Below are positions 1-40,715 of a DNA stretch of 40,715 bases, one piece after another. The first letter of the stretch is position 1. The number at the start of each line of letters is the position of its first letter. Origin of the DNA: Bacteriovoracaceae bacterium (GTDB lineage: Bacteria; Bdellovibrionota; Bacteriovoracia; Bacteriovoracales; Bacteriovoracaceae); the NCBI GenBank assembly GCA_947448495.1, contig CANFNX010000004.1:1-40715 (forward strand), in the 5' to 3' direction. The position numbers and the translations under genes were made by a program. The notes below the pieces were generated by a model. It ran no database searches. It saw nothing but the letters and a program-made list of their open reading frames with translations, and was not told where the DNA came from.

Positions 1-239
1 ATCTTCCTGAGATGGCAGAGTATATTTTAGAGAAGCCTGTGAAAGTGGGCTATCCACAAGCCTTTGGTGGAATGACCACGGCCATGCAACATCCAAAATT
101 TTCAACGGTGCTTGGATTACTTCAAGAATCAAATAAATTTTCTGAAGCTATGACTCGAGATGAGAAAATAGAAGACGAATCAGATATGTTTGATAAACTA
201 GGTAAATCATTAAAAAACGTATTTAAAGAGATATTTTAA
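1..239 (+). CDS. ftsA: Cell division protein FtsA, C-terminal part (5' truncated by window)
   Basis: ORF open from the window edge; C-terminal '[30 protein letters not shown]' resembles the FtsA C-terminus; immediately upstream of ftsZ. Confidence 0.85.
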
Positions 240-253
240 TTTCGGAGGACTCT

Positions 254-1813
254 ATGTTTGACATCGCCGACAACTCAAATGCTTCTCACGGCGCTAAAAT
301 TAAAGTCATCGGTGTAGGTGGTGGCGGTTGTAATGCTGTTAATACCATGATTCGCGCTGGTCTTACTGGCGTTGAATATATTGTGGCCAATACTGATTCT
401 CAGGCCCTTCATGCCAATATGGCGGGAACTAAAATTCAGCTTGGTGGAAATGTGACTAAAGGCTTAGGCGCCGGTGCAAATCCTGAAGTTGGTCGCAAAT
501 CTGCGATTGAAGACTACGAAAGACTTTCTGAAGCCCTTCAGGGCGCTGATATGGTTTTTGTGACTGCCGGTATGGGTGGTGGAACAGGAACTGGAGCGGC
601 TCCAGTTATTGCAAAACTAGCTCGTGAAATGGGTGCTCTTACTGTGGGAGTGGTTACAAAGCCATTCATGTTCGAGGGGAAAAAACGTGCTCGCCAAGCT
701 GAAGAAGGAATTCAGTCGCTTGAAGAGTCAGTAGATTCTCTTATCTGCATTCCGAATCAACGTCTTCTCCAGTTAGCTGGTGAGAACTTATCACTTGTTG
801 ATACATTTAAAGCTGCTGATGAAGTCCTTTTGAATGCTGTTCAAGGTATTTCTGATTTGATCAACAACACTGGTCTTATCAATGCTGACTTTGCAGACGT
901 TTCAACAGTTATGACCAATAAAGGTCTAGCTCTTATGGGAACTGGGATCTCAACTGGTCCTGATCGTGCTCTCAAAGCTGCAAAACAAGCGATCAGCTCT
1001 CCACTTCTTGAAGATGTATCTATCAATGGGGCAACTGGAATCATTATCAACATCACTGGTAACTCTTCTCTGACAACTCATGAAACAAATCAAGCTGTGA
1101 CTTTGATTATGGAAGCTGCTGATGAAGAAGCTGAAATTATCTTTGGAACAGTTATTGACGATACAATGGGCGAAAACGTTAAGGTCACTGTAATTGCTAC
1201 TGGTCTTCAAGTCGCCCGTAAAGAAACAAATACATTCAACACTAATAGAAACTTCACGACTGCAGCTCCAAAAGCTCCCGTTTTCGAAGCTCCACGTGCT
1301 GAAACTCTTCAACCACAAACGACCGTGACAGCTGCTCCAGTCAATCCAAATCCTCCGAGAATGGAAGTTCGTCCAGAGCCTCGCATGGAAGCTCCAGTTA
1401 ATAAGAATACGGATTATGCCGTGAAGTCTGATATTACATTTGACTTGGATGAGCCTCGTTTAAATGTTAATGAGAACAACACGAATAAGCCTAAAATTAA
1501 CTGGGCAGAAAAACTTCAGAGCGCAGCTCATAAGTACGAGTCACAAAAGAATTTTGAAGCGGCTCCTGCACAAACAGCGAGACCTTCGAATCCACCGACA
1601 GCTCCAACTTTTGAAAGTCGCAATGACTATAATCATTTTGATACTTCCGCTCAGGCCCCTGTAGAAGCGAAAAATGAGAATCTTAATCAAAACCGTGAAA
1701 GCAGAATTAAATCCATTGCTGAAAAGTTAGGGTTTTTTAATTTTGATGAAGATGAGTTTGATACTCCTTCTTTTATGAAGAAGAATGAAAGAAATCACGA
1801 TTCACAAATCTAA
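254..1813 (+). CDS. ftsZ: Cell division protein FtsZ
   Basis: [18 protein letters not shown], tubulin signature [15 protein letters not shown], long linker, C-terminal conserved peptide [12 protein letters not shown]. Confidence 0.98.
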
Positions 1814-1814
1814 T

Positions 1815-1842
1815 AAAAAAGCCCTCGAAAGAGGGCTTTTTT
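1815..1842. terminator. Bidirectional intrinsic terminator between ftsZ (+) and the 1845-2453 gene (-)
   Basis: Perfect 12-bp stem AAAAAAGCCCTC-GAAA-GAGGGCTTTTTT with A/T tracts on both sides. Confidence 0.92.
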
Positions 1843-1844
1843 AT

Positions 1845-2453
1845 TTAAGCCTTTTGTAGCTCCAATTCAATTTTCTCTTTAAGCTTTTCTTTATTCTCTT
1901 TCTGGGCATAAACGACAAGATAAGTTTCAATATAGTCTTGATCGACATTGATCTTATAATGAGTTTCTATGTAGGTTGGTAGATCATCTTTTTCAAATAT
2001 TTCTTTTTTTATTTCATAGAGCTTAACTCCACGCTCAGGATCCTGAGTTGAAGTCTTAAGTGTCAGCACCTCCTCCCAATCGTATTTCATGATGAGGGGG
2101 AGATGCTCTTTACAAAAGTGCATAGCTTTAAAGGGTTTGATACAGGCCTTACAATACATTTTATCGCAAATGGCACAAACTGTTTCACCGGGCTCATCCG
2201 TGTGATGAGGACAAAAGAGGTCGGCCCGTTTGGGCTTCACTTTTTGCATATCCTTCATGCGTTCAAGAATTTCAGGATGAAATTCAGATTTACTAATATC
2301 AGGATGAGGGGTTTGTTGATCTGAAGAATTGTTATTCGGAGGCGGTGGCGGTTGATTCTTCACGATTTTAAAAATAAGGACTGCCAGCAGACCAATAACT
2401 AAAACTAGTAAAATGAGTGCGACGGCTATAAGAATGAGTGCAGTATTTTCCAT
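1845..2453 (-). CDS. Membrane-anchored protein with B-box-like zinc-binding module
   Basis: N-terminal TM segment, Pro-rich linker, CPHHTDEPGETVCAICDKMYCKACIKPFKAMHFCKEHLP Cys/His cluster. Confidence 0.8.
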   Translation of the reverse strand: MENTALILIAVALILLVLVIGLLAVLIFKIVKNQPPPPPNNNSSDQQTPHPDISKSEFHPEILERMKDMQKVKPKRADLFCPHHTDEPGETVCAICDKMYCKACIKPFKAMHFCKEHLPLIMKYDWEEVLTLKTSTQDPERGVKLYEIKKEIFEKDDLPTYIETHYKINVDQDYIETYLVVYAQKENKEKLKEKIELELQKA

Positions 2454-2529
2454 TGCCCTTTATTTTAATTCAGCTTTAGGGAGATCTCTACAGGGGAAAA
2501 GTTGAACGAATTTTAGTTCCAAAGTAGAG

Positions 2530-4146
2530 CTAAAATAGGTGAACCTCAGTCACGGGTTTATAGCCGATTAATAGATTGTAAAACTGACGCGTAGAAATTT
2601 TTAATTGATCTTTAAAGTATGGTAAATCTCTTGAGGCGAGGTCTCCCTGGATTTGTTTGAGTAAACGATTTTTTAGAGATTCCATGTGATCCTGAACCAT
2701 CAAGGGGAGTCCTACTGTTGAGATTTCCAGTATCTCCTGAGAACGATGGTAGCTGATGAAGACCGCGCCTTGTGTGGCCATCTTGCGGCGTTGTGAAATT
2801 TGAGTTTTTTCAATTTCTAAGCTTTTCCCATGAATAAGTCGTGGTTCTTTTGCATCGTGCTTTTCAATTTTAATCCTGCCATCGCCTAAAATAACTTCAT
2901 CATAATTATGGATCACATGGGTTGAAATTTTAGGATGATCTTTCTGAATAAATTCTTGATGCTTTTTCAGCATGTAGCTTTCCCCATGAATAGGAAAATA
3001 GAAATTCGGTGAAAAGTTTTTGAGGAGAAGGTTGAGATCCTCTTTACCCGGATGTCCAGACGCATGGATTTGATGATCATAGGCCGTGATAATTTCTGCA
3101 CCAAATTGCGTGAGCTTGTTATAGATACGAAAAATTTTCTTTTCATTTCCTGGAATGACTTTAGAGCTAAAGATAACGACATCACCGGGCACAGGTTTGA
3201 AGCTTCCATCCTCACCAAAGCTGAAGCGACGAAGAGCACTCAAAAAATCACCCTGACAACCAGAAAGAAAAATAAGCTGCTTGCCTGTTTGACCTTTAAC
3301 TTGATCAGGTAAGAAAAGATCTTCGGCCGTGAGGTGAGTTTGTCCTGACGCGCGTGCGGCTTCCATGTAAGTCCAAAGAGAGCGGCCCATTATCACAATC
3401 TTTCTATCCGCTTTATGTGCCATTTGGGCAATAGCATTCATGCGATGAATATTTGAAGCAAAAAGAGTGATGAATAAACGCTGCTCAGGTCGACTCATGA
3501 GATGATCAAGATCTGCATGAAGTTCACCTTCAGCTGTCGTTTTCCCATCGTAGATAACATTAGTGCTGTCGATGAAATAAGCCGTCTGGGTACATTCTGA
3601 AAGTTTTTGTTTGATGAGTGGAAAATCAATGGGAGCTTCGTGCTTTGAAGAGAGATCCACTTTGAAGTCAGAAATATAGAGTGCTCCCCATCCGCGATCC
3701 TTTGATCTTATAATGAGTCCATTTGTTTCAGGGATAGAATGGTTAACGTGAACAGGAGTGATGTCGACCTGCTTAAAAGAAATCTCTTGTCCTGGAACAA
3801 AAAGTTGATAGTGAAGTTTTATTTTATGCTCTTCAAGTTTTTTCTGAATTAACTGTAGCGTAAAGCTCGTTACCCATACAGTTATTTCTGGGAATTCTTT
3901 CAGTAAATGTAAAAGACCACCGATGTGATCTTCATGTCCATGGGTGATGATGATGTTTTTTGCTCTGGCTGGATTAATTAGCCCAAAGTCAGGGATGAGA
4001 TAATTAATATCAAAGCATTCTTCATAGGGAAAAAGGAGGCCGCAGTCGATAATGACATCCTCATCGCTCGTGCGAATGAGAGTCATATTAGAACCTATTT
4101 CATCCACTCCCCCAATAGGAAGAACGGAGAAGTATTTATTATTCAC
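2530..4146 (-). CDS. rnj: Ribonuclease J family metallo-beta-lactamase
   Basis: ITHGHEDHIGG metal motif, VHVNHSIPETNG, ASGHPGKEDLNLLLKNFSPNFYFPIHGE; ~540 aa. Confidence 0.9.
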   Translation of the reverse strand: MNNKYFSVLPIGGVDEIGSNMTLIRTSDEDVIIDCGLLFPYEECFDINYLIPDFGLINPARAKNIIITHGHEDHIGGLLHLLKEFPEITVWVTSFTLQLIQKKLEEHKIKLHYQLFVPGQEISFKQVDITPVHVNHSIPETNGLIIRSKDRGWGALYISDFKVDLSSKHEAPIDFPLIKQKLSECTQTAYFIDSTNVIYDGKTTAEGELHADLDHLMSRPEQRLFITLFASNIHRMNAIAQMAHKADRKIVIMGRSLWTYMEAARASGQTHLTAEDLFLPDQVKGQTGKQLIFLSGCQGDFLSALRRFSFGEDGSFKPVPGDVVIFSSKVIPGNEKKIFRIYNKLTQFGAEIITAYDHQIHASGHPGKEDLNLLLKNFSPNFYFPIHGESYMLKKHQEFIQKDHPKISTHVIHNYDEVILGDGRIKIEKHDAKEPRLIHGKSLEIEKTQISQRRKMATQGAVFISYHRSQEILEISTVGLPLMVQDHMESLKNRLLKQIQGDLASRDLPYFKDQLKISTRQFYNLLIGYKPVTEVHLF

Positions 4147-4794
4147 TTAAATTGCCTCACAAGATTGGGATTTTTCACTTGTGGCCAACATCTCTTTAAT
4201 TCGTGCTGACAAAATAAGTGCTGCAACGTCAGTCTCTTCGCCTACGGTAAAATCAGCGTACTGGCGTTGCGGGTCAAGGTACCTTTGATACATGGGTCGA
4301 ACTGTATCGTAGTACTGAGAGATCACAGACTCTAGAGAGCGGCCCCGTTCCTTAACATCTCGATGGAGTCGACGAGTAAAACGAATATCTGAGTCCACAT
4401 GGAGAAAGCACTTAATATCTAAAAGATTTCGGATTTCTTGATCATAGAGTGAGAAAATACCTTCGAATAATACGACCCTGCATGGGCCAATCTCTTCGTA
4501 CTCTTCAGTTCGTACAGAATTTTTGAAATCATAGACGGGACATTTTATGCCCTTGCCTTGCTTAAGTTCAGAAAGGTGTTGGCGTAAAAGCTCCCAATCA
4601 AAAGCGTTAGGATGGTCGAAATTAGGTTTACCACTTGAGGTGTAAAGCGCCTTGGGTTGGCTATGCAGGTAGTAGGAATCCATGTGAAGGAGACAGGATT
4701 CCAGGTTGAGAATACCTTTGAGAACTTTTTTGGCAAAAGTGGTTTTACCCGAACCTGAGCCGCCCGCAATACCGATCAGAAATATTTTTTCCAT
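4147..4794 (-). CDS. udk: Uridine kinase
   Basis: GIAGGSGSGKTTFAKKV P-loop, MDSYYLHS, FDHPNAFDWELL, FEGIFSLYDQEIRNLLDIKCFLHVDSDIRFTRRLHRDVKERGR. Confidence 0.93.
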   Translation of the reverse strand: MEKIFLIGIAGGSGSGKTTFAKKVLKGILNLESCLLHMDSYYLHSQPKALYTSSGKPNFDHPNAFDWELLRQHLSELKQGKGIKCPVYDFKNSVRTEEYEEIGPCRVVLFEGIFSLYDQEIRNLLDIKCFLHVDSDIRFTRRLHRDVKERGRSLESVISQYYDTVRPMYQRYLDPQRQYADFTVGEETDVAALILSARIKEMLATSEKSQSCEAI

Positions 4795-4914
4795 ACGGGA
4801 CGACGTTCTAACAAAAAAATGCTCTCAAGGCGAAGGAAACCTTTGCACATGTAAAATTTTTAGCCTCACAGTTAGGTGAAAATACGCTATAAACCATTCA
4901 ATTAAAGGATATTT

Positions 4915-5868
4915 ATGGATAAATTTTGGATCGTCACTCTGTTCCATTTCCAACCACCTGAAAACGAGAGAGTTTTCTTGGAAACTGAAGCCATTGAAAA
5001 GTACTCCGCTCTTGGAGTTGAAGAGTTTTCACTGACTGAAGCTGAAGTAGATGAAATTCTGGGGGCACGAGCTTACTCTGGTGGTGATATCCCAGAAACG
5101 GTGATCGACGAAGTTGAAGATACGGTGCTGGGTCGACCAGCTAATTATCGCATTTTTTTCGATAACGCCGACAAGGCAGAAGAATTTTTGGCGTTTTGTA
5201 AGAAGCAAATTCTTGCCGAAGTTCAATTGGAAGAACAGGCAACCCAAGATTGGAATGCGGAATGGAAAAAGCATTACGCTCCTATTGAGATTAATGAGAA
5301 GTTTGAAATCATCCCTTCTTGGATGGTGGATCACCCGTCTCGAACAGAAAGGAAGTTATTTATTAATCCAGGCATGGGTTTTGGAACTGGAAGCCATGAA
5401 ACGACTTTTCTATGTTTGAAATTATTAACTGAAAATTGTCCACAGACTTTTGAATCGGTATTAGATTTTGGATCTGGCTCTGGAATCTTGGGTCTGGCCT
5501 CACTTAAAATAGACCCAAGTGCAAAAATTGATTTTTACGACATTGATCCTGAAGCTAATAAAAATTGCTATCAGAATGCTGAGCTTAATGAGCTACAGGA
5601 TCTAGCTTTTCGACTTTTGTTGCCTGAGGTGAGAGAGAGTTTGAATCCAAGTTATGATCTGGTCTTTGCGAATATCTTAGAGAGTATCCTTCTCATGGAA
5701 AAGAAATATCTGACGAGGGTCACAAAACCCGGAGGTCATTTGATTCTGTCTGGACTTTTACGTCCACAGGTTCCTGGAATTATCGAAGCCTACACCAAGC
5801 TAGGAATGATCCTTCAGCGACAACTTGAGAAAGGCGATTGGGCAGCCTTGTATTTTGTGAAGGAATAA
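4915..5868 (+). CDS. prmA: Ribosomal protein L11 methyltransferase
   Basis: GMGFGTGSHETTFLCL, VLDFGSGSGILGLASL, FANILESIL. Confidence 0.92.
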   Translation: MDKFWIVTLFHFQPPENERVFLETEAIEKYSALGVEEFSLTEAEVDEILGARAYSGGDIPETVIDEVEDTVLGRPANYRIFFDNADKAEEFLAFCKKQILAEVQLEEQATQDWNAEWKKHYAPIEINEKFEIIPSWMVDHPSRTERKLFINPGMGFGTGSHETTFLCLKLLTENCPQTFESVLDFGSGSGILGLASLKIDPSAKIDFYDIDPEANKNCYQNAELNELQDLAFRLLLPEVRESLNPSYDLVFANILESILLMEKKYLTRVTKPGGHLILSGLLRPQVPGIIEAYTKLGMILQRQLEKGDWAALYFVKE

Positions 5869-5870
5869 GT

Positions 5871-6557
5871 GTGAAGGCGATCTATCAAAAGCAGCTGACT
5901 TCTCAAGAAAGTTATCATCTCAAGGGTGATGAGGCCCATCATCTCATTCATGTCACAAGAATTGAGCTTAATGAAGAAGTTTTACTCCTCAATGGTAATG
6001 GTTTAAAGATTAAGACTCGAGTCACCCATATTTCTAAAAGGGAATTAACTCTAACAACTTTTGATGAACAATGTGTGACTAAGTCCTCCCTTATGGATTT
6101 GGCTCTCGGTGTTCCAAAAAAAGAAGCCTTAGAGCTGAGTTTAAAGCAGGCCGTAGAGCTCGGTTTTGATCGTATTTTTCTTATTCGATCACACTATTCT
6201 CAAATAAAAGTTCCAGATTCAGAGCGAATTGAAAGTTTACTGATGAGTGCTTTAGAGCAGTCCAATTATGAGTTTATGCCTATAGTTAAAGAGATGAGTT
6301 GGAGAGATCTTCCCTTTGAAGATTATACTGAAGTTTTAATGATGGATTCTCAACACCCATCCAGTACGAAAGTCGTTTCAAAAACAGGAAAAAAACTACT
6401 CATCGTGGGTCCAGAAGGGGGATTTTCTCCATCTGAAACGCAAATGCTTCATCAGCTAAAAAATGTACGGGTTCTTCAACTTCCGACGGGTATTTTAAGA
6501 ACACCAACGGCCGTCGCCACGGGAGCGGGAATTCTCCTCGAATCATTGCTCGATTAG
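5871..6557 (+). CDS. rsmE: 16S rRNA (uracil-1498-N3)-methyltransferase
   Basis: GDEAHHLIHVTRI, GPEGGFSPSE, LQLPTGILRTPTAVATGAGILL; likely GTG start at 5871, 2 nt after the prmA stop. Confidence 0.9.
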   Translation: MKAIYQKQLTSQESYHLKGDEAHHLIHVTRIELNEEVLLLNGNGLKIKTRVTHISKRELTLTTFDEQCVTKSSLMDLALGVPKKEALELSLKQAVELGFDRIFLIRSHYSQIKVPDSERIESLLMSALEQSNYEFMPIVKEMSWRDLPFEDYTEVLMMDSQHPSSTKVVSKTGKKLLIVGPEGGFSPSETQMLHQLKNVRVLQLPTGILRTPTAVATGAGILLESLLD

Positions 6558-6599
6558 AGATTTTGTGACAATCTAAGTAAAAGCGGCAAAGGATAAAAT

Positions 6600-7301
6600 A
6601 TGAATTTAGAAACGAATCATCCTAAAAAACCAACAGTTGTAAATGTTGTTGATGATATGGATTTCGATTTTAGGCCAATAACTTCAGGATTAGGTTTTCA
6701 TACAAGTAAAACAACTGAAGTTAAGCCAACTTTTGAGTCCGCACCTCTCATGAGTTCGCCAAGTATTTCGATGCCTAATATTTCTCATGCAAGAAAAGAG
6801 TCTCAGGCTCAAATCTATCAAAACGAACTCTCTCTGTTTTACGGAAGTGAAGTAAAGACGACACAGCCCGCGGAGCAAGTGAAAGAAGAAAAAATTATTC
6901 GACTGGCCACCAAACCACAAAGAGTGATTGCTTATGTGATAGATGTGACAACCGTCCTCTCATTTCTGGGAATTATACTCACCGTTATGGCGCGATTGAT
7001 TGACATGGACCTGATGGATGTCTGGACAAGTTATCCGGGGGATATGACACCCCTTGTACTCACCCTCTTTGTAGGTTTTTATTTGATTTATTTTTCTGTC
7101 TTTGAAAAAACAACTCAATCAACTCTCGGTAAAAGTTTAGTTGGGATTACTGTCGTTTCTACTCAAAACAAAAATCTCTCCTTTTTGAATTTGGTTCTAA
7201 GATCGGCGATCACGCTTTTGAACGTTATTAGCCTTGGACTGTTTTCTTATTTTGATTTACAGAACAAAGTTTGTGACTCAAAAGTGATAAAGGTAGATTA
7301 A
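6600..7301 (+). CDS. RDD-family membrane protein
   Basis: [17 protein letters not shown] start and [14 protein letters not shown] signature; hydrophobic C-terminal half. Confidence 0.75.
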
Positions 7302-7753
7302 TGTTTTCACTCGCACTGGATGAATTTTTAATTAAGAATAAAGGTAAGAAAATTGTTTTTACCAACGGCTGCTTTGATATCCTTCATAAGGGGCATGTCA
7401 CTTATTTAAATGAAGCTAAAAAACTAGGTGACCTCCTGGTAGTCGGAATTAATTCAGATGCGAGCGTGAAACGACTAAAAGGACCTGAGCGTCCGATTAA
7501 TAATGAACTCGATCGTCAATTTGTGATGTCACAGTTAAAGGCGGTGGATTTTGTAGAAATTTTTACAGAAGATACACCTCTTAATCTCATTCTAAAAATC
7601 CGGCCGCAGGTTTTAGTTAAGGGTGGAGATTGGAAGATTGAACAAATTGTGGGTGGCAAAGAGGTTATCCAGAATGGTGGAGACGTTTTTTCACTTAATT
7701 TCGTAGATGGCTATTCGACAACCGGTATCATTCATAAAATCCAGGCGACATGA
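7301..7753 (+). CDS. rfaE2: D-glycero-beta-D-manno-heptose 1-phosphate adenylyltransferase (RfaE domain II)
   Basis: [35 protein letters not shown]; only the nucleotidyltransferase domain. Confidence 0.9.
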
Positions 7754-8088
7754 TCATTTCCTTTTCGTCCTCAGTACCCTCAAGAGAGATTGTATTCTCA
7801 GTTGAAGACACCGATGTATTCACCTTTTTCTCCTCTGAAAACTCGATTTTTATGCCTGAAGAAAAATGGGTTCACGCTGTAGCGGCCAGCTTAAAACTTA
7901 AGCGAAACGTCCTCGTTCTTGAGTCTTACAGAGAGGAAGTTCCGGCGCTCGATATGACGGCACGTTGGCAGGCAGGAGAGGATTTTCTGCGTATCGCACC
8001 CAGAGGACTGAGTGTCCTATTAGAGGCATCCCATGAGTTTTCAGGGTCTTACGGGTTGGTGAAATCTTTTTTTATCAATTCTAAGTAA
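7750..8088 (+). CDS. Hypothetical protein (112 aa)
   Basis: ATGA overlap with the rfaE2 stop suggests translational coupling; no recognised family. Confidence 0.6.
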
Positions 8089-8139
8089 TCGAATTTAATC
8101 AAAATTTACTTTTTTTTCCATTCTAAATGAAAATTGTAC

Positions 8140-8166
8140 TCAAATATTACCCGAGTCTTTCGATAA
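8140..8166 (+). promoter_or_regulatory. Sigma-28 (FliA)-like promoter of flagellin gene
   Basis: TCAAATAT-N11-TTCGATAA against the TAAAGTTT-N11-GCCGATAA consensus, 5/8 and 6/8 matches with exact spacing. Confidence 0.55.
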
Positions 8167-8239
8167 GGAACATGATCGACCACTTTGGTCGGTTATAATT
8201 TTGACCGAAAACACCGGTTCTTATTCAAGGAGTACGTTG

Positions 8240-9070
8240 ATGGGCTTAAGAATCAACACGAACATCGCCTCGCAAGAGGTGCAAAAAAACCTGAGGGCCT
8301 CAAGCGCCCAACAGGAAGCAGAGTTTGCTAAACTCTCATCAGGTAAGCGGATCACCAAATCTGCTGACGATGCTGCGGGCTTAGCAATCGCCAAAAAGTT
8401 AGAAGCTGAGACGCGTGGTCTACGTATGGCTTCTCGAAACGCAAATGATGCGATTTCGATGGTTCAGGTTGCCGAAGGTGGTCTGAATGAAACATCGAAC
8501 ATCCTCACGCGTTTACGTGAACTTTCCATTCAAGCAGGTTCAGACACTGTGGGAGATGCTGAAAGAGGCTATCTTTCGCTTGAATACGAGCAACTCGTTC
8601 AAGAGGCTGATCGTATTTCAAAAACGACCAATTTTAACGGACGCTCCCTTTTAAAAGGTGAAGGTTCAACACTTCAATTCCAAGTTGGTGCCCAAGGTAA
8701 TGAGCACAACCGAATTGAGTTCGATGCAGGTGCCTCGGATGCCTCAGCTGAAAACCTTGGCATTAGTGGTACAAATTTAAGAGATAAATCTGGCGCACTA
8801 GATAACTTATCAGTTATCGACGAAGCGATCTCCAAAGTGAGTGGTTTTAGAGCGACCTTCGGGTCTGTTCAATCACGCTTACAGGCCAGCGTAAATAACC
8901 TAGAAATCGCCGTGGTTAACCAAGAGGCTGCACGTTCACGTATTGAAGACGTAGATGTCGCCGACTCCACAGCGAAAGTTGCATCAGCGCAAATCAAAAA
9001 TGCTGCTGGTACAGCGACTCTGGCCCAGGCCAACCAACTTGGCCAGAGTGCCCTGAGATTGATTAGCTAA
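8240..9070 (+). CDS. fliC: Flagellin (short, D0-D1 type)
   Basis: MGLRINTNIASQEVQKNL N-terminus, ELSIQAGSDT, C-terminal ANQLGQSALRLIS; SD AAGGAG 7 nt upstream of ATG 8240. Confidence 0.95.
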   Translation: MGLRINTNIASQEVQKNLRASSAQQEAEFAKLSSGKRITKSADDAAGLAIAKKLEAETRGLRMASRNANDAISMVQVAEGGLNETSNILTRLRELSIQAGSDTVGDAERGYLSLEYEQLVQEADRISKTTNFNGRSLLKGEGSTLQFQVGAQGNEHNRIEFDAGASDASAENLGISGTNLRDKSGALDNLSVIDEAISKVSGFRATFGSVQSRLQASVNNLEIAVVNQEAARSRIEDVDVADSTAKVASAQIKNAAGTATLAQANQLGQSALRLIS

Positions 9071-9103
9071 CGTTTATAAGGTGTTTGATTTCTTTAAGCC
9101 CAG

Positions 9104-9136
9104 GACCTCTCGAGTGAAAACTTGGGAGGTCTTTTA
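9104..9136 (+). terminator. Intrinsic terminator of flagellin gene
   Basis: GACCTCTCGAGT-GAAA-ACTTGGGAGGTC hairpin (12 bp with wobbles, GAAA loop) followed by TTTTA. Confidence 0.85.
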
Positions 9137-9147
9137 GGAGTCTTGCT

Positions 9148-9897
9148 TTGACTACAGATACGAAACTCAAAAAGGTTTACGACGAATCAGTCATGACGGG
9201 ACTCTTTAATGGTGCCAAAGATGCCCATATGGAAGTTTTTATTTGGAAACTCGTGGGTGGATCAAAATACCTGGCAAATGTTAAAATCGAAGCAGTTAGA
9301 AAAACGAGAAAAGACCTCTGTGTAGTCCCCGCTCCTGGTTATGAAAAACAGGTTCAAGAATTAATGGGTAGTCAGGAGTTTATTGATTTTTACATTCCTG
9401 AATCTGCGCTTCTCTTTAGATGTAAAATTCGACAAACTGAAGCACCTGTCCGTTATTATGTATGTTATCCAGAGTTCACTGCCCAAGTAGAGAGAAGAAA
9501 AGAGTTTAGACTGAATGTTCATGATAGTGCCGAGGTAAAAGTTGGATTTTCTAAATCAACAATTGACCCTCGTCCCATGACTCAAGTTTTTACTAAAACA
9601 TGTTTTGATGTTTCTGCCGGAGGTTTTTCATTCCTTGTTTCGCGGATGGAGTCCAAATTTTTCAAAATTCATGACCCTATTCGTAATATTGATGTCAAAA
9701 TTGGTGATCGTAAGGCGAAAGTTAACGCGGAAATAGCTTTGATCAAGGAAATAGAACCTGATCAAACTAATGGTCTCACTTATAAAGTGTGGAGAGTATG
9801 CTGTCGATTTAGCCAAATAGATCACCTCACGGAAAAACATATTCAACGCTTTATTTTAGAGCGGATAAAAGATGACCTCCATGTTATAAATGGATAA
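9148..9897 (+). CDS. PilZ-domain (YcgR-like) protein
   Basis: ERRKEFRLN (RxxxR) followed by DVSAGGFSF (DxSxGG); TTG start. Confidence 0.75.
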   Translation: MTTDTKLKKVYDESVMTGLFNGAKDAHMEVFIWKLVGGSKYLANVKIEAVRKTRKDLCVVPAPGYEKQVQELMGSQEFIDFYIPESALLFRCKIRQTEAPVRYYVCYPEFTAQVERRKEFRLNVHDSAEVKVGFSKSTIDPRPMTQVFTKTCFDVSAGGFSFLVSRMESKFFKIHDPIRNIDVKIGDRKAKVNAEIALIKEIEPDQTNGLTYKVWRVCCRFSQIDHLTEKHIQRFILERIKDDLHVING

Positions 9898-10635
9898 ATG
9901 AAAGTTGCTGCCATTTCTGATGTTCATGTGAAGGTTCCTTTTGATGATGCTGATCGTCTTCTTCAGTCTTTTTTTAATCATCCCATAGTCCAAAATGCTG
10001 AATATATCATCTTACTCGGGGATATATTCGATCTTATGTGTGGACCCCATTCTGCTTATCTCGAAAAATTCTCCCATCTTTTTGATCTTATGGATCACGC
10101 TTTCAAACGTGGAGCTAAATTATATTTTTTCGAGGGCAATCATGATGTCCATCTCGAAAAGCTTTTTCAAAAACGATGGCCTGGCCAAGAGATATATTTA
10201 TCCCAACAACCAATCGTAGAATTAATTAATGGTAAAACCTATTATTTCTCACATGGCGACGAACATGAAGTTGATAATGAAAAATACCAGCAATACAAAT
10301 CTTTCATTCTTTCTCCCCCATTGAGATTTGTCGCAAACTATCTAATGCCATATAAACTTTTGAACTTTATGGGTGAGCGTGCATCCAAAATGTCCCGCAA
10401 GCGAGGATCTAAAACCTACAACGAAGATTTGGTTAAAGAGCGATTTAGAAAAGGCGTTCAGACAACCACTGCTGGGCAATACCACTTTGTTCTGGGTGGT
10501 CACAGCCATGTCAAAGATATTTTTGAATTAAGTCCCACATCCATTTATGCCAATAATGGTTATGCGCTTAAATCAAAAACATTTTTACTCATTGATAATC
10601 ATGAAATCACTTTTCCCTCATTGGAACTGAGTTAG
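9898..10635 (+). CDS. Calcineurin-like phosphoesterase, LpxH (UDP-2,3-diacylglucosamine hydrolase)-like
   Basis: ISDVHV, LGDIFDL, EGNHDVH, FSHGDE, GGHSHV metallophosphoesterase motifs. Confidence 0.82.
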   Translation: MKVAAISDVHVKVPFDDADRLLQSFFNHPIVQNAEYIILLGDIFDLMCGPHSAYLEKFSHLFDLMDHAFKRGAKLYFFEGNHDVHLEKLFQKRWPGQEIYLSQQPIVELINGKTYYFSHGDEHEVDNEKYQQYKSFILSPPLRFVANYLMPYKLLNFMGERASKMSRKRGSKTYNEDLVKERFRKGVQTTTAGQYHFVLGGHSHVKDIFELSPTSIYANNGYALKSKTFLLIDNHEITFPSLELS

Positions 10636-12261
10636 TTGCCCCATCTGTTTAACTTCTTTCATCACCATTTTGCCCACAATTTCTTTAACTCTTGATTCTG
10701 TTCTCGCGTTCTGATTTGTCTGATGAATGTCCTTTTGAACCAAAATAAGTGAATCAGCAAATTGAGCAATTTGAGGTAAGTGAGTAATTGCGATCACTTG
10801 TCCTGTCGTGGATACATCATGAAGCGCCTTACCTATACAAACGGCGGTCTCGCCACCAATACCGGTATCTATCTCATCAAACATAAAGATACTAATGGAG
10901 TCATAACTAGAAAGAATTTGTCTCATCGCTAAAAGAATGCGCGAGAGTTCCCCTCCTGATGCAATATCCTTTATTTTGAAAAAACCTTCTCCTGGATTCG
11001 TCTCCGCAAAAAAACCAACATGTGTTTTACCGAACTCATTCAGAGTCTCAGATTCCTCGCTATTTAATTTAATAGTGGCACCGTTCATTTTAAGAGTCTG
11101 AACTTTTTTAGTTAATTCGGAGGATAGTTTCTTGGCAGATTCTTTTCGTTTTGCATGCAAAGTGTGAGCTCGTTTAAATAATGAAACCTCTGAAATGTTT
11201 TTCGCTTTGATCAGTTCTTCGAGATTAATATCAAGGCTCTCGAGTTTTTCTTTTTCTATCTTGAATTCTTCATATGCCGAAAGTAAGCTCTCTATGGTCC
11301 CGCCGAATTTACGTTTCAATTTGGTATAAAGATCTAGGCGTTCTAACACATTATCAATTTCTGTAGGATCAACCTCAATTTCTAGTCTATTCACAATATC
11401 TGAAAAAACGACGTATAGCTTGTCTTCAATTTCACCAATTTCCGTAGCATGCTGGTTGAATATGTCACTATTTTTTAAAGAGAGAGTAGTGAGTGATTTC
11501 AGATGTTGAAAAAGACCACTACCCCCCTCGAGTCCTTCAAAAATTTGCTTAACCTGGAATAAGAGTTTTTGATTCTTTTCCAGGTTTAAAAGCAAACTTT
11601 TCTTCATGAACAATTGTTGTTCATCCTGGGAGGAGGGGTTTAAACTTTCAATTTCATGAATTTGATAATTGAGATAATCCAATCTTTGTTCTCTGATATT
11701 TTTGGACTGTGTGAGGTCATTGATCTGCTTTTCAAGATCTTTCCAAGTTTGAAAATTTTTTTGATATTCAGCGACCTCGGTTGATAATTTCGCATAATGA
11801 TCTAAAAGTTGTAGTTGATACTGCCCGGAGAGAAGTTTTTGATTTTCAAATTGCCCAACAAGGTCAATATAACTTTTGGCAAACTTGGTGAGGAAGTTCA
11901 ATGAAGAGACGAGGTGATTAAAATAGGTCTTGGTTGTTCCATTGCTATTAATAACTCGCTTTATTACTAGCTCTTTCCCGTCTGCCGGATATCCCTCCTG
12001 AACGATAAAGGAATGGATTTCAGGGTCATCACAAAAAAAAGTCGCCTCAATTAATGAATGATCTGCATCTTTACGCACAATCTTTTTATCGGCCCGTGCC
12101 CCGAGTATGAGTTGCAGGGCATCTAGGACAAGGCTTTTCCCGGAACCAGTTTCACCAACGATAGTGTTCAAGCCTGGCCTAAATTGGATTGTTTGATTTT
12201 TAAAAGTAGCAAAGTTCTGAATGACTAAAGTTTTAAGATAGAAGTTGATGGCCATAAACAC
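10618..12261 (-). CDS. recN: DNA repair protein RecN
   Basis: LVIQNFATFKNQTIQF, GETGSGKSLVLDALQLILGARAD, ASGGELSRILLAMRQIL, FDEIDTGIGGETA. Confidence 0.95.
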   Translation of the reverse strand: MFMAINFYLKTLVIQNFATFKNQTIQFRPGLNTIVGETGSGKSLVLDALQLILGARADKKIVRKDADHSLIEATFFCDDPEIHSFIVQEGYPADGKELVIKRVINSNGTTKTYFNHLVSSLNFLTKFAKSYIDLVGQFENQKLLSGQYQLQLLDHYAKLSTEVAEYQKNFQTWKDLEKQINDLTQSKNIREQRLDYLNYQIHEIESLNPSSQDEQQLFMKKSLLLNLEKNQKLLFQVKQIFEGLEGGSGLFQHLKSLTTLSLKNSDIFNQHATEIGEIEDKLYVVFSDIVNRLEIEVDPTEIDNVLERLDLYTKLKRKFGGTIESLLSAYEEFKIEKEKLESLDINLEELIKAKNISEVSLFKRAHTLHAKRKESAKKLSSELTKKVQTLKMNGATIKLNSEESETLNEFGKTHVGFFAETNPGEGFFKIKDIASGGELSRILLAMRQILSSYDSISIFMFDEIDTGIGGETAVCIGKALHDVSTTGQVIAITHLPQIAQFADSLILVQKDIHQTNQNARTESRVKEIVGKMVMKEVKQMGQLTQFQ

Positions 12262-12279
12262 CTCACTTCAACCTATTAT

Positions 12280-12324
12280 TACGGAAAAAATACGTACGTC
12301 AACAGAAAACGTAAGTTTTCCGTA
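12280..12324. repeat. Imperfect inverted repeat (16-bp arms, 14/16 matched, 13-nt spacer) in the nadK-recN gap
   Basis: TACGGAAAAAATACGT (12280-12295) vs ACGTAAGTTTTCCGTA (12309-12324). Confidence 0.9.
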
Positions 12325-13227
12325 CTAGTCTCTTTTTGAAAGAATGAACTTTTCTCGCACCGTTTCAAAGTAGCTGCGTTCTTGATTTTTTATCAGGGAG
12401 ACCTTTTTCACTTTTGACCCATTGATTATCACAACGTCCTGATCATCCACATTGATTGCCACTTGCCCATCGAGAGTTAGAGTAACGGAATGATAAGGGG
12501 GAAGGATTCGCAATTGAATAGAAGCGTTTTCGGGTACAACAAAAGGACGATGGATGAGTGAGTGTGGACAAATGGGTGTGAGAATTAGCCCTTTCACATC
12601 GGGATGGACAATTGGCCCGCCTGCGGCCATGGAGTAAGCCGTTGAACCTAATGGAGTGGAAATGATGATTCCGTCTCCAGAGAGATTGTAGATGTGCTCT
12701 TTGCCCAGCTCTGCTCGAAGGTAAATCATACGGGCAATATCATTTTTAGCAACAACCGCATCATTAAAAAAATAATCTTGAAAATGGATTTTCGAATTTC
12801 TTAACACCGAAACATGAAACAGAGGCTTGGTCGTGGTCTCATATTTTCCATTTAAAATATCTTCAAGATGATCAAAATATTCATTTTTATTAAATTCTGT
12901 AATAAATCCAAGTCGACCAAGATTAATCCCTAGAACTGGGATTGTTGATTTGATTCTTCGGCAAACACCTATGAGTGTTCCATCTCCGCCCAGCGATAGC
13001 ATCAACTCAACTCTTTGATGGAAGGCTTTTGAGTCCCAAAATTCAAAGTCTTCAATCTTCTTGCCCTTGAAGAATTTATGGACACGTTCCGTATCCTCAA
13101 GTCGGAAAACGACTTTTCGTTTTCTTCTAATAAGCCATGAGCATAGGTTGGGGAGGATATTATAAAATTCCGGAGTCGAATTCGGTTTGAGTGTTATTCC
13201 AATAACAAACAAAGGAGACTTTTTCAT
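12325..13227 (-). CDS. nadK: NAD kinase
   Basis: LSLGGDGTLIGVCR, GINLGRLGFITEF, SGDGIIISTPLGSTAYSMAAGGPIVHP. Confidence 0.95.
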   Translation of the reverse strand: MKKSPLFVIGITLKPNSTPEFYNILPNLCSWLIRRKRKVVFRLEDTERVHKFFKGKKIEDFEFWDSKAFHQRVELMLSLGGDGTLIGVCRRIKSTIPVLGINLGRLGFITEFNKNEYFDHLEDILNGKYETTTKPLFHVSVLRNSKIHFQDYFFNDAVVAKNDIARMIYLRAELGKEHIYNLSGDGIIISTPLGSTAYSMAAGGPIVHPDVKGLILTPICPHSLIHRPFVVPENASIQLRILPPYHSVTLTLDGQVAINVDDQDVVIINGSKVKKVSLIKNQERSYFETVREKFILSKRD

Positions 13228-13589
13228 TTTAACTCCGTCATTAAACGAATAGCTTCATCGAGATTATCGAAGGGCTTGTTTAGTAATGTACACTGGTAAG
13301 TACTGGCCTTACTCAAGACCTGTGGGGAATTATAGGCAGTCATTATCACAAATTTTTTACTAATGTCTTCTGTTGTATATTTCTTCTTGGATTCTTCTAT
13401 GACGTCAAAGCCTGAAATATCCTGCAACATCAAATCACAAATAATTCGATCATAATTATTCGACAAAATGAGATTGATGGCTAGCTTTCCACTTGCCGAA
13501 ACATCCACTTTAAAACCTTTTCTCTCTATAAGTTTTTTTAGAGATTGTTGAATGAGAATTTCATCTTCGATAACCAGTATGTGATTCAT
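13224..13589 (-). CDS. Stand-alone response-regulator receiver domain
   Basis: ILVIEDE, phospho-Asp in ICDLMLQ, MTAYN, LNKPF; no output domain. Confidence 0.88.
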   Translation of the reverse strand: MNHILVIEDEILIQQSLKKLIERKGFKVDVSASGKLAINLILSNNYDRIICDLMLQDISGFDVIEESKKKYTTEDISKKFVIMTAYNSPQVLSKASTYQCTLLNKPFDNLDEAIRLMTELK

Positions 13590-15304
13590 TTAATGGGTAG
13601 GCTGAGCTTGAAGCACGCCCCTTTATTGGGTTGGGAAGAGATGTATTCCAGGTTGCCATCAAGTTTTTGAGCTAAGTTTCTTGAAAGGACGAGTCCTAGA
13701 CCTGTTCCTTGGGTTTTCGTTGTGAAGAATGGTTTAAAAATTTGGCCTATTTTATCATCGGGGATTCCCGGTCCATTATCCTGTAAAAATATATTCAGTT
13801 GATCAAGTTCTCGTTTCACAATCAACTTGATTATCCCTCTTTCACTTTGACTGCGCATCGCCTGAGCCGCATTAACGAGAAGGTTGAAGAGTATTTGGAC
13901 AATAAAGAGCACAGGGATTTGCAGTTCAATTTCCTCTGTTCCTGGTTCAAATAATATTTCTTTCGTAACGTCTCGGATTTCACTCTTTGCCAACAGGAGT
14001 GATTCATCAATCATTTTTTTGATTGAATGTGGTTTGTTTTCGGCTTGAATTTGATAAAGATTAGAGAAGTTCTCAATGATTTGCTGGCACCGATTAACAT
14101 TTTTCTCGATTTCTTGCATGATCATTTTATCATCTGCAGAGACTTCTAAAGTTGAAAAAATTTGAGTCCCTAGTTTAAGACCGAAAAGTGGATTACTTAA
14201 CTCGTGACGGAGTGTATTTAATAGTTCACCCAGGAGAGAGACTCTCTGAAAATGAAAAAGATCAAATGCATAATGTCTTAATTCGTCGCTGTCATAGAGA
14301 TCAATTGAATAATTGTTATAGATTTTTTTATTAAAAAAAATATCTTTGTCCTGCAACTCATTTTGATAGAGGTCGTTCATGAAACTGACACCCGTCTGAG
14401 CATCACAGACTTTGATGGGGAGAGGGAAATCTTTTAAACAGAGTCGTAGTTCAGAAATCTTTTTATCTGAAAACTCTTGATCAATCAGTCTTTCGAAATG
14501 GGGCTCTAGGAGATCAATACATATTTCGAAAAGTTCAATTTCTTCAAGGCTGTATCCTAGAAAATCCTGCCTTGATACCATCGCAATGAGGCTATATTTT
14601 TTTGAAACTATTTCTTTTGCAAGAAAACTGCCATTGAAAGGAAGATCAAGCTTTAGAAAGTCATTGGTTGAAAATGATTTATGCTTCGATTTTTTTACTG
14701 AATGATAAAATGTATTGAAATCTTTCACTTCGATGAATCGACTGATTTTCTCATTACCCAATGTCGAACCAATGAGAGCAACTTTGGTTTGGCCTTTTAA
14801 GTGCACTAACAGAAAAGAAGATTCAAAATTTTGCAGGAAAGGTATTTGCAGTATTTTTTCAACCAGATGATTGAGGCTGTGTGAGTCGGCTGAAATTGCC
14901 ATCACTTTCTTCATGATTTCATCCCAGAGATCTTTTACGTTTTGCTCTGGTCTAAGGGCAATATTGGAAAATACTTTTTTTTGTATGTTTTCAACAGTTT
15001 TAATGAAGTTCGTTGTGAAAGTCAGCTCATCAGATCTAGGATTTGGTTTTTGTTGAAAACTTTCTAGTGTAGAAAGGATGTTTTTTAAATAATAGGGAAA
15101 GTCACAGAAATGACCATCCTCATATTGAACCCAGAGTCTTCCTTGCTTTTTTAAAAATCGAATATTTGCAGTTTCAATTGGGCTTATCTTAAGATGCGTA
15201 AGGTCAATTGAATTGGCCGCTAAATCAGAAATAATGTCATCATCTAGGTGTATGGCTAGGTTTGAAGATGACGTTTGATAGTTGGGATGAGGTCTATTTT
15301 CCAC
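13586..15304 (-). CDS. Soluble sensor histidine kinase
   Basis: H-box GELLNTLRHELSNPLFGLK, N-box FNLLVNAAQAM, DNGPGIPDDKIGQIFKPFFTTKTQGTGLGL; GTG start. Confidence 0.9.
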   Translation of the reverse strand: MENRPHPNYQTSSSNLAIHLDDDIISDLAANSIDLTHLKISPIETANIRFLKKQGRLWVQYEDGHFCDFPYYLKNILSTLESFQQKPNPRSDELTFTTNFIKTVENIQKKVFSNIALRPEQNVKDLWDEIMKKVMAISADSHSLNHLVEKILQIPFLQNFESSFLLVHLKGQTKVALIGSTLGNEKISRFIEVKDFNTFYHSVKKSKHKSFSTNDFLKLDLPFNGSFLAKEIVSKKYSLIAMVSRQDFLGYSLEEIELFEICIDLLEPHFERLIDQEFSDKKISELRLCLKDFPLPIKVCDAQTGVSFMNDLYQNELQDKDIFFNKKIYNNYSIDLYDSDELRHYAFDLFHFQRVSLLGELLNTLRHELSNPLFGLKLGTQIFSTLEVSADDKMIMQEIEKNVNRCQQIIENFSNLYQIQAENKPHSIKKMIDESLLLAKSEIRDVTKEILFEPGTEEIELQIPVLFIVQILFNLLVNAAQAMRSQSERGIIKLIVKRELDQLNIFLQDNGPGIPDDKIGQIFKPFFTTKTQGTGLGLVLSRNLAQKLDGNLEYISSQPNKGACFKLSLPIK

Positions 15305-15675
15305 TGAGTTAAATTATCTTTTAATTCATATTTAATCAAATCTTCTAATACGACTAAATCCTGTTTCTGTTGTGATTGAATAATTCCTTTCAAAACAAAG
15401 AGAAGATGAATATGAGAATTTTTGATTTGAGGTACTTGGATATTCTTTTTTACATTCAACATTTTCGCTAAAAGAGTCGTTAGTTCGACAAACTGAGATA
15501 TGTCCTTAGTGAGTTGTGCCAGATGCTGATTACGATGAAATTCAACGGAGGTTACAAATTGGTCAAATTCAACGATTTGCAAAAGAATATTGTTGAGGAG
15601 ATCTTGAGAGAGAACGGCACTTTCTAAAAGTACATTATCGGTCATACTAACCGATTGAGTTGTCATCCCTGACAT
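15256..15675 (-). CDS. Hypothetical protein (139 aa), 3' end overlaps histidine kinase 5' end
   Basis: In the cluster, same strand; 49-nt out-of-frame overlap with the next gene. Confidence 0.6.
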   Translation of the reverse strand: MSGMTTQSVSMTDNVLLESAVLSQDLLNNILLQIVEFDQFVTSVEFHRNQHLAQLTKDISQFVELTTLLAKMLNVKKNIQVPQIKNSHIHLLFVLKGIIQSQQKQDLVVLEDLIKYELKDNLTQWKIDLIPTIKRHLQT

Positions 15676-15698
15676 GTTTCATTCCTTGAAGGTGTTAA

Positions 15699-17045
15699 CT
15701 AAATACTAGCTTCGTTTTTTGTCAAAGTCACAGTAAATAATTCCATCAAGGCCTTAAGGGCATGGTGCTCCTCAGAGTAGGTCAGGAAGCTGTGCTGGGC
15801 CTGTTCCGTGAGAGTATTACCTGAGTTCTGACCTCTTCTTATACGGTAGTAGTCTAGTATAGGACGAAGAAAAACATGTGATTGAGAAATTTGATCTGTT
15901 ATTTTTTCAATATCTTCAAGGTTCCTCATGTTGTCACTGAGTTTAGCAGAGTTTACATCCTTCGCTTTTGATTCCTGATAAATTGTATCGATCGAACTCA
16001 TGGCATAGTCATAAAGCCTGATAAGTTTAACGAGTACCTCTCTTTGGGACAATATCAATTCAAGCTGTGGAACTTTACATTGGGTGATTTCTAAATGGAC
16101 GTCATACAAATTTAAAATAAAATTCCACAACACCACATGCGCCTGATAAATAGGATAGTGGTGATCACTTTGATTAAGACTCTCGATATAGCTTCCAAAA
16201 ATATGTTCTTCTTTGATTTGATAGGCTGCAAATGGGAATGATTCCTTCATCTCATATTCATAAATATAGCGATCTATGAAACGTATCAGATCAGACGCCA
16301 TCAGCTTTTCTTGGATAGAACTGACGATGAAATGCCCATGTCTATGGGGAATGAGATTAAAACCCTGAAATTGAGAGCAGAGAAAAACACCCGTTGCACC
16401 ATTTTCACAGATTTTTAAAGCTTCAACTGAAGCTGGCCCAACATAAAGGATGTGAGAAAGATCAGAAACAGGATCAATTTCGGTGATATCAAGGATTTTG
16501 ACAGTTGGATGATGAGTGTGAATAAGCTTAATAAGCTTTTCTTGCTCAGCTGCTGCAAAAAAATTGGTATTTGAAAGAGTGAAGACAATTTTGTTAAAAG
16601 TTTTCTTTTCTTGGTTCATCTGGGGGACAGTTTTAATGCCCAAAATATTTTTATAAATATCCTGCATGTGAAAAGTTAAAAATGGTGCGCCACCTTTGAG
16701 AGTCAGTAAAAAGGCTGACCAAGTATCATCGACGTGGACTTGTTCGTTAACTTTAAGCGCGCCAATTTTATGAAGAGATTGAATCTCGCCATGGATATCC
16801 CAGCTCGCTTCCTTCATTGATAAGTTAACACTCATGTCAAAGCTTTCATGGGCGATATCGGAAACTTTCGTGATGATATTATGAGGAAGGGGACAAGATC
16901 CATCTTGAATTTGTCCCAGAGATTTTTCATCAACTAAACAAGTGATCTGAAAGTCTTTTAGGGCCTCTCTAAATCGACTGAGCATGAAACACGTTTCTAA
17001 TAAAAAGTACGCTTCATCTATTTGGATGATGAGTAGCTTCTTCAC
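15699..17045 (-). CDS. GT9/heptosyltransferase-like protein in flagellar cluster, with extra helical C-terminus
   Basis: N-terminal KKLLIIQIDEAYFLLETCFMLSRFREALKDFQITCLVDEKSLGQI resembles the GT9 N-terminal Rossmann fold; C-terminal ~200 aa look helical. Family call tentative. Confidence 0.55.
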   Translation of the reverse strand: MKKLLIIQIDEAYFLLETCFMLSRFREALKDFQITCLVDEKSLGQIQDGSCPLPHNIITKVSDIAHESFDMSVNLSMKEASWDIHGEIQSLHKIGALKVNEQVHVDDTWSAFLLTLKGGAPFLTFHMQDIYKNILGIKTVPQMNQEKKTFNKIVFTLSNTNFFAAAEQEKLIKLIHTHHPTVKILDITEIDPVSDLSHILYVGPASVEALKICENGATGVFLCSQFQGFNLIPHRHGHFIVSSIQEKLMASDLIRFIDRYIYEYEMKESFPFAAYQIKEEHIFGSYIESLNQSDHHYPIYQAHVVLWNFILNLYDVHLEITQCKVPQLELILSQREVLVKLIRLYDYAMSSIDTIYQESKAKDVNSAKLSDNMRNLEDIEKITDQISQSHVFLRPILDYYRIRRGQNSGNTLTEQAQHSFLTYSEEHHALKALMELFTVTLTKNEASI

Positions 17046-17049
17046 GTGG

Positions 17050-17397
17050 CTATTTTACATCATTAAGGTTGTAACCTTTGATGTATTCTTTTTGTTTAAA
17101 GGTTTGCTCGATGCTATTTTTAAGCTCAATCTGATATGTCTGAAGATTTGTGAGTAGCTTTACATCAAGTGTTTTGATGTATTCAATTTTTCGATTGAGT
17201 TCTTGACGAGTATCACCATTAACTGATGACCAATCAATCTGCTGAGAGATTTGATCCATAATCCCCATCAGTCTTTCTCGATTTTCTGTGAAAAATTCAA
17301 GCTTATTATTATCTTTGAAGTCTTCGACTAAGATATTTTCAGTCATGACAATAGCTTTCATCACAAACTCATCAAAGAGCGAAATCATATTGTTCAT
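17050..17397 (-). CDS. Small helical protein, possible FliT-type flagellar chaperone
   Basis: Position directly downstream of fliS, size and helical composition; no decisive motif. Confidence 0.45.
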   Translation of the reverse strand: MNNMISLFDEFVMKAIVMTENILVEDFKDNNKLEFFTENRERLMGIMDQISQQIDWSSVNGDTRQELNRKIEYIKTLDVKLLTNLQTYQIELKNSIEQTFKQKEYIKGYNLNDVK

Positions 17398-17792
17398 TAA
17401 GCACTCTTTGATGGGGTTTGAGTCTTAAGTTGTTTCACGGCTTCTGTCCAACCATCATAAAGTGTATTCAGAACTCGCAGGCATCCCTCTAAGTGAGTTT
17501 TATCAATTTTAATGTTCGCCTGTGTGCTTGAATAAAGAATATAGTCGTAAAGTGATGCAAGTTCTTTTGCAACATCTCCGCCTACTTCAAAGTCTAGACT
17601 ATTAGAGAGCTCGACAATGATGTCTTGCATTTTTCCGATATGCTCACCCTTCTTTGCGAGATTTTTTTGCTCGATGGCCTCAATCCCTTTTTTGCAATTT
17701 TTTATAGCCGCTTGGTAAAGCATCAGGAGTATTTGTTCTTTGCTGGCTGTCTCAACTGAAGTTTTTTTGTATGCACCTAAACCGTAACTCAT
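17397..17792 (-). CDS. fliS: Flagellar export chaperone FliS
   Basis: GAYKKTSVETASKEQILLMLYQAAIKNCKKGIEAIEQ; downstream of fliD. Confidence 0.9.
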   Translation of the reverse strand: MSYGLGAYKKTSVETASKEQILLMLYQAAIKNCKKGIEAIEQKNLAKKGEHIGKMQDIIVELSNSLDFEVGGDVAKELASLYDYILYSSTQANIKIDKTHLEGCLRVLNTLYDGWTEAVKQLKTQTPSKSA

Positions 17793-17820
17793 GGGATCCT
17801 CCTCCTATGTCACCTTTATC

Positions 17821-19212
17821 TTAACCTAATTGTTGAACAGGGTTGATAGGGCCTGCTAAACCGGCAAGTCCTGCCCCTTGGCCTCGAATTTTGGACATTG
17901 TTTCTTCTAGTCTGGCAAATTTTGCCTTCAATAGTTCTTCTTTTTGAGCGATGTTTCTCTGTTTGTTTGCGATCTGTCGATCAATCTGATTTATCTGACT
18001 TTGTAATCCTGATTTTCTGGTTGTTAACGATCCACTAGGTTGTGCCAGAAGGGATTTCGCTGCGTCTTCCAGAATATCCATGAATCCATTAACTTTCCCA
18101 CCTTCGACGGTGTATGAGCCTGAAAGTGTTTCTGAAACAGCTTTGTAGTCCTTTGACAGGGCAGCTTCAAATTTTTCTTGATCGAACTTTAGCAAACCAC
18201 TTCGCTCGAAAGTAATTCCATAGTCACCTACGCGGTGAGGGCCAGAGCTTGTTGTTACCGTGCTAAAGACCGCTGTTCTTATCTTACTCTCAATCTGTGA
18301 GAGAGTTAAATCACCACCAAGGGTACGTGATGTATCTGTCTTCTCATCGAGAGAGTTTTGCTCTTTAATAAATTTTAAAACATTGTTGATATTATCGACT
18401 AAAGAAGTGATCTTTCCACCAATCTTTTGAACATCTTCTGTGATCTCGATACTGATCTCTTCACCAGGCTTAGCCTTTTTAAGGTCGATGGTCACTCCAG
18501 GAATGAGGTCTGTAGCTTTGTTCGTAGGAAGTTCGATTTCAAATCCATCAAGCTTAACTTTGGCATCTTGTGCTGGTTTTTCTTGATCAAAGTAAAGATC
18601 GACTTCACCATCGACAAGATAAAGATAAGGAAATTCTGCATTCTTGCCGTCACCTGTTTCCTGCATAGAAATAATTAAACGATAGGGTTCGTCTTCATCT
18701 TTTCCATCATTAACAACATTCGCCTTTATTCCTAGCGAAGGGTCACCATTGATAAGCTTGGCTATACCCGTAAGATTGGCATGCTCTTCATCAACATAGA
18801 TCTCTTTTGTTTCGCCATCGGGAAGAACAGCTTTAATATAGCCGACACCAATATAGGTTTTGTCTTTGTCTTCAACACCATTTGAAATAGCTGATGATTT
18901 ACCTGCCAGTTGAAGGACTTCTAAACTGTATTTTCCAGGATCAGCTACGTTCTTATCGGTTGAAACCGCAACGTTAGGATTTTCACCCGTGTTAACTTTC
19001 ATTTCGCGCAAACTTCGAGTGCCTTTATTCTTTAAGATCTCGCCCCGCATACTTTCAACTAAGGATGTGAGCTGACCCACAAGGGCTTTCTTGTCTTCGA
19101 TTTTTCCTTTGCGAGCTTCCATTTGCTTAACGGGAATTTTTTCCGCTTCAACAATCTGTTGAACGATGTCTTTGGGTAGGCCTGAATTGATTGAACCAAA
19201 TGCGATTCCCAA
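17821..19212 (-). CDS. fliD: Flagellar filament cap protein FliD
   Basis: SGLPKDIVQQIVEAEKIPVKQMEARKGKIEDKKALVGQL N-terminus, coiled-coil C-terminus (SGLQSQINQIDRQIANKQ...), TTG start with GGAGG SD. Confidence 0.9.
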   Translation of the reverse strand: MGIAFGSINSGLPKDIVQQIVEAEKIPVKQMEARKGKIEDKKALVGQLTSLVESMRGEILKNKGTRSLREMKVNTGENPNVAVSTDKNVADPGKYSLEVLQLAGKSSAISNGVEDKDKTYIGVGYIKAVLPDGETKEIYVDEEHANLTGIAKLINGDPSLGIKANVVNDGKDEDEPYRLIISMQETGDGKNAEFPYLYLVDGEVDLYFDQEKPAQDAKVKLDGFEIELPTNKATDLIPGVTIDLKKAKPGEEISIEITEDVQKIGGKITSLVDNINNVLKFIKEQNSLDEKTDTSRTLGGDLTLSQIESKIRTAVFSTVTTSSGPHRVGDYGITFERSGLLKFDQEKFEAALSKDYKAVSETLSGSYTVEGGKVNGFMDILEDAAKSLLAQPSGSLTTRKSGLQSQINQIDRQIANKQRNIAQKEELLKAKFARLEETMSKIRGQGAGLAGLAGPINPVQQLG

Positions 19213-19351
19213 ATTCTTTCCTCCGTGAAAGACAGCTTGGGGCGATCGGGCTTCTTCCTGAACACCCGTGAGGTTTAGACACTAAACCACACTTTAATTT
19301 AGCACGGGACATAGTTGATGCAAGTGGGAAGAAAGTGAGCTACCATTAAAA

Positions 19352-19391
19352 GAAAAAGAGAGCTTGGTTGAACAATCCAGCTCTCTTTTTC
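19352..19391. terminator. Terminator-like hairpin in the divergent fliD / 19438 intergenic region
   Basis: Perfect 13-bp stem GAAAAAGAGAGCT ... AGCTCTCTTTTTC with T-tract on either strand. Confidence 0.7.
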
Positions 19392-19437
19392 ATAAGAACG
19401 AGGTCTAAGGTTTGGACCTTGGTATAGTCCACTAATC

Positions 19438-20985
19438 TTGTCGGATACTATGGAAAATACTTTAGTAAAAAACTCCAGCATTGGTTGGGAAAAATCAAAA
19501 TTCTTTGTAAATCGGGCAGTTATATACTTCTCTTTCCTCCTGCTGCCAGTCTGGATTCAAAAATCGATTGAAGTGAATATGTTTGTTCAGTCACTTTTGA
19601 TGTTGGCCTACCTGATGTTTATGGCCGGGCAGTGGTATTTGTTGGGTAAAGAGATCGACTATCGTTTAAAAATTTATTTTCGCGCCAACTCAACTATTGA
19701 TCGCATTCTTTACCGACTGATCATCGGACATGCGACCATGATGATTCTGTTTAATCTCATGAGTTTTATCCCAGACTCCATCGTAAGGCACTTCTTCTGG
19801 GGATTCTTTGTGGTGGTAGGATTATTTTATTCTTGGCCGACTCGGGGAAAAATCATTGAGGACTCTGTCTCGACTCAATTTACAGAGTACAAGTATCTAG
19901 ATTCTTTTGAGAAGACAGTTTTGTTTTTAACTCTGGCCATGTTTTTCACTTCTATGCCGAGTTTCCCTTTTTTAAATAATCTTGAAACTTTTAAATTAAT
20001 TGTCGACCCAGAAGAGAAAATGAATGGCCAGTTGTGGAGTTATCTCCAAATGAATTTTCTTCCCTTCAGAAGATTTCCTCATCTCATTAATCTCGGCTGG
20101 AGCATGCATTTCTATTTTGTAAATTTTGTCATTTACCTTCTCGCCTTCTATGGCATTTTGCGGTTTTTTATCTCTAGGCGTCTTTCGATTCTTGGATTAT
20201 TTGCTCTTGTTTCAACGTGGAGTTTTGCCCTTTTTCTAAAAAAAGATACTTACGCCTGTGCTTCGACCACATTTTCCGTTTTGTGGGTGTGGTCTATCCT
20301 GTGGTGTGTGAAGAGTGCTACCTATCGTTCTGGTTTAATGTATGGTCTTCTTTGTTATATTGGTGTGGCTTTTAATTACAATAATGTCTTTTTATTTCCC
20401 GTTGGACTTGCCTTGCTTTATTTTTATTTCATGAGAGAAACGACGGATTGGTATCGTAATCAATTTGTTCGCTATACCACTCTAGGAATGTTTCTCATCT
20501 TAATGACATTACTCACTCATATTGATTTGCGTTTTTTTGATCAGGCGATGAGCTTTCATCAGTTTCATGTGTATCTATCAACGTTGATTCGTCGAAAGGC
20601 TTTTTATGCTCTTTCTTACATTGGGCTTGTGACTTACTTGATCTACGTTTTGAAGCCGAAAAATAAATTTTTTTCCGTTTTGAATATAGATCGTCAGCGC
20701 TTGTTTGAGTTAGGAGTGCTCGTACTCTGCCTCGTGGGTCTAGGTCTGTTTGTTGATAAGGATGCCATTAGAGGCTTTGGTGCTTTATGGATCATGGTTT
20801 TTTTCTCGCTATTGCCTCTAGAGTGGATTTTCCAGTCCATAAGCCGTCTCCGCTCGAGAAGGAATTTTATCTATATGATCTATGTCCTGGTTTGTTTACT
20901 GGACTCTCACTTCGAAGGCCGAGTCAGAATGCTGTATAACTTCTATCAATCTCCACCGGATATAGTTGAGTTTTTGAATCGTTAA
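19438..20985 (+). CDS. Polytopic membrane protein of unknown function (515 aa)
   Basis: Long ORF with many hydrophobic segments; start may be ATG 19450. Confidence 0.8.
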   Translation: MSDTMENTLVKNSSIGWEKSKFFVNRAVIYFSFLLLPVWIQKSIEVNMFVQSLLMLAYLMFMAGQWYLLGKEIDYRLKIYFRANSTIDRILYRLIIGHATMMILFNLMSFIPDSIVRHFFWGFFVVVGLFYSWPTRGKIIEDSVSTQFTEYKYLDSFEKTVLFLTLAMFFTSMPSFPFLNNLETFKLIVDPEEKMNGQLWSYLQMNFLPFRRFPHLINLGWSMHFYFVNFVIYLLAFYGILRFFISRRLSILGLFALVSTWSFALFLKKDTYACASTTFSVLWVWSILWCVKSATYRSGLMYGLLCYIGVAFNYNNVFLFPVGLALLYFYFMRETTDWYRNQFVRYTTLGMFLILMTLLTHIDLRFFDQAMSFHQFHVYLSTLIRRKAFYALSYIGLVTYLIYVLKPKNKFFSVLNIDRQRLFELGVLVLCLVGLGLFVDKDAIRGFGALWIMVFFSLLPLEWIFQSISRLRSRRNFIYMIYVLVCLLDSHFEGRVRMLYNFYQSPPDIVEFLNR

Positions 20986-21030
20986 GAAGGTGTTAAGGTC
21001 TTATTTTTCCTAACTTTTTAAAGTTTTCTT

Positions 21031-21060
21031 TTGCACCACATTTTGTTTTCTTGTTACAAT
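21031..21060 (+). promoter_or_regulatory. Sigma-70-like promoter for the 78-aa gene
   Basis: TTGCAC-N18-TACAAT, about 55 nt upstream of the TTG start. Confidence 0.5.
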
Positions 21061-21114
21061 TATTCTTAAGAGCAGGAAGGGAATGGATCCCTTCTTCGGC
21101 ATCAAGGAGGACTT

Positions 21115-21351
21115 TTGTACAAGACTCACTTAACGGCCACTGTGTTCAAAGATTTCTCTTCTTGTTATCAGCATTTCACGTCTCAAAAATCCACTCATTC
21201 AGAAAGTCCCTTCGTCTATGTTGATGCTTCAGGCGTGAAGCTCATTACTGACGTTGTGGATGATCAGGATAGTGCCGGGGAAGGGATTTTTGCCCTTTCT
21301 ATGGCGCAAGATGGATTTGTTGAAATGCTTGCGCTGCAAAAGGCGAGTTAA
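21115..21351 (+). CDS. Small hypothetical protein (78 aa), apparently monocistronic
   Basis: Preceded by AAGGAGG, own promoter-like sequence and own downstream terminator. Confidence 0.7.
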   Translation: MYKTHLTATVFKDFSSCYQHFTSQKSTHSESPFVYVDASGVKLITDVVDDQDSAGEGIFALSMAQDGFVEMLALQKAS

Positions 21352-21402
21352 CAAAACTTGGGGAAAACTTATTTAATCAACAATTGTTAATAATGGAAAT
21401 GT

Positions 21403-21429
21403 AAGGGGAGTCTTTGGCTCCCCTTTTTT
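21403..21429 (+). terminator. Intrinsic terminator of the 78-aa gene
   Basis: AAGGGGAG-TCTTTGG-CTCCCCTT followed by T-run. Confidence 0.88.
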
Positions 21430-21521
21430 ATGTGTCTGAAATAATTTAAAATAATGCAAAGCGGATGTCAGATGTTAGGTTATGACAAATAAATTAAATT
21501 GTGGAAAACTAGGGATGATTT

Positions 21522-22277
21522 GTGGATAAAAAAGAGTTGTTGAGAACAAAATTGTCGGAAATTATGCTTGCATTCCGCAATTCAATAAAAAATATTTGTT
21601 CGCTTCATCCTAGGGCCAAGCCTGTTGAGAAAGCAGATGGGACTCCTGTCACGGCCCTTGATCTGGCACTTTCGAAGCTTCTAGAAGACATGTGTCTGCA
21701 ACGTTATCCTTCAGTAACAGTGTATTCAGAAGAGAATTTCTCAGATTGGAAATTTCCCTTAATGGCCATCGACCCACTGGATGGAACTAAAGAATATATT
21801 AAGGGACGACCTGAGTGGGCGATCTCAGTCGGCCTGCTTCTTGATCAGACATGGAGGGGGGAAGGTTGGGTTTATAATCCTATCACTGAGGAGATTTTCT
21901 CAGACTCGATCCCACAACGCTGTTTTGAGAAAAAAAATGTTTATCAAGGTGAAGTTTCTTACTCGGAGTGGGATAGAGGACTTTTTCGACCATTTTCTGA
22001 TTCACGATTTAGTCTTAAACCTGTGGGAAGTATTGCTTATAAATTAGGCCGATTGGCAGCTGGCAAGTGTGATTTTGTCGTCAGTCTTGCTCCAAAAAAT
22101 ATTTGGGATATCGCTGGGGGCACGCTACTTTGTCGACAAACTGGAATCAAGTTTTACTCTGAAGGAAAAGAGGTGACCGAGGTAAAGCAATTCTATCACC
22201 CACCACTTATTTGGTGTTTTTCCGAGATGTCTTCTGAGCTTTTAAAAGTTTTTGGGCCCCAGGGCAAAGATCTTTAA
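21522..22277 (+). CDS. cysQ: 3'(2'),5'-bisphosphate nucleotidase / inositol monophosphatase family
   Basis: [56 protein letters not shown]. Confidence 0.85.
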
Positions 22278-22878
22278 GCACACACATGTCACACTGCGGT
22301 CGTCGAGCGATACAAGTTCTGCGCCCCAAAAAAATAAGTAAATGCGACAGATCAGTCCAAGTTTCATTGGGAAAAAGCTTCATCAAGTCTTGTTCAACTT
22401 TTTCTGGGTCAGCATGCTTAGTTAGTCCCAGTAGCGCACTTGTTCGTTTCACATGGGTATCAACCACGACACCTGTGTTTATGTTAAATGCATTACCGAG
22501 TACTACGTTGGCGGTTTTTCTTCCAACACCTGGAAGATCACTTAACTCTTCAACGGTTTTAGGAACTTCACCATGATGGACTTGGATCAATTGCTGGGCA
22601 CAACCGATGAGTGACTTACTTTTATTACGAAAAAAATTAATGGATTTAATAGCCTCTTCAACGTCGTTTAGTTTCGCCTTGGCCAGTTTTTCGGGATTGG
22701 GAAACTGCTTAAATAGCTCAGGAGTGACCATATTGACCCTCACGTCCGTACATTGGGCGGAGAGAATGGTAGCGATCAAAAGTTCAAAAGGATTTGAATG
22801 ATTAAGCTCACAGTGAGCATCAGGATAGAGTTTTTTTAGCCTGGCATACACTTCAAGGGCGAGTTCACTTTTTTTCAT
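22207..22878 (-). CDS. nth: Endonuclease III
   Basis: [41 protein letters not shown], FeS cluster C-x6-C-x2-C-x5-C. Confidence 0.95.
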
Positions 22879-22912
22879 GGCCTGATCTTATCAAAGCTTG
22901 CTAAGAAGGGTC

Positions 22913-23509
22913 ATGGGAAACTTTAAAGTTAAAGACCACTATTTTAATAAGGCCAAGCAGGAAAATTACCTCGCCCGCAGTATTTATAAACTGGAAGAGA
23001 TCGACCAGAAGTATAAAGTGCTTAAGAAGGGGAATTTGGTAGTGGATTTTGGGTATTACCCAGGATCTTGGATCCAGTACACCAGCAAGACCATTGGTGA
23101 TGAAGGGAAAGTCGTTGGGATTGATATCCAAGAAGTTAATAAAAAACTTGCGGGTATTAATAATGTGAGAGTTTACCAAAAAGACATCTTTAATATTTCT
23201 GACCTCAAACAACTGGACGTAGATGATCAGTTTGATGTGGTTCTCTCTGATATGGCGCCTAGCACCACAGGAGTCCAGTCCCTAGATCAAATTCGCTCCC
23301 TTAATCTGGTTGAGTCCGTCTTTGGCCTTCTGCCAAAATTCTTAAAACCCGGTGGAAATTTCGTCATTAAAGTCTTTGATTCCCAACACGCTCAGGATTT
23401 TCTTAAAGAGCAAAAAAAATTGTTTAATGAATTTCATTACTTAAAGCCAAAATCGACCCGCAGTGTGAGTAAAGAATTTTTTGTCATTGGAAAGCAGTTT
23501 AAGGCATAA
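22913..23509 (+). CDS. rlmE: 23S rRNA (uridine-2552-2'-O)-methyltransferase RlmE/FtsJ
   Basis: DHYFNKAKQENYLARSIYKLEEIDQKYKVLKKG, VVDFGYYPGSWIQYTSK, LSDMAPSTTGVQ; ORF extends to 22898 but ATG 22913 is likely. Confidence 0.85.
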   Translation: MGNFKVKDHYFNKAKQENYLARSIYKLEEIDQKYKVLKKGNLVVDFGYYPGSWIQYTSKTIGDEGKVVGIDIQEVNKKLAGINNVRVYQKDIFNISDLKQLDVDDQFDVVLSDMAPSTTGVQSLDQIRSLNLVESVFGLLPKFLKPGGNFVIKVFDSQHAQDFLKEQKKLFNEFHYLKPKSTRSVSKEFFVIGKQFKA

Positions 23510-23518
23510 TGTCCATCT

Positions 23519-24772
23519 ATGGTTTTTAAGGACTTAAACCGTCGCAGGCTCTTGTTGTGTCTGGGCTTCATATGCTCAACGACTGCCTATGCGAATTTAA
23601 ATTTCATCAAAGATAATACGCTTTTTCAAAGCCCTGCGGATATTCAGGCGATTAAATCAACGCCCTCTGAAGCTCCGAGTGAATGGAAAAATATTATTGG
23701 TAAACATCAGACTTGGGATCAGTTGATTGATTATGATTCTGCCAAGTATAAACCTCAGTATACATTTCAAAGTGATTTAGAAGAATTTATTAAGCGACAA
23801 CTTGCCGTTTATAGACCAGATTTTACTTCAGTTGTTGTTCTAGATAATGAGAACGGTCATATTTTGGCCGCTGTTGACTATGCTCGTGCTAAGAATGCTT
23901 TTGGGCGAGATTTGGCCTTCACGACCACCCATCCAGCTGCCAGTATTTTCAAAATTATCACGGCCTCAGATCTCTTAGAAAATACTCACATTAAGACAGA
24001 CACTGAATTTCACTTCACTGGACGTTCAACGACACTCTATCGCTCGCAATTAAAAGAGCCAGGGAATCATCGCTGGATTCGTAGTCTTGATTTAGAAAAA
24101 GCCTTTGCCACTTCCAATAATGTTATCTTCGGCCGCACGGCAATCGAAAACCTAACTCCTGCCGGACTCAAAAAAATGGCAGAAAAGTTTGGATTTAATA
24201 AGCGGATCCTAGAAGGTGTGAATCTTGCACCATCTGTTTTTAACATGGCCCAAGACCAATATAATCTCGCTGAATTCTCTTCTGGATTAAACACACAAAC
24301 AGTTATGAGCCCAGTGCATGGTGCAGTGATCGGGTCCGTGGTTGCTAATGGAGGCGTCTTCCGTTATCCCATTGTGATTAAATCTCTTGAGGGTCTTCAA
24401 GATAAAAAAGTCATTTATCCACCTTTGAAAAAAGACGAGCAGGTTTTGACACCGCAATCGGCAGAAGATCTTCGTACACTTTTCATGGCCACCATTGTTC
24501 AAGGAACGGCCAGATCTTCTTTCAGAAGAAGTCAGTACCTTCTGAATAAACTTGAAATTGGTGGAAAGACCGGAAGTATTACAGGTGGTGAACCGCGCGG
24601 TAAACGTGATTGGTTTGTGAGTTATGCTAAATCGATTGAAGACAAGAGTGACAAAGGTATTTCTATTTGTGTGATGATTGTGAATCAAAAGAAGTGGTAT
24701 ATAAAGTCACCGCTTCTCGCTAAGAACATCATGGAATATTACTACTCAACTATTTTCCCCAAAAAAAAATAA
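23519..24772 (+). CDS. Penicillin-binding transpeptidase-domain protein, single domain with signal peptide
   Basis: SxxK in AASIFKI, SNN motif, KTGS in GGKTGSITGG; N-terminal signal sequence. Confidence 0.88.
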   Translation: MVFKDLNRRRLLLCLGFICSTTAYANLNFIKDNTLFQSPADIQAIKSTPSEAPSEWKNIIGKHQTWDQLIDYDSAKYKPQYTFQSDLEEFIKRQLAVYRPDFTSVVVLDNENGHILAAVDYARAKNAFGRDLAFTTTHPAASIFKIITASDLLENTHIKTDTEFHFTGRSTTLYRSQLKEPGNHRWIRSLDLEKAFATSNNVIFGRTAIENLTPAGLKKMAEKFGFNKRILEGVNLAPSVFNMAQDQYNLAEFSSGLNTQTVMSPVHGAVIGSVVANGGVFRYPIVIKSLEGLQDKKVIYPPLKKDEQVLTPQSAEDLRTLFMATIVQGTARSSFRRSQYLLNKLEIGGKTGSITGGEPRGKRDWFVSYAKSIEDKSDKGISICVMIVNQKKWYIKSPLLAKNIMEYYYSTIFPKKK

Positions 24773-24784
24773 AAGGTCCTGATT

Positions 24785-25585
24785 ATGCAAGAAAATGAAA
24801 CCCAAGAAGTCACCACTCCTGTGGAGTCTGAAGCTGCAGCTGTCATTGCACCAGGATTGTCGAAAAAAGAAAAATTTATTAAGGAAGCTAAATCCTTTAC
24901 TTGGATTATCCTCTCAGTGCTAATTTTTCGTTCCGTTCTTTTTGAACCATTTAAAATTCCCTCTGGATCAATGATTCCAACGCTCTTAATTGGTGATTTT
25001 ATTTTGGTGAATAAATTTTCTTATGGTTTCAAAGTACCCTTCAGCGATTGGTTTTCTGACCCCATCTATCTTACTGGTCCCTCTCAACCTGAAAGAGGGG
25101 ATGTTATTGTATTCAAATATCCAATCAATCCGAGCATTAACTATATCAAACGTGTGGTTGGTCTTCCTGGTGACACAATTGAGGTGATTGATAAGGTTGT
25201 TTATGTGAATAATACGCCAATCGAAACCAAAGAGATTGATGGCAAAAAAATCATGGAAGACATGGATGATCGTTATAAAACATATCAGTTCAAATTCATG
25301 GAAACGAAAACTGGTAAAACAACTCACGTGACCCAAGTTGATACTGGGAATGATTATTTTGCTAACTACTACAAATTCACGGTGCCTAAAGATAACTACT
25401 TTGTGATGGGTGATAATAGAGATTTTTCTGCGGATTCGCGTCGCTGGGGGACGGTTCCATTTGGAAATATTAAAGGCAAGGCCATTGCCGTCTGGTTTTC
25501 ACTCTCAGTTCCTTGGCCGGGAAGTGAGGATGAGCAGGAATCTTTCAAGTTTAGGCCTTGGCGTATAGGAACAATTATTGATTAA
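24785..25585 (+). CDS. lepB: Signal peptidase I
   Basis: IPSGSMIPTLLIGDFILVNK, GDVIVFKYP, YIKRVVGLPGDTIEV, YFVMGDNRDFSADSRRWG. Confidence 0.96.
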   Translation: MQENETQEVTTPVESEAAAVIAPGLSKKEKFIKEAKSFTWIILSVLIFRSVLFEPFKIPSGSMIPTLLIGDFILVNKFSYGFKVPFSDWFSDPIYLTGPSQPERGDVIVFKYPINPSINYIKRVVGLPGDTIEVIDKVVYVNNTPIETKEIDGKKIMEDMDDRYKTYQFKFMETKTGKTTHVTQVDTGNDYFANYYKFTVPKDNYFVMGDNRDFSADSRRWGTVPFGNIKGKAIAVWFSLSVPWPGSEDEQESFKFRPWRIGTIID

Positions 25586-25587
25586 CG

Positions 25588-25613
25588 AAAGGCTCCTCAG
25601 GGAGCCTTTTTTA
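25588..25613. terminator. Terminator between convergent lepB and mutS2
   Basis: AAAGGCTCC-TCAG-GGAGCCTTT plus T-run. Confidence 0.9.
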
Positions 25614-27977
25614 TTTAGAAATGACTCTTGTTTCACCATCATTGCCAGATTCCGAACCATCGATCTGAAAGTCTTTTGATTTTTTTATATAATCACGAAG
25701 CCAATTTTTGAGCACTCCATCTCCATGTCCATGAATGACATTAATGAAGGGAATATCACCCGTTAAGAGGTCTCCCAGAGCATGTTCAATCATGTTCTGA
25801 CATTCTGATAAACGCATACCCCTGACATCGTATTCAAATTTAGCATCATTGTTCTTTTGAAATGAAACGCTGACTTTGGGTCTCAGAGGAGCTTTTTTGG
25901 ATGTCCCAAGTGTCGAAACAGGTACAGAAATTTTGATAGGGCCTTTTCCTATTTGGACTTCATTTTTGCGAACATCGAGCCCAAGTACTGTGAATTCTTT
26001 TTTGAGAACATGAGAGTATACAACATCTCCAATTTTGAGCTGGGTTATGATGACGTCACCCTCAGGAACGATGACTTCAGGTTCAGGTACCTCACCCTGA
26101 AGGGAGCGAATTTTCACATGGAGTTGGTGAGATTTTTCATCAACCCGTTTAGTTTTAGTGATTTCTTGTTTTCGAGCTTCTTCAACTAAATCTCTTGCTT
26201 CTTGGAGGATTTTGTCCACCTCACGTCGGGCCTTGGTGAGTTCTTCATTCAGTTTAAGGGTCAGGACTCCTTCCATGGCGCCTTTTTGATTTTTAAGTTC
26301 CACCTCGAGTTGTCGATTATGGTTAAGTAACTGATCTAATTCAATTTGCTTTTGTGAGACACGCTGGAGGAGAGTTTCATAGCTAATATTTTTAGTGTTG
26401 AGATGCGAAAGTGCTCGATCTGGCACTGATTGGACGAGCGGATTTTTTTGCGCAAGTATACGAAAAATATCTATCGCCATGGAGGCCCCAGGTGTTCCCC
26501 ATTGGATTTTATAAGTTGGTTTCATGTTTTGCGTATCAAAACCAACGTGACAGGAAATATAGGAGCGATCTTGGTGAATGAGTGTTTTAAACATTTGATG
26601 GTGAGTTGAGACCACAATATGGCATGTTGCACGTGCGTGGAGTTCATCAAAATATGCCAAAGAGAGAGCAGAAGCTTCATCCGACGAGGTTGAATTAAAA
26701 ATCTCATCGATAAGAATTAAGTTTGTTGGATGGATATGTTCAAGAAGTTCAATGTAGTTTTTAACTTCTCCAGAAAATGAACTCAGGCCAACTTGCAAGT
26801 TTTGGAGGTCATTGCCAAAATAGAAAAGTCCCTCATAGGGAAACATTTCTGCTTCAGTCGCAGGTACAAAAAAACCGTGATAGAAAAGTAGATAAGATAG
26901 AGTTAAGGATTTTAAAAAGACAGTTTTCCCACCGGTGTTTGGGCCTGAAATAACGATTCCATGGTCTTTTAGCGAGCAGTCGGCATTATTTTTTACAGGC
27001 TGCTTAACTAAAGGATGGAAGAGTTGAGTGAATTTGAATCCAGGTGTTGATCGGATGCTTGGACATTGCAATCGATACTCAAGGGCAAAATGAGATTTTG
27101 CTAAATAGTAATCAATCCTTAGTAATTCATGTGAAGACTTTTCTAATAGCTCTGAGAAATCAAAAAGATTATAGGAAAATTTCATCGCCAGTTGATTAAT
27201 GATTTCATCAATCTTCGCAATAATCTCAAGCCGTCTATTGCAGTATTCACGGATAGGGAAGGGTTCAACAAACAGGGTTGATCCTGACTCAGAGCGGGAT
27301 ACAATGAGACCAATATCCGATCGATAAGAGTCAGACCTCACTGGAACAACAAACCTATCATAGTGAATGTCATAGCTATTATACTGAAGAGTTTTTTGAT
27401 TTCCTGGCACAGTCATCCATTCTTGAACAGAGCGCCTTATGCGTTCTTCAAGTTCTCTCAATCTCTTGTTGAGATCAGAAAGTTCTGGGTGACGATCAAA
27501 ATGAACGTCTCCCGATTCATCAACGAGATAACGAAATTCTTTCAGAAATTTACGCTGAAGTGGAGCAAAATCTATTTCACCGAGATTTTTGAATTCGGCA
27601 AGTCGTAGCTGTGAAAATTCAGTTTTTAGGAAGAGTGCAATTTCGAGTAGACGAGTGAGTTTATTGAGTTCAGCGAAGTTTAAGATTCCTTTTTTGCTAA
27701 TATGATCTCGACAGCGCTCTAAACTCTTGTCGGCGGGCAATTTGCCAAAAATTTGGGCCAGAAATTGGCGATCCTCATCCTTGAGTTCGCTCAAATAGCT
27801 TTGAGTGCGGACGAATTCTTCACTTAATTGATCTAAATGGCCGTGGAAGAGTTTCTTGGTGAGGTCTTCCTTATTTCTCTCAAAGTAAGCAAACTGGGTT
27901 ATAATTTTACAAAGAAGGTTCCATTCAACTTGCGTATGGTGAACTGAGAGATCAGTGGAAATTAGATTAATGCTCAT
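25611..27977 (-). CDS. mutS2: MutS2 (MutS-paralogue ATPase with KOW-like and Smr segments)
   Basis: Walker A GPNTGGKTVFLKS, Walker B NLILIDEIFNSTSSDE, KOW-like KIGDVVYSHVLKKEFTVLGL, Smr YDVRGMRLSECQNMIE...NVIHGHGDGVLKNWL. ORF extends to a TTG at 27986; ATG at 27977 likely. Confidence 0.93.
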   Translation of the reverse strand: MSINLISTDLSVHHTQVEWNLLCKIITQFAYFERNKEDLTKKLFHGHLDQLSEEFVRTQSYLSELKDEDRQFLAQIFGKLPADKSLERCRDHISKKGILNFAELNKLTRLLEIALFLKTEFSQLRLAEFKNLGEIDFAPLQRKFLKEFRYLVDESGDVHFDRHPELSDLNKRLRELEERIRRSVQEWMTVPGNQKTLQYNSYDIHYDRFVVPVRSDSYRSDIGLIVSRSESGSTLFVEPFPIREYCNRRLEIIAKIDEIINQLAMKFSYNLFDFSELLEKSSHELLRIDYYLAKSHFALEYRLQCPSIRSTPGFKFTQLFHPLVKQPVKNNADCSLKDHGIVISGPNTGGKTVFLKSLTLSYLLFYHGFFVPATEAEMFPYEGLFYFGNDLQNLQVGLSSFSGEVKNYIELLEHIHPTNLILIDEIFNSTSSDEASALSLAYFDELHARATCHIVVSTHHQMFKTLIHQDRSYISCHVGFDTQNMKPTYKIQWGTPGASMAIDIFRILAQKNPLVQSVPDRALSHLNTKNISYETLLQRVSQKQIELDQLLNHNRQLEVELKNQKGAMEGVLTLKLNEELTKARREVDKILQEARDLVEEARKQEITKTKRVDEKSHQLHVKIRSLQGEVPEPEVIVPEGDVIITQLKIGDVVYSHVLKKEFTVLGLDVRKNEVQIGKGPIKISVPVSTLGTSKKAPLRPKVSVSFQKNNDAKFEYDVRGMRLSECQNMIEHALGDLLTGDIPFINVIHGHGDGVLKNWLRDYIKKSKDFQIDGSESGNDGETRVISK

Positions 27978-29312
27978 ATGATTCAATATTATCTGGATTT
28001 ACAAAAACAGGTCAAAGCTATTCAGTCATTTCAAGATTCTTATGCTCAAATTCAGAAGATATACAGCACTTCCATGTTTATTTCCTTATCGATTCGCTCA
28101 CCTGGAATCACTTGGTTTCTCTATTTAGGTCGCGGTGGAGGTCAGGAGGGAATCTGGAAAGGGGACTCACCACCATCGTCGACGTTAAGACGAAAAGATA
28201 ATTTTCTTGAGTATCTTCGAAAACATTTAAGTTCATGTAGTTTTATTTCGCTAGAACTAGATAAATACGATCGGATTGTGAAATTAAATTACCAAAAATT
28301 TGGCCAACTTCAGTCCATCCTCTTCTTTTGGAAAGCTCGAAAACTTTATTTTGTTCATTATTATCAGGATCGTCCTGAAGAACCTTTTAAATTGCTCCTG
28401 AGTTGGCATGGAAAGGCGATTATTCCAAATGAAGACCTAGGAAATCTATTTGATTTCTTTAATGAGATTGGACGAAAAATGGACATGAAGCATGATTTAA
28501 CATCAGCGGCTCCCTCATCCATAGATCAGCTTTTGAACGATGAGCTTATGGCAGCAAAAATGAAGGGGTTGAGCTCTGCCCCCACTTTTCTGCAAAGAAA
28601 AATCACAAATATCGAGCAGGATTTAACTCGTACAAAGCAATGGAATCAATTGCAAGACCTCCTTGATCAGGGAGAGTCCCTTGAAATGTATGAACTCAAA
28701 GTGGGTGATCATAAAATAAAATTTGAGGGTGATCTTAATCCTTATGAACGACGAAATCTCCTTTTTGAGAAAATTAAGAAATTAAAAAGGGGAGAGGGGA
28801 TTTTAAGCAAACGGCTCCAGGATGCAAAAGATGAATTAGCTGGGAAAAACATTCAGAAGGTAGAGTCCTCATTACTTCCTTTAGTTAAACCTGTTTGGGG
28901 GAAAGAAGAACTCAAATCCGTTTCTATCAGTCGCGAGGCCGAGAAAGAAGACTACCGAATTTTTAAGTTTGAGGGGTTTTCGATTGGGGTTGGTCTTAGT
29001 TCGTTTGGAAATGATCAATTAAGAAGCAAATGGGCGAAAAAGGATGATCTATGGTTTCACCTTGATAATCTTAAAAGTGCTCACGCCATTTTGAAGTTAA
29101 ATTCCTCATCTATCGTTTCGTCTGAAATGATGAACCTTGCCGCTTCAATAGTTGCCTATTTTTCTCATTTTCACGAGGAGTGGATACCCATCATTTTTAC
29201 TCCGATGAAAAATTTGAAGGGTGTTACAGGTTCCTCAGGTATGGTAATATACAAAAAAGAAAAGCATTTACGTTGCTCTAAAATTAGTTCATCCGATTGG
29301 TTAAAGGAATAG
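27978..29312 (+). CDS. rqcH: RqcH/NEMF-like protein (NFACT-N and NFACT-R), short form
   Basis: NFACT-R-like DDLWFHLDNLKSAHAILKL...MMNLAASIVAYFSHF, coiled-coil middle, NFACT-N-like DKYDRIVKL with DR dyad. Confidence 0.82.
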   Translation: MIQYYLDLQKQVKAIQSFQDSYAQIQKIYSTSMFISLSIRSPGITWFLYLGRGGGQEGIWKGDSPPSSTLRRKDNFLEYLRKHLSSCSFISLELDKYDRIVKLNYQKFGQLQSILFFWKARKLYFVHYYQDRPEEPFKLLLSWHGKAIIPNEDLGNLFDFFNEIGRKMDMKHDLTSAAPSSIDQLLNDELMAAKMKGLSSAPTFLQRKITNIEQDLTRTKQWNQLQDLLDQGESLEMYELKVGDHKIKFEGDLNPYERRNLLFEKIKKLKRGEGILSKRLQDAKDELAGKNIQKVESSLLPLVKPVWGKEELKSVSISREAEKEDYRIFKFEGFSIGVGLSSFGNDQLRSKWAKKDDLWFHLDNLKSAHAILKLNSSSIVSSEMMNLAASIVAYFSHFHEEWIPIIFTPMKNLKGVTGSSGMVIYKKEKHLRCSKISSSDWLKE

Positions 29313-29314
29313 TC

Positions 29315-30121
29315 ATGAGAGCTCTTTTATTCTTAATTGCCTCTTTATTTGCTTACTCAGTTTGGGCCCAAGATCCCAACGTCTACTTAAATAATTTTGA
29401 TGCAAAAGTTTATTCCTTGAAAACAAAAGGCGTTCAGGATTTTGTTGTTGATATTGAAAGCTCAAAGTTGACTCGTCAGTTGAATGACCAAATGATTTTT
29501 GGAAAAGTAGAAAATGTCATTTTTAGAACGTACTGGACTGCAAATCCAGAAAGATTGGCGATTGAAATTATTGGTCTGCCTGAAGGTTTTAAAGAAATTA
29601 AAGAAGAACTTAAACTTTCCGTTATGTCCATCTTGGATGCGCTGATACCGCCAACCACTCTACAGAGATTTGCAGGATATAAATTTCAAGTTGGAGCTTC
29701 TGCAAAACAATTTACCGCAACTGACACAACTGGAATTGCAGCTGTTCAAAACTACATTTTCAAGTTTGATGATCAGGATAGACTCGTTAGTGTGATTGGT
29801 AAGAAAGTTGTGGGAGAGCTGGAAATTACTCCAAAATTTGAAAAGGAGAGTTTCGCAGATGGGAAATGGGTTCTCAGATCTCTTAAAACCGCCAACACTG
29901 AACAAGGACAAACTTTTACCGTTATAAAAGATCTCGCCTATGGAAACCATCAAGGAATGGGTGTCCTCAGCCGTCTTAAAGTGACAACGGAGCAAACCTC
30001 AACCAGTAAAGGCTCTAAACAGTTGATTTTAGAGGAATCCTATGAATTCAAAAACTACAAAATCAATGCCGGAGAAAGTCTAAAATATTTCCTGGGTGAG
30101 GGGCCTAAAACCTCAAAGTAA
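29315..30121 (+). CDS. Secreted/periplasmic protein of unknown function
   Basis: Signal peptide MRALLFLIASLFAYSVWAQ; ATG 29315 follows the rqcH stop by 2 nt. Confidence 0.75.
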   Translation: MRALLFLIASLFAYSVWAQDPNVYLNNFDAKVYSLKTKGVQDFVVDIESSKLTRQLNDQMIFGKVENVIFRTYWTANPERLAIEIIGLPEGFKEIKEELKLSVMSILDALIPPTTLQRFAGYKFQVGASAKQFTATDTTGIAAVQNYIFKFDDQDRLVSVIGKKVVGELEITPKFEKESFADGKWVLRSLKTANTEQGQTFTVIKDLAYGNHQGMGVLSRLKVTTEQTSTSKGSKQLILEESYEFKNYKINAGESLKYFLGEGPKTSK

Positions 30122-30194
30122 AGCGACCCTGTTATTTCTACAGAGTTCACTCTCATTCTCTTCTCTATCACTTGGCGAGTGATAAAATCCGGAC

Positions 30195-33100
30195 ATGTCT
30201 TTTACGTCGCTTCTCGCTCTTATTTGTATCGCCATAGGTCTGTGTGCTTGCACGGGGCAATCACCTGCGCCTTTAAAAAATTCAACTAGTTTTCGAACTC
30301 CTATTAAAGAGTCATGTTCAGCACTTGTTTTCGATGGACAAGTATTAAGTAAAAAAAATGTTCTGAATATTTTTGATTGCACAGGCTGGGCAAAAAAATA
30401 TCCAAGTCTCAATCGTGCGCTGCTCGCTACTGAAGAGTCATCCATAGATCGATTTTTTCGGCCCCTCAATCATTCTCTTTTTAGCTCAAAAGATAAGCGT
30501 AAACAACTTTTCGATGTAATTGCTTTGGCCGAATCAAGAGGCGAGCTCTCACCTCTGGCAGTCCTTTTGGAGCAATCGATTAAGCAGCATCAAATACTAA
30601 AAAAGATGAAAGACTTTGCATTCTCAGAAGCTCTGAATGATCAAGAAAAAATAATGCTTGTAAATATATTCAATGGGGCAGAAGAGAAAAACTTCCGTGA
30701 TTTAAAGGCAACAAAGAGTTTTGCGACTGCCTTCGAAGCTCAAAAATTAAATCTGCTCAAAGTGATCACTCCAGAAAGAGAAAGTAAGATCATCTCGATA
30801 ACGGAGTCACTCTTAAATGAATTGTCTCTTGGAGTAGATCAAAAAAGCTGGGGCTATTTATCTTCCCTTATGGGTGGCGAAGGATTTCCCATCAAGCAAT
30901 GGGCGACATTAGGATCGGATCAAGATCCATCCGTCTTGTTGAAGGTTATAGAAAAACCGGACTTTATAAAAGACATAAAAGTACTCAATCAAGGAATTCA
31001 CAACGGGATTATTTGTCATAACCAGAGTAACGCCAGAGATTTCAAAGTTGATATCGGTGAGGAACTCGCTTATGTCGTCGAGTCCTTGAAGACAGATTCA
31101 AGAGAATATTTTGAAGCGACACTGTTACATGGACTAACTAAATACTTTGCCTTTGAATCCTTTTGTGAAGAGGATGTCTATCAGCAGGGATTAAAATCCT
31201 ATTATGATGTCGTAAAGTATGCCTTTGATGCCATAAAGTCTGACCACGATTATATTTTTTTAAAGAAGATGCATCAGGTTTACCAGAATGATCATTTTGC
31301 CTTTCTGAACTTTCTTGAAACCGATTTTTTTGCAAAAATCAGAGAGCTTCTCATTGATCTGTCCCATACCAATGAAGATACGGAATTCAATCACATTGTT
31401 TTCGATGTACTTAAGATGCCGCTTGAGGAGGATTATGAAACACTCTCTGGCAATATCTCCCTTTTAGAGCAAGACTCTGTTGCGAGTCAAAAGCTAGCAA
31501 CCTGGAATACATATTGGAAATCCCTTTCAAGCGAAGAGAGTTCACAACTGGCGTCGCTGGTCATGCTAGCGCTTCATCCTGAAGTCGATTTTAGTAAAGT
31601 GTTGAACTTAAACCTTAAAATGCTTGAAGCGTTTCCTGATCTAAACCAAGAACTAAGTCTCTATCTCTCAAGTGCTGATTCTCAGCAAGATTTAAGAAGT
31701 CTTCTTGCAGTCATGTCGGAAGATGGTGTTGAGTCAGAGTTGGCGGATTTCTTTTCACGGCAAGGTCTTTTTGAGTTGATTAAAGTTTTAACGAAGGATT
31801 ATTTGTCGTCATCGCATTTAAAAAAGCCATCCCCATTGATCCCTCGTGCGGAAGAAATAAAAGTGAATTATGTTGATAAGGTCAGTAGTGAAAATGAAAT
31901 TGCGAAACGAGCGTGCTTTGATGTGTTGACTCGACAATACGAATTAAACAATTCCTACTATGCACTTGTTAATCAATTGCCTCCTGTTTGCCTAAAGCAA
32001 TTAGGTAGCGTGGGCTTTGTGGGACAAATTTATCTCTGGATGAATGCGAGTGAGGCTTTTTTTGAATCACGCTTTCAAGTTGACAACTATCACACAAGAG
32101 CAGGTGTATGGTCACCTGGAATGTTACAGTTTATCTTTTCAGCCGCGATTGAGGCGGATCTTACCTTAAGATCGAAAAATGGCGAAAAAGGTCTTGCTTC
32201 AAATCTTACTGTCATTCATCGTCGACTCACTTCACCTGAAGTTATTCAATCCGTGGTTCAATTGAGTCGTTTGGTAGATTCTGCACAGAAGACAATTAAT
32301 CTTGATCAACATATCGAAAACTTCTTTGAAGTTACCCCTGAAAAAGATTTTAAAAAATTGATCCAGAATAGTTTTTCTTTGCTTGAAGAAGTCACGCCGC
32401 AAATTAAGGTCAAGTCTACCCAAAGTACCTGTCGGGACCTCAGTGCTTCATTAAGAGTAGATCCGTGCTTGTCCAACACAGCTACCACTCAAGATGTCAT
32501 CGAGTTATTAAGATTGCTAAAGAGAAAAAATGAAAAGGGTGACTCTTTACTCAAAAGCCTTCTGAGTTGGGTTCATCCAAGAGGTGGAATAGAGATTCCT
32601 TTTTCTGGCGTTAAGGGAAAAAGAAAATCGACTAGTTTTGATGAAATTATCCGATTCTTAATGGATCTCTCAGACCAAAAAACGAGTAAGGAGTTTGTGT
32701 TCAGAAACAAGGGCATCAAGACTCATCAGCAGGGCACTGTGCTAGATCGTCTTGAAGTGGTGATCAGAGATATCTCCTTTTTGAATAATTTCTATGGGGC
32801 GTATTTTAAAAACAATGTCGCAAAAGCGCAGAACTATCGTTATGAAATTCAATCTTCTGAAAAGCTATTGCGTCTTATGGATGATTCGAGTGGAATTTTT
32901 AGAACGTTGCATGTTTTTCCTATTGAAACAAAAGAAAGACTAAAGAATGTACGGCAGACCTATGCCTCTTTGCTTGAAGTTGATGATCAGTATCTTCAGG
33001 CCGATGGCACGACACGCTCTTATGGTGATTTTATTCAGAGTCTTTTAGCTGCGATTACAGAATCCTCGCTTGAATCCACTCAGAATTTTAATCCCTATCA

Positions 33101-34019
33101 AAAACCAAAACCAGAAATGGTGAATGGGCACAATGGTCAGTTTCTCACCAAAGTGGTTGAGATGTCAGGTCTTCGTCACTTAGCAAGAATCGTAAGAGCA
33201 AGATTCACACCCGATTTATCAGCTCTTATCACTCCACAGTTTAAAGTGATTAACACGAAGCTATTTGGTCGACACGACCTTGAGAATATTCAAAAATTTT
33301 GGTCAGCACTTTTCGATCAATACCTTGATGAAGATCGAAATCAGATCAATTTATTGATTTCGGATCTCGTTAGCTTGCTTTCGGATATGTCTCCGAATGA
33401 ACAAGCTATACTGGAGGAAATCGGAATCAAAACGATGCTGCTGCTCTCAGATGAACGATTAGATTCAAAAACCATGGATCAAATGGGTCAGCTCCTCAAT
33501 CTTCTTGTTTCTCAATGGCCGGAAATGAGAGAAGTTTTTGGACAAATTCAAGAGCGAGAAAAGCTGCTGATGATGATTAATACCTCTTTAGATCATTTTG
33601 TAGAAAATCCTCAGTTACTATCTCAACTCATAAACGTCTTTGTTGGCCAAATTTTTACCGTGGAAGATCTTGCGAAGTTAGTTCAAGATGCAACCTTTAG
33701 ATTTGAATTGATGACATGGATGAAAATGGCTACCACTGAGGCGGAAGGGAAGGATGAGTTAAACTGGTCGCAGACATTCAAAGCGATTTTCGCCAATGAT
33801 AATATCCAGTGGGGTCCACTCAAGGAATGGCTCATTCACTCCACCAGAAGCAGTGAGCCTAAGTTGACTCTTTCACTTTTACTGCATGTCCTGGGGGAGA
33901 AGACTGACCAAGGCGTCCGCTACAAAGTCATGATGGATGAATTATTCTTGAATCATCGACCTCAGCTTGAAGTTTTTCTCAAAGAAACCTTCGCTCATTT
34001 ACATCTGATTTCCGACTAG
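30195..34019 (+). CDS. Very large (1274 aa) predicted lipoprotein of unknown function
   Basis: Signal sequence with lipobox-like GLCAC at residues 15-19; single uninterrupted ORF. Confidence 0.8.
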   Translation: MSFTSLLALICIAIGLCACTGQSPAPLKNSTSFRTPIKESCSALVFDGQVLSKKNVLNIFDCTGWAKKYPSLNRALLATEESSIDRFFRPLNHSLFSSKDKRKQLFDVIALAESRGELSPLAVLLEQSIKQHQILKKMKDFAFSEALNDQEKIMLVNIFNGAEEKNFRDLKATKSFATAFEAQKLNLLKVITPERESKIISITESLLNELSLGVDQKSWGYLSSLMGGEGFPIKQWATLGSDQDPSVLLKVIEKPDFIKDIKVLNQGIHNGIICHNQSNARDFKVDIGEELAYVVESLKTDSREYFEATLLHGLTKYFAFESFCEEDVYQQGLKSYYDVVKYAFDAIKSDHDYIFLKKMHQVYQNDHFAFLNFLETDFFAKIRELLIDLSHTNEDTEFNHIVFDVLKMPLEEDYETLSGNISLLEQDSVASQKLATWNTYWKSLSSEESSQLASLVMLALHPEVDFSKVLNLNLKMLEAFPDLNQELSLYLSSADSQQDLRSLLAVMSEDGVESELADFFSRQGLFELIKVLTKDYLSSSHLKKPSPLIPRAEEIKVNYVDKVSSENEIAKRACFDVLTRQYELNNSYYALVNQLPPVCLKQLGSVGFVGQIYLWMNASEAFFESRFQVDNYHTRAGVWSPGMLQFIFSAAIEADLTLRSKNGEKGLASNLTVIHRRLTSPEVIQSVVQLSRLVDSAQKTINLDQHIENFFEVTPEKDFKKLIQNSFSLLEEVTPQIKVKSTQSTCRDLSASLRVDPCLSNTATTQDVIELLRLLKRKNEKGDSLLKSLLSWVHPRGGIEIPFSGVKGKRKSTSFDEIIRFLMDLSDQKTSKEFVFRNKGIKTHQQGTVLDRLEVVIRDISFLNNFYGAYFKNNVAKAQNYRYEIQSSEKLLRLMDDSSGIFRTLHVFPIETKERLKNVRQTYASLLEVDDQYLQADGTTRSYGDFIQSLLAAITESSLESTQNFNPYQKPKPEMVNGHNGQFLTKVVEMSGLRHLARIVRARFTPDLSALITPQFKVINTKLFGRHDLENIQKFWSALFDQYLDEDRNQINLLISDLVSLLSDMSPNEQAILEEIGIKTMLLLSDERLDSKTMDQMGQLLNLLVSQWPEMREVFGQIQEREKLLMMINTSLDHFVENPQLLSQLINVFVGQIFTVEDLAKLVQDATFRFELMTWMKMATTEAEGKDELNWSQTFKAIFANDNIQWGPLKEWLIHSTRSSEPKLTLSLLLHVLGEKTDQGVRYKVMMDELFLNHRPQLEVFLKETFAHLHLISD

Positions 34020-34110
34020 GCTGATAGGCTTCTCATATTCACTTTGTTCCTTCTTGAGACAGTTCCCTAAGGTGTTATAATAATTAAACAACCTTGAATG
34101 GGGAATTTGA

Positions 34111-35301
34111 TTGAGATCGTTACTTTTGGCCAAAGGTGGGTTGAATAAACTTCGTGCTCACCATAAAGAATTAAAGCAAGCTGATTTGGAAGATTCACTA
34201 AAATCTGTTCCACCGGGTGAGTGGTGTGAACTCACACATCCAACCAGTCCTGAAAAATATCTTTGTTTCATCAACTCCATGATTGATGAAAAATTTTCTA
34301 GCGTCCAAGTTGTTGAAACACTCAGTGCAAAATCATTGGCGGTTAATCCGGAAGAGTTTTTAAAACAAATTCTAGGAAAAGCTTTCAAGAAGAGAAAACT
34401 TTTTAAAAATTATACTCATGGCTCACGGCTGTTTTACGGTATGGCCGACGGTCTACCAGGTTTAATTATTGATCATTTTCACACAAATGCCATTATCCAA
34501 ATTAATACTGCTGGAGTTGATCGGTACAGAGATCTCATTAAGAATGAAGTCGAGACATTCTTAAGTGGCAAAGCCTACTTTTTAGATAATCCTAAATATC
34601 GCGAAAAAGAATTTTTGCCAGTCTTTCAAAATGAGCAGATTCCTTCGCTTGTAATCGAAGAAAATGGACTCCGCTATAACTTAAGATCTGAAGTTTTACA
34701 GAAAGTTGGATTTTACTATGACCATAGAGAAAATCGCTCACAACTGATCTCGCACATGCAACGGATTCAACACACGTATAAAAAAGGTTTAGATCTTTTT
34801 TGTTATGCTGGGGCCTGGGGTATGTGTGCTTTGAAAGCAGGTTTGGAGAAAGCAACTTTTGTGGATCAAGGGGATTTTGAAATTGATGTCAAAGGTGGGT
34901 TAGAACTGAATGGCTTTTCTGATCAGGGAACATTTGTTCGCCAAGATGTCTTCAGATTTTTAGATGAAGCTATCGCCAAAGGGCAGACATTTGATCTTAT
35001 TCTTTGTGATCCACCTGCGTTTGCAAAAAGCTACCAACAAAAAGATCAGGCGCTTGAGGGGTACAGCAAACTTCATCGAAAGGTATTCAAAATTGCAGAA
35101 TCAGGTTCATTACTAGCATTTTCATCTTGTACGCACTATGTGAATCACGATGAATTTCAAAAAAATATCCTTGAAGCTGCTCAAAAAGAACAAAAAAAGA
35201 TTCAGTTAATTTATACAGGCATCCAAGGCTGGGACCACCCTATAAAGTCACAGATGGATAAATCAAATTATATTAAAAGTTATTTTTACATAATGGAGTA
35301 A
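34111..35301 (+). CDS. Class I SAM-dependent rRNA methyltransferase (RlmI-like)
   Basis: GLDLFCYAGAWGMCALKAG, LILCDPPAFAKS, FSSCTHYV; N-terminal PUA-like region; TTG start. Confidence 0.85.
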   Translation: MRSLLLAKGGLNKLRAHHKELKQADLEDSLKSVPPGEWCELTHPTSPEKYLCFINSMIDEKFSSVQVVETLSAKSLAVNPEEFLKQILGKAFKKRKLFKNYTHGSRLFYGMADGLPGLIIDHFHTNAIIQINTAGVDRYRDLIKNEVETFLSGKAYFLDNPKYREKEFLPVFQNEQIPSLVIEENGLRYNLRSEVLQKVGFYYDHRENRSQLISHMQRIQHTYKKGLDLFCYAGAWGMCALKAGLEKATFVDQGDFEIDVKGGLELNGFSDQGTFVRQDVFRFLDEAIAKGQTFDLILCDPPAFAKSYQQKDQALEGYSKLHRKVFKIAESGSLLAFSSCTHYVNHDEFQKNILEAAQKEQKKIQLIYTGIQGWDHPIKSQMDKSNYIKSYFYIME

Positions 35302-35304
35302 GAG

Positions 35305-36246
35305 ATGGTTTTACAGGAGAAGGTTCATTCAGTTTTAAAACAGGCCAGAACTATTGTTTTCGGTCAGGATGAGTTACTTGAATCGATTATTGCCGCTCTC
35401 GTTTGTGAAGGGCATTTGTTAATTGAAGGTTTGCCTGGCCTAGGGAAAACTTTAAGTGTCTCAGTCATGAGTAAAATTTGTGATCTTCAATTTCAGAGAA
35501 TCCAGTTTACACCAGACCTACTGCCTTCAGACCTTGTGGGAACGATGATGTATAATCAACAAAAGCAAGAATTCACCACCAAGTTTGGACCGATTTTTAC
35601 ACAGCTGGTGCTCGCAGATGAGATCAATCGATCTCCTGCCAAGGTTCAGGCCGCCCTCCTTGAGGCGATGGCAGAAAAACAAGTTACCATCGGCGATAAG
35701 ACCCATAAGTTACCATCTCCGTTTGTTGTATTAGCCACTCAGAACCCTATTGAACAAGAAGGGACTTATAATCTTCCTGAGGCGCAACTAGACCGTTTCA
35801 TGATGAAGATTTCTGTCGATTATCCAGATTTTGAGGCTGAGAAGAGTGTCCTTGGACTGAAGTCTCAGCAACTAGATCTCAGGCCCGTCATTGACCAGAA
35901 TGATCTTTTTGCGTTGAAAGAAAAAGTTGAAATGATCTACGTTGATGAAAAGATAAAAGACATGATTATTCGAATGGTTCATGCCACCAGACCTGGAAAC
36001 AAATATTTTCCTAAAAAATATGAAGGGGCGATTGTTGCAGGGGCCTCTCCAAGGGCCTCTATTTGGCTTTATAAAATTGCAAAATTTAAAGCATTTATGG
36101 ACGGAAAGGATTTTGTATCGCCTGATCACCTCCTTTCTATTGTTCCCTCAGTTATGGCCCACAGGGTAATTGTTTCGTATGAGGCACAAATCGATAAATT
36201 GAATACAAGAAACTTAGTGGCATCGATTGCTGCTAACGTAATCTGA
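35305..36246 (+). CDS. MoxR-family AAA+ ATPase
   Basis: EGLPGLGKTLSVSVMS, LADEINRSPAKVQAALLEAMAEKQVTIG, ATQNPIEQEGTYNLPEAQLDRF. Confidence 0.95.
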   Translation: MVLQEKVHSVLKQARTIVFGQDELLESIIAALVCEGHLLIEGLPGLGKTLSVSVMSKICDLQFQRIQFTPDLLPSDLVGTMMYNQQKQEFTTKFGPIFTQLVLADEINRSPAKVQAALLEAMAEKQVTIGDKTHKLPSPFVVLATQNPIEQEGTYNLPEAQLDRFMMKISVDYPDFEAEKSVLGLKSQQLDLRPVIDQNDLFALKEKVEMIYVDEKIKDMIIRMVHATRPGNKYFPKKYEGAIVAGASPRASIWLYKIAKFKAFMDGKDFVSPDHLLSIVPSVMAHRVIVSYEAQIDKLNTRNLVASIAANVI

Positions 36247-36247
36247 T

Positions 36248-37090
36248 ATGAATTTAAAAGAGATTGAAAGGGTCGTTGGATTGATCCAATCTCACATTTT
36301 TAAAAATTCTAATGCCTATGCTTCAGGTATGCTGAGATCTCATTTTCGAGGTTCAGGTCTTCAATTTAGAGAGCATCAGATCTATGTCCCTGGTGATGAT
36401 GTCCGTTTTATTGATTGGAAATTGTCAGCTCGTTCTTCAAATACCTACATTAAAACATTCGAAGAAGAAAGAAATGTAGAGATCGTTGTTTTTGTTGATT
36501 TGAGTCAAACACTTTTCTATGGATTTAATAACGTTTCCAAACTTCAAGCAATGATTGAAATTGTAGCTTTGCTCTATCTTTTGGCCGGTGAAACTCAAGA
36601 TGTGATCAGAGTCATTATCTGGTCAGACAAAACTCTCAATCTCCCACCCAAAAAAGGGAAAGAAGGTTTGACTCTCTTTATCTCCTGTTTAGAGAAGTTA
36701 GGTGTGATCGATGCAGATGGGAAAGTTATCTTGAATCAATCCAAGGCGATAAATACGATTATTGAAACTTCAAAAATTGCTCAAATTAAGTCCTATCTTG
36801 CTCGACGCAAAGAGGTGATTTACCTTGGGGATTTGAGTCTCATGAAAGATCGCACTATCTGGGAGAAAATTCTCGACAAAAAAAACATGCACTGTTTTAG
36901 GGTCTATTCTCCAATTGATAAAAATGATGATGTGCCATTTATGGTCAAGACAAAAGATCCTCAAACGGGAAAATCCCTCGTCAGAGATTTAAAGAATAGA
37001 AATGATAAGGCGCTGTTTGTAAAAGAACGATTTAAAGAAATAGGTGTTCATGAAAGATACCTTGAGAAATTTGTAAGAGAGCTTGTGTGA
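36248..37090 (+). CDS. DUF58 domain protein
   Basis: GMLRSHFRGSGLQFREHQIYVPGDDVRFIDWKLSARSSNTYIKTFEEERNVEIVVFVDLS. Confidence 0.92.
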   Translation: MNLKEIERVVGLIQSHIFKNSNAYASGMLRSHFRGSGLQFREHQIYVPGDDVRFIDWKLSARSSNTYIKTFEEERNVEIVVFVDLSQTLFYGFNNVSKLQAMIEIVALLYLLAGETQDVIRVIIWSDKTLNLPPKKGKEGLTLFISCLEKLGVIDADGKVILNQSKAINTIIETSKIAQIKSYLARRKEVIYLGDLSLMKDRTIWEKILDKKNMHCFRVYSPIDKNDDVPFMVKTKDPQTGKSLVRDLKNRNDKALFVKERFKEIGVHERYLEKFVRELV

Positions 37091-37818
37091 AAGTAATATT
37101 GATCTTAGTCCTCATTCTTCTTTCAAGTACGACTTGGGCACGAGTAGTGATCGAAGTGCAACCTCAAAAAACGATCTTTAATCAAGGTGAAATACTTGAA
37201 GCGCAAATCCGATTGCGTGATCAAGCTACAGCATTGGACCTCTCACTTTTGACCGGTAAGAATATTGGTGAGACAATTTATTTCCTGGAAATAGATCCTG
37301 TAAAATCCTATGCCAAGATCATCTTTACAAAAGTTCCTACCACTCAACAGGTAATGGAAAATTTCAACGGCCAAGAAGTGACCTTGATTTGGCCTAATGT
37401 TGAAGTTCTGCCGACACAAGAACCAAAATCTTTTCTTTTCGGGGAGTTCACGATTCCCACACCTTTAAAGATTCTGTATTGGATCATGGGGGCAGGTCTT
37501 TGCCTTTTTTTAACCTTCTTCATTCTAAGGTGGAGAAAAATTCGTAAAGAAAAAAAGACTGTCGCTCTCAAAAGAAAAAAACTTTTACAAAGCCTGGTGA
37601 GCGCCAGTTCCTACCCTGATTTGGTAAATCTTTGGGAGCAAAAGAAGCTCTATTTACAAGAATTTCCACAAATTGAGCAAGCTTTCTTGCAGTTTGAATC
37701 AACCCTCTTTTTGTATCAGTTTAAGGCCCATCGCACACAACGAGAGTTGGATGAAATCGATGCGGCCTATAGAAAATTAAAAGATTTTATTCAACAAGGA
37801 GGGGTGCATGGAATTTAA
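37087..37818 (+). CDS. Bat-operon membrane protein (signal peptide, one TM segment)
   Basis: Signal peptide, extracytoplasmic domain, TM LKILYWIMGAGLCLFLTFFIL, cytoplasmic helical tail; operon position. Confidence 0.7.
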   Translation: MKVILILVLILLSSTTWARVVIEVQPQKTIFNQGEILEAQIRLRDQATALDLSLLTGKNIGETIYFLEIDPVKSYAKIIFTKVPTTQQVMENFNGQEVTLIWPNVEVLPTQEPKSFLFGEFTIPTPLKILYWIMGAGLCLFLTFFILRWRKIRKEKKTVALKRKKLLQSLVSASSYPDLVNLWEQKKLYLQEFPQIEQAFLQFESTLFLYQFKAHRTQRELDEIDAAYRKLKDFIQQGGVHGI

Positions 37819-38785
37819 AACCCCTCTGCTGCTTTGGTTTGGTGTTCTAACTGCTCTGTTTTGGTCATTTGATTATTGGAAAATATTTCTGCGTTCACCT
37901 TTGTATTTTCCGGTAGGAACTAATGCCAATCCATGGATCAAAAAATCCCTTCGGGTGATCTTGTTCTTTGTTGGATTAGTAGGGTGGGCGTATTTGAGTT
38001 ACTCTCTCATGCAGCCCAGACTTCCACAGAAATTTACCCCTTCAAATATTGAAGTAAACGATATTATACTTTGCATTGATGTCTCACGATCAATGTTGGC
38101 GGAAGATATTAAGCCTAATCGTCTCGAAGTTGCTAAAAATAGAATCCGAGACTTTGTGAAACTCCGTCCGACAGACAGAATCGCAGTTGTGATTTTTTCT
38201 GAGAAGGTTTTTACCCTCTTACCTCTCACCACAGATCCGGCATTAGTCGATCAAGTGTTGTCAGAAATCTCGATAGGGTACTTGGGGAGTGGGACTAACA
38301 TTGGCGATGGGCTTGCTTTATCAGTGGCGAGAGCTGTGAATTCCGATACAAAGAATAAAGTCATTATCCTTTTGACCGATGGGGTGGCCAACGTGGGAAC
38401 GATGACTCCGATCCAGGCCGCAGAAGAAGCAAAGAAATATGGCATAAAAGTCTACACTATCGGTCTTGGGACTGATGAGGATGCGAAAATCCCAGTTGGT
38501 AATGGAATCTTTGGAACTCAATACCAACTTATTCCTGGTGGTTCTATTGATTATAAAACTCTGAAAGAAATGAGTGATTTGACGGGAGGGAAATTCTATC
38601 CAGCAAAGAGTAATGGCGCCCTTAGGGAAATTCTAGATGATATCCAAAATCTGGAAAAAACTGAAATTAAAGTAAATCATAAAATCGTCTACGATGAAAA
38701 GTTCTACCACTACTTAATGATTGGGGTTGCAATCCTTTTCCTCGTTGAACTTATAAGAAAACTTTTCATGAGGGATGTGGTATGA
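37808..38785 (+). CDS. batA: VWA-domain membrane protein BatA
   Basis: MIDAS DVSRS in IILCIDVSRSMLAEDIKPNR, flanking TM segments. Confidence 0.88.
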   Translation: MEFKTPLLLWFGVLTALFWSFDYWKIFLRSPLYFPVGTNANPWIKKSLRVILFFVGLVGWAYLSYSLMQPRLPQKFTPSNIEVNDIILCIDVSRSMLAEDIKPNRLEVAKNRIRDFVKLRPTDRIAVVIFSEKVFTLLPLTTDPALVDQVLSEISIGYLGSGTNIGDGLALSVARAVNSDTKNKVIILLTDGVANVGTMTPIQAAEEAKKYGIKVYTIGLGTDEDAKIPVGNGIFGTQYQLIPGGSIDYKTLKEMSDLTGGKFYPAKSNGALREILDDIQNLEKTEIKVNHKIVYDEKFYHYLMIGVAILFLVELIRKLFMRDVV

Positions 38786-40530
38786 ATTTTCAACATCTTG
38801 ATCATCTCCCTTTTTTAATTCTTGGTCTTTTTGTGTTTATTGTGGCGATCATTTGGCTTGAGATAAAATTTTTTAGTATGGTTCGACTGTATTGGTTCTA
38901 TAAGCGTAGCTTTTTTAGCTACCTCTCTACTTTTCTTTTGATCATCGGCTTCAGTCTACTCGTCCTTAGTCTTTTAGACTTGCGTGGGCCGGAAGAAAAA
39001 ATTAAGGCGGGAGTGCCAACTGAGAGAACGATAATTTTAATTGATACGTCCGCTTCGATGTTGGCCGAAGATGTGAAACCAAGTCGATTGCAAAAAGCCG
39101 TCCTCGTGGCAAAGCATTTTGCTCGAAAAGCCGCTGGACAACAATTATCCATCGTGGCATTCGCAGAAATACAAAAGAAAATTGTGCCTTTCACTAATGA
39201 TCTAGATCTCATTGATGCTCGCTTAGAAAGCATCAAAAATCTGCGAAATCAGAATGGTTCCTCTGCCCTCTCTGTTGCAATTCAGGAAAGTATCCAGTAC
39301 TTCAAGGAAACGGGAGACGCGCGCGGTAATCTTTTAGTGCTAACAGATGGTGAAGAAACGGCTGAGGATATAAAACTCAATATGCCGAAAGACATTCACC
39401 TGGCGCTGGTTGGGGTCGGGACGACTCAAGGTGGTCGAATACCGCTCGATGATGGACATGGTTTTCGTTTCGGTTATAAAAAAAATAAAGGGCTTGATGT
39501 TATTACCAAACTTCATGAAGGATTTTTCAAAAAAATCGTTTCTGATGTACCTTCGGGGGAATACTGGCTTGCCAATACTTATAATTTTCCAACGGATGAA
39601 ATTTTAGAGTTTTTCAAGGCAGAGAAGTCCAAGGGAGATAAGCAGCAAGATATGGTGGTGCGACCAGTTCTCATGGAATATTTAGTTGTGCCTGCTTTAA
39701 TATTGTTGATTCTCGCCTATTTCTTTAAATCCATTAAAGTCTTCAGTCTCGGTCTGTTACTCGTCATTTTGCCTGTTCAAGCAGAAGAGAACGTCGAGCT
39801 CTCTCCCGAAATTATTTCCCAAATGGATCACCTGAAAAATGGAGATCTGAATCAATTACAAAAAGTAAAACTTGCGGATGATTTACTAAAGGCCGGTGCC
39901 ACCGACGAAGCCCTCGCCCTTTATGAGGAAAATCTTCCTTCTCTTGGGCGAGATCAAATTCCTCCAGAAGCTTATTTAAATTATGGCACTGGCTTATTGC
40001 AAAAAGGCGAAGCTCAAGAGGGATTTGAGGTTTATGACAAGTTACTGAATTCACTTCCAGCAAATTCTGAAAAAAAGAAGCAGATTAAAGACATGATTGA
40101 AAAAAATGTTTTGAGCTTTTTTAAAACTCAAAAACAAAAACAAGATCAGCAAAAAAAAGAGCAACAAGATAAGCAGAATCAAAAACAGAACCAAAGTGGT
40201 GAGGGAAGCTCTCAAAATTCATCCGGTCAGCAACAGCAAAACAAACAACAAAACCCACAAAATAGTGATCAAAAAGATCAGAATAAGAAAGATAAGTCTG
40301 AGAAAGAGAAAGATCAAAAAGATAAAAATAGTGATGAGGCCGAAAATAATGATCGTCCTAAAGAGAAGCCAGAGAATCAAGAGGGTCCAAAAAAACCACT
40401 CCCTCCTCAGAAGTTAGAGCCTAAGTTAAAGCAGTTAATGTCTGATGATCGACAACTACAATTAAAAATTATTGAACAAGGAACCCGAGAAATGAATCGT
40501 AGAAAGAATCGGGATAATAAGGATTGGTAA
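38782..40530 (+). CDS. BatB-BatC fusion: VWA domain, TM segments, TPR-like region and K/Q/D/N-rich tail
   Basis: MIDAS DTSAS, TPR-like LADDLLKAGATDEALALYEENL, low-complexity KQKQDQQKKEQQDKQNQKQNQ... tail. Confidence 0.85.
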   Translation: MNFQHLDHLPFLILGLFVFIVAIIWLEIKFFSMVRLYWFYKRSFFSYLSTFLLIIGFSLLVLSLLDLRGPEEKIKAGVPTERTIILIDTSASMLAEDVKPSRLQKAVLVAKHFARKAAGQQLSIVAFAEIQKKIVPFTNDLDLIDARLESIKNLRNQNGSSALSVAIQESIQYFKETGDARGNLLVLTDGEETAEDIKLNMPKDIHLALVGVGTTQGGRIPLDDGHGFRFGYKKNKGLDVITKLHEGFFKKIVSDVPSGEYWLANTYNFPTDEILEFFKAEKSKGDKQQDMVVRPVLMEYLVVPALILLILAYFFKSIKVFSLGLLLVILPVQAEENVELSPEIISQMDHLKNGDLNQLQKVKLADDLLKAGATDEALALYEENLPSLGRDQIPPEAYLNYGTGLLQKGEAQEGFEVYDKLLNSLPANSEKKKQIKDMIEKNVLSFFKTQKQKQDQQKKEQQDKQNQKQNQSGEGSSQNSSGQQQQNKQQNPQNSDQKDQNKKDKSEKEKDQKDKNSDEAENNDRPKEKPENQEGPKKPLPPQKLEPKLKQLMSDDRQLQLKIIEQGTREMNRRKNRDNKDW

Positions 40531-40531
40531 A

Positions 40532-40715
40532 ATGAAACAGCTTTTTTTAATTTTTATCACCCTATTCGCTTCGTTAAGCTATGCGGATGAAGTAAAAATT
40601 GATCTTAATCCCTCAAAACCAGTTGTCGGTGAAGTTTTTCAAGCTGTCTTTCATATTTTTACCAATCTGAATGAAGAGCCCGTGATTAATTTTAGTCCTT
40701 ATAAAATTGAAGTGG
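40532..40715 (+). CDS. batD: Probable BatD, N-terminal part (truncated by window)
   Basis: ATG 40532; MKQLFLIFITLFASLSYADEVKIDLNPSKPVVGEVFQAVFHIFTNLNEEPVINFSPYKIEV; signal peptide plus BatD-like start, open to window end. Confidence 0.75.
   Translation, partial: MKQLFLIFITLFASLSYADEVKIDLNPSKPVVGEVFQAVFHIFTNLNEEPVINFSPYKIEV

Follow-up and report, generated by a model that had tools for sequence, protein, structure and literature searches.

Head-to-head mutS2 and rqcH genes with touching start codons in Bacteriovoracaceae: a candidate reduced ribosome-rescue pair

Introduction

The closest described counterparts of the locus analyzed here are MutS2 (RqcU) and RqcH of Bacillus subtilis, the latter together with Rqc2-NEMF. 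Eukaryotic Rqc2 works without RqcP, and suppression of recombination has been proposed for the MutS2 proteins of Helicobacter and Thermus. To our knowledge, mutS2 of B. subtilis is not placed head-to-head with rqcH. The co-occurrence of MutS2 and RqcH and their functional link are already known, since MutS2 is found in 97% of the genomes containing RqcH (PMC11633108) and B. subtilis devoid of MutS2 loses Ala-tailing (PMC10897456). In B. subtilis, tailing depends on RqcP, and the HhH domain of RqcH makes contact with tRNA (PMC8012679); on the other hand, RqcH is also encountered without RqcP or YlmH in other phyla, where the way it works is an open question (PMC11317155).

In this work, a window of DNA from a Bacteriovoracaceae bacterium (the whole stretch analyzed, 40,715 nucleotides) was studied. 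We favor, with a probability of roughly 0.6, a reading in which it carries a back-to-back reduced rescue pair, consisting of a MutS2 splitter and an RqcH devoid of the HhH domain, with promoters embedded in the coding sequences and interdependent expression. In searches of the PMC literature, no publication dealing with these two genes as a pair, and no description of shared mutS2/rqcH start codons or of an HhH-less RqcH, was found.

The mutS2/rqcH junction

The mutS2 gene (25611..27977, minus strand, 788 AA, ATG start at 27977) and the rqcH-type gene (27978..29312, plus strand, 444 AA, ATG start at 27978) meet head-to-head with zero intergenic bases, their two abutting ATGs forming the hexamer CATATG (27975..27980). 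Divergence without any intergenic DNA was the starting point of the initial annotation, and verification of both reading frames and of the bases at the junction bears it out. The open frames extend beyond the ATGs for only about four codons (rqcH) and seven codons (mutS2), and thus the true starts cannot be situated far upstream.

The MutS2 protein

The mutS2 product matches the NCBIfam mutS2 model TIGR01069 over residues 16-785 (427.5 bits, cut-off 400), and its best PDB match by phmmer is B. subtilis MutS2 (8qpp_W, E=3e-64), with an alignment spanning residues 147-781. It resembles the latter in its Walker A and B motifs, in a KOW-like region and in an Smr domain with DxR and HGxG rather than DxH. 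Walker A (GPNTGGKT, residues 345-352; 26922..26945, minus strand) and Walker B (LILIDEIF, residues 420-427; 26697..26720, minus strand) are present as first annotated, as is the Smr domain (residues 717-785; 25623..25829, minus strand; PF01713, 38 bits, cut-off 25.7), with DVR at residues 717-719 and HGHGDGVL at 749-756. Among 16 MutS2 sequences of the family, GPNTGGKT, LILIDEIF and HGHGDGVL are largely invariant, and D424/E425, D717, R719 and HGHG are strictly so; the DxH nuclease motif was not found in the Smr domain. The KOW-like segment proposed in the initial annotation (approximately residues 646-695; 25893..26042, minus strand) aligns with B. subtilis MutS2 in the phmmer alignment, but finds no match to Pfam KOW. 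The Smr domain, with its DVR and HGHG motifs, resembles that of the non-cleaving B. subtilis splitter.

A MutS2 acting chiefly on DNA, as a suppressor of recombination whose proximity to rqcH would be incidental to ribosome-associated quality control (RQC), is suggested by its MutS-type ATPase (PF00488, 77.1 bits) and by PDB deposits of shorter MutS2 chains that are named "Endonuclease MutS2" and contain no ribosome (7vuf, 9kce). We consider it very improbable, as the closest full-length structures are those of B. subtilis MutS2 (8qpp, 8r55, 7qv3), the DVR/HGHG motifs of the Smr domain match the splitter (PMC10897456), and MutS2 co-occurs strictly with RqcH.

The RqcH-type protein

The plus-strand gene encodes a genuine RqcH homologue, which we file as a variant rather than as a canonical RqcH. 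With B. subtilis RqcH and Rqc2-NEMF it shares an NFACT-N domain with the D-R dyad, a coiled coil with a beta-hairpin M domain, and NFACT-R. The RqcH family profile matches B. subtilis RqcH with E=1.3e-19, positions 14-127 of a profile A3 align with RqcH 14-133, and a Foldseek search with the AlphaFold model returned B. subtilis RqcH first, the top matches being RqcH, Rqc2 and NEMF. Both NFACT folds, whose absence would have spoken against the first assignment, are predicted. The NFACT-N region comprises residues 1-141 (27978..28400, plus strand; delimited by the model, with profile positions 19-105 against RqcH 18-104); its Pfam NFACT_N score (30.6 bits) lies just under the cut-off of 31, while relative L026 surpasses it with 35.1. 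The previously noticed dyad is encoded by GATCGG (D98 R99; 28269..28274, plus strand) and aligns with D97 and R98 of B. subtilis, with D kept in 30 and R in 29 of 31 family rows. A short linker with a single eight-residue helix follows (residues 142-181; 28401..28520, plus strand; model and profile), and then the coiled coils and beta-hairpin M domain (residues 182-289; 28521..28844, plus strand), whose strands at 239-248 lie between long helices in the AF2 model. The NFACT-R segment also holds (residues 326-434; 28953..29279, plus strand), with 38.5 bits for NFACT-R_1 (PF05670) against a cut-off of 29.8, a superposition of the CCDC25 NFACT-R on the model at 2.7-3.4 Å rmsd, and a structural match to the NFACT-R of NEMF as well.

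The protein is shorter than B. subtilis RqcH (444 vs. 570 AA). No HhH domain was found between NFACT-N and the coiled coil in either the profile alignment or the AF2 model: profile positions 105-152 (47 positions) correspond to B. subtilis RqcH 104-265 (161 residues), so that approximately 114 residues covering the HhH region are missing. The same region is absent from the RqcH of the other Bdellovibrionota families tested. The 444 residues had been singled out as a peculiarity of this protein, a view that does not hold, since RqcH frames in this phylum typically span about 430-550 AA. Together with the profile alignment, this also led us to reject a gene-prediction error or a strain-specific truncation.

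A further difference concerns the RqcH-RqcP system, as no RqcP- or Hsp15-like short S4 protein was recognizable in 34 genera of the family; the S4 proteins present are of RpsD, TlyA, RluB and TyrS size, and E. coli Hsp15 reaches 51.9 bits against the model used. In this sense, the family resembles the lineages possessing RqcH without a recognizable S4 partner (PMC11317155). Two genera contain S4 proteins of 73-77 AA with weak S4 scores (around 26 bits), which by eye are YbcJ-like and not RqcP-like. The check for RqcP and tmRNA advised at the outset was thus positive for the latter only, SmpB and tmRNA being present alongside RqcH. The genome studied here appeared from Rfam to lack any tmRNA, a suggestion that was rejected because BLAST locates the gene in two parts, on contigs C110 and C39.

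Since the HhH domain contacts tRNA and RqcP is needed in B. subtilis, the lack of both weakens the claim of tailing, and "tailing factor" is a label that we infer. The product of the plus-strand gene could instead be a diverged NFACT protein, binding tRNA or 50S-peptidyl-tRNA but no longer making alanine tails; the missing HhH region, the RqcP/Hsp15 result in the 34 genera and an NFACT_N score bordering on the Pfam cut-off all point that way. We regard this as unlikely, given the retention of the D-R dyad in 29-30 of the 31 rows and the precedents, introduced above, of RqcH without RqcP or YlmH in other phyla and of Rqc2. Such a derived protein might, for instance, stabilize, release or otherwise mark the nascent chain. 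A family that combines an HhH-less RqcH with no recognizable RqcP represents a natural minimal system for asking which parts read tRNA-Ala, and bears on the working of RqcH where neither RqcP nor YlmH is present (PMC11317155).

Conservation and rarity of the arrangement

The survey of relatives proposed in the initial annotation extends the adjacency well beyond this strain. The exact CATATG junction (gap 0) occurs in all 25 readable genomes of the same genus, and CATG, in which the ATGs overlap by 2 bp (gap -2), in 52 of the 60 other family genomes fetched, which represent 23 genera besides this one. Three further junctions come from genera g7, g10 and g32, beyond those 23, and the physical pairing is kept in at least 26 genera besides this genus. 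Other gaps among the family genomes (+1, +3, +6, +9 and +51 bp) are rare. Touching or 2-bp-overlapping mutS2/rqcH starts are a trait of the Bacteriovoracaceae-type family, and the pattern is far older than one strain. As a background, 540 kb from two relatives contain 73 divergent pairs, of which mutS2/rqcH is the sole one whose gap does not exceed 3 bp, none of the remaining pairs having a start gap below 9 bp.

Among 100 genomes of the family, rqcH is present in 96 and MutS2 in about 91; none has MutS2 without rqcH, and five have rqcH without MutS2. Furthermore, mutS2 lies elsewhere in genus g52, and possibly in g44 and g45 (drafts). The rqcH-only genomes and the relocated mutS2 indicate that the arrangement is not obligatory. 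Divergent mutS2/rqcH neighbors with gaps of approximately 6-100 bp are also found in families f17, f20 and f24; in the MutS2 tree, family f1 is separate from all other families, under an uncertain midpoint root.

Candidate promoters and translation signals

With no spacer available, each candidate promoter would be situated inside the coding sequence of the partner gene. For rqcH, a candidate -10 element TATAAT (27900..27905, plus strand) lies inside mutS2 codons 25-26, and the best promoter-like site is found at -78 in 23 of the 25 same-genus genomes; a peak of synonymous-site conservation covers mutS2 codons 19-39 (max-corrected p = 0.0025 for its strongest segment). For mutS2, the candidate promoter TTGACC-18-TAATAT (or TTGACC-16-GATAAT; 27986..28015, minus strand) lies in rqcH codons 3-13, and the best site is at -14 in 16 of 25. 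For mutS2 as for rqcH, the best promoter-like sites beat 25 of 25 synonymous resamplings, and this holds within the genus as well as beyond it. AT preference near starts could partly explain promoter-like enrichment. Shine-Dalgarno signals carried by the coding sequence of the partner were also considered; they exceed synonymous resampling only for rqcH in this genus, for which reason such coding is not claimed.

The tight junction might have no regulatory meaning and persist as a neutral lock, because in a gene-dense genome any indel at the shared CATG damages a gene. No spacer remains to drift, CATATG and CATG differ by one 2-bp AT duplication, and Shine-Dalgarno strength is without selection in most genera, all of which make this explanation possible, if somewhat doubtful. 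Against it, exits do exist (the gaps of +1 to +51 bp listed above, and relocation of mutS2) and yet are rare, synonymous sites beneath the candidate promoters are conserved, and the divergent placement also occurs, with true intergenic gaps, in f17, f20 and f24.

Proposed mode of action

Under the favored reading of a reduced rescue pair, and by comparison with its homologues, MutS2 would bind collided ribosomes through Smr/KOW and split them by ATP hydrolysis; RqcH would then bind the obstructed 50S subunit with its peptidyl-tRNA and direct tailing, the tRNA being picked by the D-R dyad of NFACT-N. The place of RqcP would be taken by another partner, or by none. Ala-tailing by the compact RqcH is thereby suggested by analogy. 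In this genus, the rqcH leader starting from TATAAT (-78) would run antisense over the mutS2 5' end, and mutS2 transcribed from TAATAT (-14) would be nearly leaderless; with such an antisense leader and a near-leaderless partner, expression of the two genes is probably interdependent, and their regulatory coupling is suggested to that extent. The predicted overlap of antisense transcript 5' ends recalls the divergent genes of the excludon type (PMC7154746), with the difference that same-pathway genes sharing their start codons are involved here and that the evidence consists of promoter-like sequences. The touching starts point to a tie between two steps of one pathway, in a reduced version. 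As for the genetic link between splitting and tailing factors originally proposed, the identities, placement and family conservation stand, while the tailing role and co-regulation are what homologues and promoter-like sites suggest. A stronger version, in which the HhH-less RqcH tails without RqcP and an obligatorily coupled splitter and tailer are under reciprocal, stalling-responsive control through shared start-codon bases and an mRNA 5' end antisense to the partner, seems to us improbable.

Neighboring genes

The mutS2 gene sits inverted within a block whose upstream member is lepB (signal peptidase I; 24785..25585, plus strand; TIGR02227, 167 bits). In genomes without mutS2 at the locus, lepB and rqcH directly adjoin; genomes in which mutS2 has moved or been lost and lepB-rqcH are joined represent natural controls. 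The same block continues 3' of rqcH with a predicted secreted protein (29318..30121, plus strand), with no match in Pfam or NCBIfam; genes resembling it follow rqcH in L312-L318.

Genomic Context and Conservation of the Junction

The draft genome G000 (2.85 Mb, 87% complete) belongs to a Bacteriovoracaceae-type genus, and its contig C4 constitutes the window. Here, mutS2 (25611-27977, minus strand) satisfies the curated mutS2 model, and the product of the rqcH-type gene on the plus strand (27978-29312) clears the Pfam cut-off for NFACT-R and sits at the edge of that for NFACT-N. The two genes lie back to back, their ATG codons abutting as CATATG (27975-27980), which agrees with the divergent, spacer-less arrangement proposed in the initial annotation. 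This arrangement is not confined to one strain. Exact ATG-ATG abutment is found in 25/25 same-genus genomes with a readable junction, and CATG, a 2-bp ATG overlap, in 52 of 60 further family genomes (23 genera) and in three additional ones (G031, G034, G059); the other eight of the 60 have start gaps of -26, +1, +3, +6, +9 (three) and +51. The script used on the 60 genomes favours close start pairs, and its starts match the homology-defined first residues. As background, a simple ORF method applied to 540 kb from two genomes, one of the same genus (G016) and one of the same family (G027), gave 73 divergent pairs, only one of which, mutS2/rqcH itself, has a gap ≤3 bp (next smallest, 9 bp). In other families, the genes are divergent neighbours about 6-100 bp apart (f17, f20, f24), lie on the same strand (f7), are separated by about 30 kb (f8), or are distant (f6, f12).

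The family block runs rlmE-type methyltransferase, PBP-type transpeptidase, lepB, inverted mutS2, rqcH and secreted protein. Its first two genes, upstream of lepB, occupy 22898-24772, and the block is kept across genera; the FtsJ/RlmE-type methyltransferase scores 180 bits, well under the RlmE cut-off of 300. No Pfam or NCBIfam match was obtained for the two genes 3' of rqcH (29318-34019; 267 aa, predicted secreted, and 1274 aa) or for a 515-aa ORF at 19438-20985. Secreted proteins resembling the 267-aa one also follow rqcH in other genera.

Candidate Signals Within the Opposing Genes

Since mutS2 and rqcH have no spacer, upstream signals of each must lie within the other. Synonymous-site conservation in the genus is raised at mutS2 codons 19-39 (lowest max-corrected p, 0.0025), the region holding a plus-strand TATAAT, candidate rqcH -10 at -78 (best site in 23/25 genus genomes). 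At rqcH codons 7-14 the rise is less clear, with 0.74 observed where 0.49 would be expected, a difference that is not significant once corrected; this region holds TTGACC and TAATAT on the minus strand, a candidate mutS2 promoter at -14 (best site in 16/25). For both genes, within and outside the genus, best promoter scores exceed 25/25 synonymous resamplings, and outside the genus best-site positions are scattered; Shine-Dalgarno strength shows no excess over resampling, except for rqcH in the window's genus. A neutral lock at the junction is a serious alternative to regulatory coupling.

The rqcH 3' end (29148-29290, around codons 392-431) likewise shows raised synonymous-site conservation in the genus, with a lowest max-corrected p of about 0.01; it includes an extended -10-like motif, GGTATGGTAATATAC, a short distance upstream of the gene for the secreted protein (29318).

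Identity and Architecture of the Two Proteins

The MutS2 assignment and its Smr motif held: the closest full-length structural relatives are B. subtilis MutS2 entries (8qpp, 8r55, 7qv3), and the Smr domain carries DVR and HGHG and lacks DxH. The DLR/HGxG form of B. subtilis MutS2 binds collided ribosomes without mRNA cutting, and loss of MutS2 abolishes Ala-tailing in that organism (PMC10897456).

For RqcH, an AlphaFold2 model built from 31 family sequences (mean pLDDT 86, pTM 0.52, flexible domain arrangement) retrieved B. subtilis RqcH as first Foldseek match (E 1.6e-15), with yeast Rqc2 and human NEMF also among the first, which supports the NFACT folds. Because the domains are placed differently, TM-scores over the whole chain stay low, at about 0.28; single domains superpose, NFACT-R on that of CCDC25 at about 3 Å. 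The DR dyad noted initially is also borne out, as D98/R99 fall on B. subtilis D97/R98 in the family profile alignment and are kept in 30/31 and 29/31 sequences, respectively. In this alignment, residues 19-105 match B. subtilis RqcH 18-104, and 152-432 match 265-555; therefore, some 114 residues that separate NFACT-N from the coiled coil in B. subtilis RqcH are missing. This stretch is the HhH region in the published architecture (PMC8373112; PMC8012679), so that, unlike B. subtilis RqcH, the window protein is devoid of it. A comparable gap occurs in RqcH from families f8, f17 and f24. This loss is compatible with a tailing factor that has changed or with one that has ceased to tail.

Given the DVR/HGHG Smr domain without DxH and the B. 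subtilis MutS2 precedent, the pair would comprise a ribosome splitter and a 50S-bound NFACT factor. Within the proposed link between splitting and tailing factors, the Ala-tailing step is inferred. A literature search, with most subscription journals outside its coverage, returned no description of a head-to-head mutS2/rqcH pair sharing start codons or of an HhH-less RqcH.

Co-occurrence and Partner Proteins

Of 100 family genomes, 96 carry rqcH, and a strict search detects MutS2 in 89; two further MutS2 were identified separately, one in G059 and one truncated at the end of a contig in G023. In this set MutS2 never occurs without rqcH (Fisher p = 3e-5, which is not an independent-sample probability, the genomes being related). 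A MutS2-RqcH co-occurrence of 97%, and the presence of each in 5/6 Bdellovibrionota genomes, had already been published (PMC11633108). The lepB region directly adjoins same-strand rqcH in five genera: mutS2 was not found in g8 and g48, lies elsewhere in g52, and is on another contig in the drafts of g44 and g45. With mutS2 not found, genus g8 (loci L312 and L313; G032, G265) offers a natural mutS2-less RqcH system, in which the same-strand lepB and rqcH genes share one base.

The suggested search for RqcP and tmRNA yielded only the latter. In ten same-genus genomes, the Pfam S4 model gave only RpsD-, TlyA-, RluB- and TyrS-sized frames besides contig-edge fragments (the TlyA- and RluB-type genes of G000 being confirmed by reading), and no RqcP/Hsp15-like short S4 protein appeared across 34 family genera. 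Such a protein should be detectable, as this model gives 51.9 bits for E. coli Hsp15. Two weakly scoring S4 frames of 73-77 aa in the 34-genus survey are YbcJ-like by eye. Reading the mid-sized S4 genes of G000 excluded YlmH for that genome. Tailing in B. subtilis needs RqcP (PMC8012679); RqcH without RqcP or YlmH is known from other phyla and has been called an open question (PMC11317155).

SmpB is present in 29/29 relatives. The tmRNA gene is whole in relatives (tag GNDYAMAA) and divided over contigs in G000 (C110:10167-10380 and C39:22033-22098). G013 and G014 likewise have a split tmRNA gene, and G010 carries a second, partial copy (positions 136-348), which suggests that a repeat or an integration site is located at tmRNA.
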